Assembly: GCA_017631275.1 (NCBI GenBank) | Contig: JAGBTQ010000003.1 | Location: 280,158-344,157, forward strand | DNA length: 64,000 nucleotides | Direction of reading: 5' to 3' | Origin: Alistipes sp. | Lineage (GTDB): Bacteria; Bacteroidota; Bacteroidia; Bacteroidales; Rikenellaceae | In this document: piece by piece, positions 1-64,000 of the stretch | Layout: each line of letters opens with the position of its first letter | Position numbering within the stretch: the stretch's first letter is position 1 | Translations under genes and position numbers: made by a program | The notes under the pieces: model-generated | What the model was told of the DNA's origin: nothing | Database searches by the model: none | What the model saw: only the letters and a program-made list of their open reading frames with translations

Positions 1-221
1 GCCTCGATCTGCTCGGGCGTAAGCTGCTTCTTAGGTTTCGACTTCTTTACTACTGAGCTATCGACTGCGGGCCTCTCAGCCTCTACACGCTCAACACTCT
101 GGCGAGGCTCAGCCCCACGGTTGAATACCATTGAACGGTACTCGCCGAAGTTGATAGCAGCAATAAGTATAACAACAAAAACTGCAATGGTGAATATCAC
201 ACCAATAACTCTCTTTATCAT
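1..221 (-). CDS. Small membrane-anchored protein of unknown function, C-terminus cut off by window edge
   Basis: The reading frame starts at the ATG on 219-221 and is still open at base 1, so only about 73 residues are visible. Residues 4-23 are one strongly hydrophobic segment (VIGVIFTIAVFVVILIAA), followed by a charged tail rich in Glu, Arg, Lys and Pro. This looks like an inner-membrane anchor with a soluble domain that would lie beyond the window. It starts 9 bases after the stop of the upstream protease gene and is probably co-transcribed with it. I do not recognise the family. Confidence 0.6.
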   Translation of the reverse strand, partial: MIKRVIGVIFTIAVFVVILIAAINFGEYRSMVFNRGAEPRQSVERVEAERPAVDSSVVKKSKPKKQLTPEQIE

Positions 222-230
222 AGATTTCAA

Positions 231-1913
231 CTATTTACGTTTTTTCTTAATCTCCTCGACGGCACGTTGTAGCACCTTGTCATTAGGATAGATATTGTAG
301 TAGAATGCCGCATCGCTAAGTGGCGTGTTACGACCAATATAGGCACGCAACTGAGCCGAGATAATCGAGCGCGAGGTGGCTATTTCCTTGCTGTTACGCT
401 TCACGCCGTGACGCTCGGCATATGCTACAAAATCTTCGACGAGGTTGTAGCGCTCAAACATTGAGTCGAGCTCCGAGAGGCTCTTTATAGCGTCGATATC
501 CTTGCGGTGACGGTCGGTAAAGTCAAGAGTGTAGCGATACAACACGTTCATATTCCACACCTTATTGTAGTAGGGCGTGATGCCGAGGGTGTCGAGCGGA
601 ATAAAGATGTCGGGCATGATGCCACCACCGCCATATACCGTGCGACCACCTGGCGTAGTGTACTTAAGCGAAGAGTCGAAGTGTATCGAATCTTGCGAGA
701 AGAACTCGTTGCGATTGTAGCGGTTGATGATATCCATCTGGTACGCCTCCTCGTCGCCATTTGTGTATGGCTTCTGTATTGAGCGTCCTGTTGGCGTGTA
801 GTAGCGAGCTACCGTGAGGCGCATTGCCGAGCCGTCGTCAAATGGTATCTGTGTCTGCACCAGACCCTTGCCAAAGGTGCGTCGTCCGATTATTATGCCA
901 CGGTCATTATCCTGAACGGCACCTGCCAAAATCTCGCTCGACGAGGCACTAAACTCGTCAACAAGCACAACGACATCCAACTCAGGATACTTGCCATCTT
1001 TGCTGTACTCGCGCTGCTGTCGGCGCTGACGATCCTCAGTATAGACAATCAGCTTGCCCGAAGGAAGCAGGTCGTTTACGATGAGTATTGCCTGGTCGAG
1101 AAATCCTCCGCCATTGCCACGTAGGTCGATAATGAGCGACTCCATGCCCTCAGCCAAGAGCTTGTCGATAGCCTTGCGCATCTCCATGTGCGAGGTGCGT
1201 GAGAACTGCGAGAGGCGCACAAAGCCGATATTTGGCTTGTGGCGAAGCATGAACGATGTTTCGATAGAGTGTAGCTCGATAGCGCCACGCTCAACATCTA
1301 CCTCGACGAGCTCCTTGAGGCCATGACGCTGCAACGAGAGCTTCACGTGTGAGCGGCGAGGGCCTCGCATAAGGCGCACCATAGAGTCCTGCGGAATCTT
1401 CTGACCAGCAACATCACGTCCGTCGATACGCAGAATTCTGTCGCCAGCACGCAAGCCCGCCTTGTCGCTGGGGCCCTGCGGAATGACGCTGAGCACCATG
1501 ATAGTGTCGGTCGAGGCGTTAAAGACGATGCCTATGCCGTCGAACTCACCCTCGAGCGACTCGTTGACGCTCTTAAAATCCTTGGCAGGGATAAACTCCG
1601 AGTGTGGGTCGAGCTCCGAGAGAAGTTTCGGAATAACCCTATCGTAGATTGTGTCGAGCTTAATCTCGTCGACATAGTAGCCACGTATGGCGCTTATGGT
1701 CTGCACCATCTTGTCGCTAAGCGTGAGGTAACGCTCAAGGTTTTCGAGGTCGGTAGCGAACTGCGCCATCTCGCTGTTGTTGCGCTCCATAGCCTCCCAA
1801 TACTTATTTAGTCGGGCATGCTCAATGACCCTACCCAAAAATATTGAGCAGAGAACAATGGCAACAAGACCTAAGGCATACCACGCCTTGCGATTACCTT
1901 TTAGCTTAAACAT
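231..1913 (-). CDS. C-terminal processing peptidase, S41 family (CtpA/Prc-like)
   Basis: A 560-residue periplasmic serine protease. An N-terminal membrane anchor lies at about residues 11-29. A PDZ domain at about 115-200 would hold the substrate C-terminus. The S41 core follows, with a serine-rich catalytic block DEFSASSSE at 319-327 and the lysine in FGKGLVQ at 347-353; Ser-Lys dyads are the known chemistry of this family. The glycine motif DLRGNGGG near 263-270 is also typical. Family members trim or degrade envelope proteins in a tail-specific way; the substrate here is unknown. The gene follows a DUF3078 barrel gene by 34 bases and precedes a small membrane gene by 9 bases, suggesting one transcript. 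Confidence 0.92.
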   Translation of the reverse strand: MFKLKGNRKAWYALGLVAIVLCSIFLGRVIEHARLNKYWEAMERNNSEMAQFATDLENLERYLTLSDKMVQTISAIRGYYVDEIKLDTIYDRVIPKLLSELDPHSEFIPAKDFKSVNESLEGEFDGIGIVFNASTDTIMVLSVIPQGPSDKAGLRAGDRILRIDGRDVAGQKIPQDSMVRLMRGPRRSHVKLSLQRHGLKELVEVDVERGAIELHSIETSFMLRHKPNIGFVRLSQFSRTSHMEMRKAIDKLLAEGMESLIIDLRGNGGGFLDQAILIVNDLLPSGKLIVYTEDRQRRQQREYSKDGKYPELDVVVLVDEFSASSSEILAGAVQDNDRGIIIGRRTFGKGLVQTQIPFDDGSAMRLTVARYYTPTGRSIQKPYTNGDEEAYQMDIINRYNRNEFFSQDSIHFDSSLKYTTPGGRTVYGGGGIMPDIFIPLDTLGITPYYNKVWNMNVLYRYTLDFTDRHRKDIDAIKSLSELDSMFERYNLVEDFVAYAERHGVKRNSKEIATSRSIISAQLRAYIGRNTPLSDAAFYYNIYPNDKVLQRAVEEIKKKRK

Positions 1914-1947
1914 AGACTATGCCACCCGCAAAAATCGCGCCTACAGA

Positions 1948-2985
1948 CTACTTATTCTTGAATGTATAGGTCAAACCAACTGACAACATTGACTGGAGCT
2001 GAAGCTTCTGATACTCAGCCTTGTTGTAGTATAGCTGAACGTAGATCTGTGTAGAGATATACTTTGTTGCCTTGATGTCGAAGGTGTTCTCCCAACGAAG
2101 CGTAGGAGCAATGTCCGAAATAGTTTTTGACGATAGGCCTGTAATCCAACCGTAGAATGAATAAGCTGTAGTACGGTAGCGCAACCAGCCATTCTTACCC
2201 CATGTCTTGTCGAAATCGAGCTGAACTGAAAGACCACCCTCATACTTCTGGCGTAAAGGAGCTGCCACGCCATAGTCCTTAGATGTTCCCTGGTCGATGC
2301 GATATGTTGCACTCATCGCAATAGGCGCGAGATTAACCTTTAGTGGGAATCGCTCAGAAGGGAGAATGTAGGTAAAACCGAGTGATGCATCGAGGTAACC
2401 TGGAGTCATGAAGTTAGATACTCGCTGGTTGCCCAACTGCTTGTCGCCACGAGCCTCGTAGCCACGAGCAAACTGAGTACGGAACTTAACGTTAGCACCA
2501 TACGACCAGTTCTTAACCAAGGCCCACTGAGGAGATGTAGAGAGGGCAATCTCATCGACATTCTTAAACCATACGCCCCTCTGCTCGCCATTAAGGTCGA
2601 TCTTGGTGTTGTTATAGCCGAACTTAGCCGCAGCAGTGTTGGTGAGGGTAAAGCGGCCATGCTTGTATGTGTGCAAGAAGTTGAGGTTGGCAAGAACGGT
2701 GATTGTATTGTCGCCCGCTGCCTGCCATGACTTGCTGAATGCTGTGAGCGAGCCGTGGAGGTTAGCCGTGAAGTCAACGGTGTTGCGCTCCTGACGAAGC
2801 AAAATGCGCTCGGCACGACGCTTAGCCTCAGAGTCGATGTCTACCGACACGTCGCCCTGCTTCATGCTGTTGTCAAATACTACAGCCTCCGATGCTGTGT
2901 CAACATTATCTACTGATACCTGTGCAAATAGGTTGGTAGCTGGCATAATCATAGCCAATACTAGAAGGGTAAAAATCTTCTTCAT
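1948..2985 (-). CDS. DUF3078 outer-membrane beta-barrel protein
   Basis: A 345-residue secreted protein. Residues 1-21 form a Sec signal peptide ending in LFAQ. The rest alternates short amphipathic strands with aromatic ends and finishes with a C-terminal aromatic-rich strand (LTYTFKNK), the pattern of an outer-membrane barrel. The sequence resembles the Bacteroidota family DUF3078, whose function is not known. A charged stretch around residues 45-65 could be a periplasmic plug or linker. It has its own TATCTTTG promoter at 3023-3030 and heads the transcript that includes the S41 protease. Confidence 0.8.
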   Translation of the reverse strand: MKKIFTLLVLAMIMPATNLFAQVSVDNVDTASEAVVFDNSMKQGDVSVDIDSEAKRRAERILLRQERNTVDFTANLHGSLTAFSKSWQAAGDNTITVLANLNFLHTYKHGRFTLTNTAAAKFGYNNTKIDLNGEQRGVWFKNVDEIALSTSPQWALVKNWSYGANVKFRTQFARGYEARGDKQLGNQRVSNFMTPGYLDASLGFTYILPSERFPLKVNLAPIAMSATYRIDQGTSKDYGVAAPLRQKYEGGLSVQLDFDKTWGKNGWLRYRTTAYSFYGWITGLSSKTISDIAPTLRWENTFDIKATKYISTQIYVQLYYNKAEYQKLQLQSMLSVGLTYTFKNK

Positions 2986-3022
2986 ATGTTTGAGTTTTAA
3001 TAATTATCTATGATAACGACTA

Positions 3023-3030
3023 CAAAGATA
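3023..3030 (-). promoter_or_regulatory. -7 promoter element for the DUF3078 gene
   Basis: Read on the minus strand this is TATCTTTG, an exact match to the Bacteroidota TAnnTTTG element. It predicts a leader of roughly 30 bases before the ATG at 2985. It lies back to back with the nfo promoter, 11 bases apart. Confidence 0.65.
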
Positions 3031-3041
3031 TAAATTTTTCG

Positions 3042-3049
3042 TATCTTTG
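3042..3049 (+). promoter_or_regulatory. -7 promoter element for nfo-mntP
   Basis: TATCTTTG, exact match to TAnnTTTG, placed 22 bases before the nfo ATG. The upstream -33 part of this promoter must overlap the -7 region of the divergent DUF3078 promoter. Confidence 0.65.
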
Positions 3050-3071
3050 TACAAATTAAGCACGATAAAAT

Positions 3072-3917
3072 ATGAAATATTTTGGAGCACACGTAAGTGC
3101 ATCGGGCGGTGTGGAGAATGCCGTTCGCAATGCAAAAGATATAGGGGCAACAGCCTTTGCCCTCTTTACAAAAAATCAGCGTCAGTGGTTAGCCCCCGAG
3201 CTTACCCCTTCGCAGATAGAGATATTTAAGCAGGCTATGGCCGAGGCTGGCTACACCGCAGCACAGGTGTTGCCACACGATAGCTACCTGATCAACCTCG
3301 GACACCCCGACGAAGATGGCCTCGAGAAGTCGCGTGAGTCGTTTTTCGAGGAGATGCACCGTTGCGAGCTTCTTGGCCTCGACCGCCTTAACTTCCACCC
3401 TGGTAGCCACCTCAAGCGCATCGACGAGGAGGGCTCGCTAAAGCGTATTGCCGAGTCGATAAACATGGCTTTGGAGCGCTCAAAGGGCGTTACGGCAGTG
3501 TTGGAAAACACCGCAGGACAGGGCTCAAACCTCGGCTTTAAGTTCGAACACTTGGCATACATTATCGACCGAGTGGAGGACAAGAGCCGTGTGGGCGTAT
3601 GTCTTGACACGTGCCACTCGTTTGCTGCGGGCTACGACCTACGCACTCGCGAGGCGTGCGACGCTACGTTTGAGGAGTTTGAGCGCATCGTAGGTTTCAA
3701 ATACCTTCGTGGTATGCACCTCAACGACGCTATGCGCCCCTTGGGTAGCCGCATCGACCGCCACTCACCGCTTGGCGATGGCGAGATTGGCTGGGAGTGC
3801 TTCAAATATATAGCCCAAGACCCACGCTTCGACAACATACCCCTAATTCTCGAGACCCCCGACGAGGAGCGCTGGGCTAAGGAGATTGAGTTGTTGAACA
3901 ACTTTTCAAAATTATAA
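3072..3917 (+). CDS. nfo: Endonuclease IV, apurinic/apyrimidinic endonuclease
   Basis: A 281-residue TIM-barrel enzyme that cuts the backbone 5' of abasic sites in base excision repair. It has the family's usual length and zinc-ligand motifs: HVSASGG near the start, LNFHPGS, the glutamate in [38 protein letters not shown] and the final glutamate in LILETPD. The start was chosen as the ATG giving [10 protein letters not shown], typical for the family; an out-of-frame ATG lies upstream. The mntP gene follows after 9 bases, so both are likely read from the promoter at 3042. Confidence 0.95.
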
Positions 3918-3926
3918 TTTCGAGAT

Positions 3927-4484
3927 ATGGGAATTGCAGAGATTTTGTTGATAGGCTTTGGCTTGGCAATGGACGCCACGGCAGTATCTATTGGCAAGGG
4001 TTTGAGTGTTAAGCGAGTAGAGACATCGCATGTACTAAAGGTGGGCTTGTGGTTTGGTGGCTTTCAGGCGCTCATGCCCATCGTAGGTTACTTGCTCGCC
4101 AAGCAGTTTGCAAGCTTTGTGGTGGGTGTTGACCACTGGATAGCCTTTGGACTACTGCTACTTATCGGCCTTAACATGATACGTGAGACAATATGGGGCG
4201 ACGATGATGATGCAAACGATGACTTCAGCATTCGCACCATGGCGCTAATGGCCGTAGCTACGAGCATCGACGCACTGGCCGTGGGCGTTAGCTTTGCCTT
4301 TATTCATGCCAACATATGGGTTGCCTCGGCAGTTATCGGCATTGTGACATTTGCCCTATCGGCAGCGGGTTTGTATCTCGGCCGTAAGATTGGCTCACGC
4401 CTCGGCTCGAAGGCGGGATTGCTGGGTGGCTTGGTGCTTATTGGCATCGGCATTAAGATCCTCATTGAGCACCTAAACCACTAG
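3927..4484 (+). CDS. mntP: Putative manganese efflux pump MntP
   Basis: A 185-residue inner-membrane protein with six predicted helices arranged as two repeats of three. Each repeat carries the conserved acidic signature of the family: GLAMDATAVSIGKG near residues 12-25 and TSIDALAVGVSFAF near 112-125. MntP proteins export Mn2+ and are often controlled by a Mn riboswitch, but no such RNA fits here because the gene follows nfo by 9 bases. A bidirectional terminator closes the unit at 4504-4537. Confidence 0.9.
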   Translation: MGIAEILLIGFGLAMDATAVSIGKGLSVKRVETSHVLKVGLWFGGFQALMPIVGYLLAKQFASFVVGVDHWIAFGLLLLIGLNMIRETIWGDDDDANDDFSIRTMALMAVATSIDALAVGVSFAFIHANIWVASAVIGIVTFALSAAGLYLGRKIGSRLGSKAGLLGGLVLIGIGIKILIEHLNH

Positions 4485-4503
4485 TAACGAGAGCATAAAA
4501 ACG

Positions 4504-4537
4504 ATACTGGGCAGCTAAAAGCTACCCAGTATTTTTT
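4504..4537. terminator. Bidirectional terminator between mntP and a convergent gene
   Basis: A 12-base-pair stem (4504-4515 with 4521-4532, one mismatch or G-U) around a five-base loop is followed by a T run to 4537 and has an A run on the other side (4497-4501). The stop codon of the minus-strand gene at 4515 lies inside the stem. Confidence 0.85.
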
Positions 4538-4799
4538 GTAGATATGCCACCCCTCGGCGATAGACATCCTCGACAATAGCACTAACATCGTAGACCGTAT
4601 CGAGGCGACGATGCCACAGATGCATGGTGCGACGTATGGAGCAAAAGTATAGTATTGTGGCACTAAGAGCATATATCGCCCCGACGATAAGCAGTGCAAG
4701 GGCAAGGCTCTCGACAAGCGGTGTGAGCACCACCACAAGGGCTCCACTTAGGAACATGAGTCCTAAAATCAGCACAACGACAAACAGAAGCATCGACAT
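4515..4799 (-). CDS. Small two-helix membrane protein of unknown function
   Basis: A 94-residue protein with two hydrophobic segments, about residues 3-26 and 30-53, joined by a short turn. A basic/amphipathic C-terminal helix follows, beginning at RRTMHLWHRRLD. No family is recognised with confidence; the architecture is holin-like but no phage genes are near. It lies 30 bases downstream of a YtxH-type gene, and such pairs of small envelope proteins are common in Bacteroidota. The stop codon sits inside the shared terminator hairpin. Confidence 0.6.
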   Translation of the reverse strand: MSMLLFVVVLILGLMFLSGALVVVLTPLVESLALALLIVGAIYALSATILYFCSIRRTMHLWHRRLDTVYDVSAIVEDVYRRGVAYLQKILGSF

Positions 4800-4829
4800 A
4801 CCTTATCGTAGATTGGGTGGCTAACCATG

Positions 4830-5015
4830 TTACTTGTTCTCAGCGTCGCAGTGACAGCCGAGGTCGGCACGCATTCTTGCCTCAGCCTCGCTCACAGCAT
4901 CACGAATTTTGTGACGAAGCTCCTTGCCAGTTGTAGGGGTCACGAGCACTGCTACCATAGCTCCGACAAGGGCACCACCCAAAGCCGAGAGCAGACATAA
5001 TGAAGATTGTTTCAT
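4830..5015 (-). CDS. YtxH domain protein, small membrane-anchored
   Basis: A 61-residue protein. Residues 6-27 form one membrane segment rich in Ala, Gly, Leu and Val, followed by a TPTTGKELRHKI turn typical of YtxH (a glycine/threonine turn then an amphipathic charged helix). The C-terminal part is charged and ends in CHCDAENK. YtxH proteins are often stress-induced in other bacteria, but their molecular job is unknown. Probably co-transcribed with the downstream two-helix membrane gene. Confidence 0.7.
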   Translation of the reverse strand: MKQSSLCLLSALGGALVGAMVAVLVTPTTGKELRHKIRDAVSEAEARMRADLGCHCDAENK

Positions 5016-5093
5016 AGTTGTAAATTTTAAATGTTGTACACCTCTTCAACAACAAATCCTAAGCCACAACTACGGCGAGTAACAAAAAAATTG

Positions 5094-5101
5094 TATCTTT
5101 G
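5094..5101 (+). promoter_or_regulatory. -7 promoter element immediately before the SLOG gene
   Basis: TATCTTTG, exact match to TAnnTTTG. It ends only four bases before the ATG at 5106, so the predicted transcript start falls on or very near the start codon. I see no clear -33 TTTG at the expected distance. Confidence 0.5.
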
Positions 5102-5105
5102 TAGT

Positions 5106-5597
5106 ATGAATGATTTAGTACCATACGTAGTAGCCTTCACGGGTCACCGCACCTACTCACGCCACAACGACCAGCTAATAGGGCAGTGGGTTGAGAGGCT
5201 ATACGGGGCGGGGGCGCGTAGGTTTCGTGTGGGCATGGCTGAGGGCTTCGACCTTGCAGCAGCAAGTGTTGTGTTAACCGAGAAGAGCAAGCACGCAGAC
5301 ATCGAACTGGAGGTGTTTATACCGTGGCGAGGCTTCGAGCAGATATTTAGCGAGAGCAATCGCCGACTATACTCACTTATCGTTGAGCGCGCTACACTTG
5401 TACACTACCTCTCTGAGAGCTACTATCATGGGGTGTATCAGGAGCGCAATGAGGCTATGGTTCGTGGGGCAGACTATGTTATAGCGTGGTGGAATGGCAA
5501 GCCAAGTGGCACAGCAAATACGGTGCGCTACGCCCGAGAGATTGGCTGCCCCGTAAAAAATATCTTCGATAGTCAGCAACTTGAACTCGACATATAA
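5106..5597 (+). CDS. DUF1273/YpsA-like SLOG-fold protein
   Basis: A 163-residue protein using the ATG at 5106; the upstream in-frame ATG at 5031 would add a non-conserved tail and lie before the promoter. The start VAFTGHR, the middle GMAEGFDLAAA, the proline-containing FIPW and the late YVIAWWNGKPSGT with TANTVRYA match the DUF1273/YpsA group of SLOG proteins. That fold binds nucleotide-derived ligands. In Bacillus subtilis YpsA affects cell division, but the ligand is unknown. It appears to be a single-gene transcript ending in the terminator at 5596-5630. Confidence 0.8.
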   Translation: MNDLVPYVVAFTGHRTYSRHNDQLIGQWVERLYGAGARRFRVGMAEGFDLAAASVVLTEKSKHADIELEVFIPWRGFEQIFSESNRRLYSLIVERATLVHYLSESYYHGVYQERNEAMVRGADYVIAWWNGKPSGTANTVRYAREIGCPVKNIFDSQQLELDI

Positions 5598-5630
5598 AAA
5601 TATCCGACCTTGTAGGGCCGGATATTTTTT
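5596..5630. terminator. Bidirectional terminator between the SLOG gene and yeiH-like gene
   Basis: An outer A/T-rich stem plus a TATCCG/CGGATA core around a GACC-TTGTA-GGGC inner hairpin, with an A run on the left and a T run on the right. It serves both converging genes; the yeiH-like stop codon begins at its edge. Confidence 0.85.
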
Positions 5631-7056
5631 ATTCAGTGGCTTGAAGTCTTGTAAACTCTTGCACCTCAACATCGCTCTCGGTTTGGGCGGGCTCAACGGG
5701 GATAACCACAACCGAGGTATCTAAGGTTGGCGCTTCGACACTCTCCACACTCTTCTCATTAGGCTTTGCAGGCCACAAGGCGGGTTTTACAACGCCAAAC
5801 ATGAGCCATGCCACGAAGAGTGTAAATATGATATTAAAGAGCTGAGTACCAAGGAACGAGAACAAGATGTTGCGATTTTCGCGCGACACGATATCCTTTA
5901 GGCGGGTATCCATACCGATGCAGACAAACGACAACGAGAAGAAGAACGTTGAGAAGTTCTTAGCCATCGAGGTCTCGATAATCTTGCCATTGCCACCCAC
6001 AGTAAGCATGTCATTCGACTGCAAGATGCTAAAGAGGGCTGATGCAAGGACAAAGCCGAGGATAAACTTCGGAAACTTCTCCCACACGATGCCCAGCGAT
6101 GGGCGCTGCATGCCACCACCCTCGCCCGAGCGAGCCGAGAGATAGAGGGCAATGAAGAATGCCACAACGCCGATAAGCACATTCTGCGTAGCCTTAACCA
6201 CGATAGCCGTCTTCTGCGCAAGCTCGCCTGCCATCTCTGACGAGGCACCCACGCCCGACGTGGTGTCGATCGTACCACCAATCCACGCACCCGTAATCTC
6301 GCTCTGAAGAAGTGGGTCGTCGGTTAAGAGGGGTACAATCATAGATGCGAGCCATGGCATAAGGTAGATCATCGGCACAACGACGATAAGCACCACCGAG
6401 GTGATATACGAGAGATACTTCTTCTCAGTACCTGCAACACCTGCCGCTGTGATACATGCCGAGACACCGCATATCGAACAACCGCTTGCAAGGGTCATTG
6501 CCGTAGCACGCTCCACCTTAAGCTTGCGCGCTATGTTGTAGCCGAAGAACCAGACAACGGCAACAACGATAACTGCCTGGATAAGACCCGCAGCACCCGA
6601 CTTCATAACATCGGAGAAGAGCACCGTAGCACCAAGGCAGACAACGCCTATCTTGATGAAGAACTCGCCCTGAATGGCTGGCTTAAGCCACTCGGGGATA
6701 TGAAAGAGGTTGCGAATGATAAGTCCGAAGATTACCGAGAAGAAAACAGCCTCGAAGCCATAGTACTTCACAGCGTCGATCTTGGCTATCCACTGCGCAA
6801 GAAGGGCAATCAAAAACACAACGATAAACGATGGTATAATACCCTTTACCGACCTATCTAACAGGCGGTTACCTACGTACAACAGCACAAAGGCTATCAC
6901 GAAGAATACCGCGATGTCGAACCATGCTCCAAGCTCGGTGAGGTCTGCCGAAATCTTGACACCACCACCGGGGAGCAGTGACGACAAGGCCGCAAATGCA
7001 ATGAGGGGGATACTCAAAAAGGTTGTTACCCAGTCTTCGGTTAAAAACTTTTTCAT
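5629..7056 (-). CDS. YeiH family putative sulfate exporter (UPF0324)
   Basis: A 475-residue inner-membrane protein with about ten to eleven hydrophobic helices. Family motifs seen include FGLIIRNLFHIPEW, a CSICGVSACIT loop and TSGVGASS. The family is annotated as putative sulfate exporter, but direct evidence of substrate is limited. The last 45 residues form a soluble acidic tail rich in Val, Glu and Thr that is longer than the core family needs. It follows the porin gene by 17 bases, so an oxyanion-type porin and this exporter are probably made together. Confidence 0.85.
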   Translation of the reverse strand: MKKFLTEDWVTTFLSIPLIAFAALSSLLPGGGVKISADLTELGAWFDIAVFFVIAFVLLYVGNRLLDRSVKGIIPSFIVVFLIALLAQWIAKIDAVKYYGFEAVFFSVIFGLIIRNLFHIPEWLKPAIQGEFFIKIGVVCLGATVLFSDVMKSGAAGLIQAVIVVAVVWFFGYNIARKLKVERATAMTLASGCSICGVSACITAAGVAGTEKKYLSYITSVVLIVVVPMIYLMPWLASMIVPLLTDDPLLQSEITGAWIGGTIDTTSGVGASSEMAGELAQKTAIVVKATQNVLIGVVAFFIALYLSARSGEGGGMQRPSLGIVWEKFPKFILGFVLASALFSILQSNDMLTVGGNGKIIETSMAKNFSTFFFSLSFVCIGMDTRLKDIVSRENRNILFSFLGTQLFNIIFTLFVAWLMFGVVKPALWPAKPNEKSVESVEAPTLDTSVVVIPVEPAQTESDVEVQEFTRLQATE

Positions 7057-7073
7057 AAGCGACTATAGGTCGA

Positions 7074-8144
7074 TTAGAATATTGCTGACACAAGGAGGTT
7101 TACGCCTGGAGTGTTGCGATCTGAGGCGTGGTTCAATGTGTACGAAGCGTTAAGCTGCAAGCGCAAGAACTTATATGGCTTATATACGCCACCAAGCGTG
7201 ATGCGCTCCTCGTTGAGGATGTTAGCCTCGTCACGGATAAACTCGTAGCGAGCAGCCACCGACCATGGCTTCTCGAAGTGGTAGCCCGCCAAGGCGTAGA
7301 GGGTGTTGGTGAGGTTGCCACCGAAGTTAGCCTGTGCAAACTCCGAACGTGCAACCCAGTGGCGTGAGTTGTACCACGCACCTACCGACCAGCGTGGAGC
7401 CTCAAAATGATTAGCAATCTTTCTGGTTTTCAATTCAGGCAACAGCGACTGCTCATTTATAGCGATGTAATCCTCCTCTTTGACAGTTGTCGTCTTAGCA
7501 TACATATACGATGCAGAGATAGATAGATCCTTGATAGGCTTAACGATAATGCGACCTACGAAGTCCTTCGATGAGTTGTTATCCTTAACGTTGATACCCG
7601 CACCGTTGAATACGCCTACATTATAGTTAATAATGTTGTAGCCCTCGCGCTGGATAAAGCCGCCATAGAGCTGTGCGCCGATGTCACGACCTGTGGCTGC
7701 AATGCCGTCATACTTGTTGGCGTTGCGAGTGAGATACATCGTGAGGTATGAGTACTCGATAAACTCGAATGTTGTAGGGCCACAAAGCTCGTTTTCCATG
7801 GCAAAAGGCAGCTTGTTCTGACCCAACTGTATGTTAAGCTCGTTGAGAGGCTTATAGCGGAAGTAGAGGTCGCAAATCTTTGGTGAGCCAGCCATATCTA
7901 CCTGAAGGCGGAAGTCCATCTTCTCCTGGAGGAAGTTGCCCGTGAGACTCACACGTGCGCGCTTAAGATAGAATGTGGTAGTTGGGTCGTTAGCCTCGTT
8001 CCACTCGAAGCCCGCCTGCAAATATCCTGAGAGCGTCATGTGCTCATTAGCAAACGACTTAACCTTCTCTGCTGTAGTCTGTGCCTCGGCAGCATAGCCC
8101 ACCGCCATGGCAGCAATAATAAGTAATAATGCTCTTAGTTTCAT
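7074..8144 (-). CDS. Phosphate-selective porin O/P-like outer-membrane protein
   Basis: A 356-residue barrel using the ATG at 8144, which gives the signal peptide MKLRALLLIIAAMAVGYAAEAQ; an upstream in-frame start would put a non-signal tail in front. The mature part resembles OprP/OprO porins: LSGYLQAGFEW, the YLKRARVSLTGNF strand, FRLQVDMAG, IQLGQNKLPFAMEN and regular aromatic beta strands to a C-terminal phenylalanine (LLVSAIF). Such porins pass anions such as phosphate, but selectivity cannot be read here. Promoter at 8175-8182; yeiH-like gene follows. Confidence 0.82.
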   Translation of the reverse strand: MKLRALLLIIAAMAVGYAAEAQTTAEKVKSFANEHMTLSGYLQAGFEWNEANDPTTTFYLKRARVSLTGNFLQEKMDFRLQVDMAGSPKICDLYFRYKPLNELNIQLGQNKLPFAMENELCGPTTFEFIEYSYLTMYLTRNANKYDGIAATGRDIGAQLYGGFIQREGYNIINYNVGVFNGAGINVKDNNSSKDFVGRIIVKPIKDLSISASYMYAKTTTVKEEDYIAINEQSLLPELKTRKIANHFEAPRWSVGAWYNSRHWVARSEFAQANFGGNLTNTLYALAGYHFEKPWSVAARYEFIRDEANILNEERITLGGVYKPYKFLRLQLNASYTLNHASDRNTPGVNLLVSAIF

Positions 8145-8174
8145 CTTTAGTTGTTTTAAAAAAAAATCTGAGGG

Positions 8175-8182
8175 CAAAGATA
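8175..8182 (-). promoter_or_regulatory. -7 promoter element for porin-yeiH operon
   Basis: Minus-strand TATCTTTG, exact match to TAnnTTTG, giving a leader of about 25-30 bases before the ATG at 8144. This position also supports the shorter porin start. Confidence 0.65.
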
Positions 8183-8265
8183 GCAAATATTATTCCAATA
8201 ATTAAATAGTAGAAATACCTAAATTATAAGTTAGCACCTCGAACGGGAGTATTATGGCTCTTTCT

Positions 8266-8304
8266 CCAAAAAAAGGGGTGAGTACCCATGCGGATACCCA
8301 CCCC
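8266..8304 (-). terminator. Terminator of the GH13 lipoprotein gene
   Basis: A 13-base-pair stem (8275-8287 with 8292-8304, two G-U type pairs) is followed on the minus strand by a run of U from the A tract at 8266-8274. It sits about 25 bases after the amylase stop. Confidence 0.85.
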
Positions 8305-8329
8305 TTGGGAAAACCTATATTACAATGAA

Positions 8330-10870
8330 TTATTTTACAAGTACTACATACTCGTTAGCTGGCAACGATACGGTGTATGACGCACCAACCTGAACCTTAG
8401 CACCTGTCATAAGGTTGGTCCACTCGCCAGCCTGTGGCACGTTGATGGTTGTTGTAGATTGTGTGTTGGTGAAGTTAGCAACAACAATCACACGGTCCAT
8501 AACCAAGATCTTGCCACCCATGTTGGTATCACCCGTCTTCCAAGTGTGAACAGAGAGGTTGTCCTGTCCGTAGTACTCCTCGTTAGAGGTACGCCATGTA
8601 ATAATCTTCGACATCGCATCGTATAGAGCCTTGCGGTTGGTGTCGTTCATGTAGTCCCAACGGATAGGCTTGCGGTGAGTACGATACTCGTCGCCTGAGC
8701 CAACAACGCCACTCTCGTTAGAGTTGATCGAGAAGTCGTAGCCGAGCTCACCAAACTGCCACATCATCTTAGGATATGGAGTGAGGAAGTGGAAGGCATA
8801 GACAGCCTGAAGGCGCTTAGAGATAACTGCCCAGTTGCTCTTGACGTAGCTGTCGCCATAGGTCTTAGCCTTGTATGCCACACGCTCCTCATCATGAGTC
8901 TCGATGTTGTTTACACGACCCTTCTTGAAGTCGGCAAAGCTACTCTTGTTGTTGCCAGTCCAACCCATTACACTCTCCATGTAGCCATTCATCTGGTTGT
9001 TGTTCCAGCAGAGAGCACCTACCGAGTTGTAGAGCTCGCTCTCCTCCTTCTGGTCGCAGAAGTGCTCGAAAATAACGTAAGCGTCGTTCTCAACAGAGCG
9101 GATAGTCTCTGCGTAGTGCTTCAAGATGCCGATACGCTCAGCAGAGTAGCCACCAGCGTCGTAGTTGCCAGGGTTCTGCACAAAGCCCTTAGTGAGGTCG
9201 AAGCGGAAGCCGTCAACCTTGTACTCCTCCAACCAGAACTTAAGCACATCGTCGAAGAAGTTGACAGTCTCCTGGTATGTGTGCTTAAAGTCGTGGAACA
9301 CGCTAAAGTTGTGTGGCGCATCAACATTGAAGAATGGGTTGTTCGATGCAGTCTTGTTTGTTGCCGAGTTCCACCACATCTTAGCGTATGGGTGAAGACC
9401 TGTTGCGTGGTTGAACACAACGTCTACAATCACTGCGATATCGCGCTTGTGGCACTCGTCGATAAACTTCTTATAAGCCTCCTCAGTACCATAAGCCTTG
9501 TCGGCAGCAAAGTAGTAGCAAGGGTTGTAACCCCATGAGTCGTTACCGTCAAACTCCTGGATAGGCATAAGCTCAATAGCGTTGATACCCAACGATTTGA
9601 GGTAGTCGAGCTTTGCTGTCACAGCGTCGATGGTACGCACTGTCGAGAAGTCGCGGATAAGCAACTCGTAAATAGCCAACGAGTTCTCTGCTGGACGGTC
9701 GAAGTCGGTGATTGTCCACTGATACTCCTCAGGATTTATCTCGAATACTGACACAGGCTCAGAGGTATAGTCCTTTGGATATGGCTTAAGGTTAGGATAC
9801 TGAGCGGCAGTGATATATTTGTCGTTCCATGGGTCGAGAATCTTTGTTGCATATGGGTCACCAATCTTGATAGTCTCGTCAACAAGATACTGGTAGCCAT
9901 ACTCAACACCCTCCTCGAGGCCCGAGATAGTAATCCAGAAGTAGTCGCCATCCTTCTTCATCATATACTCGTTAGATGCGGCATACTGATTAAAGTCGCC
10001 GAGCAAGATAACAGACTTCTTGCCAGGAGCAAACAGAACGAAGGTAGCCTCGTTGCCGTTAAGGTTAAGACCCTTCTTAACACCTGCTGGGCGTGGAGCA
10101 TTCTCGGTCTGGCCAAGGATAGTAACTGCCACCGACTCCTCAACAGTCTCAACGCCATTTGTTGCTACTGCCTTGAATACGATATCCTCAGTTGCAGTTG
10201 CAGTATATGTGTACTCGAGTGTTGGCTCAGTAGTTGTGGCAACCTCCTCGCCATTCTGATAGAGCTTTACTGAGGTTGCTGCCTGCTGCTGTGTCTGCAC
10301 AACAATCTCGTCGCCCACCTGATACTTAGCACCATGCTTTGGCGCGAGGAACTTAACTGCCAAACCCTCCTTGGCGAGCTCAATGAAGATGTCGGCACCG
10401 TTGTCCTTAACCTCGATCTTGTTGTCTGATGAGCGGAATACGAAGGCAAGGTGAGTAACCACCTCGTTGGTATTTACCTTGTACCATGCACGAACGCCAC
10501 CCTTGATGGTGTAGTACCATACGTTGTTGCCCTTGTTCACAAGTTTGCACTCAGGGATATTCTGACCCCATGACGAGAGCACGTGCTTCCAGTCGCCATT
10601 GTCCTTGCTTGTTGAGGTGAGTACACCAGTGTGGGCATACAACTCGCCAGTGTAACCATCGGCGGCAGTGCCCTTAGTGTTGAGGATAATGGTGATATCC
10701 TCTGTCATATCCTCAGTGATGAAGGCTGGGTGGGTAGAGATTAGCGGAAGCTCCGCAGGGTCTGGTGTGGGAAATGGCTCAGGTGTTGGCTCGTCAATAC
10801 CTGGAGTCTCACAGCCCACCATTACTATAGCCGCAAAGAGGGCAAGTAGCAAGAAGTGTAACTTTTTCAT
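8330..10870 (-). CDS. Multidomain GH13 alpha-amylase lipoprotein (SusG-like glycan hydrolase)
   Basis: 846 residues from the ATG at 10870, chosen because it gives a lipoprotein signal peptide ending VMVGC; a longer in-frame start lies upstream of the promoter. Order: Pro/Glu linker, an N-terminal beta domain (about 40-175), an Ig-like module (about 180-270), a CBM48-like domain (about 280-380) and the GH13 barrel. Catalytic residues are visible: nucleophile Asp558 in FRFDL, acid/base Glu602 in VIFEHF, Asp660 in THDEE, and VFNHATG. It should cleave alpha-glucans at the cell surface or in the periplasm. It stands alone: no susC, susD or regulator is adjacent. A minus promoter TAACTTTG lies at 10931-10938. 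Confidence 0.88.
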   Translation of the reverse strand: MKKLHFLLLALFAAIVMVGCETPGIDEPTPEPFPTPDPAELPLISTHPAFITEDMTEDITIILNTKGTAADGYTGELYAHTGVLTSTSKDNGDWKHVLSSWGQNIPECKLVNKGNNVWYYTIKGGVRAWYKVNTNEVVTHLAFVFRSSDNKIEVKDNGADIFIELAKEGLAVKFLAPKHGAKYQVGDEIVVQTQQQAATSVKLYQNGEEVATTTEPTLEYTYTATATEDIVFKAVATNGVETVEESVAVTILGQTENAPRPAGVKKGLNLNGNEATFVLFAPGKKSVILLGDFNQYAASNEYMMKKDGDYFWITISGLEEGVEYGYQYLVDETIKIGDPYATKILDPWNDKYITAAQYPNLKPYPKDYTSEPVSVFEINPEEYQWTITDFDRPAENSLAIYELLIRDFSTVRTIDAVTAKLDYLKSLGINAIELMPIQEFDGNDSWGYNPCYYFAADKAYGTEEAYKKFIDECHKRDIAVIVDVVFNHATGLHPYAKMWWNSATNKTASNNPFFNVDAPHNFSVFHDFKHTYQETVNFFDDVLKFWLEEYKVDGFRFDLTKGFVQNPGNYDAGGYSAERIGILKHYAETIRSVENDAYVIFEHFCDQKEESELYNSVGALCWNNNQMNGYMESVMGWTGNNKSSFADFKKGRVNNIETHDEERVAYKAKTYGDSYVKSNWAVISKRLQAVYAFHFLTPYPKMMWQFGELGYDFSINSNESGVVGSGDEYRTHRKPIRWDYMNDTNRKALYDAMSKIITWRTSNEEYYGQDNLSVHTWKTGDTNMGGKILVMDRVIVVANFTNTQSTTTINVPQAGEWTNLMTGAKVQVGASYTVSLPANEYVVLVK

Positions 10871-10930
10871 TGTTTTTATTGCGTTTAGTTTATGTTTTCT
10901 CAACACGTACACATGAGTATAATATCTTTG

Positions 10931-10938
10931 CAAAGTTA
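10931..10938 (-). promoter_or_regulatory. -7 promoter element for the GH13 lipoprotein gene
   Basis: Minus-strand TAACTTTG matches TAnnTTTG and predicts a leader of about 55 bases. It directly abuts a plus-strand TATCTTTG at 10923-10930, so the two elements could compete. Confidence 0.55.
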
Positions 10939-11126
10939 CGATAATTATTCGACAACGAAAAATCTCTTAGCATATATTTGCTAAACGGCTGAAAATTATT
11001 GCCGAGCGGTAGGCATCGCATGACGAAATGCAAATAAGCATCAATGTGGGAAATAGAACAAATTAATTTATGGAATAAATATGCATAAATATCGTAATAA
11101 AAGGTTGTTGCAACGAATATTTTATA

Positions 11127-11134
11127 TATCTTTG
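11127..11134 (+). promoter_or_regulatory. -7 promoter element for the FN3/HAF-repeat lipoprotein gene
   Basis: TATCTTTG, exact match to TAnnTTTG, with TTGTTG about 20 bases upstream (11105-11110) as a -33 candidate. The leader would be about 50 bases. Confidence 0.65.
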
Positions 11135-11186
11135 TCGCATTAATATAGAATATTTGACACAAATAACTTTTATTACAACCAATTTT

Positions 11187-12608
11187 ATGAAAAGAACACT
11201 TTCAGCAATCGTTGCTGGCATAATCGCTCTTGTGGCAATGTCGTGCGAGACAGCAAATCTTAGCGACCGCCTTGCAACACCAAACTTTAATGTTACCGCA
11301 GATGGCAACACTCTCATCGTTGCATGGGAGAAGGTGGCAGGTGCAGCCTACTATGAGGTAAGTCTTGACCCAGGCTCTACCGCAAAGACCGACAAGACAA
11401 TCCACCGTTTCGAGGATCTTCAGTACAACTCTACATACATTGTATCGGTTCGTGCTATCGCAACCGACGCAGAGAAGAACTCTAAGGCTACTGAGAAGAG
11501 CGTGAAGACAGCAGAGCGCATAGTACCAGCTTATCGTGAGTGGGTACCTACGTATGGTGCTGCTGCGCAGGCAATCTCAAACAACGGCCGCTGGGTTGTT
11601 GGTGGTAACGACCGTTCAGGCTTCGTTCTCGATCTTTCGACTGACGAGATGACTGAGTTCACATCTGCTGAGTTCTACGATGTTGCAGACGACGGTACTG
11701 CTGTAGGTTCTGACCACTCTGAGAACCCTGATGGCGACGCTGCAATCCTCATTGGCGACAAGGTAGTCAAGATTAAGGGCGTTGCTGAGTTGGCTGACAC
11801 TTACGCTATGAGCTGCGCTACAGGCATCACTCCTGATGGCTCATACGTCGTAGGTTGGTTCTACGACCACAATGAGTCGGCATACTTTGCACAGCAGTAT
11901 GGCTACGTTGTTCCATTCTGCTACGACGTGCTTAACAATCGCATCTCAGTTCCTACTGTTGGCAACCGCGTATACAACGAGGCGGCAGCAACTGCTATCA
12001 AGTCGGTAACCCCTGAGCGTGAGTTGCTTGGCTACGAGCAGTCTGTAGGTATTCACAACATCATTTGGAAGGACGAGTACACTCCTTTTGAGTATGCACA
12101 CTTCCAGTATAATGAGCAGTATGAGCCTGTATTCAGCATGGGCGATACTCAGAACTTCTTCACACAGAAGGGTAGCTACATCTATGGTAAGGCTGTTGAT
12201 TATGCAAATGGTCAGGTGTCATACGCTGCTGCCTTCGACCGCAAGAACAACCAGCTCATGACCTTCATCGGTGGCTCAGTTACTGCCATGTCTGAGGACG
12301 GTATCGCATACCTTAACGACGTGCCATACTACATCGGTACAACATCATACGTTATCGACACTAAGACAGGTGTTTACGACGAGTGGACAAGACTCGAAGA
12401 TTGGCTATTCGACGAGCACGACATCGACATTGCAGCATTCGAGCCTATAACCGACGAGAATAAGGACGATGGCTTGCTTCTCGAGGGTGTTATCGTTGTT
12501 GCAGCATCTGAGGACGGTCGCAAAATCGTGGGTATCACAAATACCAACAACGGCTGGGTTACCTTCGTCGTAGATTTCGATGGCGAGGGTCGTCCAGGCT
12601 TGAACTAA
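11187..12608 (+). CDS. Lipoprotein with FN3-like domain and HAF-type beta repeats, function unknown
   Basis: 473 residues from the ATG at 11187, which gives a lipoprotein signal peptide ending in VAMSC. Residues about 30-110 look like one fibronectin type III domain (LIVAWEKVAGAAYYEVSL, then TYIVSVRAIA). The remaining part repeats a short motif of the form A-x-S-x-D-G-x-x-V-G: AISNNGRWVVGG, DVADDGTAVGS, GITPDGSYVVGW, AMSEDGIAYL, AASEDGRKIVGI. This resembles the extracellular HAF repeat family and suggests a beta-propeller-like surface protein. Substrate is unknown. It is followed after 58 bases by the acyl-CoA synthetase gene. Confidence 0.75.
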   Translation: MKRTLSAIVAGIIALVAMSCETANLSDRLATPNFNVTADGNTLIVAWEKVAGAAYYEVSLDPGSTAKTDKTIHRFEDLQYNSTYIVSVRAIATDAEKNSKATEKSVKTAERIVPAYREWVPTYGAAAQAISNNGRWVVGGNDRSGFVLDLSTDEMTEFTSAEFYDVADDGTAVGSDHSENPDGDAAILIGDKVVKIKGVAELADTYAMSCATGITPDGSYVVGWFYDHNESAYFAQQYGYVVPFCYDVLNNRISVPTVGNRVYNEAAATAIKSVTPERELLGYEQSVGIHNIIWKDEYTPFEYAHFQYNEQYEPVFSMGDTQNFFTQKGSYIYGKAVDYANGQVSYAAAFDRKNNQLMTFIGGSVTAMSEDGIAYLNDVPYYIGTTSYVIDTKTGVYDEWTRLEDWLFDEHDIDIAAFEPITDENKDDGLLLEGVIVVAASEDGRKIVGITNTNNGWVTFVVDFDGEGRPGLN

Positions 12609-12666
12609 ACCATAGTATAGGCTCTCCTTCGGGGCAGCCTTTGTCCCCCAATAAAGTATCATTGCT

Positions 12667-14580
12667 ATGAAACGTACGATTATTGACCTCTTTGAGGAGT
12701 CGGTAGCGAAGTACGCAACCAAGGATTTTTTGCTCGAGAAGCATAACGGCAAGTTTGAGCCAACAACCTACGAGGCAACAAAGCGTGAGGTGCTCAAAGT
12801 GGGCGCTGGCATTGTGGCGTTGGGCATCAAGCCCGAGAGCCGTGTATCTATCCTAGCCGAAGGTTGCAACAACTGGATTATCTCGGAGCTCGGATTGTTG
12901 TATGCTGGAGCTATCAGCGTGCCACTATCTATCAAGCTCGAGGAGGCTAACGACCTTCTATTCCGCCTGCGCCATGCCGACGTGGAGCTAATATTCGTGT
13001 CGCAGCACCAGCTACCAAAGATTCGTCGCATCACAGATGAGCTACCTCTACTCAAGCACATCGTGGTGTGGGGCAACGTCGAGGGCGAGCTTCGCGAGGG
13101 CGAACTTACACTTGAGAGCCTCAAGCTTTTGGGCGAGGAGTATCTCAAGGAGCACGAGGCAGAGTTCTTAGCCATAGGCAAGGCGCTTAAGAACGACGAC
13201 ATAGCAACAATCACCTACACCTCGGGAACTACGGCAGACCCTAAGGGTGTGGTGCTTACACACCGCAACTACACTGCCAACGTTGAGCAGGCACGCACGG
13301 TGGTAAATATCCCTTCGGAGTGGCGAACACTCATCATCTTACCCCTCGACCACTGCTTTGCACACGTCGTAGGCTTCTACATCATGATTGCCTGTGGTGC
13401 GTCGGTGGCAACAACAGAGGTGGGTCGCACACCAATGGAGACGCTCAAGAACATACCTATCAACATCAAGGAGGTGCGTCCACACTTCCTACTCTCAGTC
13501 CCCGCTCTTGCCAAGAACTTCCGCAAGAGCATCGAGACATCTATCCGCAAGAAGGGCAAGACTACAGAGCGTTTGTTCCAACTCGCTCTCAAGACATCGT
13601 ATGCCTACCAGGCTGACGGATACTCGAAGGGACGTGGCTGGCGCTGCCTGCTAAAGCCTGCCGTGGTGCTCTTCGACAAGATTCTATACTCGAAGGTGCG
13701 TGAGGCGTTTGGTGGCGAGCTTCAGTTCTTCGTAGGTGGCGGTGCTCTGCTCGATAGCGAGCTTCAGCGCTTCTTCTACGCCATTGGCATACCTATGTTC
13801 CAGGGCTACGGTCTCTCGGAGGCAACCCCCGTAATCTCGACAAATGCCCCTACAAAGCGTAACCACCGCTTTGGCTCGTCGGGTAGGCTGGTGAAGCCTC
13901 TCGAAATTAAGATTCTCGACGAGGAGGGTCGCGAACTTAAGCGTGGTGTAAAGGGCGAGATTGTCATCAAGGGCGAGAACGTTATGGCGGGATACTGGAA
14001 GAACCCTGAATCTACTGCCGACACTGTGCGCGATGGTTGGCTACATACGGGCGACATGGGATATATGGGCGAGGACGACTTCCTCTATGTGTTGGGTCGC
14101 TTCAAGTCGTTGCTAATATCATCGGACGGCGAGAAGTATAGCCCCGAGGGCATGGAGGAGGCGATGGTTGATAAGTCGCCAATCATTGACCAGATAATGA
14201 TTTACAACAACCAGAACCCATATACTATTGCTTTGGTTGTTGCCTCTAAGGAGAACCTTAACCGCACACTCAACGAGCGTGGCATCGAGGGCGAAGAGCG
14301 CTATCGCGAGGCGGCAAAGATGGTGGGTGCAGAGCTTGCCAAATACCGCACCGGAGGCGCCTATGCCAATGAGTTCCCCGATAGATGGGTACCCGCAGTT
14401 ATTGCCCTTGCCGATGAGCCATTTACCGAGCAGAATGGCATGGTAAACAGCACTATGAAGGTTGTGCGTAACAAGGTTGAGAAATACTTTGAAGAGGCTA
14501 TCGCCCATGCCTATACTGCCGAGGGCAAAGTCATAGACAACGAGCGCAACATCGAGGCTATGCGCAAGCTATTAGGCTAA
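12667..14580 (+). CDS. Long-chain fatty acid--CoA ligase (AMP-forming)
   Basis: A 637-residue adenylate-forming enzyme that would activate fatty acids through an acyl-AMP to acyl-CoA. The P-loop motif TYTSGTTADPKG is at about 183-194, GYGLSEATP at about 380-388, GWLHTGDMG at about 457-465, and the adenylation lysine in STMKVVRNK near 596-604. An N-terminal FEESVAKYATKDFL matches the long-chain (FadD/FAA-like) branch. It is cytosolic or membrane-associated. The LacZ gene converges on it, and both share the terminator at 14605-14638. Chain-length preference cannot be deduced. Confidence 0.9.
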   Translation: MKRTIIDLFEESVAKYATKDFLLEKHNGKFEPTTYEATKREVLKVGAGIVALGIKPESRVSILAEGCNNWIISELGLLYAGAISVPLSIKLEEANDLLFRLRHADVELIFVSQHQLPKIRRITDELPLLKHIVVWGNVEGELREGELTLESLKLLGEEYLKEHEAEFLAIGKALKNDDIATITYTSGTTADPKGVVLTHRNYTANVEQARTVVNIPSEWRTLIILPLDHCFAHVVGFYIMIACGASVATTEVGRTPMETLKNIPINIKEVRPHFLLSVPALAKNFRKSIETSIRKKGKTTERLFQLALKTSYAYQADGYSKGRGWRCLLKPAVVLFDKILYSKVREAFGGELQFFVGGGALLDSELQRFFYAIGIPMFQGYGLSEATPVISTNAPTKRNHRFGSSGRLVKPLEIKILDEEGRELKRGVKGEIVIKGENVMAGYWKNPESTADTVRDGWLHTGDMGYMGEDDFLYVLGRFKSLLISSDGEKYSPEGMEEAMVDKSPIIDQIMIYNNQNPYTIALVVASKENLNRTLNERGIEGEERYREAAKMVGAELAKYRTGGAYANEFPDRWVPAVIALADEPFTEQNGMVNSTMKVVRNKVEKYFEEAIAHAYTAEGKVIDNERNIEAMRKLLG

Positions 14581-14604
14581 TAGTCACATAATAGCATAAA
14601 TAGA

Positions 14605-14638
14605 AAATACCCCAAAAGTCATTCGCTTTTGGGGTATT
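14605..14638. terminator. Bidirectional terminator between acyl-CoA ligase and beta-galactosidase genes
   Basis: A 14-base-pair stem AAATACCCCAAAAG pairing with CTTTTGGGGTATTT around a short loop. A/T flanks on both sides make it usable in both directions. Confidence 0.85.
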
Positions 14639-14653
14639 TCTTTGTGTTTATGT

Positions 14654-18411
<3,758 letters not shown>

Positions 18412-18429
18412 AAATGAGTGTAATTTTTA

Positions 18430-18437
18430 CAAATATA
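18430..18437 (-). promoter_or_regulatory. -7 promoter element for nitroreductase-lacZ
   Basis: Minus-strand TATATTTG matches TAnnTTTG, about 19 bases before the ATG at 18411. The rnpB promoter faces away at 18468-18475. Confidence 0.6.
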
Positions 18438-18467
18438 CGAAAAATTGCTTTGCTCACCAATTTTTTA

Positions 18468-18475
18468 TATCTTTG
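18468..18475 (+). promoter_or_regulatory. -7 promoter element for rnpB
   Basis: TATCTTTG, exact match to TAnnTTTG. It places the transcript start at about 18480, where the RNase P RNA begins. Confidence 0.7.
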
Positions 18476-18479
18476 CACC

Positions 18480-18824
18480 GCACATGTGCTCTATCGCTGC
18501 CACCTTAGGGTGGGGGAGGAAAGTCCGAGCAACAGAGAGCGCCACGCAAGTTAACGGCTTGATACTCGTGAGGGTATAGTAGCGTAGAAGAAAATAACCG
18601 CCCGCAAGGGTAAGGGTGAGAAGGCGGGGTAAGAGCCCACCGCGAGGGTAGCAATACTCTTCGGCAGTACGTCTCGTGGGTTGCAAGACCATGTATACCG
18701 ACAATTAAGGGTTGCTCGTCCAATGTCGGGGGGTAGGTTGCTAGAGGCGGCAAGTGATTGTCGTCGTAGATAAATGATAGAGGCCCAACTCGTTGGGTAC
18801 AGAACTCGGCTTATAGCGTGTGCA
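18480..18824 (+). ncRNA. rnpB: RNase P RNA (bacterial class A), ribozyme of tRNA 5' processing
   Basis: The strand shows the hallmark conserved blocks of RNase P RNA. GAGGAAAGTCCGAGC, the 5' conserved region that forms half of P4, is at about 18510-18525. ACAGAACTCGGCTTATAG, the 3' half of P4 plus the end of the core, is at about 18800-18816. The ends can pair as helix P1 (GCACA..GCT at 18480-18490 with AGCGTGTGC at 18815-18823). Length of about 345 nt fits the type. Exact 5' and 3' ends are inferred from the promoter and P1. It is flanked by its own promoter and a strong terminator. Confidence 0.95.
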
Positions 18825-18827
18825 AGC

Positions 18828-18864
18828 ATATAGGGGGTGTCCGCAGACACCCCCTATATTTTTT
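18828..18864 (+). terminator. Intrinsic terminator of rnpB
   Basis: A perfect 14-base-pair stem (18828-18841 with 18846-18859), CGCA loop and T run to 18864. About 140 bases without a gene follow before mqnC; they hold only a weak AACCATT/AATGGTT inverted repeat. Confidence 0.95.
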
Positions 18865-19002
18865 ATGCTAAGCTCTAATTTATGGGTAATGAGGCTAAGT
18901 AATCAAGACTCAGTGTAGTCGGGGTCTTCGCAACTAATAACCATTTAACAGCATAGTGCAATAATGGTTAGTAGGCGCTTCATCTCGATATAGTTTTTAG
19001 GT

Positions 19003-20103
19003 CTATATAATCTCCTCGCGGTAGTTGTAAAGCTGGTCGCGGAGGCGTGGGGTGAAGCCCGCACGGCGTATTGTTGCCTTCATCGCCTCACGGTCGAAGC
19101 GTGTTGTAGCACCTGCCGACGAGACCACATTCTCCTCAATCATTATCGAGCCCATGTCGTTAGCTCCGCTCTTAAGTGCCAATTCGGCAACCTCCTTGCC
19201 TACGGTAAGCCACGATGCCTGAATGTTGGTTATATTGTTGAGAATGATGCGGCTCATAGCTATGATGCGCAGATACTCCGTAGCCGAAAAGCGTGGCGAG
19301 ATGCCCTCCCTCTCAAGCTCTGTGCCCTTGGGGCAGAATACCCACGGAATAAATGCGGTGAAGCCTCGTGAACCCTCGGGGCGTAGTGCCTGAAGGTCAC
19401 GAATGGTTATAAGGTGGTCGATGCGCTGGTGTGGCTGCTCGGCGTGGCCATACATCATCGTTGCCGTAGATGTTATGCCGAGCTTGTGTGCCTCGTGCAT
19501 TACGCGTACCCACTCGCGTGCCGATGGCTTGGCGGGAGATATGCGCTTACGAACATCGTCGCTCAAAATCTCGGCACCTGCACCAGGTAGGGTGTCAAGA
19601 CCCGCCGCCTTGAGGCGCTCAAGCGTCTCAAGCGTGGTGATGCCACTAATCTGCGCTATGTGCGACACCTCGGGAGCACCAAGTGCATTTAGACGCAATG
19701 TGGGGTACTCCTTCTTAAGCTGTCGGAAAAGTGTCTCGTAGAACTCTATGCCGAGGCGTGGGTGTAGTCCGCCCTGAAGCAGTAGCTGGTCGGCACCAAG
19801 CTTGACTGCCTCGTCGATCTTTGTGCGGTACTCCGCCATCGTGGTGATGTATGCCTTCTCGGTCTGGTGGGGCTTGCAGTGGAAGTTGCAGAACTTACAG
19901 CCCGACTTGCAAACATTCGTGATGTTCACGTTGCGGTCTATCTGCCATGTCACCACCTCGGGGTCGGCAACCGTCATGTGACGTATGGCATCAGCCACTG
20001 ACGTGAGCTCGTGTAGCGAGGCATTGTCATAGAGGAAGTATGCCTCCTCGCGTGTTAGCGATTGACGAAGTATCGCCTTTTCGAGTATATCTTCAACGTT
20101 CAT
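19003..20103 (-). CDS. mqnC: Cyclic dehypoxanthinyl futalosine synthase (radical SAM)
   Basis: A 366-residue radical SAM enzyme of the futalosine pathway; it cyclises dehypoxanthine futalosine on the way to menaquinone. The iron-sulfur cysteines are C65, C69 and C72 in VCKSGCKFCNF, the CxxxCxxC spacing of the superfamily. LLLQGGLHPRLGIEFYE and DTLPGAGAEIL are typical of the MqnC/MqnE/CofH group; the overall fit is best to MqnC. It is the last gene of a five-gene minus-strand operon, 15 bases after rnr. mqnB and mqnD lie together 40 kb away in this window; mqnA and mqnE are not here. Confidence 0.9.
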   Translation of the reverse strand: MNVEDILEKAILRQSLTREEAYFLYDNASLHELTSVADAIRHMTVADPEVVTWQIDRNVNITNVCKSGCKFCNFHCKPHQTEKAYITTMAEYRTKIDEAVKLGADQLLLQGGLHPRLGIEFYETLFRQLKKEYPTLRLNALGAPEVSHIAQISGITTLETLERLKAAGLDTLPGAGAEILSDDVRKRISPAKPSAREWVRVMHEAHKLGITSTATMMYGHAEQPHQRIDHLITIRDLQALRPEGSRGFTAFIPWVFCPKGTELEREGISPRFSATEYLRIIAMSRIILNNITNIQASWLTVGKEVAELALKSGANDMGSIMIEENVVSSAGATTRFDREAMKATIRRAGFTPRLRDQLYNYREEII

Positions 20104-20118
20104 GCTATCAACGTTTTA

Positions 20119-22263
20119 TTAGAGTAGTAGTTTGAAGTCGAGTGTTCGGCGGTTGAGGTCTACGTTCTTCACGCGCACCCTCACACGGCTACCCAACGTT
20201 AGGCGTATGCCCGACGAGCGTCCCACAACCTCGTAGCGTGCCTCGTCGAAGCGGTAGTAGTCGTTATCGTCGATATCGCGTAGGAATGCCATGCCCTCGA
20301 CATGTGTATCGTCGAGCTCGACATATACGCCCCACTCGGTAAGTCCCGATACCACACCCTCGAACTCCTCGCCGATGCGATCCTTCATGAACTCTGCCAT
20401 CTTATACTTGATGCTTGCACGCTCGGCATCCGAGGCAATAATCTCTCGCTCGGTGGAGTGCACAGCCAACTGCTCGAGGTGCACCTTGTCGGCGCTCTTA
20501 GCACCGCTGAGGTATGAGGCCAAGAGTCGGTGTACCATCATGTCTGGGTAGCGACGTATGGGCGATGTAAAGTGTGTATAGAAGGGGAATGCCAAGCCGT
20601 AGTGGCCGATGTTGTCGGTGGTGTACACCGCCTTAGCCATGCTTCGTACGGCGAGCGTGGTTATGGCATTGTGTTCGGGACGACCCGATATTGTGCCGAG
20701 GAGCTTGTTCATCTCCTTAGCTATGGCACGGCCCTTCTGCGCCTTGAAGTAGTGACCAAAGCGTAGGGCAAACTCTCTGAACCTCTCGAGCTTATCCTCT
20801 GAGGGCTCGTCGTGTACACGGAAAACCATGGGTCGAGCCACACGTCTGCCGTTCGACATACGATAAGCGCAGTACTCGGCAACACGTCTGTTAGCAAGCA
20901 GCATAAACTCCTCGATAAGCATGTTTGCCTCCTTCTGTATCTTGGTATATACGCCAATAGGCTTGCCCTTGTCGTCAAGACGGAAGCGCACCTCGTCGCG
21001 CTCGAAGGCTATGGCACCATGCTTGAAGCGCTCCTTGCGTAGTCCCTGCGCCAGACGGTTAAGGGTCAAGATCTCATCTCTAAAGTCGCCCTCGCCACAC
21101 TCGATGATGGCTTGCGCCTCCTCGTACGTAAAGCGACGGTCGGAGTGTATCACCGTGCGACCAAACCACTCGTCAATAATGTCGAGGTTCTCGTTAAGGG
21201 TAAACACCGCCGAGAAGCAGAGCTTATCCTCGTGTGGGCGCAACGAGCATAGCTCGTTGGATAGTCGCTCAGGGAGCATAGGTATGGTGCGGTCGACAAG
21301 ATATACCGATGTGGCACGCTCCACAGCCTCGTTATCTACAACCGAGCCTGGGGTGACGTAGTGCGTAACATCGGCAATGTGAACGCCCACCTCCCACAAG
21401 CCCTCGTCGAGCTTGTGTAGCGATAGCGCATCGTCGAAGTCCTTGGCATCGGCAGGGTCGATGGTAAATGTTGTGCGTGGACGCATATCGCGACGGCGCT
21501 CAATCTCCTCCTTGGTAATACCGTCGTCTATGCGATTTGCAGCGTTAATAACGTCACGCTCAAAGCGGTAGGGTAGGTTGAACTCCGCTAATATGGCGTG
21601 CATCTCGGTGTCGTTATCGCCCGCCTTGCCCAAAATATCGACAAGCTCGCCATGGGGTAGTCGCTCGCCCTCAGGCCAATCTACCACACGCACCAACACC
21701 TTGTCGCCACTCTCCACCTTCGCATTTTTCTTGCGAGGCAGGTAGATGTCGCAACCGAGGCGTCGTGAGTCGGGCGTTACAAATATAGAGTTTGCCGTAA
21801 TCTCGGCAGTACCTACATATGGGCGTGTTGAGCGCTCTACAACATTTACGATTGTGCCCTCAAGCTCGCCATCACGTGAGCGGCGTGCCACGACAAGCTC
21901 CACAGTGTCGCCCTCGAGAGCGCCACCAGCATTGCGGCGAGAGACATATACGTCGCTCTCCAGCTCCTCGACGCTCACGTATAGAACACCGGGCGATGCA
22001 GTGCTCACAACACCCCTAAAGCGTGGCATAGCCGAGCGCGACAGTCGGTACTTGCTGCGTGCCACCTCCTCGACAAAGCCGTCCTCAATCAATTGACGCA
22101 CAATGGCAAAGGTCATCGTGCGGCCATCACGGTCGGCACCTCCCGAGGCTGCCGCGAGGTGTTTGAGCGAGAATTTGTTGTCGGGAAACTCTCTGAACAT
22201 ATCGACGATGAACGACGCTCGCTCATCACGGTTGTTTCCCCTCTTATTTTTACGTTTTGCCAT
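20119..22263 (-). CDS. rnr: Ribonuclease R, 3'-5' exoribonuclease
   Basis: A 714-residue RNase II superfamily enzyme that degrades structured RNA processively. Order: N-terminal winged helix-like region (about 15-75), cold-shock domains (about 80-220), RNB catalytic domain with DPADAKDFDDA at 269-279 supplying the metal-binding aspartates, and a C-terminal S1 domain (about 630-710, beginning GEEFEGVVSGLTEWGVYVEL). The lysine/arginine-rich start MAKRKNKRGNNR is typical. It is three bases downstream of the M20 gene and 15 bases upstream of mqnC. Confidence 0.93.
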   Translation of the reverse strand: MAKRKNKRGNNRDERASFIVDMFREFPDNKFSLKHLAAASGGADRDGRTMTFAIVRQLIEDGFVEEVARSKYRLSRSAMPRFRGVVSTASPGVLYVSVEELESDVYVSRRNAGGALEGDTVELVVARRSRDGELEGTIVNVVERSTRPYVGTAEITANSIFVTPDSRRLGCDIYLPRKKNAKVESGDKVLVRVVDWPEGERLPHGELVDILGKAGDNDTEMHAILAEFNLPYRFERDVINAANRIDDGITKEEIERRRDMRPRTTFTIDPADAKDFDDALSLHKLDEGLWEVGVHIADVTHYVTPGSVVDNEAVERATSVYLVDRTIPMLPERLSNELCSLRPHEDKLCFSAVFTLNENLDIIDEWFGRTVIHSDRRFTYEEAQAIIECGEGDFRDEILTLNRLAQGLRKERFKHGAIAFERDEVRFRLDDKGKPIGVYTKIQKEANMLIEEFMLLANRRVAEYCAYRMSNGRRVARPMVFRVHDEPSEDKLERFREFALRFGHYFKAQKGRAIAKEMNKLLGTISGRPEHNAITTLAVRSMAKAVYTTDNIGHYGLAFPFYTHFTSPIRRYPDMMVHRLLASYLSGAKSADKVHLEQLAVHSTEREIIASDAERASIKYKMAEFMKDRIGEEFEGVVSGLTEWGVYVELDDTHVEGMAFLRDIDDNDYYRFDEARYEVVGRSSGIRLTLGSRVRVRVKNVDLNRRTLDFKLLL

Positions 22264-22266
22264 TTC

Positions 22267-23373
22267 TTACTTGTTTAAGATGTGTAGCGCCATGCGTCGC
22301 ATCATGCGCTCGCCCCACTCCATTGCTGCCTCGTCGGGCAGGAATGTAGCTGTGTGCGAGCCACCAGCATTTTTACCCACGCCCAAGCGGTAGAAGAGCG
22401 ATGGGTAGCGCTCGGTGTAGTGTCCGAAGTCCTCAGCTGTGGTCATAGGCTTTAGCTCACGCACCACAATGCCCTCGTCCGAGGCAACAATCATCGCCTC
22501 GTAGGTTAGCATAACGTCGTTCACCACACATGGATAGCCATAGCTGATATCTACCTTAACCTCTGTGCCATACTTCTCAGCCACCTGACGAGCGTTGTTG
22601 TGTAGGTAGGCATGGGTGCGCTCACGCACCTCGCGGTCGAATGTTCGCATAGTGCCCTCAGCCGTAACGAGGCTCGGAATTACGTTTGTTGCGCCATCGG
22701 CAATTACGCGACCGATAGATACCACACATTCTGGGGTGTTAAGCGATGTTGTGCGAAGAATCATATCTGCCATTGCCGTCACGCTATCGTCAATCTCCGT
22801 GCGGCGTGCAGCATGACCACCACGGCCCGAAACGTAGAAGCGTATCTCGTCGTTAGATGCCATAAATCTGCCGGGGCAGAGGCCCACTTCGCCCACCTCC
22901 AGCGATGAGTCGACGTGCTCGCCAATAACGGCAGCTACGTCGTAGCCCTCGAATGGGTTCTCTTCCAACACCTTGACAGCACCTCCGGGGTTAAGCTCCT
23001 CACCAGGCTGGAACAGACCGAAGAGCGTGCCCTCAAAGTCGCGGTTAGAGTTGAGGTGTTGCAACACGCCAAAGAGAATGGCCGTGTGCATATCGTGTCC
23101 GCAGCCATGCATAACGCCCTCGTGCTCCGATTTGAAGTCTATGTCGTTAAGCTCCGTGATGGGCAGTGCGTCGATGTCGGCACGAAGCACCACAGCGCGT
23201 CTATGGTTGCCCCTCTCGCCCTCAATCTTGGCAAGAACGCCTGTGTTAGCAATCTTGCGATACTCGATGCCCTCCGCCTCAAGTGCATCGATTATTAGCT
23301 GCTGTGTTTTGACCTCCTCGAACGATAGCTCGGGAGAGCGGTGTAGCTTTCGTCGTAGCTCTATACTATTCAT
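22267..23373 (-). CDS. M20 family amidohydrolase (hippurate hydrolase/N-acyl amino acid deacylase type)
   Basis: A 368-residue metallohydrolase of the M20D branch. Metal-binding motifs are visible: LRADIDALPI at about 63-72, HGCGHDMH at 89-96, and the GEHVDSSLEVG region near 150. Such enzymes remove acyl groups from amino acids or cleave indole-3-acetyl or hippurate-type amides. The substrate here is unknown. It sits inside the operon between the methyltransferase gene (6 bases) and rnr (3 bases). Confidence 0.85.
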   Translation of the reverse strand: MNSIELRRKLHRSPELSFEEVKTQQLIIDALEAEGIEYRKIANTGVLAKIEGERGNHRRAVVLRADIDALPITELNDIDFKSEHEGVMHGCGHDMHTAILFGVLQHLNSNRDFEGTLFGLFQPGEELNPGGAVKVLEENPFEGYDVAAVIGEHVDSSLEVGEVGLCPGRFMASNDEIRFYVSGRGGHAARRTEIDDSVTAMADMILRTTSLNTPECVVSIGRVIADGATNVIPSLVTAEGTMRTFDREVRERTHAYLHNNARQVAEKYGTEVKVDISYGYPCVVNDVMLTYEAMIVASDEGIVVRELKPMTTAEDFGHYTERYPSLFYRLGVGKNAGGSHTATFLPDEAAMEWGERMMRRMALHILNK

Positions 23374-23379
23374 AATCTT

Positions 23380-24276
23380 CTATTTACGAGGTTTGTAGTG
23401 GCGTGCCATCTGTGCCACGCTACGGGTGTAGTCGGCAGTTGTGCCGCAGCAACCGCCCACGATGCTAAGCAAACCCTTCTCGGCTGCTGTGCGTAGTGTC
23501 TCGGTGTGCTTCTTCGACGTCTCGGGATACTTGCCCTTGCCGTCAGGAATGCCTGCCGAGGGGGCAACGTATGTTGGTAGGGTGGTGTAGCGAGTCATAA
23601 GCTCGATGTTGTCCACCACATTCTTGACGCCATACGAGCAGTTGAAGCCGATAGCCAAAGGGTTAAATTTTGTGACATCCTCGACATACTTCTCTACCGA
23701 GCGACCCGAGATTAGCAGACCACCAATTTTTGAGAGTGTTGCCGAGAAGATGATTGGGGTGTCGGGGGCAATCTCCATGCATAGCTCAGCCGCAATCTCG
23801 GCATTGCGTATGTCGGTGATGCTCTCGATAAGGAACAGATCTACGCCGCCCTTCGCAAGTGCCTCGATAAGAGTGCGGTATGATGCACGTAGCTCATCTT
23901 CCGTAAGGTCGATGGCGAGCGTTATGTTGCGTGTTGAGGGGCCTATCGAGCCAGCGATAAATAGCTCCTTGCCGCTTCGCTTGCGTGCCTCATGCGCTAT
24001 GCGTAGCGATGCCTCGACAATCTCCTCGCAGCTCTGCTTCACGCCACACGACTTGAGCATAAGTGGATCGCTAAGGAAGGTGTTTGTGGTAAGTATCGTC
24101 GCACCAGCCTTGATAGATGCCTCATACATCGCCTCGACCTTTGCAGGGTCGCTAAGCGATAGACTATCGGGTGCAACATCGCGGCGGTTGCCCACAAGCG
24201 TTGTGCCTATGGCTGCGTCCTTAACTATGATGTGTCGTTGCAGAAGCTCTGCAAAGCGTTCTCTTATCTTGCTCAT
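23380..24276 (-). CDS. Homocysteine S-methyltransferase domain protein
   Basis: A 298-residue zinc TIM-barrel enzyme like the N-terminal domain of MetH or the stand-alone betaine/S-methylmethionine methyltransferases. Zinc ligands are C213 in GFNCS and C276-C277 in GGCCGTT; TTNTFLSDP and GSIGPSTRN also match. It would move a methyl group to homocysteine; the donor cannot be told. It lacks the B12, folate and reactivation domains of full MetH, so it may depend on another subunit or use a simple donor. Two bases separate it from the preceding gene. Confidence 0.82.
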   Translation of the reverse strand: MSKIRERFAELLQRHIIVKDAAIGTTLVGNRRDVAPDSLSLSDPAKVEAMYEASIKAGATILTTNTFLSDPLMLKSCGVKQSCEEIVEASLRIAHEARKRSGKELFIAGSIGPSTRNITLAIDLTEDELRASYRTLIEALAKGGVDLFLIESITDIRNAEIAAELCMEIAPDTPIIFSATLSKIGGLLISGRSVEKYVEDVTKFNPLAIGFNCSYGVKNVVDNIELMTRYTTLPTYVAPSAGIPDGKGKYPETSKKHTETLRTAAEKGLLSIVGGCCGTTADYTRSVAQMARHYKPRK

Positions 24277-24278
24277 TA

Positions 24279-25091
24279 CTACTCGATTATTTCAATTTCA
24301 AAGAGTTTGTTCCAATCCTTGCCCGTAACGTAGAAGTGGCGGTTTTCCTTGTTGTAGGCAATGCCGTTAAATGCTTCAGCCTCAGGGTTATTATTGAGCT
24401 TTGTGCGTAGTGCGGGAAGATCTACATATCCCTCGACAATGCCCGTTGTGGGGTTTATCTTGACAATAGCGTCCGTGAGATAGACATTTGCCCAGATGTA
24501 GCCCTCGGCCCACTCCAGCTCGTTGATGTTGCCTAGAGGCTCGCCGTTGTACATCACGCAGATAGAACCCTCGGTAGCTAGTGTCTCGGGGTTTATAAGA
24601 CGTATTGTTGCTGTGCCGTCCGACATAAATAGACGCTCGCCATCGGTGGTTATGCCCCAGCCCTCGCCCTCGTAGCTTACGGTGCGTAGGTGCTTGCCCT
24701 CAAGGTCATATATATATGCCTTGCGACTAAGCCACGTTAGCTGGTATATGCGATCTTTGTAGAGCGTTATGCCCTCGCCAAACTCCTCCTTTGGTAGCGA
24801 TGCCACAACATCTACCTTGCCTGTTGTGAGCGATATGCGCTGAAGGTGAGAGCGGCCCTCCTGACCTGTACCCTCCCACATTGTGCCATCTACATACTGC
24901 AAGCCCTGTGTGTAGCTACGTGACGAGTGTGGATATTCTGCTACTATGCGGTAGTCGTAAAGCTCTGCAAATGTGGTCTTTACAGGTGTAGCGCCAACCT
25001 CCGCCTTTTGTTCCTCGCTCTTATTTGTTTTAGCCGTGCAGCCCACCATCATAAGTAGTGCTGCGAGTGCCAGTGTTGTAAATCGTGTCAT
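24279..25091 (-). CDS. Glutaminyl-peptide cyclotransferase (bacterial-type), lipoprotein
   Basis: 270 residues from the ATG at 25091, which gives a lipoprotein signal peptide ending LMMVGC; a longer in-frame start at 25301 would run through two promoters and the divergent gene. The mature part is a five-bladed propeller-like protein of the bacterial glutaminyl cyclotransferase family: SYTQGLQYVDGTMWEGTGQ, FGEGITLY, EGEGWGIT and AEAFNGIAYN are typical. It converts N-terminal glutamine to pyroglutamate in the envelope. The promoter TATCTTTG (minus) is at 25111-25118, and it leads the operon ending in mqnC. Confidence 0.85.
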   Translation of the reverse strand: MTRFTTLALAALLMMVGCTAKTNKSEEQKAEVGATPVKTTFAELYDYRIVAEYPHSSRSYTQGLQYVDGTMWEGTGQEGRSHLQRISLTTGKVDVVASLPKEEFGEGITLYKDRIYQLTWLSRKAYIYDLEGKHLRTVSYEGEGWGITTDGERLFMSDGTATIRLINPETLATEGSICVMYNGEPLGNINELEWAEGYIWANVYLTDAIVKINPTTGIVEGYVDLPALRTKLNNNPEAEAFNGIAYNKENRHFYVTGKDWNKLFEIEIIE

Positions 25092-25110
25092 GCTATCTAA
25101 TATATATCTG

Positions 25111-25118
25111 CAAAGATA
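25111..25118 (-). promoter_or_regulatory. -7 promoter element for the glutaminyl cyclase-mqnC operon
   Basis: Minus-strand TATCTTTG, exact match to TAnnTTTG, about 20 bases before the ATG at 25091. It also rules against the longer ORF start. Confidence 0.65.
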
Positions 25119-25140
25119 ACCATTTTTATAAGATTTTGCG

Positions 25141-25148
25141 TATCTTTG
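25141..25148 (+). promoter_or_regulatory. -7 promoter element for birA
   Basis: TATCTTTG, exact match, 24 bases before the birA ATG. It is divergent from the element at 25111-25118 with 22 bases between them, so their -33 parts overlap. Confidence 0.65.
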
Positions 25149-25172
25149 AGTGATAAAAGCGTAAGAAACACT

Positions 25173-25910
25173 ATGATATACCACATAAACAATACTACAT
25201 CTACCAACGACGAGGCACGTGGCGAGCACTACAAACATATGGACGTAGTATGGAGCGAGCACCAAAGCGAGGGCAGAGGTCAGCGTGGCCACTCGTGGCA
25301 TAGCACCGAGGGCGAGAACCTAACATTCTCCGTGGTGCTGCACCCTACGTTCCTACCCATCGTCGAGCAGTTTCTGCTCTCGGAGGTCGTCGCCCTCGCG
25401 CTTGTAGATGCCATGGCTGAGTATGGCATCGAGTGTCGCATAAAGTGGACCAACGACATCTACGCCCGTGATAGCAAGCTCGTGGGTGTGCTTATCGAGC
25501 ACTCGCTTGCGGGCGACACGCTAGCACGCACAATCGTGGGCATAGGACTCAATGTCAATCAAACCGAGTTCCCCAGCGACCTGCCCAACCCAACATCGAT
25601 GGCTTTGCAGCGCTCGGCTAAGTTTGATCGCGAGGGGGTTCTTCGTTGCTTTATGCATAAGCTCGAAGAATGGTACGATGTGTTGTTATCGGGCAATAAG
25701 CAACTTGTTGAAACAACGTATGTTAGCCGCATGTATCACCTCTTAGAAGAGCACCCCTATATGCTCCCCTCGGGCGAGGTCGTTCGTGCCCGAATACGTG
25801 GCGTTAGACCCTCAGGCGAGCTAATACTTGAGCACCACGATGGCATAGTTCGTGAGTATGCCTTCAAGGAGATAGAGTTTGTGCTGCCACATAAAAGCGT
25901 GCAAAAATAG
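25173..25910 (+). CDS. birA: Biotin--[acetyl-CoA-carboxylase] ligase
   Basis: 245 residues from the ATG at 25173 (an in-frame TTG at 25146 lies within the promoter and is less likely). It attaches biotin to carboxylase subunits through biotinyl-AMP. Visible motifs: the biotin loop EGRGQRGHSW at about 36-45, the IKWTNDIY strand and KLVGVLIE. It has a C-terminal SH3-like domain (SGEVVRARIRGV). It lacks the N-terminal winged helix of E. coli BirA, so it is a class I ligase with no repressor role. It appears monocistronic. Confidence 0.92.
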   Translation: MIYHINNTTSTNDEARGEHYKHMDVVWSEHQSEGRGQRGHSWHSTEGENLTFSVVLHPTFLPIVEQFLLSEVVALALVDAMAEYGIECRIKWTNDIYARDSKLVGVLIEHSLAGDTLARTIVGIGLNVNQTEFPSDLPNPTSMALQRSAKFDREGVLRCFMHKLEEWYDVLLSGNKQLVETTYVSRMYHLLEEHPYMLPSGEVVRARIRGVRPSGELILEHHDGIVREYAFKEIEFVLPHKSVQK

Positions 25911-25963
25911 GTTGTTGGGTGCAAAAAATGAGATTAAAATTTTTTGTTCCGACAAAAAAATAA

Positions 25964-25971
25964 TATATTTG
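25964..25971 (+). promoter_or_regulatory. -7 promoter element for gcvH
   Basis: TATATTTG matches TAnnTTTG, with TTTTTTG at 25940-25946 as a -33 candidate. The predicted leader is about 70 bases long and A-rich. Confidence 0.6.
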
Positions 25972-26047
25972 TGGTTGCGTAAGTGCGCTAATGTGTAGCG
26001 TAAGCAAGAAAAGAAACTATAATAACAACAATTTAATACTACTTACT

Positions 26048-26428
26048 ATGGCAAATGTACCTGCTAATTTGAAGTACTCTAACGACCACGAGTGGTTGCG
26101 TGTAGAGGGTGATGTAGCTGTTATCGGCATTACTGATTATGCTCAGTCACAGCTTGGCGATATCGTTTTCGTTGACGTTCCTACTGTAGGCGAGACTATC
26201 GAGGCTAACGAGGTATTCGGCTCTATCGAGGCTGTTAAGACCGTTTCTGACGCCTTCACTCCAGTATCTGGTGAGGTTATCGAGTTCAACGAGGCTGTTG
26301 AGGCTGACTCTGCACTTGTAAACAAGGATCCATACGGCGAGGGTTGGTTGGTGAAGATCAAGATGTCTAACCCTGCTGAGGTTGAGGGTCTTTTGGATGC
26401 GGCTGCATACGAGGCACTCATCGGATAA
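26048..26428 (+). CDS. gcvH: Glycine cleavage system H protein
   Basis: 126 residues from the ATG at 26048 ([17 protein letters not shown]), matching the family's usual N-terminus; a longer in-frame ATG at 25991 would add a non-conserved tail. The lipoylation site is the lysine in [11 protein letters not shown] at about residue 64. It carries the aminomethyl group between the P and T proteins. None of the other glycine cleavage genes is adjacent, so this is a stand-alone H protein. Its codons are strongly biased to common ones, fitting high expression. The repeat module described separately begins seven bases after its stop. Confidence 0.94.
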
Positions 26429-26830
26429 TTTGAAAGTGATAAGCCGCAATCTGCGGCACATCTAAAAAAGTTGAGCACCCGAGGCTGTAGGTTTACTACT
26501 ATCCTCGGGTGCTCACTTTTGCGATAAGCCAAATCTAACCCCCCTCTAACAAGAAATCGGTGCGCTGATTGAGGTGGGCAGGGGCATAAGAGGCAAAAGG
26601 GTCAAAAGAGTCCAAAGGGTAGAAAAAATAACCCTTTAAGACCCTTTAGGCCCTTTTATTACCCTTTCTGACCCTTTGATAAGAAAGATGAGAGCGCTTC
26701 GCTCGATGGGTAACGCTTCGCTTGATAGGGGTAATAGGAGCGCTTCGCTCGATAGGACTATGATACCCTCGCCTTATCTTCCCCATCTATCCCATCTTCC
26801 CCATCTATCCCATTCTCTCCTCCCCAAACA
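26429..26830 (+). repeat. Mosaic intergenic repeat, copy A (downstream of gcvH)
   Basis: About 400 bases with no gene but layered repeats. A GTGATAAG module starts at 26436, seven bases after the gcvH stop, and runs into a CCGCA/TGCGG hairpin. A 12-base-pair hairpin with a GCACCCGAGG core follows at 26473-26514. A second module resembling copy C runs from about 26522 to 26580. An inverted set of AAAGGGT/ACCCTTT units fills 26590-26680. Three REP-like GAGCGCTTCGCTC-type palindromes lie at 26692-26704, 26712-26724 and 26738-26750, and a CCCATCTATCCC tract at 26780-26815. Copies B and C are at 37876-38125 and 55725-55920. Confidence 0.75.
26473..26520 (+). terminator. Hairpin terminator within repeat copy A, downstream of gcvH
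   Basis: A perfect 12-base-pair stem GAGCACCCGAGG/CCTCGGGTGCTC (26473-26484 with 26503-26514), 18-base loop and a T run at 26517-26520. The same hairpin, partly decayed, recurs at 37920-37958. Confidence 0.7.
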
Positions 26831-26831
26831 C

Positions 26832-26862
26832 AAAAAAGGACTGCCCAAATTGAGCAGTCCTT
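26832..26862 (-). terminator. Terminator of nrdJ
   Basis: A perfect 9-base-pair stem AAGGACTGC/GCAGTCCTT (26836-26844 with 26854-26862), followed on the minus strand by a U run from the A tract at 26832-26837. Confidence 0.85.
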
Positions 26863-26881
26863 CACTATTTAAAGTCTTAGA

Positions 26882-29434
26882 TTAGCTACACTTTGAGTAG
26901 CCGCAGGCCATACATGTTAGGCAACCATTCTGGTATGCCATGTTCTCCTGGCCACACTGTGGGCAACGACCCTTACCACGAGTACCGTCCTTGATATACT
27001 GCTTCAAGGCGCGCTCAACACCATTCTTCCATGTGTTGATAGTCTCAGAGTCGAGGTGCAAGCCGTCAACAAGCTGAACAACCTTGTCGATAGGCATGCC
27101 GTAGCGCAATACTCCAGAGATAAGCTTAGCATAGTTCCAGAACTCCTCGTCGAAGAGGCGTGAGATACCACCGATAGTGTTGATATATCCGTAGCGATCC
27201 TGATACTGGAAGTCGTAGCGCTTAGAGCCATCCTTCTCGTGTACCTTTAGAATCTGACCGCTCTTGATGGTCTTAGGGATATACATAGCATCCTCCTCGA
27301 TCTTACCGGTGAAGATCTCGTAAGGACGGTCGTCCTGCTTACCTACGAAGGCGATCCAATCCTCCGAGCCATTCTTGAAGCGTACGATGTCGGCAGGAAT
27401 AGACTCTGGGCGGCGGATAGAGTCGCTATTCGAGCAGTTCTTCTTTGCTGCGCCCTTATCCTTAATGTCGAGAAGCACACCATCGCGGCAACCGTCACGA
27501 TATACGGTGATACCCTTACAGCCAGACTCCCACGCTGTGCGGTAAACGTCGGCAACGAGCTCCTCGGTAACCTCGTTAGGGAGGTTAACAGTTACAGAGA
27601 TTGAGTGGTCAACCCACTTCTGGATAGCACCCTGCATCTTAACCTTAGCAACCCAGTCGATGTCGTTGGCAGTAGCCTTGTAGTAAGGCGATGCCTTGAG
27701 CCACTTGTCGAGCTCCTCCTCTGAGATGTTCTGAATGTTTGTTGTGTCGTAGCCATTGATCTCCAACCACTTGATAAACTGGTGGTGGAAGACGTAGTAC
27801 TCCACAAACTTCTCTCCAGTCTCGTCAACGAATGTTGCGGTCTGGTCCTTATCTGATGGGTTGATCTTGCGGCGACGCTTGTATACTGGGCGGAACACTG
27901 GCTCGATACCCGATGTTGTCTGCGACATGAGCGATGTTGTGCCGGTAGGGGCAATAGTAAGCATTGCGATGTTACGGCGACCATGCTCCTTCATCATCTC
28001 GCGAAGCTCAGGTGCTGCCTCGCAGATACGCTCGATCATAGGGTTGCCCTGCTCCTTCTCGAAGTTAAAGACACCAAATGCGCCACGCTCCTTAGCCATG
28101 ATGGTTGATGCGCGGTAAGCCTCAACAGCCAAGGTCTTGTGTACGTTAACAGCGAAGTCGATAGCCTCCTCCGAGCCGTAGCGAAGACCCAATGCAGCCA
28201 ACATATCGCCCTCAGCAGTGATGCCAAGACCTGTACGGCGACCCTTGAGTGCCATATCCTTAATCTTCTTCCAGAGCTCGAGCTCTACGCGGCGTACATC
28301 GTCGTCCTCAGGGTCAGATGCAATCTTCGAGATGATAAGCTCCACCTTCTCCAACTCAAGGTCGATGATGTCGTCCATGAGGTGCATAGCCTTAGCTACG
28401 TGATCCTTGAAGAGCTCGAAGTTGAACTTAGCCTCAGCGGTGAATGGGTTCTCAACATAGCTTAGGAGGTTGAGAGCCAACAGACGGCAGCTGTCGTAAG
28501 GGCACAATGGAATCTCGCCACAAGGGTTTGTAGATACTGTTCTGAAGCCCTGGTCGGCGTAGCAGTCGGGCACACTCTCACGAATGATAGTATCCCAGAA
28601 CAATACGCCAGGCTCTGCTGACTTCCAAGCGTTGTGGATAATCTTGTCCCAAAGCTTCTTGGCGTCGATATCCTGTGTGAAGGTTGGCTCAGGTGAGCTT
28701 ACGGGGAATTGCTGACGGTATGACTCACCCGCCAAGGCAGCACGCATAAACTCATCGTCAATCTTGATAGAGACATTCGCACCAGTAACCTTGCCGGTGT
28801 CAACCTTAGCGTCGATGAAGCGCTCAGCATCTGGGTGCTTGATAAGCAACGAGAGCATCAACGCACCACGACGGCCATCCTGTGCAACCTCACGTGTAGA
28901 GTTTGAGTAGCGCTCCATGAATGGAACGATACCTGTAGAGGTGAGTGCTGAGTTGAGCACTGGGCTACCTGTAGGACGAATGTGCGAGAGGTCGTGACCA
29001 ACACCACCACGGCGCTTCATGAGCTGCACCTGCTCCTCGTCCATACGGAAGATACCACCGTAAGAGTCGGCAGGGTTCTTATGGCCGATAACAAAGCAGT
29101 TAGAGAGCGAAGCAACCTGAAGGTTGTTGCCGATACCTGTCATTGGGCCACCCTGTGGAATGATGTAACGGAAGTGGTCGAGAAGCTCGAAAATCTCGTC
29201 GTGGCTAAGGCCATTAGGATAGTTACGCTCGATGCGTGCGAGCTCCGCAGCAATACGATTGTGCATATCCTTAGGTGAGCGCTCGTAGATGTTGCCAAAT
29301 GAGTCCTTAAGGGCATACTTGCTAACCCACACCTGTGCGGCAAGGTCGTCACCTGCGAAGTACTCCTTTGACGCAGCAACGGCATCTTCGTACTTCACCG
29401 TCATAAGCTGTTCATTGTTAGGTTTTTGAGTCAT
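26882..29434 (-). CDS. nrdJ: Adenosylcobalamin-dependent ribonucleotide reductase (class II)
   Basis: An 850-residue enzyme making deoxyribonucleotides without needing oxygen or a second subunit. Motifs of the large B12-dependent type: SLSNCFVIG with a redox cysteine, the radical-site NPCGEIPL block, RRGGVGHDLS and APTGTTSLM. The C-terminus carries a zinc ribbon-like CPQCG...CMACGYSKC that also presents the reducing cysteines. An additional DUF-type domain lies between about 660 and 800 (FKNGSEDWIAFVG). No cobalamin riboswitch is recognisable in the 200 bases upstream; that leader has a CGAACC/GGTTCG hairpin at 29484-29499 and an inverted repeat GGGGGCT/AGCCCCC at 29504-29510 and 29549-29555. 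Confidence 0.93.
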   Translation of the reverse strand: MTQKPNNEQLMTVKYEDAVAASKEYFAGDDLAAQVWVSKYALKDSFGNIYERSPKDMHNRIAAELARIERNYPNGLSHDEIFELLDHFRYIIPQGGPMTGIGNNLQVASLSNCFVIGHKNPADSYGGIFRMDEEQVQLMKRRGGVGHDLSHIRPTGSPVLNSALTSTGIVPFMERYSNSTREVAQDGRRGALMLSLLIKHPDAERFIDAKVDTGKVTGANVSIKIDDEFMRAALAGESYRQQFPVSSPEPTFTQDIDAKKLWDKIIHNAWKSAEPGVLFWDTIIRESVPDCYADQGFRTVSTNPCGEIPLCPYDSCRLLALNLLSYVENPFTAEAKFNFELFKDHVAKAMHLMDDIIDLELEKVELIISKIASDPEDDDVRRVELELWKKIKDMALKGRRTGLGITAEGDMLAALGLRYGSEEAIDFAVNVHKTLAVEAYRASTIMAKERGAFGVFNFEKEQGNPMIERICEAAPELREMMKEHGRRNIAMLTIAPTGTTSLMSQTTSGIEPVFRPVYKRRRKINPSDKDQTATFVDETGEKFVEYYVFHHQFIKWLEINGYDTTNIQNISEEELDKWLKASPYYKATANDIDWVAKVKMQGAIQKWVDHSISVTVNLPNEVTEELVADVYRTAWESGCKGITVYRDGCRDGVLLDIKDKGAAKKNCSNSDSIRRPESIPADIVRFKNGSEDWIAFVGKQDDRPYEIFTGKIEEDAMYIPKTIKSGQILKVHEKDGSKRYDFQYQDRYGYINTIGGISRLFDEEFWNYAKLISGVLRYGMPIDKVVQLVDGLHLDSETINTWKNGVERALKQYIKDGTRGKGRCPQCGQENMAYQNGCLTCMACGYSKCS

Positions 29435-29590
29435 CGTTATATCGTTTTTATTATTGTTTTCGAGCTATGTTCGCCCATCGTTGCGAACCCAACGGTTCGT
29501 TTCGGGGGCTAAATCAGGCATACAAAATTCGTGATTTTTCGTGGGAAAAGCCCCCTATATCCCACTATTTTTTCGACACTTTATCCACAA

Positions 29591-29627
29591 ACAAAAAAAA
29601 GATGCGCCACAGCTATCTGTAGCGCAT
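29591..29627 (-). terminator. Terminator of the exchanger-SGNH-MBOAT-PAP2 operon
   Basis: An 11-base-pair stem (ATGCGCCACAG with CTGTAGCGCAT, one G-U type pair) between 29602 and 29626, with an A tract at 29593-29600 giving a U run on the minus strand. It lies just after the PAP2 gene stop. Confidence 0.85.
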
Positions 29628-29632
29628 ATTCT

Positions 29633-30223
29633 CTATTTTTTCTCTTTCGTGAGTATTTTGTGCAGTCGATGAAATATCCATAAACCGACCGCGGCGGAGA
29701 GAGTGCCAAGAAGTGCGCCAAGCAGTATGTCTTGCGGAAAGTGACAGGCGAAGTATATGCGCGAGTAGCAGACCGCAACAGCTACAACGCCAAGGAGGAT
29801 TGTCATCCAGCGCTTGCCAATAACCCTCGATGCGATTATTGCTATTGTCGTGATTGTTGCAGCGTGTGCCGACACCGAGCCGTTGAGTCCCGCATTGCCA
29901 TAGCCATTGGTGAACGCCTCCAAGCCCTCGGTGTGCATGGGGCGTGGTCGTGCAGGGAAGCTCGCCCATAGATCCTTGAGTGGTCCTTGGTGCTTGAATA
30001 CTCCTGCCACAAGGTCGGCAAAGCCTACTGCTACACCCATAGCCACAAGAAGAGCAACAACACCTCTCCAGCCGAACTTGCGCCATACTATATATAATAT
30101 AAGTATATATAGCGGCACCCATAGCTTGATGCCCGACACAAGACGCATTACGCAGTCGAGTGCCGAGGGACCATCGAAGTTAAGTAGCTCAAATAGCGGC
30201 CAATCCCAGGTTATGCTGCCCAT
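29633..30223 (-). CDS. PAP2 superfamily membrane phosphatase
   Basis: A 196-residue inner-membrane protein with about five to six helices and the three-part PAP2 signature: lysine and arginine region KHQGPLKD..ARPRP (about 78-95), SVSAH near 117 with the catalytic histidine (the usual form is PSGH), and SRIYFACHFPQD near 153-164 with the second catalytic histidine and aspartate. The family removes phosphate from lipid phosphates such as undecaprenyl pyrophosphate or lipid A. It is the last gene of the operon with MBOAT and SGNH proteins, starting 12 bases after the MBOAT stop, which hints at envelope glycan or lipid modification. Confidence 0.85.
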   Translation of the reverse strand: MGSITWDWPLFELLNFDGPSALDCVMRLVSGIKLWVPLYILILYIVWRKFGWRGVVALLVAMGVAVGFADLVAGVFKHQGPLKDLWASFPARPRPMHTEGLEAFTNGYGNAGLNGSVSAHAATITTIAIIASRVIGKRWMTILLGVVAVAVCYSRIYFACHFPQDILLGALLGTLSAAVGLWIFHRLHKILTKEKK

Positions 30224-30235
30224 ACTTTGCTTGGT

Positions 30236-31756
30236 TTAGAATGCTGCGTAAACTGGTAGTCCGCCGTCGCCCGCAAGCATCATCTGTGCCTGCATAACAA
30301 TCCATATTGTGACAACGAGCAAGAGGAGCTGACCCACAAAGCCTGAGCGAGTTACCCAGCCTGTGAGAATGCCGTTGAAGCGCTTAGGCATGAAGTGCAT
30401 GGCGTAGCCAATAACTACAAGAACGAGGGCAAAGCCAGCCTTATGCGTAAGAGCGATGAAGTCGCCCGCAGCGAAGTTGGTAAATATCTTGGTGTAGATA
30501 TCTACGACGCCCTCCCATGTATCCATGCAGATCATTGGCCATGTGAAGGTCATAAAGTTGAACAAGAAGAGTGTGGCAGCAATTCGCCAGCCACGCTTCA
30601 TATCCTTACCCAACGCCTTAGAGCCTGATACCTTCTCCAACCATAGCTTGTGAAGGGCAAGACCCACGCCCTGGAGCATACCCCAGACCACGTATGGGAG
30701 ATTAACCTTGTGCCACATAGCACACACGAACATGGTGATTGTGAGGTTCATATATGTGCGGAAGCGGCCCTTGCGGTTACCACCAAGCGAGATGTAGAGG
30801 TAGTCGCGCAACCACGACGATAGCGAGATGTGCCATCTGCGCCAAAACTCGGTGATTGTTGCCGACTTAAACGGAGCATCGAAGTTGTCTGGGAGCTTAT
30901 AGCCCAATGCCAAGGCGATACCTATGGCTATGTCCGAATATCCCGAGAAGTCGCAGTAGAGGCGGATACCGAAGGCGTATAGCGCCACGAGCATGACAAC
31001 ACCACTGTCGCCAAAGTCGCCAGAAACGGCGGGGATAAGAAGCAGGGTGTCGATAGCCTTAGATATCACGGCATACTTTATAAGACCGCTCGATACCAAC
31101 GCCACCGAACGACCAATATCGTCACGCGTAACGATGATATTCTCTCTCTCGATTTGTGGGATAAACTCCTTGTTGCGCACCAACGGACCAAGGAATACCT
31201 TGGGGAAGAAGCTGAGCAAGAAGAGGTAGTCGAGGTATCGCTTCACAGGGCTGATGACACCGCGTGAGAGGTCGATAATGTAGGACATCGACTGGAACAC
31301 GAAGAACGACACACCCGCAGGCACAAGTATCTCGCCGAGGTTGATAGTGCCATTTCCAAAGAGGTTGTTTAGCGCCTCCTCGAACAATCCTCCAATCTTG
31401 AAGTAGCTCAAGATGAGGATGTTGATAATCATGCTGAGGGTCACCCAGCCACGTGTTCGCTTACCCTCGTCGCGACGCTTGGCTATACGCTGACCAATAA
31501 GGTAATCGCTCGTAGCAACAAACAGAAGCAACAGAACGAAGAGTCCCGAAATCTTGTAGTAGAAGTATAGCGAGATAAGGCTAACATATATTGTGCGTGC
31601 CATACGGCGGTTGCGCACAGCCATATATCCTATGCCAAATACCATGAAGGCAAACAAGAAGAAGCCACTTGCAAGGGTCATTGGCGACGCAGAGTCGTAG
31701 TTGAGCAGGGTGAGTAGTCGCTGCCACACCTCGCCATCAAACTTGAAAAAATCCAT
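30236..31756 (-). CDS. MBOAT family O-acyltransferase (AlgI/PatA-like)
   Basis: A 506-residue multi-helix inner-membrane protein. The family's catalytic histidine is His349 in MFVCAMWHKVNLPYVVWG; the upstream block ITEFWRRWHISLSSWLRDYLYI is also diagnostic. AlgI-type MBOATs move acetyl groups across the membrane for use on exported polysaccharide or peptidoglycan, normally with an SGNH partner. The SGNH-type gene lies 23 bases upstream, so the two probably form an O-acetylation machine. The acceptor polymer is unknown; a PAP2 phosphatase follows. Confidence 0.92.
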   Translation of the reverse strand: MDFFKFDGEVWQRLLTLLNYDSASPMTLASGFFLFAFMVFGIGYMAVRNRRMARTIYVSLISLYFYYKISGLFVLLLLFVATSDYLIGQRIAKRRDEGKRTRGWVTLSMIINILILSYFKIGGLFEEALNNLFGNGTINLGEILVPAGVSFFVFQSMSYIIDLSRGVISPVKRYLDYLFLLSFFPKVFLGPLVRNKEFIPQIERENIIVTRDDIGRSVALVSSGLIKYAVISKAIDTLLLIPAVSGDFGDSGVVMLVALYAFGIRLYCDFSGYSDIAIGIALALGYKLPDNFDAPFKSATITEFWRRWHISLSSWLRDYLYISLGGNRKGRFRTYMNLTITMFVCAMWHKVNLPYVVWGMLQGVGLALHKLWLEKVSGSKALGKDMKRGWRIAATLFLFNFMTFTWPMICMDTWEGVVDIYTKIFTNFAAGDFIALTHKAGFALVLVVIGYAMHFMPKRFNGILTGWVTRSGFVGQLLLLVVTIWIVMQAQMMLAGDGGLPVYAAF

Positions 31757-31779
31757 AGTTCTCTGATTTTGATTAGTGG

Positions 31780-33363
31780 TTACTCAACATCGTAGATAAG
31801 AGGCGTGTTGTCCAACTCGGGCATAAGCTCGTAGCGCTTGTATAGACCCTCAGGCGAGAGACCAAGAGGATATACCATATCTACGATCTTACCCTCACGC
31901 TCTACGAGCATATCGTAGGCGCGCTGCATGATAGCGTCGCTCAGAGGCTTAGCCACACGAGCACCACCCTTGAAGTTGATGTGGATGTGGTCGCCCGCTG
32001 CCCAGCCGTTGTTTACAAAGCCACGGATACCGCCATACGACAATATAACCTTACCCATCTCCCAGAATGCTACGCCCGACTGTTTTGAGGCACGGCGCTG
32101 GAATGGTGTCATAATCTCCACTGAGTTCATAGGCTTCCAGCCACCCTCGCCCTTAATCCAGCGGTCAGAGACGCCAAGCACAAGGATAGCAGCATCGGGG
32201 AAGCAGCGCTTGATGTAGGCGATCATGTCGCAGAGCTTGTTCTGATACTTCGTGAAGTCGCGCTGGCCTGGCTGCATACCGTTAAGACCATACTCCAACA
32301 CTACGAGGTCGTAGCCCCAGAGCTTATCTACCTGACGGTTTACGGCAGCGCCCGAGCCGAAGATGGTGTATCCGCTATTACCACGAATAGACATGTTGTC
32401 GACGATGACACCCTTACCACCCTCCAACGATGCACCATGACATAGAACATTACCGCTCAAGATGTTCATCTTGATGCTGTTTACTGGTGCCTCGACATAA
32501 AGCTCACGAACGTAGTCGGCACCTGGCACGGTGAACTTCTGCTTGAGGGTGTCGTTGATGACAAGCTCAATGCGGCTCTCCTCACGGCTGGTGATAAGCA
32601 CACGTGCGCGACTGCATGAGTCGAGTGTTGGGAATGTGTTTGTCGACTGCCAACGTGCTGTTGAGCCACGGTGACCTGCGGCAAGGTAGCCCGACATGAA
32701 GAACTTATCGCGGTATGACGCAGGAATAGAGCCTGTATTCATCAAGCTATAGGCTGTCCAGCCCGACACCGAGCGACGTACGCTGGTACGGTAGATCTCG
32801 AAGGGAATGGCACAAGGCACAAAGCCCACACCACGACCACCAAAGGTGCGCTGAAGCTCGTCGCGAAGGTCCTGAGTGAGGATATCGCCCTCGATGTATG
32901 AGTCGCCAAGGAAGGCAATACGCACATCTTGACCGTCGATAAGCTTCTCGACAAAGCGATCGAAGCGTGTAATCTCGGCAGTGTCGTAGTCCTCGATAGG
33001 CACTGCTCGGCTCGACTTCTTAGGCTTAATCATGTCGCTACGTAGCATCTCGCGAGGAGCTACCTCCTGCTCTGCTACAATCCACTCAATGCGTGCAGGG
33101 TTGTTCTTAGCCACCGAGTCTTCAACCTCCTCAACCTTTGCAAGCTGACTCTCGAGGTGCTCGAAGTCGGCAACATAGTCAACAGGCACTGCCGCAGCCT
33201 CCTTCTCGGCAGCAGGGCGTAGGTCGGCAAGAATATCTACCTTCTCGCACTCGAGGCCAAAGACGTTGGCTGAGGGTATGAAGCTGAGGGCTGCCACGCC
33301 AACGATAACGGCGAAAAGCAGGCACCAGCCACGCAATGAATAATCTCTGTTCTCCATCTTCAT
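31780..33363 (-). CDS. Membrane-anchored SGNH/GDSL hydrolase-like protein, putative O-acetylation partner
   Basis: A 527-residue protein with one N-terminal transmembrane helix (about 12-30) and a large periplasmic part. Residues about 30-130 are acidic and linker-like. SGNH blocks follow: FLGDSYIEGD at about 151-160 (nucleophile Ser), LEYGLNGMQPG at about 370-380 (the Asn block) and the Asp-His pair in GDHIHINFKGG at about 461-471. Such proteins either add or remove acetyl groups in partnership with MBOAT transporters. An ATG two codons in (MENRD) is an equally good start. It is the gene before MBOAT. Confidence 0.85.
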   Translation of the reverse strand: MKMENRDYSLRGWCLLFAVIVGVAALSFIPSANVFGLECEKVDILADLRPAAEKEAAAVPVDYVADFEHLESQLAKVEEVEDSVAKNNPARIEWIVAEQEVAPREMLRSDMIKPKKSSRAVPIEDYDTAEITRFDRFVEKLIDGQDVRIAFLGDSYIEGDILTQDLRDELQRTFGGRGVGFVPCAIPFEIYRTSVRRSVSGWTAYSLMNTGSIPASYRDKFFMSGYLAAGHRGSTARWQSTNTFPTLDSCSRARVLITSREESRIELVINDTLKQKFTVPGADYVRELYVEAPVNSIKMNILSGNVLCHGASLEGGKGVIVDNMSIRGNSGYTIFGSGAAVNRQVDKLWGYDLVVLEYGLNGMQPGQRDFTKYQNKLCDMIAYIKRCFPDAAILVLGVSDRWIKGEGGWKPMNSVEIMTPFQRRASKQSGVAFWEMGKVILSYGGIRGFVNNGWAAGDHIHINFKGGARVAKPLSDAIMQRAYDMLVEREGKIVDMVYPLGLSPEGLYKRYELMPELDNTPLIYDVE

Positions 33364-33378
33364 CTATTTTTGTTTAAA

Positions 33379-34317
33379 TTATATCAAAGTGTATATGTAT
33401 GCTACATAGCAGAGGATAAACAATACACCCTCGATGCGTGTTAGCTTGTCGCGTCCGATGACAAGCGCCGAGAGCATGAGAATGAATGTTGCCGCCACGC
33501 AGACGTAGATGTCGGTCATCTCTACGCCACCCATTGTTAGAGGAGTTGCTGTAGAGCATACGCCGAGGATAAGTAGTATGTTGGCGATGTTCGAGCCGAG
33601 AACGTTACCCAGCGCCAGCGAAGCCTTGCCCTTGAATATTGACACGAGCGACGATGCAAGCTCGGGCATCGATGTGCCGCCGGCAACAAGCGTGATGGCA
33701 ATTGTTGCCTCCGATACGCCCCATGCTCGGGCAATCTCCGAGGCGCTATTTACGAACATCTCACCACCATAAATCAAGCCCGCAAGACCTCCGATAATCC
33801 AAATTGGTATGCGCCATAGGGGCATAGGCTTGCTCTGGCTTTGCTCCTCGCTTGAGGGCTGAGTAGCCAACGCCTTTTTATCGGCACGTATGGTGAGAAT
33901 AATCATTGCAATATAGCCGCAAAGAAGAAGGATACCCTCGATGCGTGTGATGTCCTGGTTGAGGAGCGTTACAGCAAGCAGGGCAACGGTTGCAACGATG
34001 CAGATAGGTATATCTCGGCGAATATTGCTCTTGGTGAAGACTATAGGCGAGGCTAAGGCACACACACCCAAGATGAGCAGGATGTTGAATATGTTTGAGC
34101 CCACAATGTTGCCTATGGCCATGTCGCCCTTGCCAGCGAGTGCCGACATGAAACTAACCGTAAGCTCAGGCATAGATGTTCCCACGGCAACGATGGTAAG
34201 ACCCACAATGAACTCTGGAACCTTGAACTTTTGTGCCACAGCAACCGAGCCATCGGTGAGCATCATAGCACCTACGATGATAAGCACAAACGATATAATT
34301 AGTAATCCGTAAATCAT
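33379..34317 (-). CDS. Calcium/sodium antiporter, CaCA family (YrbG-like)
   Basis: 312 residues from the ATG at 34317; a longer start would overlap its promoter. Ten predicted helices form two inverted repeats, each with the ion-binding alpha motif: VGTSMPELTVSF then GNIVGSNIFNILLILG, and GGTSMPELASSL then GNVLGSNIANILLILG. It exchanges sodium or protons for calcium across the inner membrane. The promoter is at 34349-34356. The next gene (SGNH) starts 15 bases after its stop, so it opens the operon ending in the PAP2 gene. Confidence 0.92.
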   Translation of the reverse strand: MIYGLLIISFVLIIVGAMMLTDGSVAVAQKFKVPEFIVGLTIVAVGTSMPELTVSFMSALAGKGDMAIGNIVGSNIFNILLILGVCALASPIVFTKSNIRRDIPICIVATVALLAVTLLNQDITRIEGILLLCGYIAMIILTIRADKKALATQPSSEEQSQSKPMPLWRIPIWIIGGLAGLIYGGEMFVNSASEIARAWGVSEATIAITLVAGGTSMPELASSLVSIFKGKASLALGNVLGSNIANILLILGVCSTATPLTMGGVEMTDIYVCVAATFILMLSALVIGRDKLTRIEGVLFILCYVAYIYTLI

Positions 34318-34348
34318 AGATTTTTTATTAAAAATAAAAACAATGGCG

Positions 34349-34356
34349 CAAAGATA
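34349..34356 (-). promoter_or_regulatory. -7 promoter element for the calcium antiporter operon
   Basis: Minus-strand TATCTTTG, exact match, about 32 bases before the ATG at 34317; it supports the short antiporter start. Confidence 0.65.
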
Positions 34357-34419
34357 GTAAAAATTTGGGAAGTGCAAATGCGATTTAACCACAAAACATG
34401 ACACAATGTGGCGTTACAA

Positions 34420-34541
34420 ACAAAAGGGGCAAGCCTTGCGACCTGCCCCGCCTCCCTAAGCAACGGGAGCGACCCAATAAAAACTAAAAAGATTTATTCA
34501 CACGTGTGAAAATGCAGTAAACAAACTGCGCTTAATTTCAT
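34420..34541 (-). ncRNA. Candidate structured small RNA (or short leader with 15-residue ORF), unrecognised
   Basis: About 360 bases lie between the antiporter and hemerythrin genes. On the minus strand a CATCTTTG promoter-like element at 34546-34553 is followed by four hairpins: GCAGT/ACTGC at 34514-34529, a perfect 14-base palindrome at 34497-34510, CTCCC/GGGAG at 34452-34469 and GGGGCA/TGCCCC at 34426-34449, the last followed by TTTTG, a terminator. It stops just before the antiporter promoter, so it would be an independent transcript. It also contains a 15-residue ORF (34494-34541). It does not look like SRP RNA, tmRNA or a tRNA; 6S RNA cannot be excluded. Confidence 0.4.
34422..34449 (-). 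terminator. Terminator-like hairpin ending the small RNA candidate
   Basis: Stem GGGGCA/TGCCCC (34426-34431 with 34444-34449), followed on the minus strand by TTTTGTTTG from the A-rich stretch at 34417-34425. Confidence 0.55.
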
Positions 34542-34648
34542 GGTGCAAAGATGGGGCAATATCTCCAACTATGCAATCGCCAAATGTGGGTAAACTAACG
34601 TGGGCGAGATACCTAAATGTTGGTATTTGCCATTTGCAAAATTATGAG

Positions 34649-34656
34649 TATATTTG
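34649..34656 (+). promoter_or_regulatory. -7 promoter element for the hemerythrin-LuxR-cutC operon
   Basis: TATATTTG matches TAnnTTTG, and TTTG at 34626-34629 stands 19 bases upstream as a good -33 element. The leader is about 25 bases. Confidence 0.7.
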
Positions 34657-34682
34657 CATGATAATATAATCTAAGTCAAACC

Positions 34683-35390
34683 ATGAACAAGATAATACAT
34701 ATGGGTCAGCTCGTTCCACTCTCAAAGGAGATGAAACTCTTTGAGCTTATCGACGGCTACCCACAGCTTCTATCAATATTTTCGCGCCTCGACATAAAGT
34801 TGCCCTTTGGTGACATATCGGTTGAGGAGATGTGTGAGCGCGAGGGTTTCGATGCCGAGCTATTTATGATGCTCTGCAACATGCACCTTGAGCCCGAGCA
34901 CCGCCCCGTAGATAAAGATTTGCGTGTTGAAATGCTCGGAGGTGTTGTTGCCTACCTGCGCTCGTCGCATCGCTACTATACGGGATATATGCTTCCGCAC
35001 GTGGCACAGCACCTGGAGCGTGTGTTGGAGCATTGTGATGCCTTGTCGCAGCGTGTATTGCGCTCATTCTACGACGATTACGTTGGTTTCCTTGCCTCGC
35101 ACTTCGACGAGGAGGAGCGCGACATATTCTCACTTATCGACAACATAGCAACCTCGCTCGATGCCAACTTCTCGATGCTCGAAGCGCCACATGGCGACAT
35201 CGACGACAGAACAAACGACATAGCCTCGCTCGTGATCAAGAGCCTTCCTGAGCGTGTGCCCACGGCGTTGCGTTGCTCGCTACTCGACCACATCTATATG
35301 CTTCGTGATGACCTTCGCCGACATAGCGTTGTCGAGATGATGCTTCTTCGTCCGTTAGTTGCTAAATTTCAAAATAGTGTGCAGCGATGA
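34683..35390 (+). CDS. Hemerythrin-like domain protein (RIC/YtfE-type)
   Basis: A 235-residue cytosolic protein. Residues about 10-60 form a small helical domain like those preceding hemerythrin domains in ScdA/YtfE proteins, but without their CC motif. A four-helix hemerythrin fold follows, with candidate di-iron ligands H96 in SSHRYY, H106, H140 with E143 in ASHFDEEE and H214 in RRHSVVE. RIC proteins handle iron-sulfur damage from oxygen or nitric oxide. Its stop overlaps the next start by four bases (ATGA), so it is translationally coupled to a LuxR-type regulator; sensing is a plausible role. Confidence 0.75.
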   Translation: MNKIIHMGQLVPLSKEMKLFELIDGYPQLLSIFSRLDIKLPFGDISVEEMCEREGFDAELFMMLCNMHLEPEHRPVDKDLRVEMLGGVVAYLRSSHRYYTGYMLPHVAQHLERVLEHCDALSQRVLRSFYDDYVGFLASHFDEEERDIFSLIDNIATSLDANFSMLEAPHGDIDDRTNDIASLVIKSLPERVPTALRCSLLDHIYMLRDDLRRHSVVEMMLLRPLVAKFQNSVQR

Positions 35391-35941
35391 AGCGAGTAAG
35401 AGTGGCTATTATCGAGCCCTCAAGGATTGTTGCTGAGGGCATTGAGGCGATACTTGGACGTAGCGCTGAGTACGACGTTGTGTGCAACGTGCGCACGGTG
35501 GCAGAGTATCATGCACGCCGTGGTGGCGATGTAGATGTTGTGCTTGTGGCTTTGCAGTATGCATGTGAGGAGCTAGGCTCGGTATTCAAGATTGGCATTC
35601 AGACCTCGCTCACAGAGGCAGACCTCATGCGTCAGGTGAGCTCCATCGTATCGCTATATTCCACTGAGGAAGAGATATTTAAGGCACTTGGCGAGAGTGT
35701 TGATGCACCCGTTGCCACAAACTTCTCCGATAGCCACGAGCTCTCGGAGCGTGAGCGCGACGTGTTGGTGTTGGTGGCAAAGGGCCATACCAATAAGGAG
35801 ATTGCCACCAAGCTCTTTATTTCGCCCCACACCGTGATATCGCATCGTAAAAATATTGTGCATAAGACTGGCATTCGCTCTGTTGCGGGTCTAACGGTCT
35901 ATGCCGTACTTAATAAACTCATTGACAGTGAACAACTCTAA
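35387..35941 (+). CDS. LuxR-family DNA-binding regulator with degenerate receiver domain
   Basis: A 184-residue regulator. The C-terminal helix-turn-helix is clear from about residue 118: LSERERDVLVLVAKGHTNKEIATKL... with the recognition helix in SPHTVISHRKNI. The N-terminal part begins like a receiver (RVAIIEPSRIVAEGIEAIL), but the acidic pair is reduced to one Glu and no aspartate sits at the usual phosphate-accepting strand (DVDVVLVAL), so it probably does not take phosphate. Coupled to the hemerythrin-like gene upstream (four-base overlap), which may provide its signal. The cutC start lies within its last codons. Confidence 0.8.
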   Translation: MKRVRVAIIEPSRIVAEGIEAILGRSAEYDVVCNVRTVAEYHARRGGDVDVVLVALQYACEELGSVFKIGIQTSLTEADLMRQVSSIVSLYSTEEEIFKALGESVDAPVATNFSDSHELSERERDVLVLVAKGHTNKEIATKLFISPHTVISHRKNIVHKTGIRSVAGLTVYAVLNKLIDSEQL

Positions 35942-36677
35942 ACTATTAAAGACAGAGCTCTGCGCCTACTCTGTTGAGGCTTGCCGTGTTGCAGCGCGCC
36001 TGGGCGTAAATCGTGTTGAATTGTGCGCCTCGCCTGCTGAGGGTGGTGTAACGCCATCGATGGCAACCATCGAGCAGGTGGCGGCAATCGAGGGCCTCGA
36101 CCTTAGTGTGATGATTCGCCCTCGCGGTGGCGACTTCCTCTACTCCGACGAGGAGTTTCAGACTATGGTTCGTGATATTCACTATGCTCGTGAGGCGGGT
36201 GCTACAGGCGTGGTATTTGGCATCTTGACTGCCGACGGTAGGGTAGATGTTGAGCGCACGCGAGCACTTGTCGAGGCGGCGCATGGCATGGAGACGACGT
36301 TTCATCGCGCGGTAGATATGACTGAGGACTACGCTGCTGCTGTTGAGGCGGTTATCGAGGCTGGTTGCGACCGTATTCTCACCTCGGGTGGCTACGACAA
36401 GGCTATCGATGGTATCGACAATGTGCGCCGTGCGGTGGAGATTTCGCGTGGTCGCATCGAGATCATGGCGGGCAGTGGCGTGGTGGCAGCTAATGCCGAG
36501 GCGCTCAAAAATGTGGGTGTCGATGCCTTGCACTTTAGCGCCAAGAAGATGGTTGTCGGTGGCATGCAGTATCGCAACCCTCGCATCTCGATGGGTGGCT
36601 CGTCAGCCGTCGATGAGTTCTCGTTGCGTGTAGTTGACGAGGCGGAGGTTACCGAGATTTTAAAACTAATACGATAA
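35928..36677 (+). CDS. cutC: CutC family protein (copper homeostasis)
   Basis: A TIM-barrel protein of 249 residues with the GTG at 35928, or 258 with the ATG at 35901. The GTG is preferred because it overlaps the LuxR gene by 14 rather than 41 bases and family proteins start only a few residues before the ELCAYS strand. Motifs: NRVELCASPAEGGVTPS, IRPRGGDFLYSDEE, TFHRAVDMT, RILTSGG and IMAGSGV. CutC was linked to copper tolerance in E. coli, though that role is disputed. Start confidence is lower than product confidence. Confidence 0.88.
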   Translation: MNNSKLLKTELCAYSVEACRVAARLGVNRVELCASPAEGGVTPSMATIEQVAAIEGLDLSVMIRPRGGDFLYSDEEFQTMVRDIHYAREAGATGVVFGILTADGRVDVERTRALVEAAHGMETTFHRAVDMTEDYAAAVEAVIEAGCDRILTSGGYDKAIDGIDNVRRAVEISRGRIEIMAGSGVVAANAEALKNVGVDALHFSAKKMVVGGMQYRNPRISMGGSSAVDEFSLRVVDEAEVTEILKLIR

Positions 36678-36681
36678 AGCT

Positions 36682-37875
36682 ATGAAGAAGACCTATCTAT
36701 TTTTTGCCATGCTTGCGGCAGTGTTTGCTGTGGGCTGTAGCTCAGAGCTCGATAAGGCTATCGACTCGTCGCCACGTGCAGGCGAGCTTCGAGCAATGCT
36801 CGACGAGCTTGATGGCGCAGAGCGTGAGGACATGGAGTTTTTGTTGATTAACATGCTCTCGTCGGACCGCGATAATATGTCGCTTGAGCTGCTCAAGGAG
36901 AATGTTGAGTATGCCAACATCGCTCGTGAGAAGTATGAGTGGGCAAAGGCGCTCCCTAAGGAGGTGTACCAGCGCGATGTGCTTCCGTTCCATGTCGTTG
37001 ACGAGGTGCGCGACGCATGGCGCAAGGAGCTCTACGAGATGTTTGCCCCAGCCGTGGACACTTGCAAGACCATGTACGACGCTGTGTGTGCCGTGAATGC
37101 CAACATTCCTCAGCTCACAGGCGTGCACTATAACACCAAGCGCGAGAAGACTAACCAGAGTCCACGTGAGTCTATGCGTCAGGGCATGGCATCGTGCACA
37201 GGCCTCGCTATCTTGCTTGTTGATGCCTACCGCGCTGTGGGTATTCCTGCACGCTTCGCGGGTACTGCCTCATGGCACGATAACCGTGGTAACCACAGCT
37301 GGACCGAGGTGTGGCTCGATGGCCAGTGGCGCGTTACGGAGTACTACTTCCCATCCCAGCTCGACCACCTATGGTTTATGGCAGATGCCTCAAAGGCGAA
37401 GGCTGAGGACCGCACCTACGCTATCTACGCTACACGCTTTGGTAAGGCCGACGATTGGTTCCCTATGGTGTGGGCAGATGGCGATGTTGAGGGTCGTCCT
37501 ATCGAGGAGCTACCACGCACTATTGGTGCCGAGAATGTCACTGAGCGCTATATCACCCTTGCCTACGAGCAGTACACACGCCATATCGAGGCGGGTACAC
37601 ACACCTTCATCAAGATTGCAGGATATAAGGAGCGTGGCAAGACCGAGCACTCGGAGGATCGTGTAGCCATGGGCGTAGATGTATTCCGTGGCACCGAGCA
37701 GATGGGTGGCGGACTCACGGCCAACGAGCTTCGTGACATGAATGACATGTTCTCAGTTCTAGTGCCTAAGAATACCGAGTATGAGCTTCGCTACTATAAT
37801 GCCAAGGGCGAGCTTCAGACGCAGAAGGTAGTTCTCGGCGAGGAGGAGGTTACCGTTCAGATCTTCCAAAACTAA
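36682..37875 (+). CDS. Transglutaminase-like lipoprotein
   Basis: A 397-residue protein with a lipoprotein signal peptide (cysteine in AVGCSS at residue 19). The transglutaminase core lies at about 165-235: the nucleophile in MASCTGLAILLVDAYRAVGIPAR, the histidine in NHSWTEVW and an acidic residue in RVTEYYFPSQLDHLWF where the family usually has aspartate. A Bacteroidota subgroup with similar blocks may use glutamate there. The C-terminal 120 residues form beta-rich regions. Function in the envelope is unknown. It starts four bases after the cutC stop. Repeat copy B begins seven bases after its stop. Confidence 0.82.
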   Translation: MKKTYLFFAMLAAVFAVGCSSELDKAIDSSPRAGELRAMLDELDGAEREDMEFLLINMLSSDRDNMSLELLKENVEYANIAREKYEWAKALPKEVYQRDVLPFHVVDEVRDAWRKELYEMFAPAVDTCKTMYDAVCAVNANIPQLTGVHYNTKREKTNQSPRESMRQGMASCTGLAILLVDAYRAVGIPARFAGTASWHDNRGNHSWTEVWLDGQWRVTEYYFPSQLDHLWFMADASKAKAEDRTYAIYATRFGKADDWFPMVWADGDVEGRPIEELPRTIGAENVTERYITLAYEQYTRHIEAGTHTFIKIAGYKERGKTEHSEDRVAMGVDVFRGTEQMGGGLTANELRDMNDMFSVLVPKNTEYELRYYNAKGELQTQKVVLGEEEVTVQIFQN

Positions 37876-38160
37876 ATTTCTTGTGATAAGGGGTCATCTT
37901 CGACCTATCCCAAAAAGCTGAGCACCCGAGGCTGTACGTTTGAGTACCATCCTCGGGTAGTCCCTTTGATGGGATAAATGGGATCGCTTCGCTCGATAGG
38001 ATAAATGGGATCGCTTCGCTTGATGGGGATAATAGGACTTTGATGCCATCGCCTTAAATTTTCTATCTTCCCTATCCTCCCTATCTATCCCATTTATCCC
38101 ATCTATCTCATTTATCCACCCTATAAACCTCGTGCAAAGCACACCTTCCACTTACCTATT
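37876..38160 (+). repeat. Mosaic intergenic repeat, copy B (downstream of transglutaminase gene)
   Basis: About 285 bases without a gene. TTGTGATAAGGGG starts at 37881, seven bases after the stop. A decayed copy of the CACCCGAGG hairpin is at 37920-37958. Two GATCGCTTCGCT units lie at 37982-38000 and 38009-38026. A 17-base inverted repeat pairs 37968-37984 exactly with 38087-38103, so most of the region can fold into one long hairpin. The block shares modules with copies A (26429) and C (55725). Minus-strand reading frames across it are repeat translations, not genes. Confidence 0.75.
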
Positions 38161-38164
38161 ACAA

Positions 38165-38194
38165 TAAAGGTGACTAAGAGATTAGTCACCTTTA
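38165..38194 (-). terminator. Terminator hairpin downstream of leuS
   Basis: A perfect 13-base-pair stem (38165-38177 with 38182-38194) and GAGA loop. The tail on the minus strand (ATTGTAAT) is only moderately U-rich. It could also stop the plus-strand transcript entering from copy B. Confidence 0.7.
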
Positions 38195-38204
38195 CTGCTT
38201 TATA

Positions 38205-40964
38205 TTACATCACGATGTTGATAATCTTGCCCTTGACAACGATAATCTTCTTAGGTGCCTTGCCCTCGAGCCACTTCTGAGCACCCTCGGTTGTTACGAT
38301 ATGCTCGGCGATGTCGTCCTGCGTCTTGTCGAGGCCGTACTCCTGCTTGAAGCGGAGCTTGCCGTTAATCATCACAGGATACTCGAATGAGTTCTCTACC
38401 AAGTACTCTGGGTTGAACACTGGGAACTCAGCGTCGCACACCGTTGTCGTCTTGCCCAATGCCTCGTGCCATAGCTCCTCGGCGATGTGTGGTGCAAATG
38501 GTGCGATAAGGGCTGTTAGAGGCTCCAATATCTCACGCTTCGAGCAGTCGCCAAGCTCGTTGAGGCAGATCATGAAGGCAGCAACAGAGGTGTTGAACGA
38601 GAAGTTCTCGATATCCTCCGAGATCTTCTTAATGGTCTTGTGCAAGCTCTTTAGCTCAGCTGGTGTAGCCTTCTGGTCGTTTACGAGCAATGCGCCGTCA
38701 CGTGAGAAGAACTTGCCCCACAACTTGCGCAAGAACTTATGTACGCCGTCGATACCGTTAGTATCCCAAGGCTTCGACTGCTCCAATGGACCGAGGAACA
38801 TCTCGTACATACGCAACGTATCGGCACCATACTGCTCGACGATGTAGTCGGGGTTCACGACGTTGAACATCGACTTCGACATCTTCTCGATAGCCCAGCC
38901 GCAGATATATTTACCGTCCTCCAACACAAACTCTGCATCGTGGAACTCAGGACGCCATGCCTTGAATGCCTCAAGGTCGAGGATGTCATTCTTAACGATG
39001 TTTACATCTACGTGAATCTCCTGGGTGTCGTACTCAGACTTTAGGCCCAACGACACAAACTTATTGGTGCCCACGATGCGATATACGAAGTTCGAGCGAC
39101 CCTGAATCATACCCTGGTTTACGAGCTTCTTGAATGGCTCGCTCTCGCATACGTAGCCAAGGTCGTAGAGGAACATATTCCAGAAACGTGAGTACATGAG
39201 GTGACCTGTAGCGTGCTCAATACCACCTACATAGAGGTCAACATTGCGCCAGTAGTCGTTAGCCTCCTTCGATACCAAGCCCTCATTGTTGTGTGGGTCC
39301 ATATAGCGGAGGTAGTATGCCGAAGAACCTGCGAAGCCAGGCATTGTAGAGAGCTCGAATGGGTGACCCTCCTCTGTGCACCAGTCGCTAACGCGTGCCA
39401 ATGGTGGCTCGCCCTCAGCAGTAGGACCAAAGTCCTTGATTGCTGGGAGTGTCAACGGAAGCTTGCTCTTATCCAAGGCGTATGCCACGTCGTCCTTATA
39501 ATATATAGGGAATGGCTCACCCCAGTATCGCTGGCGTGAGAAGATAGCGTCACGTAGGCGGTAGTTGATGAGCTTCTTGCCCAAGCCACGGCGCTCAACC
39601 TCCTCGAACATGAATACGATAGCCTCCTTCACGTCCATGCCGTTGATGATGTCTGAGTTGATTACCTTGCCCTCCTTAGCGTCGTACGACTCAACCTCGA
39701 GGTTGCCACCCTCAACAACAGGGATAATCTCAAGGCCGAAGTGACGTGCAAAGGCGTAGTCGCGTGAGTCGTGCGCAGGCACAGCCATGATAGCACCCGT
39801 ACCGTAGCCCGAGAGCACGTAGTCAGAGATGTAGATAGGAATCTCGCGACCAGTGAATGGATTGATAGCGTAAGAGCCTGTCTTAACACCACTTACACGC
39901 TTGGTGTCGGCAATACGCTCACGCTCCGAGCGACGCTTCGTCTCGGCGATGTATGCCTCCACAGCCTCGCGGTTCTCCTCGGTAGTAAGCTCTGCTACCC
40001 ACTCGTGCTCAGGGGCAATAACCATGAACGTTACGCCGTAGATAGTATCAGGACGTGTGGTGAAGATCTCCAACTTGCGATCCATGCCTGCCACGTCGAA
40101 GAATACCTGAGCACCTACCGAACGACCAATCCAGTTGCGCTGAATCTCCTTTAGCGACTCGCTCCACTCCAACTTCTCCAAGCCGTCGAGCATGCGCTGT
40201 GCATATGCCGTAACACGCAACAACCACTGCTTCATGCGTTTCTGCTCCACAGGGTGACCACCACGTACCGATAGACCCTCCTTAACCTCGTCGTTGGCAA
40301 GCACAGTGCCAAGGGCTGGACACCAGTTTACCATAGTGTCGGCACGGAATGCAAGGCGGTAGTTTTGAAGCACCTGCTCGCGCTCAGCCTCAGTCATGGC
40401 GCACCACTCGGCTGCGGTGAAGTCGAGCTTTGTGGTCTGGGCAGCATCCAATAACTCTGTACCCATCTCCTCGAAGTGCTTAACAAGCTCCGAGATAGGC
40501 TCTGCCTTCTGAGTTTTGTTGTTATACCAGTGCTCGAACATCTCGATAAATGCCCACTGTGTCCAGTGGTAGTACTCAGGCTCGCAGGTGCGTACCTCAC
40601 GCTCCCAGTCGAACGAGAAACCAATCTTGTCGAGCTGTGAGCGGTAGCGTGCGATGTTCTCCTCGGTGGTGATTGCTGGGTGCTGACCAGTCTGAATAGC
40701 ATACTGCTCAGCAGGAAGACCGAAGGCGTCGTAGCCCATAGGGTGGAGCACGTTGAAGCCTCGCTGTCGCTTATAGCGTGAGTAGATGTCCGATGCAATA
40801 TAACCAAGAGGGTGTCCTACGTGTAGGCCCGCACCCGATGGGTAGGGGAACATATCCAATACGTAGAACTTTGGGCGTGATGGGTCAACCTCAACACGGT
40901 ATGTGCCCTCCTCGCGCCAACGCTTCTGCCACTTTTGCTCAATGGCTTTGAAATTGTATTCCAT
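38205..40964 (-). CDS. leuS: Leucyl-tRNA synthetase
   Basis: A 919-residue class I synthetase that charges tRNA-Leu. HVGH (HIGH motif) is at 48-51 and KMSKS at 694-698. The editing (CP1) domain runs from about 225 to 420, with the threonine-rich TTRPDT block. It is in the Bacteroidota size range. It lies 32 bases downstream of the S4 gene and may be the tail of the cell-wall gene transcript, an unusual position. A perfect hairpin follows at 38165-38194. Confidence 0.97.
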
Positions 40965-40996
40965 AGTACAAATGTTTATTATTGTTTTTACTCTAA

Positions 40997-41413
40997 TTAA
41001 TCTTCGTCATCATCAATGAATGCTCCCTCGTCGAAGTAGAAGCCGTCCATAAGTGCGTCGATATCTCGGCGCTCCTTCTTCGTTGGACGGCCTGTGCCAC
41101 GGTCACGAAAGACAAATATTGTCTCGTGGGGCACATTTAGCTTGTCGAGCTCCTCCTGCGGTGTGCAGTTGAGGCAGTATTGCGGAACATTCTTAGCTCC
41201 CTGCCTGCTCGACACTAAGTCGAGCACCTTGTAGCTATATGTCACACGCTCACGGCGTACGGTTATCATGTCGCCCACCTTAACCTCGCGCGAGGGCTTG
41301 GCGTAGGCGTTGTTCACCATCACGCGGTTTTGGCGTATGGCGTCGGCAGCGTCGCTACGTGTCTTAAATATGCGCACTGCCCATAGATATTTGTCAAGAC
41401 GTATATCGCTCAT
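40997..41413 (-). CDS. S4-domain RNA-binding protein (Hsp15/RluS-like)
   Basis: A 138-residue protein. The S4 domain covers about residues 1-65 ([24 protein letters not shown] then VKVGDMITV). The C-terminal tail is charged and ends in a run of acidic residues. Heat-shock protein 15 of E. coli, of the same type, binds stalled 50S subunits with a peptidyl-tRNA. Its start overlaps the ftsW stop by four bases, so it is tightly coupled to the cell-wall cluster. Confidence 0.85.
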
Positions 41414-42681
41414 CGACCAATCTTGTTGTTATAGTTAGTACGGCTCACGCTGATAATCATGCCAAGGGCTATTGTCGAGAATAGTAGCGACGAGCCACCT
41501 CGCGAGATAAACGGAAGTGTCTGTCCTGTCTCGGGCATGAAGTTAACCTGCACAAGGATATGTAGCAGTGCCTGACCCGTTATTAGTAGTCCAAGTCCGA
41601 GGGTCATCAGCGTGGGGAATGGCGTTCTGCACTGCTGACCGATGTCCATGGCTCGGAAGAATAGCCATATATATAGCAGTATGAGCATCAAGCCCGCGAT
41701 TATGCCATACTCCGATATGAAGAAGGCGTAGGCGTAGTCGCTCTCGGGGTGTGTGACAAGCACACGCGAGGTGCTCTGACCAGCACCCTTACCCACGATG
41801 CCACCCTCGCGGATAGCTATCAGCGCACGCTGCGTATCCGATATGTCGTTGATGGTTTTAGCTGTGCTCTCATGCGTCCACTCATGCGTCCACTTTGTGA
41901 TACGGTTCTTCGCCGTGTCGATACGTCCTGCGTCGAGCATCACGAGTGTTAGTATGCCGAGCATACCTACCGAGAAGACCACCAAGAAGAACTTCATAAT
42001 CTCCTTGAGGTGCACACGACCGATGTAGAGCATAATGAGCGAGGTGATAAAGACGATGGCTGCCGACGAGGTGTGGGCAGGGAGGATTACAGCGCACGAC
42101 ACCACCACAGGGCCGATAAGGGGCACAGTGTTGTTCCAAAACACCTCCTTAAACTCCTTGCTCTTGAACTTGAGCGTTGTAGGCAAAATCTTGATGTTGT
42201 TGATGATAGCCTGGCGCGACTCCATGGCGCGTGCCAACATCAGAATTGTCGTAATCTTAAGACCCTCCGAGGGTTGGAACGTGAAGAAGCCAATCTTCAG
42301 CCAGCGCGATGAGTCGTTGATGTTGACACCTACAAAGTAGGTGGCAATGGTACACAGCACAAAGATAATGTAGAGTATTAGCGATAGGCGCATATATACC
42401 TTGTAGTCGATTTTATGAACTACGAAGATGAGCATTATCGCCATCATAACATACATTATCTGCTTCTGCAAGGCGTCGAATAGCGACATGTTGGAGCCTA
42501 CCTCGTAGGTCATCTTTGCCGTTGAAGAGTATACCACGAGGATAGATATGGTGATGAGCACCCAGAAGATTATCCATAGGGTGCGGTCGCCCTCAAAGAC
42601 TCGCGAGCTAGGCTTTGCCTCACTCGTCTGCTTGGGGCTCTTGTCACTATTTTTTGCCGATTTGTTCTTACGCCAGAACAT
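41410..42681 (-). CDS. ftsW: SEDS family glycosyltransferase FtsW
   Basis: A 423-residue inner-membrane protein with about ten helices that polymerises lipid II at the division site with a class B PBP. The SEDS motifs include SSRWLKIGFFTFQPSE with the catalytic-site region, and the late ISRGGSSLLFSTIALGMI. An N-terminal 30-residue soluble tail is rich in Lys and Ser. Its place after murD identifies it as FtsW rather than RodA. The usual next genes (murG, murC, ftsQ, ftsA, ftsZ) are absent here; an S4 gene overlaps its end. Confidence 0.93.
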   Translation of the reverse strand: MFWRKNKSAKNSDKSPKQTSEAKPSSRVFEGDRTLWIIFWVLITISILVVYSSTAKMTYEVGSNMSLFDALQKQIMYVMMAIMLIFVVHKIDYKVYMRLSLILYIIFVLCTIATYFVGVNINDSSRWLKIGFFTFQPSEGLKITTILMLARAMESRQAIINNIKILPTTLKFKSKEFKEVFWNNTVPLIGPVVVSCAVILPAHTSSAAIVFITSLIMLYIGRVHLKEIMKFFLVVFSVGMLGILTLVMLDAGRIDTAKNRITKWTHEWTHESTAKTINDISDTQRALIAIREGGIVGKGAGQSTSRVLVTHPESDYAYAFFISEYGIIAGLMLILLYIWLFFRAMDIGQQCRTPFPTLMTLGLGLLITGQALLHILVQVNFMPETGQTLPFISRGGSSLLFSTIALGMIISVSRTNYNNKIGR

Positions 42682-42702
42682 CTACTTTACTTCTATGCTT
42701 TG

Positions 42703-44070
42703 TTACTTATCCAATACATTCTCCTTGACCCACGCCTTGAACATGCGACCACGCTCCTCGTAGTTGCGGAAGAGGTCGAAGCTTGCACATGCTGGCGACA
42801 GAAGCACGGTGTTACCCTCCTGCGCTACCTCCTGGGCTGCGCGCATGGCATCCTCAAAGGTGTTGCAGTTGCGAATAATAGGCACAATGCCCTCAAACTC
42901 GCGTACAAGCTTAGTGTTGTCAACACCCATGCAGATGAGTGCTCTAACCTTGCGGCGTGCAAATTCTTTGATAGGAGTGTAGTCGTTACCCTTGTCTGTG
43001 CCTCCAGCAATCCACACTGTTGGACGCTGCATGCTCTCGAGAGCGTACCACACCGAGTCGACGTTTGTTGCCTTCGAGTCGTTAATCCACTCGATGTCAT
43101 TCTTTGTGCCGGCAGGCTCGAGGCGGTGCTCCACAGGCGAGAACTCGTATATCGAGCGCTTGATGACCTTAGGGTCAACACCCGCTGCAAGTGTTGCGAG
43201 GGCTGCTGCCATGGCGTTGTAGGTGTTGTGCATACCCTGAATCTGCATCTTGCGAGTATCTATCGTTACCGACTTCTTGCCTACGGTGGCTGTGAACGAG
43301 TGTCCCTCCAACACTGCATCGCCGTCGCCACTTGCTATGGCTGTGTTGATGGCAAACGGAAGCTGACGTGCACGTAGGTTGTCGTCCATCTCCGCAAGCA
43401 TCTGCTGTGTTACGGGGTCGTCGGCAGAGTAGATGAAGCAGTCGGCAGCGGTCTGGTTCTGCGTGATGCGCATCTTCGAGCGTGCGTAGTTCTCAAGTTT
43501 ATAGTCGTAGCGGTCGAGGTGGTCGGGTGTGATGTTCATCAACACGCCCACGTCGGCCTTAAACTTAAAGCAACCGTCGAGCTGGAACGAGCTGAGCTCC
43601 AACACATGCCAGAAGTAGCGGTCGGTAGCCACCGAGTAGGCGAAGCTCTCGCCGATGTTGCCACCAAGCGACACCTTGCGACCGGCATCCACCATAATCT
43701 TGTAGATTAGCGATGTTGTTGTTGTCTTGCCGTTCGAGCCGGTGATGCATATTGTCTTTGCCACGCCCTTGTAGCGTGCTGCAAACTCAATCTCCGAGAT
43801 TATAGGAATGTTCTTCTCGCGAATTTTGCGAACCATAGGCGCTGTGTCGGGAATACCTGGCGACTTAATCACCTCGTTAGCATCGAGTATTCGCTCCTCG
43901 GTGTGTTGTCCCTCCTCATACTCCACGTCCCATTCATCGAGGCGTGCCTTAAATCTGTCGGCAATCTTGCCCATGTCGGAGAGGAAGACGTCGAAGCCCT
44001 TTTTCTTTGCGAGGATGGCTGAGCCGTAGCCCGAAATGCCGCCACCCAAAACTACTATCTTGCGTTTCAT
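42703..44070 (-). CDS. murD: UDP-N-acetylmuramoyl-L-alanine--D-glutamate ligase
   Basis: A 455-residue cytosolic Mur ligase adding D-Glu to UDP-MurNAc-L-Ala. Three domains: an N-terminal Rossmann-like part (VVLGGGISGYGSAILAKKKG), the ATP-binding centre (GSNGKTTTTSLI at about 113-124, then DHLDRY) and the C-terminal domain (PVEHRLEPAG, WIAGGTDKG). Length and order match. It lies 16 bases after mraY and 21 before ftsW. Confidence 0.95.
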   Translation of the reverse strand: MKRKIVVLGGGISGYGSAILAKKKGFDVFLSDMGKIADRFKARLDEWDVEYEEGQHTEERILDANEVIKSPGIPDTAPMVRKIREKNIPIISEIEFAARYKGVAKTICITGSNGKTTTTSLIYKIMVDAGRKVSLGGNIGESFAYSVATDRYFWHVLELSSFQLDGCFKFKADVGVLMNITPDHLDRYDYKLENYARSKMRITQNQTAADCFIYSADDPVTQQMLAEMDDNLRARQLPFAINTAIASGDGDAVLEGHSFTATVGKKSVTIDTRKMQIQGMHNTYNAMAAALATLAAGVDPKVIKRSIYEFSPVEHRLEPAGTKNDIEWINDSKATNVDSVWYALESMQRPTVWIAGGTDKGNDYTPIKEFARRKVRALICMGVDNTKLVREFEGIVPIIRNCNTFEDAMRAAQEVAQEGNTVLLSPACASFDLFRNYEERGRMFKAWVKENVLDK

Positions 44071-44086
44071 GCTGATATGCTGTTTT

Positions 44087-45331
44087 TTACTGAATCTTAA
44101 GTGTTACGAGTGTTAGTGCCGAGAGCAGAAGTGAGATGATGAAGAAACGCATCATAATCTTTGTCTCGAACAAGCCCTTCTTCTGGTAGTGGTGGTGGAG
44201 TGGCGACATGAGAAATATGCGCCTACCCTCGCCATACTTCTTCTTGGTGTGTTTGAAGTAAGCCACCTGTATCATCACCGAGAGTGCCTCGACAAGGAAT
44301 ACACCGCAGAGCAGGGGCAGCAGAAGCTCCTTACGTATGCAGAGTGCAAATACGGCGATGATACCACCGATGGTGAGCGAGCCAGTGTCGCCCATGAAGA
44401 TCTGCGCTGGGAAGGAGTTATACCACAAGAAACCGATGAGCGCACCAGCAAAGGCGGCAGCAAACACCAACATCTCGCCACTATCGGGCAGATACATGAT
44501 GTTTAGGTAGTCGGAGTAGATGAGGTGTCCCGAGAGGTATGCCAACACACCCAGCACGAAGACTATTGGCACGGAGACACTCGTCAGCAGACCGTCGATA
44601 CCGTCTGTGAGGTTTGCACCGTTCGACACGGCAGTAATCACGAAGATGGCGATGAGGATATATAAAATCCATGCCGCAGTGTCGTTGCCACCCGTAAGGG
44701 TGTTGTAGTTAAGCTCCGTATCCTTCAAAAACGGAATAGAGGTCTTTGCCGACTTATCGGGGGTTGTCGATGCCACGAACTTCACGGTGTGGCGCTCCAT
44801 CTCGCCGGTGCTCTTATCTACAATGTCGAAGCTCTTAGTCTCGAACCTCTTCTCGTGGATTACAATATCCTGCGAGAGCCACATCGTAGTGCCCACGATG
44901 ATGCCAAGACCCACCTGACCCACAATTTTGAAGCGACCCTTAAGACCCTCCTTGTTGTGGCGGAAGACCTTGATATAGTCGTCAAGACCACCAATCAGGC
45001 CAAGCCAGATGGTCGAAATAATGAGTAGCTGAATATATACGTTCGATAGGTCGCCGAACAAGAGTACGGGAACCAACACGGCAAGAATGATGATGACTCC
45101 ACCCATGGTTGGTGTGCCCTTCTTCTGAAGCTGACCCTCAAGGCCAAGGTCACGGATATCCTCGCCAATCTGCTGACGGCGCAAGTAGCGAATGATGCGC
45201 TTACCGAACATGATGGCGATAAGCAGCGACAGGATTATTGCTGCTCCCGAGCGGAATGATAGGTATTCGCCGATACGCATTCCGGGCAGGTCGGTGTTTT
45301 CGTGTAGATAGTTAAGTAACCAGTAAATCAT
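44087..45331 (-). CDS. mraY: Phospho-N-acetylmuramoyl-pentapeptide-transferase
   Basis: A 414-residue inner-membrane enzyme with about ten helices that makes lipid I from UDP-MurNAc-pentapeptide and undecaprenyl phosphate. Motifs: TPTMGG, LTDGIDGL, MGDTGSL and the late PLHHHYQKKG. It carries an insert of about 60 charged residues between helices (around 170-240, with HEKRFETKSFDIVDKSTG), which is seen in Bacteroidota MraY. It follows murE by 39 bases. Confidence 0.95.
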   Translation of the reverse strand: MIYWLLNYLHENTDLPGMRIGEYLSFRSGAAIILSLLIAIMFGKRIIRYLRRQQIGEDIRDLGLEGQLQKKGTPTMGGVIIILAVLVPVLLFGDLSNVYIQLLIISTIWLGLIGGLDDYIKVFRHNKEGLKGRFKIVGQVGLGIIVGTTMWLSQDIVIHEKRFETKSFDIVDKSTGEMERHTVKFVASTTPDKSAKTSIPFLKDTELNYNTLTGGNDTAAWILYILIAIFVITAVSNGANLTDGIDGLLTSVSVPIVFVLGVLAYLSGHLIYSDYLNIMYLPDSGEMLVFAAAFAGALIGFLWYNSFPAQIFMGDTGSLTIGGIIAVFALCIRKELLLPLLCGVFLVEALSVMIQVAYFKHTKKKYGEGRRIFLMSPLHHHYQKKGLFETKIMMRFFIISLLLSALTLVTLKIQ

Positions 45332-45370
45332 CTCTATGGTCTATGTTTGGTGTTAATAATTCTGTGTGTG

Positions 45371-46822
45371 TTATTTGCGTGTGGCAAAGGCTGCACGTAT
45401 CTCCTCTCTGTCGTCGAAGTGGTGCTTCTCGGTGCCGATAATCTGATAATCCTCATGGCCCTTACCCGCAATGACGATTATGTCGCCAGCCTTGGCAAGC
45501 ATCGAGGCGGTGCGTATTGCCTGACGACGGTCGGTGATGCGTAGGTAGTTCTCCTTGCCCACAACACCTGCAATCATATCATCGAGGATAGCCTCGGGCG
45601 ACTCGGTGCGTGGGTTGTCCGACGTAAAGATTGCTGTTGTGGCATGCTTCACGGCGATGGCTGCCATCTCGGGGCGCTTGGTCTTGTCGCGGTCGCCACC
45701 ACAGCCACACACCACTATAAGCTGCTGATTGGCCTTGCGTAGCTCGTCGATAGTCTCAAGCACATTCTCCAAAGCGTCGGGCGTGTGAGCATAGTCCACA
45801 ACTGCCATTGTCTGGTCGTCGGCGCTGATAGTCTCGAAGCGGCCACTCACGGGGCTGAGCATCGAGAGTGTGCGGAGCACCTCAATCTTGTCGATGCCGA
45901 GGAGTGTTGCTGCGGCATATACCGTCGTGAGGTTGTAGGCGTTAAATCTACCTGTGAACTTTGCCCATAGCTCCTGGTTGTCGATGTGTAGCTGCATGCC
46001 ATTAGGCATCATCTCCAAAATCTTGGTGCGGAAGTCGGCCATCGAGCGTAGCGATAGGCGGTAGCACTTAGCCTTGCAGTTCTGAATCATCACCTCACCA
46101 TTTCTGTCGTCGATGTTTACCACTGCCCATGCCTCCTTGTCCAAAGCATCGAAGAACGACTTCTTGGCACGTATATACTCCTTGTATGTGCCGTGGTAGT
46201 CGAGGTGGTCGTGCGTAAGGTTTGTGAAGAGCGCACCCGCAAAGCGTAGGTTGTCGATGCGGTGCTGTGCTGCAGCGTGGCTCGACACCTCCATGAAGCA
46301 GTACTGGCAGCCCTCTTTAACCATCTCGCGCATCATCTGGTTGAGACGTATCGAGTCGGGCGTGGTGTGTGTCGAGTCGATGCGGCGCTCAGCAATGCGG
46401 TAAACGACAGTAGATATAAGACCACATTTGTAGCCCATAGCCATGAACATGTCGTAGAGCAGCGTTGCTGTTGTTGTCTTGCCATTTGTGCCCGTCACGC
46501 CCACCAGCTTAAGCTCCTTAGATGGGTTGTCGTAATAGGCTGCTGCCATGGCTGCCATGGCGATGTTCGTGTCCTCCACCACGACGTAGGCTACATCCTC
46601 GCGCATGTTCTCAGGAAGGCGCTGGCAGACGATAGCCACAGCACCCTTCTCGATTGCCGAGTCGATGTAGTTGTGACCGTCGCTTGCTGTGCCCACAACT
46701 GCAAAGAAGCAGTAGCCGGGAGCCACCTTGCGAGAGTCATACTCGAGAGCCGTAATCTCGGGGTTAAGCTCTATAGTATTTAGCACTCGTACGTTGACGA
46801 GTAGTTCGTTTAGTTGTTTCAT
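45371..46822 (-). CDS. murE: UDP-MurNAc-tripeptide synthetase MurE (meso-diaminopimelate type)
   Basis: A 483-residue cytosolic Mur ligase. The P-loop GTNGKTTTATLLY is at about 109-121. The DNPRTESPEA block at about 405-414 is the signature of ligases that add meso-diaminopimelate, so peptidoglycan is predicted to be of the mDAP type as in other Bacteroidales. The EVSSHAAAQHRID block is also conserved. It follows the PBP gene by 25 bases. Confidence 0.95.
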   Translation of the reverse strand: MKQLNELLVNVRVLNTIELNPEITALEYDSRKVAPGYCFFAVVGTASDGHNYIDSAIEKGAVAIVCQRLPENMREDVAYVVVEDTNIAMAAMAAAYYDNPSKELKLVGVTGTNGKTTTATLLYDMFMAMGYKCGLISTVVYRIAERRIDSTHTTPDSIRLNQMMREMVKEGCQYCFMEVSSHAAAQHRIDNLRFAGALFTNLTHDHLDYHGTYKEYIRAKKSFFDALDKEAWAVVNIDDRNGEVMIQNCKAKCYRLSLRSMADFRTKILEMMPNGMQLHIDNQELWAKFTGRFNAYNLTTVYAAATLLGIDKIEVLRTLSMLSPVSGRFETISADDQTMAVVDYAHTPDALENVLETIDELRKANQQLIVVCGCGGDRDKTKRPEMAAIAVKHATTAIFTSDNPRTESPEAILDDMIAGVVGKENYLRITDRRQAIRTASMLAKAGDIIVIAGKGHEDYQIIGTEKHHFDDREEIRAAFATRK

Positions 46823-46847
46823 ATTCTCTTGTTGAACTCTATTTTCG

Positions 46848-49238
46848 TTATACGCCTAATTTCAGTGTTATACTTGTATTCGACTTATTTATCTTGGTGC
46901 CGGGGGCTATGCTCTGCGAGGTCACCCTGCCTACACCGCTATGTGTTACTCTTAAGCCCTGCTGCTCAAGGAGGAATATTGCGTCGGTAAGACCCATGCC
47001 ACGAACATCGGGAACGTAGCCCGAACTAATCGAGAGGCTCGATATCGAGGTGTTGCCACCCTCGTTAACGCTCACTGAGCACCACTCAGAGTCGAAGCTC
47101 TCGTCGTTGGAGATGTTGCAGAAGGCCTCCGAAACTTTGCCTACCTCCTCGCCGCGACCACCCTTGATGAAGAGTGGGGTGTAGCTACGCTCGGGAGTAT
47201 CCACCGAGGGGTGTAGCTTAAGGTCGTTGGTGTAGAGGAAGTTGATAATCTCACGTACGGCATCGCCCGCAATGCTTGCTCCGTAGAATTTTGGGTGCGA
47301 GTCGGTCTTCTCCTTTGCCATAACCACCATGATGGTATACTTAGGGTTGTCGATAGGTGCTATAGCTACCATCGAACCGAGGTAGTAGGGGTGCTTGCCC
47401 TCGGTTGTGCCAAGACCCTCCTCAAAGCTGATAGAGTCCCTAACGCAAGGTGTCGAGAACTTACCCGAAATCTGCGCAGTACCTGTCTTACAACCCACCT
47501 TGATAGGCAGCCCCTTGAGTGTGTTTGCTGTGCGGCTTGGAACGGCAGCGGCGGTCATACATTCGTAGATGGTCTTTACGCTCTGCTCCGAGCACATCCT
47601 CTCCACAAGTACCTCTACGGGCATCTCCTCTACAATTCTGCCGTTGCGCTCGATGCGATCCACAAAGCGTGGTGCCACCATCTTGCCTCCGTTAGCCACG
47701 CCATTGTAGAAGGTTAGGGTGTGGATAGGTGTTAGCTCGATGACGTAGCCATATGCCAAGCCCGGAAGTGCCATTGAGGTGCCTCCCTGACCCTTCCATG
47801 ACTTAGAGCCTGCCAGCGGAAGACGAGATTTAAGTGCCTTAAATGGCTCAAGGCCGATGTGGCTGTTGAGCATTAGACTCTCGTAGTAGCTTGTGAGCAC
47901 CGCAGGGTCGTTCTTGAAGCGCTCGTAGATGGCTCGTGCAAAGTAGATGTTTGACGAGTGGGCAAAGCCCTCAAGGAGTGTTGGTCGCTTAATCACGTTG
48001 CCATCCTCATCACGTAGCACATGGGTGTCACTTACCCTCTTTATGCCGACGGTATCGACCGCTGACGAGGGGACATCTACACGTGTATTTATCGTTGCTT
48101 TGCCAAGCTCTAGGAGTGCCATTGTCGACATCATCTTGAATGTCGAGCCTGGCGACATTCGGGTGCGCATGGCGTGGTTGTAGTAGCCCTCTGAGTAGTT
48201 TGTGCCACGCACCCTACCCGAGGTGAGGTTTACCATGCAGAGTATGTTTCCTGTCTTTGCCTCCATGACCATAGCCACACCAAACGAGCCACAATGCTTC
48301 TCGAGCTCCGAGCGCAGGGTTTCGGTAGCCATGAGCTGAAGGTCGGCATCGATGGTTGTTACTATGTTGTCGCCATCTATAGGCTTTAGGTTGCGATTAT
48401 CCTCGTCGTTCTGCACCCAGAAGCCGCTGGCAATACGCTGCTCAACAACACGTCCGTTGACACCCGCAAGCACCGAGTCGTAGATTCGTTCGAGGCCTGA
48501 GGTGTGGCGTATGGTGGTGTCGCGAGGATGTATCTTGCGCTCAGGCTTGCCATCTTTGATGACGTATGTGGTGTCGGCAGTGATGTCGGGTCTGCCATAA
48601 CATACGCCAATGATTTGTAGGCCGAGATTGTCGTAGGGACGTACACGAATATCGTTCTCCACGTGTTTGTAGACGCCACCAAGACTGTGGTTGATTACTG
48701 GAAACTCTTTGGTCATCATGTTCCAGTCGTCGAGAACAACAGGGCGGGGGAAGATGCGCACCGAGCGGTTGCCCTTCGATGCGTTGAGCTGTGTGGTGAA
48801 TAGTTTGAAGTATTCGTCAGCACTCTTATATGTGTAGCCATGCTTCTTGGCATCAGCCATCGAGAAGTAGACAGCCATCTGGTTGGCGAGTGCTCGAAGC
48901 TCCTTGATAACCTTATCCTCGTCCTTGTATTTGCGGGTCATGCCATCTGAGGCAAAGTCAAAAACAGGCTCATAGCTGAGGTTGCTCATGGCAAGGGGTT
49001 TGCCGTTGCGGTCGAGGATAGCGCCACGGTGTGCGAGCTTTGTCTCGATGTTGGTGATGTTCTTCTCCATCACGGCAATATGCTTGTCCACATTCTTGTC
49101 TGCCACCTGCACCTGTATGATGCGGCCCGCAATGAGCAGACCGACAACGATAAATGCGGCATAGAGGACATACACTCGGTTGATGATGTCCTCCTTAGCA
49201 CTCGTGGGTCTATTTGTCTTTTTCTTCTTCTCAGCCAT
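46848..49238 (-). CDS. ftsI: Division transpeptidase (class B penicillin-binding protein) with PASTA domain
   Basis: A 796-residue envelope enzyme that cross-links septal peptidoglycan. One N-terminal helix (about 20-43), a dimerisation/pedestal domain, then the transpeptidase: STFK at about 365-368 (nucleophile Ser), SSN at about 428-430, and KTGTAQ near 575. A single PASTA domain closes the protein (YVPDVRGMGLTDAIFLLEQQG and on). The PASTA extension is common in Bacteroidota FtsI. It sits between ftsL and murE. Confidence 0.93.
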   Translation of the reverse strand: MAEKKKKTNRPTSAKEDIINRVYVLYAAFIVVGLLIAGRIIQVQVADKNVDKHIAVMEKNITNIETKLAHRGAILDRNGKPLAMSNLSYEPVFDFASDGMTRKYKDEDKVIKELRALANQMAVYFSMADAKKHGYTYKSADEYFKLFTTQLNASKGNRSVRIFPRPVVLDDWNMMTKEFPVINHSLGGVYKHVENDIRVRPYDNLGLQIIGVCYGRPDITADTTYVIKDGKPERKIHPRDTTIRHTSGLERIYDSVLAGVNGRVVEQRIASGFWVQNDEDNRNLKPIDGDNIVTTIDADLQLMATETLRSELEKHCGSFGVAMVMEAKTGNILCMVNLTSGRVRGTNYSEGYYNHAMRTRMSPGSTFKMMSTMALLELGKATINTRVDVPSSAVDTVGIKRVSDTHVLRDEDGNVIKRPTLLEGFAHSSNIYFARAIYERFKNDPAVLTSYYESLMLNSHIGLEPFKALKSRLPLAGSKSWKGQGGTSMALPGLAYGYVIELTPIHTLTFYNGVANGGKMVAPRFVDRIERNGRIVEEMPVEVLVERMCSEQSVKTIYECMTAAAVPSRTANTLKGLPIKVGCKTGTAQISGKFSTPCVRDSISFEEGLGTTEGKHPYYLGSMVAIAPIDNPKYTIMVVMAKEKTDSHPKFYGASIAGDAVREIINFLYTNDLKLHPSVDTPERSYTPLFIKGGRGEEVGKVSEAFCNISNDESFDSEWCSVSVNEGGNTSISSLSISSGYVPDVRGMGLTDAIFLLEQQGLRVTHSGVGRVTSQSIAPGTKINKSNTSITLKLGV

Positions 49239-49270
49239 TTTTGCTTTGGGTTGTGGTGTTGTAGCCGTGG

Positions 49271-49810
49271 CTATCGTATTACGTGACTATCGTTGTCAAG
49301 GTCCTTGAGCTCGATACCCTGCTTCTCCATGAGGCGGTTTACCTCCTCGCGTGTCGAGATAGAGTACTTCCTATCCTCGAAGATTATGGCACGCTCACGT
49401 AGCACCACGGCGTGCTTCTCCAAGAGGCGATACTCTCTGTCGGCATTTAGCGAGAGAAACGTGAGGAATATGCAGATGAAGCACATTGCGGCAATGGCGA
49501 TGAGCATGCGGTAGTACTTCGTAGCGCCATCTGTCGAGAGAAAGCCTCCGGTGAAGATGTTGAAAAGTATTGAGCGGCTGCGACGTGCCTTGCGCTCCTC
49601 CGTAGCCTTGCGCTCCTCTTCCTCCTCTTCCATTCTCTGGCGCTCCTGCTCTATAGCCTCGTCACTCTCGCCGCTCTCAATTCTGATAATCTCGCGGCGT
49701 ATGCGACGATTTAGCCTCTCCTCCTCCTCTTGGCGGCGAAGCTCGGCTATGCCTTCAGGGTCGTAGCTCTCCTCTTCGGGTGTATATCTCTCGTCGTTCT
49801 CGGTTGACAT
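49271..49810 (-). CDS. FtsL-like division protein (bitopic, coiled coil)
   Basis: A 179-residue protein with a very charged cytoplasmic coiled-coil region (about 15-90, many Glu and Arg), one transmembrane segment (about 104-121, LIAIAAMCFICIFLTFLSL) and a short periplasmic helix. This layout and its place between rsmH and the division PBP match FtsL, which bridges the divisome with FtsB and FtsQ. The Bacteroidota version has an unusually long N-terminal tail. Identification rests more on position and topology than on sequence match. Confidence 0.72.
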   Translation of the reverse strand: MSTENDERYTPEEESYDPEGIAELRRQEEEERLNRRIRREIIRIESGESDEAIEQERQRMEEEEEERKATEERKARRSRSILFNIFTGGFLSTDGATKYYRMLIAIAAMCFICIFLTFLSLNADREYRLLEKHAVVLRERAIIFEDRKYSISTREEVNRLMEKQGIELKDLDNDSHVIR

Positions 49811-49843
49811 AACGAACAGTAATTTTGTTTCGGGTTGTGTTAA

Positions 49844-50752
49844 CTAAATTTTCTCGGCAATGCGGAGCTTGGCACTGCGTGAGCGTGGGTTGCGCTCAAT
49901 CTCCTCGGCGGTGGGGGCTATAGCCTTGCGGCTTATCACCTTTAGCTCGCAGGTGCTACGTCCAAAGAAGTCTTTTTCGATGCGACCCTCGATGTTGCCG
50001 CTACGCATGAAGTTTTTCACTATGCGATCCTCGAGCGAGTGGTACGACATGATGACAAGACGTCCGCCAGGCTTAAGTAGTTTGAGGCTCTGCTCGAGAG
50101 CCATTGCCAGGGCCTCCATCTCGCCATTTAGCTCGATGCGTAACGCCTGAAAGAGCTTTGTGAGAAACTTAGCCTCGTCCTTAGGTGGTGTGCATGGCTT
50201 CACTGCCTCGACAAGCTGTGCGGTGGTTGTTATGGGCTCCACGTTGCGGGCACGCTCGATGCAGTTGGCAATCTTCCACGTTGTGTCCAGCTCGCCATAG
50301 TCCGAGAATATGCGGGCAAGGGCATCCTTGTCGTAGGTGTTTACGATGTCGGCAGCTGTGCGCTTGCCACGAGTGTTCATACGCATATCGAGGCTCGCCT
50401 CGCCACGGAACGAGAAACCACGGTGCTTGGCATCGAAGTGGTGCGACGAGACGCCGAGGTCGGCAAGAATGCCATCAACCTGCTCTACACCACGTAGACG
50501 CATTGCTCCGCGCACAAACCTGAAGTTAGAAGCCACGAAGGTAAACCTCTCGTCGGCAGGAGCATTTGCCATGGCGTCGGGGTCTTGGTCGAAGGAGTAG
50601 AGGCGACCATTAGCACCCAACCTGCGCAGTATCTCCGAGGTGTGGCCTCCGCCACCCATCGTCAGGTCGATGTATGTGCCATCTGGTTTTATTTGCAGTC
50701 CCTCCATGCACTCCTCGAGCATCACGGGAATATGGTATGTTTCAACGCTCAT
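49844..50752 (-). CDS. rsmH: 16S rRNA (cytosine(1402)-N4)-methyltransferase
   Basis: 302 residues from the ATG at 50752 (MSVETYHIPVMLEECMEGL), the family's normal start; the longer in-frame start at 50830 lies upstream of the promoter. The SAM-binding motif TMGGGGHTSEIL is at about 29-40, and the KLFQALRIELNGEM and MSYHSLEDRIVKNF blocks are typical. It methylates the ribosomal P-site. It opens this cell-wall cluster; no mraZ gene precedes it. Confidence 0.95.
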   Translation of the reverse strand: MSVETYHIPVMLEECMEGLQIKPDGTYIDLTMGGGGHTSEILRRLGANGRLYSFDQDPDAMANAPADERFTFVASNFRFVRGAMRLRGVEQVDGILADLGVSSHHFDAKHRGFSFRGEASLDMRMNTRGKRTAADIVNTYDKDALARIFSDYGELDTTWKIANCIERARNVEPITTTAQLVEAVKPCTPPKDEAKFLTKLFQALRIELNGEMEALAMALEQSLKLLKPGGRLVIMSYHSLEDRIVKNFMRSGNIEGRIEKDFFGRSTCELKVISRKAIAPTAEEIERNPRSRSAKLRIAEKI

Positions 50753-50789
50753 GTCTCGGTTGTTTTTACTATAAGTAAAATTAATGGCG

Positions 50790-50797
50790 TAAAGATA
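50790..50797 (-). promoter_or_regulatory. -7-like promoter element for the rsmH-leuS cluster
   Basis: Minus-strand TATCTTTA matches the Bacteroidota -7 element except the last base. It lies about 38 bases before the rsmH ATG. Confidence 0.45.
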
Positions 50798-50921
50798 GTT
50801 AAAATTTACTAATTTTAAGAGGCTTCCCACTAAAAGTTTTTAAATTAAAGCTTGGGGTGAGTGGAGGGTCTGTATGTAAAAAGACCATAAAACACTGATT
50901 TGTGTGTTGAGGTAAGGGTGA

Positions 50922-50961
50922 AAAAAATATTGCGAACCCAGCTGGATTCGCAATATTTTTT
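50922..50961. terminator. Terminator after the tandem secreted-protein genes
   Basis: A 15-base-pair stem AAAAAATATTGCGAA/TTCGCAATATTTTTT (50922-50936 with 50947-50961) around CCCAGCTGGA, with A and T runs in both directions. Confidence 0.85.
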
Positions 50962-50976
50962 AAGGTATATGAACCT

Positions 50977-51549
50977 CTAACGATAGGTAATTTTTCGTGT
51001 CTCGATGACGGTCTCCATAGGCGATGCCTCGCCATCAGTGACTGTTGTTATCTGAGCACGGCGCTTAAACCAGTTGCCCTTGTGGTCACGACCCATCACG
51101 AGGTAGTTTGTGGTAATTTTGTACTCGCAGTCGTCGTTCTCGCCATCGGTTATTGTGCGAACAAGAGTGCCTGTGTTGTCGTAGAAGTATGTGGTAACGC
51201 TTGTTGCGCAGTCGTCCTCAAACTCCTTTTTTACGAGCCAACCGTTGGCATCATAAATGTAATTCTCAGATAAATACCAGTCGGAATCATCTGTGGTTGT
51301 GATAGATATGATGCGTGTCTGTGCATCACGCTTGATTACAACATCTTGAGGAACAAGGTACCCCTTCTCGTCGTATGACTTCTCGTTCTCGATACCACCA
51401 TACTGGTTGACATACTCCACCTTTGCTACATTGTCGCGAAGATCCTCGATGAAGAGGTCGGGCGAGATGTACTGTGCGGTCTGTGCGCTAAGTGTTGCCG
51501 ATAGTCCAAAGCCTAAGATGGCAGCAACGGTCAAGATAAATCGTTTCAT
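50977..51549 (-). CDS. Secreted protein with YD/RHS-like repeats (paralog 2)
   Basis: 190 residues from the ATG at 51549, which gives the signal peptide MKRFILTVAAILGFGLSATLSAQ; an upstream in-frame start would add an unlikely tail. Repeats of the RHS/YD type are seen: YDEKGYLVPQD, YDANGWLVKKE and YDNTGTLVRT. It shares its overall plan with the next upstream gene (opening DLRDNVAKVEY, closing GNWFKR...ETRKITY), so the pair are tandem paralogs. Function is unknown. It is 10 bases downstream of the paralog and closed by the terminator at 50922. Confidence 0.75.
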   Translation of the reverse strand: MKRFILTVAAILGFGLSATLSAQTAQYISPDLFIEDLRDNVAKVEYVNQYGGIENEKSYDEKGYLVPQDVVIKRDAQTRIISITTTDDSDWYLSENYIYDANGWLVKKEFEDDCATSVTTYFYDNTGTLVRTITDGENDDCEYKITTNYLVMGRDHKGNWFKRRAQITTVTDGEASPMETVIETRKITYR

Positions 51550-51559
51550 GGTAGTTTGT

Positions 51560-52174
51560 TTAGTAATATATGATTTTTCGTGTTTCGGTATAGGTCTTAG
51601 TGCCGTCATTGGATGTCCTCTTAACGCTGCGTTTAGTCCAGTTACCTTTGCTGTCACGCTCTACGATAGTGAAATCGTAAGTCGTTGTTTTTGTCCACTT
51701 TATGCGATCGCATGTGCAGTCCTCGTGCCACTCCTCGCGCACTCCGCTCTCGGTCTGTACTTTGCGAGTTAGGTTGCCGTTCTGGTTGTAGGTAAATTTG
51801 ATAGATGTTGTTGCCTCTCCGTTTGCAGATGTTGCTGCTGCAATGAGGTTGCCGCTATAAGTGTATTTTACTGCGTCATCATCGCAGCCTTTATATGGCT
51901 GAATCTGTGTGATTTTGTTGCCGCTACGTATGATGCTGAAGTCGGACCCTACCTCGTCGTCAAAGGCGCAGAGGCGGCCTTGTGCGTCATACTTGTATAC
52001 TGAAAATCCAGGTACTGCGTATGATGAACCAGGTAGATCATAGTTGTATTCAACCTTTGCGACATTGCCACGAAGGTCGTCGGCCTGAAGGTCGGCCGAT
52101 AGGAACTGGGCGCTTAGCTTAGGTGCTGTGCTAAGGCTCAAAAGGGCCATGATTGTCAAAATAAATTTTCTCAC
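51560..52174 (-). CDS. Secreted protein with YD/RHS-like repeats (paralog 1)
   Basis: A 204-residue secreted protein with a signal peptide ending in LSAQ. It shares with its neighbour the opening DLRGNVAKVEY, RHS-like YDAQGRLCAF and YNQNGNLTRK, and the C-terminal ERDSKGNWTKR followed by ETRKIIY. The two copies differ between these blocks, so the duplication is not recent. The C-terminus contains an EDCTCD cysteine pair. No known activity can be named; toxin-type RHS proteins are far longer, so a toxin role is not supported. Confidence 0.75.
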   Translation of the reverse strand: MRKFILTIMALLSLSTAPKLSAQFLSADLQADDLRGNVAKVEYNYDLPGSSYAVPGFSVYKYDAQGRLCAFDDEVGSDFSIIRSGNKITQIQPYKGCDDDAVKYTYSGNLIAAATSANGEATTSIKFTYNQNGNLTRKVQTESGVREEWHEDCTCDRIKWTKTTTYDFTIVERDSKGNWTKRSVKRTSNDGTKTYTETRKIIYY

Positions 52175-52212
52175 GGTGTTAGTCTCTTTTTGTGGTTAGT
52201 AAACATGTTAAA

Positions 52213-52249
52213 TACCCTCACCCACTGCTAGTGGTGGGGGAGGGTGTAT
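52213..52249 (-). terminator. Weak hairpin between the ROK kinase and paralog 1
   Basis: TACCCTC..CCCACT can pair with AGTGG..GAGGGTGTA in a GC-rich stem, but the U-run on the minus strand (ATTTAAC) is poor. It could be a terminator of the ROK kinase gene. Confidence 0.4.
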
Positions 52250-52270
52250 AACAAGTGTTATATATTCAAA

Positions 52271-53299
52271 TTAGTACTTCTCGACAACTGCCTCGAGGTG
52301 CTGCTTCCAGATAAGTGCTGCGCTACCCAAAATAGCCACATTCTTATCCTGAATGCCGCTCATCATAAGCTTAACCTTGCCCTTGAACATCTTGAGCTGA
52401 TTCTCCTCCATGTGGCGGTATGTTGGGCGCATGATGTAGTCGCCAGCATTTGCCAAGCCACCAAACAAGATGATTGCCTCAGGTGATGTTGTTGCTGTGA
52501 GGTCGGCCAAAGCCAAGCCCAAGTACTTACCTGTGCGCTCGAATGCCTCGAGGGCGATAGGGTCGTTCTTGGCTGCTGCGTCTGAGAGCATCTTAGCCTC
52601 GAACTTGTCGTATGGGATTGAGCGAAGCTCGCTATCGCAGGTCATTGTTGCCATAAGCTCGAAAGCGGTACGCTTGATGCCTGTTGCCGATACGTAAGCC
52701 TCCAAGCAGCCCTTTCTGCCGCAACCGCACTGACGACCAGTCTCGCGTGATGCTGCAGCAATGTGGCCATACTCACCAGCGAAGCCGTCATGACCGTAGA
52801 CCATCTCGCCATTGCAAACGATGCCTGAGCCAAGGCCTGTGCCGAGGGTGATCATTGCAAAGTCCTTCATGCCGCGAGCATTGCCGAATACCATCTCGCC
52901 GATAGCTGCTGCGTTAGCGTCGTTGGTAATCATAACCTTTGCGCCTGGGAAATACTTGCCGAGGTCCTCGACAAAGTTGAACATGCGGATTGAGTCTGGA
53001 CGTGGGTCGTTAGGGCCCTCAAACTTCCAGAGGTTTGCTGGGGTCTCGATGCGGCCGCTATGGATATTTGCGTTAGGTGCGCCAATACCGATACCAATAA
53101 GGTCGCACTCGGGCTGTGCGGCGATAAGAGCCTTCATTGCCTCAGCAAGAGCGTTGATGTATGGTTTATAGTCGTCGAAATAGCGATATTTCTCTGTTGA
53201 TATCTTGCTCTCGGCAATCACGTTGCCGTCCTCGTCAACGAGTCCGAAGGCTGTGTTGGTACCGCCAATATCGATACCCATAGCATATTTTTTCATCAT
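52271..53299 (-). CDS. ROK family sugar kinase (glucokinase-like)
   Basis: A 342-residue cytosolic protein. MGIDIGGTNTAFGLVDEDGN at the start is the ATP phosphate loop of ROK proteins, and the zinc-site CGCGRKGCLEAYVS at about 195-208 is the family signature. GTGLGSGI precedes it. There is no N-terminal DNA-binding domain, so it is a kinase rather than a repressor. Glucose is the likely substrate by family, N-acetyl sugars are alternatives. The start could be Met1 or Met2. A TAACTTTG promoter lies at 53331-53338. Confidence 0.88.
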   Translation of the reverse strand: MMKKYAMGIDIGGTNTAFGLVDEDGNVIAESKISTEKYRYFDDYKPYINALAEAMKALIAAQPECDLIGIGIGAPNANIHSGRIETPANLWKFEGPNDPRPDSIRMFNFVEDLGKYFPGAKVMITNDANAAAIGEMVFGNARGMKDFAMITLGTGLGSGIVCNGEMVYGHDGFAGEYGHIAAASRETGRQCGCGRKGCLEAYVSATGIKRTAFELMATMTCDSELRSIPYDKFEAKMLSDAAAKNDPIALEAFERTGKYLGLALADLTATTSPEAIILFGGLANAGDYIMRPTYRHMEENQLKMFKGKVKLMMSGIQDKNVAILGSAALIWKQHLEAVVEKY

Positions 53300-53330
53300 A
53301 GGTGTAAATGTTTTTGTAAAATTAATTGCT

Positions 53331-53338
53331 CAAAGTTA
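53331..53338 (-). promoter_or_regulatory. -7 promoter element for the ROK kinase gene
   Basis: Minus-strand TAACTTTG matches TAnnTTTG, about 32 bases before the start codon. Confidence 0.6.
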
Positions 53339-53459
53339 CCAAAATAATTTTAATAAATGCAAAAAAAATATTAATTTTGAGCCATACTTTTTATAGTGTA
53401 CGCTCATGCGTGTGTGCGGGCACTCGGTAACAATGCGAAATTAGATTATAGCTACGACT

Positions 53460-54434
53460 ATGAAACATACAAATGAAACAATACTCAAACTATTTGAGTC
53501 GGCGTTAGATCAGCTGCAAACCCCCGAAGAACCCAAGCTGCTCTACGATCCAATTATCTACTCGATGTCGGGTGGTGGCAAGCGTATCCGCCCTGTGCTG
53601 TTGCTGCTTGCTGTCGATGCCTTTGGTGGTAGCGTTGAGGAGGCTATGCCCGCAGCATTGGCTGTAGAGGTGTTCCACAACTTCACGCTCCTACACGACG
53701 ACATCATGGATAATGCCTCGATGCGCCGTGGCAAGCCTTCGGTATATGCCAAGTGGGGTGGTAATGTAGCCATATTGTCGGGCGACACGATGCTTATTGT
53801 TGCCTACAAGCACCTCTTGCGCATCAACCCTGAGTATATGCAGCGTGTGTTTAGCATATTTAGCGACATGGCTATCGACGTGTGCGAGGGTCAGCAGTAC
53901 GACATGGACTTCGAGTCGATGTCGCACGTGTCGGCTGAGGAGTATATCTCGATGATTGAGCGCAAAACTTCGGCTTTGTTGTCGGGCTCGGCAATGATTG
54001 GTGCTACGCTTGCGGGTGCTTCTGAGGACGATGTCAAAAAAATATACCGCTATGCTACGGAGCTTGGCCTCGCCTTCCAGCTTCAGGACGATATGTTGGA
54101 TAGCTATGGCGACGAGAGCCTTGGTAAGAAGATTGGTGGCGATATTTTGGAGGGCAAGAAGACCTTCCTTATGATTCAGGCTATGCGCCAGGCAACCGAC
54201 GAGGAGCGTAACACGTTGCTCACTACACACCTTAGCACAGAGCTTAGCGATGCCGAGAAGATAGCCACTGTTAAGGCACTATACGACAAGTACGATGTTA
54301 AGCGTTATACCGAGCAGCAGATTGAGCTTCGCTTCGAGCGTGCCTTGGCAGCACTCTCAACGCTCTCTATTGCTGGCGAGCGCACAACGCACCTTGCCGA
54401 GTTTGCGCGTAACCTTATGGGAAGAAAAAAGTAG
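53460..54434 (+). CDS. Polyprenyl diphosphate synthase
   Basis: A 324-residue trans-prenyltransferase. The two aspartate-rich motifs are LLHDDIMDNASMRRG at about 77-91 and FQLQDDMLDSYGD at about 204-216; GGKRIRP near 39-45 binds the diphosphate. It extends allylic diphosphates with isopentenyl units. Product length cannot be read from the sequence with certainty; a side chain for menaquinone or the geranylgeranyl/farnesyl range are all possible. Ends 48 bases before the U32 gene; no clear promoter was found. Confidence 0.9.
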   Translation: MKHTNETILKLFESALDQLQTPEEPKLLYDPIIYSMSGGGKRIRPVLLLLAVDAFGGSVEEAMPAALAVEVFHNFTLLHDDIMDNASMRRGKPSVYAKWGGNVAILSGDTMLIVAYKHLLRINPEYMQRVFSIFSDMAIDVCEGQQYDMDFESMSHVSAEEYISMIERKTSALLSGSAMIGATLAGASEDDVKKIYRYATELGLAFQLQDDMLDSYGDESLGKKIGGDILEGKKTFLMIQAMRQATDEERNTLLTTHLSTELSDAEKIATVKALYDKYDVKRYTEQQIELRFERALAALSTLSIAGERTTHLAEFARNLMGRKK

Positions 54435-54482
54435 GGTCAATGAGTAACATGTATACTAATTTATAGAACATACCCTGATAGT

Positions 54483-55724
54483 ATGATTCAGAGAAAAGAT
54501 ATAGAGATAATGGCCCCTGTGGGCTCTTACGAGTCGCTTAATGCTGCCATTGCGGCGGGTGCCGACTCGGTATATTTCGGCGTGGAGCAGCTAAACATGC
54601 GTGCTGCCTCATCGGTAAACTTCACGCTCGACGACCTTAGCGAGATTGTGCGCACGGCACATGCTGCGGGTGTCAAGACATACCTCACGGTAAACATCGT
54701 AATCTACGACACAGAGATGGAGGTAATGCGCCGCATTATCGACCGCGCCAAGGCTGATGGCATCGACGCAATCATCGCCACCGACCTCGCTGCTATTCTC
54801 TACGCCCGCCAGGTGGGCATGGAGGTGCATATCTCTACGCAGAGCAACATCTCGAACATCACGGCTGTCGAGTTCTTCTCTAAGTGGGCAGATGTTGTGG
54901 TGCTGGCACGTGAGTTGTCGCTAGAGCAGATTAAGTATATCTCGGAGCAGATTCGTGAGCGCAATATCTGTGGTCCTGCGGGTGAGCTCGTCAAAATAGA
55001 GATGTTTGCGCATGGCGCTATGTGTATGTCGATGTCTGGCAAGTGCTACCTCTCGGAGCATGAGTCGCACCACTCGGCAAATCGTGGCGCTTGCCGTCAG
55101 ATATGTCGTAGAAAGTATACCATCACCGACAAGGACTCGGGCGAGCAGCTCGACATCGACGGTCAGTATGTACTCTCGCCTAAGGACTTGTGCACCGTCG
55201 ACTTCCTCGATAGGTTTATCGACGCTGGCGTGCGTGTGCTCAAGATTGAGGGTCGTGCACGTGGTGGCGAGTACGTGAAGCGTGTTGTGGAGAGCTACAA
55301 CGAGGCACTCCTCCTTATGGAGCGTGGCGAGTATAACCCCGAAAGCGTTGCGCCTATCAAGGAGAAGCTTCGCACGGTGTTTAACCGCGACTTCTGGGGT
55401 GGCTACTACGCTGCACAGAAGATGGTGGAGCACAGTCAGCACTACGGCTCATCGGCAACCCTCAAAAAGGTATACATGGGCAAGGTTACCAACTACTTCA
55501 AGCGCATTGGCGTTGCCGAGGTGTTGGTCGAGGCGTGCGAGGTGAGCAATGGCGATGCCCTCCTATTTATGGGTGAGAAGACCGGCGTTGTGGAGCAGAA
55601 GGCCGATGGTATCATGGTCAAGGAGCTCCCCGTTGATGGAGCTAAGCAGGGCGACTATATGTCGCTTAAGACTGTGAGCGAGGTTAGACGTGGTGACAAA
55701 GTTTACAAAGAGATACCACGATAA
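54483..55724 (+). CDS. Peptidase U32 family protein (RNA hydroxylation type, TrhP/RlhA-like)
   Basis: A 413-residue protein with a TIM-barrel start (IEIMAPVGSYESLNAAIAAGADSVYFG) and the U32 cysteine-rich signature MCMSMSGKCYLSEHESHHSANRGACRQICRRKY region at about 180-212, which presents cysteines for an iron-sulfur cluster. The GRARGGEYVKRVV block follows. Bacterial members hydroxylate tRNA uridine or 23S rRNA cytidine; protease activity is claimed only for a few. It is read together with the upstream prenyl synthase if no terminator exists between. Repeat copy C begins six bases after its stop. Confidence 0.86.
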   Translation: MIQRKDIEIMAPVGSYESLNAAIAAGADSVYFGVEQLNMRAASSVNFTLDDLSEIVRTAHAAGVKTYLTVNIVIYDTEMEVMRRIIDRAKADGIDAIIATDLAAILYARQVGMEVHISTQSNISNITAVEFFSKWADVVVLARELSLEQIKYISEQIRERNICGPAGELVKIEMFAHGAMCMSMSGKCYLSEHESHHSANRGACRQICRRKYTITDKDSGEQLDIDGQYVLSPKDLCTVDFLDRFIDAGVRVLKIEGRARGGEYVKRVVESYNEALLLMERGEYNPESVAPIKEKLRTVFNRDFWGGYYAAQKMVEHSQHYGSSATLKKVYMGKVTNYFKRIGVAEVLVEACEVSNGDALLFMGEKTGVVEQKADGIMVKELPVDGAKQGDYMSLKTVSEVRRGDKVYKEIPR

Positions 55725-55920
55725 TTTGTTGTGATAAGGGGTTATCTTCGGCACCAAGCTCATTGCCCCGAAAGGGGATATACGCCAAGTATACCCCCTT
55801 CCGTGTCAATTTCGACTTGGCACCAAATCTCACCCCTTCTGACAACAAATTGGTGTGCTTAGGTAGGTGGTTAATCTTGGCTATTCCTAACAAATTAGTG
55901 CTTAGGGAGGTGCTATGAAT
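55725..55920 (+). repeat. Mosaic intergenic repeat, copy C (downstream of U32 gene)
   Basis: About 195 bases without a gene. GTGATAAGGGGTTATCTTCGG starts at 55731, six bases after the stop, and is nearly the same as in copy B. A GCCCCGAAAGGGG hairpin follows at about 55764-55778. A later part, CACCAAATCTCACCCCTTCTG to GGTGTGCTTAGG (about 55821-55865), resembles copy A at 26530-26575. The GCTTCGCT palindromes and the CCCATCTATCCC tract seen in A and B are missing here. Confidence 0.6.
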
Positions 55921-55940
55921 TTAAAAATAAAACTGTAATT

Positions 55941-56642
55941 ATGAGGCGTTTGCTGATAGTGCTGTGTGCACTCGTGATGAGCTATGCGGCTATGGCCCAG
56001 GGTGTTGTGGTTACATCTACGGGCGAGCGCATCACTCTACCTAATGGGTGTAAGCAGGCCATTGTGGTTGTTGGCACCACGGGAGCTAACTGCAAAGTGT
56101 ATAAGATGACGGCTGAGGGCACGTCGCGACTTGAGTGGAGATATGAGCTAATCGAGGGTGTTACTGGCTATGCCGGCATTGCCGCCAAGGATAGGAAGCG
56201 TGAGGGTGACGGCAAGACTCCTCAGGGGTTGTATGCTCTAAATCGTGGCTTGTACTATGTCAATGACTTCACTACAAAGTTCCCGATGGAGCAGTACTAC
56301 GAGCGATATATATGGGACGAGAACCCATATAGCGCAACGTACAACTCTCTGCTACGCAACCCAGCGCCAGGCACAAAGGGCGATAGGTTGTGGGAGCATC
56401 GCAACTTGCAGTATCGCTATATCGTTGTTGTTGAGTACAACACCTCGCCAGCCGTGCCGGGCAAGGGTAGTGCCATATTTATCCATGCATGGCGAGCTCG
56501 TGGCAAGGGTACAGCGGGCTGCGTGGGAGTGTCGGAGCAGAACATGAAGCGCATTGTTGAGTGGCTCGACCCTGACCATAAGCCACACATACTGATTTTG
56601 CCTAAGGGCGTGACGGTAAACTACATGCTTTATAACAATTAA
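55941..56642 (+). CDS. L,D-transpeptidase/YkuD-family-like secreted protein
   Basis: A 233-residue protein with a signal peptide (residues 1-19, ending MAQ). The YkuD active-site pattern is at about 178-196: IFIHAWRARGKGTAGCVGVS, with the histidine and the nucleophilic cysteine of TAGCVG. The GDGKTPQGLYAL block upstream is typical of L,D-transpeptidase-like catalytic domains (YafK/ErfK type). It would act on peptidoglycan peptides in the periplasm; cross-linking or trimming cannot be told apart. It stands alone between the repeat copy C and the aminopeptidase gene. Confidence 0.82.
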   Translation: MRRLLIVLCALVMSYAAMAQGVVVTSTGERITLPNGCKQAIVVVGTTGANCKVYKMTAEGTSRLEWRYELIEGVTGYAGIAAKDRKREGDGKTPQGLYALNRGLYYVNDFTTKFPMEQYYERYIWDENPYSATYNSLLRNPAPGTKGDRLWEHRNLQYRYIVVVEYNTSPAVPGKGSAIFIHAWRARGKGTAGCVGVSEQNMKRIVEWLDPDHKPHILILPKGVTVNYMLYNN

Positions 56643-56677
56643 AACAAAATAATTAACTAACTAAATACTATAAAACT

Positions 56678-58075
56678 ATGTTTTCAAAAGAGACTTATAT
56701 CGCTCGTCGTGCCGAGTTGTGCCGCCGTGTGGGCAAGGGCCTTATCTTGCTTCCAGCAAACCCTGAGGTGCCTAACAACTATCCAAACAACACATACTAC
56801 TATCGTCAGGACTCAACGTTCCGCTACTACTTCGGTCTTGATGTGCCATCGTTGATTGGTCTGTTGGACGCTGAGTCGGGCGAGGCATTCATCTTTGGCG
56901 ACGACTTCACCGTTGAGGATATCATCTGGACTGGCCCTATGCCAACCATCGCTGAGCAGGGTGCCGAGGTGGGTGTTGAGAAGACCTTCCCACGTAACGA
57001 CATTCGTGCCGTGTTGCGCAAGGCTATCGAGCAGAACCGCCCTGTGCACTACCTCCCACCATACCGTGCAGAGCTTAAGATTGAGGTTGCCGATATGCTC
57101 GGTATTCGCCTCGATATGCTCCACGAGCGCAAGTCACTCGATTTGATGTTTGCCGTAGCTGAGATGCGTGAGAAGAAGTCGGCAGAGGAGATCGAGGCTT
57201 TGGAGCGTGCGTTTAAGATTGGCTATCAGATGCACATGACAGCTATGCGCATGTGTCGTCCAGGTGTTGTTGAGCGCGAGATTGCTGGTAAGGTTGAGGG
57301 CATTGCTAAGTCGTATGGCCAGGGCGTGTCGTTCCCAACAATCGTTACGCAGCATGGTGAGATTTTGCACAACCACAACCACGATGGCGTGTTGGAGTCG
57401 GGTCGTTTGTTGTTGGTTGATGGTGGTGGCGAGTCTGTCGAGGGCTACTGCTCTGACCACACTCGTACATACCCTGTAAATGGTAAGTTTACCGACATTC
57501 AGAAGGATATCTACAACATCGTGCTCCGTGCTCATAGCCAGGTTAAGGATATGATTAAGCCAGGTACTATGTACCCAGAGATTCACAAGGCAGCATACCT
57601 CTCTCTCGCTGAGGGCTTGAAGGGCGTAGGTCTTATTAAGTCAACTCCAGAGGTTGCTGTTGAGGCTGGTGCTATGTATCTCTTCATGCCTCACGGCTTG
57701 GGTCACGGCATGGGTATGGACGTTCACGATGTGGAGAACATTGGCGAGCGCTCGTTCGACTTCTCAACAGTGTTGGAGCGTGCTCAGAAGTCGGCAACAT
57801 GCGTGCACCGTGCTACATGGCGTGTTGAGCCAGGCACAGTGATGTCTGACGAGCCAGGTATCTACTTTATCCCTGCACTCATCGATAAGTTCCGCTCGGA
57901 GAACAAGTTTACAGATATCGTTGACTACGCAGCACTCGACAAGTTCCGTACATTTGGCGGTATCCGTATCGAGGACGATGTGCTTGTAACAGAGAATGGT
58001 AGCCGCTTTATTGGTGATAAACTTCTTCCACTTACTGTCGAGGAGCTTGAGGCTGTTATCGGCAAGGAGGAGTAG
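56678..58075 (+). CDS. pepP: Xaa-Pro aminopeptidase (M24B)
   Basis: A 465-residue cytosolic metallopeptidase that removes N-terminal residues before proline. N-terminal creatinase-like domain (about 1-160) and pita-bread domain with metal ligands: LLVDGGGE near 245-252, SDHTRTYP, HGLGHGMGMDVHD near 346-358, and the two late glutamates in SDEPGIYF and GIRIEDDVLV. Length and all ligand sites fit. Codons are those of well-expressed genes. It precedes fhs by a 90-base gap filled by a long hairpin. Confidence 0.92.
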   Translation: MFSKETYIARRAELCRRVGKGLILLPANPEVPNNYPNNTYYYRQDSTFRYYFGLDVPSLIGLLDAESGEAFIFGDDFTVEDIIWTGPMPTIAEQGAEVGVEKTFPRNDIRAVLRKAIEQNRPVHYLPPYRAELKIEVADMLGIRLDMLHERKSLDLMFAVAEMREKKSAEEIEALERAFKIGYQMHMTAMRMCRPGVVEREIAGKVEGIAKSYGQGVSFPTIVTQHGEILHNHNHDGVLESGRLLLVDGGGESVEGYCSDHTRTYPVNGKFTDIQKDIYNIVLRAHSQVKDMIKPGTMYPEIHKAAYLSLAEGLKGVGLIKSTPEVAVEAGAMYLFMPHGLGHGMGMDVHDVENIGERSFDFSTVLERAQKSATCVHRATWRVEPGTVMSDEPGIYFIPALIDKFRSENKFTDIVDYAALDKFRTFGGIRIEDDVLVTENGSRFIGDKLLPLTVEELEAVIGKEE

Positions 58076-58099
58076 AAAAATATCCAATAAGCATAATAA

Positions 58100-58156
58100 T
58101 ATCTTTAGGTTTGCGTTTGTGTAGGTAAAAATTACATAAAGCGTAAACCTAAAGAT
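58100..58156 (+). promoter_or_regulatory. Long hairpin immediately upstream of fhs, possible regulatory element
   Basis: ATCTTTAGGTTTGCG at 58101-58115 pairs with CGTAAACCTAAAGAT at 58142-58156 (one mismatch), and the inside TTTGTGTA/TACATAAA extends the stem to about 23 base pairs around a loop of nine bases. It ends 10 to 16 bases before the two possible fhs start codons. TATCTTTA (58100-58107), a promoter-like string, lies in the left arm. It is not like the THF riboswitch consensus. It may be an attenuator, an operator or the terminator of pepP. Confidence 0.5.
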
Positions 58157-58165
58157 TTATTAGAT

Positions 58166-59842
58166 ATGACAATGAAGACAGATATCGAGATTGCTCGAGA
58201 GACAAAATTAGAGAATATTCGTGACATCGCAGCCAAGATAGGTATTGCCGAGGACGATCTATTCAACTATGGCAAGTATATCGCCAAGGTGCCTTATAGG
58301 CTTATCGACGAGAGGAAGGTGGCTAAAAACCATCTTATCCTCGTTACGGCTATCACCGCAACAAAGGCGGGTGTGGGTAAGACTACCGTGAGCATAGGCC
58401 TCGGCATGGGTCTTAACCATATTGGCAAGAAGGCTATCATCGCCTTGCGCGAGCCATCGCTCGGCCCATGCTTCGGTATGAAGGGTGGTGCTACGGGTGG
58501 CGGCTATGCTCAGGTGTTGCCATCGGAGGATATCAACCTCCACTTTACGGGCGACTTCCACGCCATAACCTCGGCAAACAACCTTATTGCAGCCTTGTTG
58601 GATAACTACCTATACCACAGCCGCTCGCAGCAGGTGGGCCTGAAGCGTGTTATGTGGCGCCGAGTGCTCGATATGAACGACCGCTCGTTGCGTAACATCA
58701 CCTCGGGCTTGGGTGGCTCGGCAAATGGTATCCCCACAGAGACAGGCTTCGACATCACGCCAGCCTCGGAGATTATGGCTATCTTGTGTCTTGCGCGCAA
58801 TGTCGAGGATCTGTATGTGCGCATTGGTCGCATTGTGCTTGGCGTTAAGTATGACGATACTCCACTTACTGTGAACGACCTCGGTGTTACGGGTGCTGTG
58901 GTGGCATTGTTGAAGGATGCTATCAACCCTAACCTCGTGCAGACAACCGAGCATAATCCCGTTATTATCCACGGTGGTCCTTTCGCAAATATTGCGCATG
59001 GCTGTAACTCAGTGATTGCCACAAAGATGGCGATGACACATGCCGAGTACACCGTTACTGAGGCAGGCTTTGGTGCCGACCTTGGTGCCGAGAAGTTCCT
59101 CGATATCAAGTGTCGCCAGTCGGGTCTTAAGCCAGACCTCACGGTGCTTGTTGCCTCTACGCTTGCCCTTAAGATGCATGGTGGCGTGCCCGAGACCGAG
59201 ATTAAGCTGCCTAACATGGAGGGTCTTAAGCAGGGCTTTGCAAATCTCGACCGCCACGTGGCAAACCTCAAGAAGTTTGGTCAGACCGTGCTTGTATGTT
59301 TCAACCGCTTTGCCAGCGACACCGACGAGGAGATTGCAATGGTTATGGAGCACTGCGAGGAGCTTGGCGTGCGCTGCGTGATTAACAATGCCTATGCCGA
59401 GGGTGGCGCTGGTGCAGCTGAGCTTGCCCGTGCCGCTGTTGAGCTTATCGAGAATGAGCCTTCGCAGCCTATCAACTACGCCTACAACCTTGAGGACTCT
59501 ATCAAGGAGAAGATTACCAAGGTGGCTAAGAATATCTATGGCGCTGGCTCAGTGGTGTTTGGCCCTAAGGCAAAGAAGCAGATCGAGCTGTTGGAGAAGT
59601 GGGATATGGGCCACTTGCCAGTATGTATCGCCAAGACTCAGTTCTCGTTTAGCGCCGATGCTAAGCGCTACGGCTCGGTTGAGGGCTTCGAGATAAACAT
59701 CAAGGATATAGAGCTCAACGCAGGTAGTGGCTTTATCGTGGCTCTCGCGGGCGATATCATGCGTATGCCAGGCCTTAGCAAGACCCCTCAGGCGGGAAAT
59801 ATACACCTTGCCGAGGACGGTACTGTTGAGGGTATAGTATAG
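58166..59842 (+). CDS. fhs: Formate--tetrahydrofolate ligase
   Basis: A 558-residue cytosolic enzyme that uses ATP to make 10-formyl-THF from formate. The ATP loop [11 protein letters not shown] is at about 65-75; [24 protein letters not shown] follows, as in all members. The start could be Met1 or Met3 (58172). It supplies C1 units in an anaerobe and fits the stand-alone gcvH earlier in the window. Closed by a terminator at 59847-59870. Confidence 0.96.
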
Positions 59843-59846
59843 AAAT

Positions 59847-59870
59847 AGGGCAGCTCGGCTGCCCTGTTTT
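59847..59870 (+). terminator. Terminator of fhs
   Basis: A perfect 8-base-pair stem AGGGCAGC/GCTGCCCT (59847-59854 with 59858-59865), TCG loop, then GTTTTG. Confidence 0.8.
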
Positions 59871-59871
59871 G

Positions 59872-59879
59872 TAATTTTG
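59872..59879 (+). promoter_or_regulatory. -7-like promoter element for mqnB-mqnD
   Basis: TAATTTTG matches TAnnTTTG, 10 bases before the mqnB ATG; the leader would be only a few bases. It overlaps the T tail of the fhs terminator. Confidence 0.4.
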
Positions 59880-59889
59880 TAAGTTAGCT

Positions 59890-60408
59890 ATGAATCCAAT
59901 TTTTCTCTTTCCTACGGAGCTTGAAGCACGTGCGTTTTGTGGCGTATGCCCTGATGCAGAGGTGGTTATATCGGGTGTTGGTATGGCAGAGACTGCTGCC
60001 ACTATTGCCCGCATAAATGCCACGCAGAGCCTTGAAGGTAGGGTGGTTATCCTTGCCGGCATTGCTGGTTGCTATGAGCATAGGTGCGCCGTGGGCGAGG
60101 TGGTAGAGGTCGTTTCGGAAGTAGTCGCCGAGCTTCCCGAGCGCTTTCGCCAGATCTATCGTGTTGAGCCATTGACCCATCTTCGTGGTGTTGCGTCAAA
60201 TACGGTATCTCGCTGTAATGTTGCTAGTTGCGGTGCAGATGTCGAGAATATGGAGGGTGCAGCACTCTTTGCTATGGCGCGCGATATGGGCTTCCGTGCG
60301 GTGGAGATTAGAGCGGTGTCGAACGTGGTGGGCGACGACTTTTCGAAGTGGAACATAGCGCTTGCCACCGAAAATCTTGCAAAAACATTGAAGAAGTATG
60401 CAGAATAG
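59890..60408 (+). CDS. mqnB: Futalosine hydrolase
   Basis: A 172-residue nucleosidase of the MTAN fold that removes hypoxanthine from futalosine in menaquinone biosynthesis. ISGVGMAETAA and LAGIAGCYEHRCAVGEVVEV are the ribose and purine binding parts; VENMEGAALFAMA holds the key Glu/Met and NVVGDDFSKWN holds the catalytic aspartate. It is short for the family, with a tight region between residues 75 and 105. mqnD overlaps its end by 11 bases, which supports the assignment. Confidence 0.88.
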   Translation: MNPIFLFPTELEARAFCGVCPDAEVVISGVGMAETAATIARINATQSLEGRVVILAGIAGCYEHRCAVGEVVEVVSEVVAELPERFRQIYRVEPLTHLRGVASNTVSRCNVASCGADVENMEGAALFAMARDMGFRAVEIRAVSNVVGDDFSKWNIALATENLAKTLKKYAE

Positions 60409-61174
60409 AACTTTGCGATTGGCGATTTCGCCATGCCCCAACGACACCTTTATGTTCGATGCATTAGTGAATAAACGCATTGACCTTGAGGGATATAGGT
60501 TTGATGTCGAGTATCACGACATCGAGCAACTTAACGAACGAGTGCTGGCGGGTGATGCTATGATTAGCAAGTGTAGCACGGCGCTACTTAAGGCTGTGGG
60601 CGAGCGTTGTCGTCTGCTCGATAGTGGCTCGGCACTTGGTCGTGGAAATGGCCCGTTGTTGGTGCGTCGCAAGGGCGATACCTCGCCTATTAAGCGAATA
60701 GCTGTTCCTGGTATTTACACTACGGCTAATGCGCTGATAGGTAGGCTATTCCCCGATATCGAGGAGCGTGTGCCAATGCTCTTTTCTAAGATTGCTGAGG
60801 CTGTTGAAGCGGGGGAGTTCGATGCCGGTGTGCTTATACACGAGGGTAGATTTGTCTATGAGCGTCGCAACCTCGAACTCGTTGCCGATCTTGGCTTGGA
60901 GTGGGAGCAGAGAGTAGGGCTTCCGTTGCCCCTTGGCTCTATTGTTGTCGATAGGTCGCTTGGCGAGCAGGTGGCGAGCGATGTTGAGCGCCTTATCCGC
61001 CGTAGCATCGAGTATGCCTTTGCTAATCCTACCGTGTCGCGCGACTTTATTAAGAGCCATGCTCAGGAGCTCGAAGATGAGGTTATCGATAAGCATATTT
61101 CTCTCTTTGTCAACGACTTTTCGCTGACCTTGGGCGACGAGGGTAGGCGAGCTGTCGAGGAGCTTACGAAATAG
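60398..61174 (+). CDS. mqnD: 1,4-dihydroxy-6-naphthoate synthase
   Basis: A 258-residue protein of the MqnA/MqnD family, two-lobed like a solute-binding protein. LAISPCPNDTFMFDAL at the start and the SKCSTALLKAV block with the catalytic histidine-equivalent region are typical of MqnD rather than MqnA, which lacks the CPNDT motif. It converts cyclic dehypoxanthine futalosine to dihydroxynaphthoate. Start overlaps mqnB by 11 bases; terminator follows at 61196. Confidence 0.9.
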   Translation: MQNRTLRLAISPCPNDTFMFDALVNKRIDLEGYRFDVEYHDIEQLNERVLAGDAMISKCSTALLKAVGERCRLLDSGSALGRGNGPLLVRRKGDTSPIKRIAVPGIYTTANALIGRLFPDIEERVPMLFSKIAEAVEAGEFDAGVLIHEGRFVYERRNLELVADLGLEWEQRVGLPLPLGSIVVDRSLGEQVASDVERLIRRSIEYAFANPTVSRDFIKSHAQELEDEVIDKHISLFVNDFSLTLGDEGRRAVEELTK

Positions 61175-61195
61175 GACATACAGCAGATAAATATT

Positions 61196-61228
61196 GGGAG
61201 AAGATGCCGAGGCATTTTCTCCCTTTTT
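61196..61228 (+). terminator. Terminator of mqnB-mqnD
   Basis: A 13-base-pair stem GGGAGAAGATGCC/GGCATTTTCTCCC (one G-U pair) with a GA loop and a five-T run to 61228. Confidence 0.9.
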
Positions 61229-61379
61229 GTTCTTCGCTATGCCCCTATCTATCTCTGTTTTTGCCTGTTTTGTCGCTCAATTGTCCACCATTCACTCCGT
61301 AAAATCACCCATTCAGCAAATAAAATAGCTGATTTATTAAAAAACTTTAAAAAAAGTTCTCTTATTAAATATAATGTAT

Positions 61380-61387
61380 TACCTTTG
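61380..61387 (+). promoter_or_regulatory. -7 promoter element for the glycogen enzyme gene
   Basis: TACCTTTG matches TAnnTTTG. The leader of about 95 bases holds a 9-base-pair hairpin, TGTCGCCAC (61401-61409) with GTGGTGACA (61428-61436), and a CTCTT/AAGAG pair before the A/T-rich stretch upstream of the ATG. Confidence 0.6.
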
Positions 61388-61487
61388 CACAATGACTTAT
61401 TGTCGCCACGATCGTAGGAGTATGGTTGTGGTGACACTCTCTTGTTTGATATAGATAAGAGTAATTATTTTAATAAAAAACTATAAT

Positions 61488-64000
61488 ATGAGTAATGTAA
61501 ATCTAACACCTAGCTACCTATTTGAGGTTAGCTGGGAGGTGTGCAACAAGGTTGGCGGTATTCATACCGTTATTGCCTCGAAAGCACCTACAGTGATGCG
61601 TAAGTTGGGCGACAACTACATCACTATTGGTCCAGACTTTACTCAGGATGCTGCTAATCCTGAGTTCAAGGAGGATAACTCACTTATGGCAGCATGGCGT
61701 GAGCAGCTCTACCAGCAGGGTGTGCGTGTTCGCATCGGCCGCTGGGCTATCAAGGGCGAGCCTATCGCTATTCTTATCGACTTCAAGTCGTTCTTCGCAC
61801 AGAAGGACGATATCCTCAAGAAGTTGTGGGAGAACTATGGCGTTGACTCATTGTCAGGTCAGTGGGACTATGTTGAGCCAGTGTTGTTTGGCCACGCAGC
61901 AGGTGTTGTTATCGCATCGTTTGCTGAGCAGTTTGCTGCAACATCAAACAAGGTTGTTGCTCACTTCCACGAGTGGATGGCAGCAGCAGGTTCGCTCTAC
62001 CTTCGCGACAACGCTCCTTATGTAGCAACAGTATTCTCTACTCACGCTACTGTTATGGGCCGTTGCATCGCTGGTAACCGCCTACCTCTCTACAACGACC
62101 TTCACAAGTTCAACGCTGATGAGCTTGCTCGTCAGTTCAACGTTATGGCTAAGCACTCTTTGGAGAAGTCGGCAGCAACACATGCTGATGCATTCCTTAC
62201 CGTGAGCGAGATTACTGCTAACGAGTGCCGCTTCTTGCTTGGTCGCGAGGTTACACGTGTTACTCCTAACGGCTTCGAGAACGACTTTGTGCCAGAGGGT
62301 AAGGCATTGGAGGCTGTGCGTAGCGCAGCTCGCAAGCGCATCCTCGAGGTAGCTCAGGCTTCATGGGGCTGCAAGTTCGAGAGCGAACCACTTATCGTTG
62401 CTACAAGCGGTCGTTATGAGTATCGCAACAAGGGTATCGACGTATTCCTCGAGTCGCTCAAGCAGCTTGCTGCGTCGCACATCGACCGTGACATCGTTGC
62501 TCTTGTAGCTGTTCCTGGCGCTAACACAGGTGCTCGTGAGGATCTTGCTGCACATCTTGCTGATGGTAGCAATGGCATCGACCCATCGAAGAAGCGCTAC
62601 CTTACTCACAACCTCGAGAACGAGGCATGGGATCAGGTATGCCAGTCTGTTGAGGGTAGCATCCTCTCAACAACAGCTTCACGCGTAAAGGTGTTGTTCG
62701 TGCCTACATACCTCAATGGCGAGGATGGCATCTTCAACATGCCATACTACGATGTATTGGCTGGTGTTGACCTCTCAGTATTCGCATCATACTACGAGCC
62801 ATGGGGCTACACTCCACTCGAGTCAGTAGCTTATGGCGTACCAACCGTTACAACAACTCTTGCTGGCTTCGGTCTTTGGATTGCTAAGCACTCATCACAC
62901 GAGGGTGTAGATATCGTTCGTCGCGATGACTACAACGAGCGTGAGGCAGTTCTCCAGATTACAGATGTTATCAAGCGCTACCTCGCAATGGACGCTGAGG
63001 CTATGGCTGAGGCTCGTGAGGGTGCTCAGGAGATGTCATCGACAGCTCTCTGGAAGAAGCTCTTCAAGGAGTATATGGCAGCATACGAGGAGGCTATCGA
63101 CAACTCAGTATCACGCACTAACCGTGTACTTATCGATGGTGGCGACCGTCAGTCGCAGATTAACTTCGTACGTCAGCAGCTTACATCAAACCGCCCATCA
63201 TGGCACCGTTTGATGGTTGAGAAGGGTATTCCAGAGCGTCTTAAGGCCCTCGAGGAGCTTTCACGCAACTTGTGGTGGTGCTGGACAGCTTCTGCTCGCG
63301 ATTTGTTCGAGTCGGTAGATCCAGAGCTTTGGGTAAAGGTTGACCGCAACCCTATCGTTCTTCTCGACAAGCTCTCTACAGCACGCTGCGAGGAGCTCTG
63401 CAACGACAAGGAGTTCCTTAAGCGCATGGACGCTGTATATAAGGAGTTCACCGACTATATGGCAGAGAAGCCATCATCAGAGCACGCACGTGTAGCTTAC
63501 TTCTCAATGGAGTATGGTTTGCACTCAACACTTAAGATCTACTCTGGTGGTCTTGGTATCTTGGCTGGTGACTACCTCAAGGAGGCTTCTGACCGCAACG
63601 TGGGCATGGTTGCTGTAGGTTTGTTGTACCGCTACGGTTACTTCACACAGCGTCTTTCTGCTCAGGGTGCTCAGGAGGCAACATACGAGGCTCAGAACTT
63701 CTTCAAGCTCCCTATTATGCCAGTACGTGACGAGTTCGGCAACTGGGTAACTACTCAGGTAGCTATGCCAGGTCGTACACTCTACGCTCGTGTTTGGAAG
63801 TGCCAGGTAGGTCGTACCGACCTCTACTTGCTCGATGCTGACTACGAGGCAAACCTCGAGGAGGATCGTCAGGTAACATACTACCTCTATGGTGGCGACT
63901 GGGAGAACCGTCTAAAGCAGGAGATTTTGTTGGGTATTGGTGGTATCCGTGCCCTTACCAAGATGGGTATCAAGCAGGAGGTTTACCACTGCAACGAGGG
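61488..64000 (+). CDS. Glycogen synthase (GT3)-alpha-glucan phosphorylase (GT35) fusion, C-terminus beyond window
   Basis: The frame is open from the ATG at 61488 to the window end, 837 residues. Residues 1-580 match eukaryote-type GT3 glycogen synthase: FEVSWEVCNKVGGIHTVIASKA, HFHEWMAA, FSTHATVMGR, TVSEITANE, TPNGFEND, and the late SYYEPWGYTPLESVAYG region with TTLAGFGLW. From about residue 585 a second enzyme starts (LSRNLWWCWTASARDLF, VAYFSMEYGL, YSGGLGILAGDYLKEASD), the N-terminal part of an alpha-glucan phosphorylase. It would both build and phosphorolyse glycogen in the cytosol. The phosphorylase PLP site lies beyond the window. Confidence 0.92.
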   Translation, partial: MSNVNLTPSYLFEVSWEVCNKVGGIHTVIASKAPTVMRKLGDNYITIGPDFTQDAANPEFKEDNSLMAAWREQLYQQGVRVRIGRWAIKGEPIAILIDFKSFFAQKDDILKKLWENYGVDSLSGQWDYVEPVLFGHAAGVVIASFAEQFAATSNKVVAHFHEWMAAAGSLYLRDNAPYVATVFSTHATVMGRCIAGNRLPLYNDLHKFNADELARQFNVMAKHSLEKSAATHADAFLTVSEITANECRFLLGREVTRVTPNGFENDFVPEGKALEAVRSAARKRILEVAQASWGCKFESEPLIVATSGRYEYRNKGIDVFLESLKQLAASHIDRDIVALVAVPGANTGAREDLAAHLADGSNGIDPSKKRYLTHNLENEAWDQVCQSVEGSILSTTASRVKVLFVPTYLNGEDGIFNMPYYDVLAGVDLSVFASYYEPWGYTPLESVAYGVPTVTTTLAGFGLWIAKHSSHEGVDIVRRDDYNEREAVLQITDVIKRYLAMDAEAMAEAREGAQEMSSTALWKKLFKEYMAAYEEAIDNSVSRTNRVLIDGGDRQSQINFVRQQLTSNRPSWHRLMVEKGIPERLKALEELSRNLWWCWTASARDLFESVDPELWVKVDRNPIVLLDKLSTARCEELCNDKEFLKRMDAVYKEFTDYMAEKPSSEHARVAYFSMEYGLHSTLKIYSGGLGILAGDYLKEASDRNVGMVAVGLLYRYGYFTQRLSAQGAQEATYEAQNFFKLPIMPVRDEFGNWVTTQVAMPGRTLYARVWKCQVGRTDLYLLDADYEANLEEDRQVTYYLYGGDWENRLKQEILLGIGGIRALTKMGIKQEVYHCNE

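What the first reader, a model, noticed from the sequence alone, without database searches (positions are those of the whole stretch)
26429..26580. Repeat family that starts 6-7 nt after the stop codons of three unrelated genes
Modules beginning GTGATAAG occur at 26436 (after gcvH), 37883 (after the transglutaminase gene) and 55731 (after the U32 gene). In each case the module starts 6 or 7 bases past the TAA stop and lies in the same orientation as the gene. B and C agree over about 26 bases (TTGTGATAAGGGG then ATCTTCG). Later parts are shared pairwise: the CACCCGAGG hairpin in A and B; the AATCTNACCCC then GGTG(C/T)GCT part in A and C. The host genes are not homologous. The fixed spacing to the stop is what makes this more than ordinary intergenic decay: it could be a mobile small repeat aimed at terminators, or a 3'-UTR control element.
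Basis: partly seen in the sequence, partly recalled or inferred. Interest (0 to 1): 0.72.

Follow-up and report, generated by a model that had tools for sequence, protein, structure and literature searches.

The report
Palindromic repeat anchored at stop codons
In a group of gut bacteria related to Alistipes, about a hundred or more unrelated genes per genome end with the same kind of 128-base hairpin-forming repeat placed directly behind the stop codon, and its inside has been swapped between genes and species, as if 3' ends of genes were fitted with exchangeable plugs.

Summary
The three modules are copies of a family of ~128-nt imperfect palindromes (TTTSTTGTGATAAGGGG...CCCCTTCTGACAASAAAT). 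TTGTGATAAGGGG alone occurs 68 times in the 1.9-Mb genome, its reversed control never. Of 104 first copies examined, 99 lie behind a sense reading frame, 67 with zero bases between stop codon and module. At six empty orthologous sites read by eye the protein keeps its length, so modules arrive at the native stop. Stop codons in front of modules are TAA in 82 of 92, against 23 of 43 other window genes. The outer arms vary but stay complementary. Between three close species, 25 of 39 gene-end copies resemble a copy at another gene more than their orthologue. Best reading: a clade-specific small repeat, mobile or exchanged by recombination, acting as a bidirectional terminator and 3'-end structure. 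No Y1 transposase (0 of 16 genomes) and no integron integrase over the cut-off (0 of 10; no positive control) was found; the mobilising activity is unknown. Rfam gave nothing above threshold; seven paper searches found no description.

The parts
26430..26557 (+). Copy A behind gcvH: full-length module, CCGCAATCTGCGG type on its left side, CACCCGAGG inner hairpin, degenerate left arm (TTTGAAA), right arm ACAAGAAAT
   Evidence: Covariance-model match G000:C6:306587-306714, 85.2 bits; sequence
26426..26428 (+). TAA stop codon of gcvH, directly in front of copy A
   Evidence: of 15 other same-genus orthologues 12 end at the same residue and 3 (L235-L237) one residue later, by eye
26560..26577 (+). 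Tail motif GTGCGCTGATTGAGGTGG behind copy A, followed by a repetitive tail to about 26830
   Evidence: such a motif, with up to 3 substitutions, lies within 60 nt of 57 of 135 own copies
37877..37969 (+). Copy B behind the transglutaminase-like gene: left arm TTTCTT, GTGATAAGGGG box and inner hairpin; right half lost into the tail
   Evidence: Model match G000:C6:318034-318158, 71.5 bits; profile match to positions 1-115 only; end set by eye
37873..37875 (+). TAA stop codon in front of copy B (one A between)
55725..55850 (+). Copy C behind the U32 peptidase gene: arms TTTGTT/AACAAA, TTGCCCCGAAAGGGG-type interior
   Evidence: Model match G000:C6:335882-336007, 75.7 bits; sequence
55722..55724 (+). 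TAA stop codon of the U32 gene, directly in front of copy C
55853..55870 (+). Tail motif behind copy C (GTGTGCTTAGGTAGGTGG)
   Evidence: by eye

Best explanation
The modules are copies of one small non-coding repeat family of Alistipes/Rikenellaceae, mostly from ruminant gut. A copy is a ~128-nt palindrome with a short outer stem (AATTTSTTGT/ACAASAAATT), two conserved boxes (GTGATAAGGGG and CCCCTTCTGAC) and an exchangeable interior that ends in a strong hairpin, mostly flanked by A and T runs. It sits directly behind the stop codon of a gene and serves as that gene's 3' end: in RNA, a hairpin that can stop transcription from either side and shield the 3' end. Copies have come to new genes at the native stop, and interiors have been replaced by interiors of other copies while the arms of the locus often stayed or remained complementary. 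SHOWN by sequence: family, position, sense orientation, complementarity, presence/absence at orthologous genes, exchange of interiors. INFERRED: terminator function (about 0.6), active mobility rather than only recombination between copies (about 0.6), and how the stop codon is found (unknown; either insertion recognises it or only copies at distance zero are kept).
For: Copy number and control. Stop-codon anchoring in sense: 99 of 104 first copies (67 at 0 nt, 24 at +1..+12, 7 using the module's own TGA, 1 at +49); mirror control at the right end 26 of 104, scattered. TAA in 82 of 92 against 23 of 43 (Fisher p 1e-5). Arms: third position complementary in 94 of 116 own copies (maximum of 10,000 shuffles 74) and in 149 of 171 others (maximum 105). 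Alignment of 27 copies: 94.5% of cells paired, 86 cells changed on both sides, covariation score 0.242, none of 500 shuffles as high on these three. Empty and filled sites with the same protein length. Exchange: 25 of 39 gene-end copies closest to a non-orthologous copy; of 87 own pairs with at least 98% identical interior 46 have different arms (two random copies share an arm with chance 0.255). Terminator-like: A4 left and T4 right in 92 of 125 full copies (mean 3.8, maximum 10 in 200 shuffles); next co-directional gene at median 197 nt against 15 nt for other gene ends; hairpin plus T-tract in 47 of 95 copies against 14.0 in shuffles.
Against: No mobilising enzyme was identified: Y1 transposases in 0 of 16 genomes, integron integrases in 0 of 10 at the curated cut-off (where no control genome rings over the cut-off either); other transposases and reverse transcriptases were not searched. 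No clean empty/filled pair with both flanks conserved and a target duplication was seen; sites differ over much of the 3' region. No transcript data. The strict hairpin-plus-T rule fails in 48 of 95 copies. The share of convergent neighbours is no higher than at other gene ends (52 of 91 against 86 of 156). In one search pairs with a change on both sides (13; 18 of 500 shuffles as high) are less clear and further pair types (23; 303 of 500) not raised. Many of the genomes whose orthologues lack a module lack the whole family. Complementary arms can also arise without selection, by template switching inside quasi-palindromes (recalled, not searched).
Confidence: 0.6

Rival explanations
1. Ordinary intrinsic terminators homogenised by gene conversion: an old set of 3' hairpins, never mobile as a unit, kept alike by ectopic recombination between copies; the zero distance reflects short 3' UTRs.
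For: Terminator-like build and location at ends of transcription units; interiors exchanged between loci.
Against: Orthologues of the same genes mostly lack a copy, by eye: 2 of 16 gcvH loci, 2 of 16 U32 loci (one cut by a contig end) and 2 of 30 transglutaminase loci carry one. Part of this is because many of these genomes lack the family, but the transglutaminase gene also lacks a copy in the seven relatives known to be rich in modules (G011, G020, G021, G024, G074, G098, G134), so copy B arrived anew or was lost many times. Bacterial perfect inverted repeats peak at +50 to +80 nt behind the stop (PMC13155455, passages), not at 0.
Confidence: 0.25
2. MITE-like transposon whose target is simply TAA, with purifying selection removing all insertions except those at stop codons.
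For: TAA precedes TTTSTT in 64 of 67 zero-distance own copies and in 123 of 205 copies of other genomes, tandem copies included; TAG and TGA hosts are rare.
Against: 43 window gene ends without a copy hold on average 1.53 TAA per 60 nt behind the stop, yet 64 own copies lie at the stop's TAA and only 8 behind a further TAA, all within 4 nt; if each TAA were equally open, 64 of 72 has P 2e-28 (assumes that those 60 nt are free). Tandem second copies are preceded by TTA in 18 of 33 and by TAA in none. No target duplication seen.
Confidence: 0.15
3. Orphan attC-like recombination sites: a tyrosine recombinase acts on the folded single strand and exchanges interiors or 3' ends.
For: A conserved base of the hairpin with a variable but palindromic interior and a place behind the stop codon, as in integron cassettes (recalled).
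Against: No integron integrase over the cut-off in 10 genomes; the weaker hits also ring in 14 of 14 control genomes and are taken to be Xer-like. The recalled attC core (RYYYAAC/GTTRRRY) is not visible in the arms, by eye. The three window hosts are ordinary genes, not a cassette array.
Confidence: 0.05
4. REP/BIME family moved by a RAYT.
For: High copy number, palindromic, extragenic, partly in tandem (13 of 103 clusters).
Against: No PF01797 protein in 16 of 16 genomes; length ~128 nt instead of 20-40; no GTAG or CGTC at an end (definition from PMC3733652, passages).
Confidence: 0.03

Closest known systems
REP / BIME elements with RAYT transposases
   Same: High-copy extragenic palindromes, proposed roles in termination and mRNA stability (PMC3733652, abstract and passages)
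   Different: 20-40 nt with GTAG/CGTC ends and, for GTAG types, a Y1 transposase; here ~128 nt, other ends, no Y1 protein found
Bacterial MITEs (RUP, Correia/NEMIS, YPAL/RU-2)
   Same: Non-coding, under 200 bp, mostly with terminal inverted repeats, high copy number (PMC2229807, passages)
   Different: No target duplication shown; placed at stop codons in sense; interior and arms often recombined; no parent IS known
Uptake-signal pairs used as terminators in Neisseria and Pasteurellaceae
   Same: A genome-wide repeated sequence forms hairpin terminators behind genes (PMC1852404, abstract and passages)
   Different: Those are signals of about 9-11 nt in generally 1,000 or more copies; here a 128-nt nested palindrome in the low hundreds
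attC sites of integrons
   Same: Hairpin behind the stop codon with a variable palindromic interior (recalled)
   Different: No integron integrase over the cut-off, no cassette array, no attC core by eye
Intrinsic terminators
   Same: Inner hairpin flanked by A and T runs
   Different: Ordinary terminators are not a shared 128-nt sequence family with complementary outer arms at zero distance from the stop

Membership tests
REP/RAYT | Y1 (PF01797) transposase in the genome | tested here: not met
   0 of 16 genomes, own genome (87.5% complete) included; the control rings in 5 of 14 named genomes (own alone)
REP/RAYT | 20-40 nt with a GTAG or CGTC end | tested here: not met
   ~128 nt; ends TTTSTT and AASAAAT; definition from passages of PMC3733652
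MITE | Terminal inverted repeats | tested here: met
   Whole 6-nt arms complementary in 76 of 116 own and 128 of 171 other copies; shuffle maxima 52 and 82
MITE | Target site duplication at filled against empty sites | tested here: inconclusive
   Empty sites found, but much of the 3' region differs, so ends cannot be matched
MITE | Parent insertion sequence supplying the transposase | not tested
   Only the Y1 and integron integrase families were searched
Integron attC | Integron integrase in the genome | tested here: inconclusive
   TIGR02249: 0 of 10 genomes over the cut-off, weaker hits in all 10 and in 14 of 14 controls; no control genome over the cut-off, and hits were scored in separate pieces
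Intrinsic terminator | G+C-rich hairpin followed by a T run | tested here: inconclusive
   47 of 95 by a strict script rule against 14.0 in five mononucleotide shuffles; the same rule finds one within 150 nt of 20 of 72 other gene ends. A4 left and T4 right in 92 of 125, mean 3.8 in shuffles
Intrinsic terminator | RNA 3' ends at the hairpin | not testable with these tools
   No transcript data
Rfam families | Match at or above the gathering score | tested here: not met
   Window: only RNase P; 8 loci with copies: best 24.5 bits to ctRNA_pGA1, threshold 45

The most novel reading that the evidence does not exclude
A mobile nucleic-acid unit addressed to stop codons: it replaces the 3' end of a gene (stop plus terminator) by its own stop context and bidirectional terminator without changing the length of the protein, through an unknown activity that recognises the end of translation or the transcript 3' end. 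It is built as socket and plug: locus-bound complementary arms and an interior that is replaced between the two conserved boxes.
Probability: 0.3. Interest if true: 0.85.

Novelty: new variant of a known kind. Interest (0 to 1): 0.7.

Why it matters
Small repeats are known to collect behind genes, but a family placed at zero distance from the stop codon of at least 67 genes of one genome, absent from many orthologues and with exchange of interiors between loci, was not found in the papers searched. It offers natural presence/absence pairs to measure what a 3'-end module does to termination and mRNA level. It also poses a clean question: how does DNA movement find, or how does selection keep, exactly the stop codon.

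Tried and rejected
Kink-turn (box C/D-like GTGATAA...CTGA) was considered and dropped: no three-base bulge, and 13 of the 27 aligned copies have CTAA. A target made of pre-existing TTTSTT was suggested by L153/L175 but is not supported by the six empty sites read by eye, where the native sequence lacks it; L175 may be a scar. The idea that TAA is part of the unit fits first copies but not tandem copies (0 of 33). Free assortment of arms and interiors was my first reading and is too strong: 41 of 87 pairs with near-identical interior share the arm, against 0.255 for random copies, so arm and interior are partly linked. Uptake signals: only 3 of the 6 octamers in the window lie outside the modules, 1.85 expected in all. 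Mobility by phage or plasmid: no hits with one pattern in viral contigs and one copy in phage and plasmid records. Rfam: nothing above threshold. Literature: seven searches gave no description of this family; most papers of subscription journals are not held.

Limits of counts: one search scored only 150 of 665 candidates and at most 85 per genome, so copy numbers are floors; matches include opposite-strand shadows; one search covers 41 genomes only. The 137 own copies come from fetched stretches of 237,210 bases, chosen because they hold a match, not from the whole genome. Three of the first 30 loci were left out of the alignment (L003 cut, L005 with a different right arm, L022 truncated). 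In one search, 75 of 371 copies were dropped (cut, partial or without a recognisable box); further collapsed identical flanks (118 to 116, 178 to 171). In one search, five of 104 first copies had no sense frame of 60 codons or more: three are cut by contig ends, one is a partial match, one (C24:44681) is unexplained. A first version of the closest-copy count used too narrow a list of orthologues and stopped with an error; one search replaces it. 'EMPTY' rows (25) include divergent and second copies and one tRNA site; those that I count as truly empty gene ends by eye are L151, L160, L163, L352, L353 and L354. Some genome-contig loci are the same genomes as G074 and G134 (L146, L189, L219: 100% rows). 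Stop-codon counts for other frames of the stretches (TAA 50, TAG 51, TGA 33) may include antisense frames, so the window genes were used for the test; a hand-made list of 43 window genes gives TAA 24, TAG 17, TGA 2.

Full report
What was checked. The window is G000:C6:280158-344157 of a 1.916-Mb, 32-contig genome, 87.5% complete. There the 13-mer TTGTGATAAGGGG has 68 exact copies and its reversed control none. TTTNTTGTGATAAG with up to two mismatches has 345 sites against 68 for the control. Twenty-seven of the first 30 loci gave elements with both ends, were aligned and made into covariance model R1. R1 scored 150 of 665 candidates in the own genome and matched 149; after I removed 33 opposite-strand shadows by hand these are 116 distinct places in 103 clusters.

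Anatomy. A full copy reads TTTSTT-GTGATAAGGGG-interior-CCCCTTCTGAC-AASAAAT, about 125-129 nt. An outer stem, a three-by-three internal loop, a second stem and an apical hairpin with a GTAC...GTAC (in two copies ATAC...GTAT) top are common to the alignment. Interiors come in several types (CACCCGAGG, GACCCCTCGGG, GCCACCAATGGG, TTGCCCCGAA and others). Of four copies folded, some give one long hairpin and others smaller stems on the same outer stem. Copies also stand in tandem in the same orientation at a period of about 130 nt; 33 own copies are followed by another. Behind 57 of 135 own copies a tail motif like GTGCGCTGATTGAGGTGG follows within 60 nt, and then fast-changing repetitive tails (by eye).

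Structure. In the 27-copy alignment 94.5% of cells pair, 86 cells are changed on both sides, and the covariation score is 0.242 against 0.097 in shuffles, with none of 500 shuffles as high on these three. Pairs with a change on both sides are 13 (18 of 500 shuffles as high), and the number of further pair types is not raised (303 of 500). On a larger set the arms are the clearest signal: the third arm base is complementary in 94 of 116 own copies (maximum of 10,000 shuffles 74) and in 149 of 171 copies of other genomes (maximum 105). Complementarity ends 7-8 bases outside the GTGA box, that is at the AA in front of TTTSTT, which in first copies is the end of the stop codon.

Position. Own copies that are not themselves behind another copy number 104. 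Of these, 99 stand behind a sense frame of at least 60 codons: 67 at zero distance from the stop codon, 24 at +1 to +12, one at +49, and 7 in which the gene reads into the module and stops at its TGA. The mirror test at the right end gives 26 of 104, scattered over offsets. For frames of at least 150 codons the stop is TAA in 82, TGA in 8 and TAG in 2 of 92; 43 window genes without a module have TAA 23, TAG 18, TGA 2. Fisher p is 1e-5, or 2.9e-8 without the six TGA stops that lie in the module. Tandem second copies are preceded by TTA in 18 of 33 and by TAA in none, so TAA is the gene's stop rather than a fixed part of the unit. Downstream TAA triplets are common (1.53 per 60 nt behind 43 window gene ends) but hardly used: 8 copies against 64 at the stop (P 2e-28 if each TAA were equally open). 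A plain TAA target with free 3' UTRs therefore does not explain the position.

Gain and exchange. Orthologues of the window genes in the same genus mostly lack a module, read by eye: 2 of 16 gcvH loci, 2 of 16 U32 loci (one cut by a contig end) and 2 of 30 transglutaminase loci carry one, with one more doubtful. Many of these genomes lack the family altogether (14 of 25 same-genus genomes have no R1 match), but the transglutaminase gene also lacks a module in seven module-rich relatives (G011, G020, G021, G024, G074, G098, G134). For gcvH and U32, G011 has a module of another type at, or two bases behind, the stop. Twenty module sites of G134 were compared with G098 and G074. Among the 36 orthologous pairs of this trio with a module in both, 9 are at least 90% identical and 27 are not, although the 300 bases in front are 91-98% identical. 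In 25 of 39 gene-end copies the closest copy in the sample is at another gene; adding more copies of other genes could only raise this number. Six gene ends read as truly empty (L151, L160, L163, L352, L353, L354); in each at least one filled relative makes a protein of the same length, while for L160 two other filled relatives are one codon longer. In L352 and L353 the empty stop is TAG where G134 has TAA, and in L354/L315 the last two codons and the stop are the module's own. The empty sites L151, L160, L352 and L353 carry a compact terminator-like hairpin; L163 and L354 do not by the same rule.

Plug and socket. Of 87 own pairs of copies whose interiors are at least 98% identical, 41 share the six-base left arm and 46 do not; two random copies share it with chance 0.255. 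Arm and interior are thus partly linked, but half of the recent copies of an interior stand in other arms, while left and right arms match each other. In the trio, 17 of 27 exchanged pairs keep the left arm of the locus (pairs are not independent). The clearest case is L312 against L342: the rare arms TTTAGC/GCTAAA with different boxes and interiors. Interiors thus seem to be replaced inside the arms.

Function. The modules stand at ends of transcription units: the next gene is convergent in 52 and co-directional in 39 cases, the latter at a median distance of 197 nt against 15 nt for other gene ends of the same stretches; the convergent share is not raised (86 of 156 at other gene ends). A4 on the left and T4 on the right occur in 92 of 125 full copies, against a mean of 3.8 and a maximum of 10 in 200 shuffles. 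A strict script rule finds a hairpin plus T-tract in 47 of 95 in sense and 30 of 95 in antisense, against 14.0 in shuffled copies, and in 20 of 72 other gene ends. This fits a bidirectional terminator but is not proof. The complementary outer arms are not needed for termination at the inner hairpin; they point to a role as DNA hairpin, in read-through RNA, or to template-switch repair of the palindrome (recalled).

Distribution. R1 matched 11 of 41 genomes, all of the window's genus (own included; 11 of 25), and none of the 16 genomes of other families (divergent forms could be missed). No copy was found in viral contigs, phage or plasmid records.

Known systems. REP/RAYT membership was tested and not met, integron attC is not supported but the integrase test had no positive control, and MITE membership is open (arms met, target duplication not shown, parent not searched). 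Uptake-signal terminators (PMC1852404, abstract and passages) are the nearest functional analogy. Papers were seen as search listings, abstracts or passages only.

Noticed in passing
26578-26830 and 37970-38112 in the window; tails of L306-L355: Behind the modules lie fast-changing tails built from short repeats followed by their inverse complement (GGGATAAATGGGATCGCTTCGCTCGATGGG with CCCATCTATCCC, TTTAGGGAATTTAATGAG and GACCAGAGAGACC types, by eye). At many of the sites compared they differ between close species at the same gene.
   Followed up: partly
L153:3917-4254 against L175:5622-5773: A module stands directly behind the terminator T-tract of a tRNA-Leu gene in one genome and is absent in a relative with about 92% identical DNA; a second case lies behind a terminator-like hairpin at G000:C21:82794.
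   Followed up: partly
G000:C11:63277, C14:80910, C2:4542, C11:11197, C5:41275; L314, L316: A remnant of a left arm (such as TAATTTCTTG or TAATTTGCCGTG) precedes a complete module, as if a module had been lost or replaced and its left arm left behind.
   Followed up: no
L311, L326, L343: In one gene the start of a module is read as the last codons (Asn-Phe-Ser, then TGA), and relatives have the same residues followed by a TAA and another module, so modules may add C-terminal residues.
   Followed up: no
18478-18829: Bacterial RNase P RNA (RF00010, 221.6 bits).
   Followed up: no
G000 contigs C2, C5, C17, C23, C32: Several contigs of the assembly end or begin inside or within about 150 bases of a module, as expected if the repeat breaks short-read assembly; the true copy number may be higher.
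   Followed up: no
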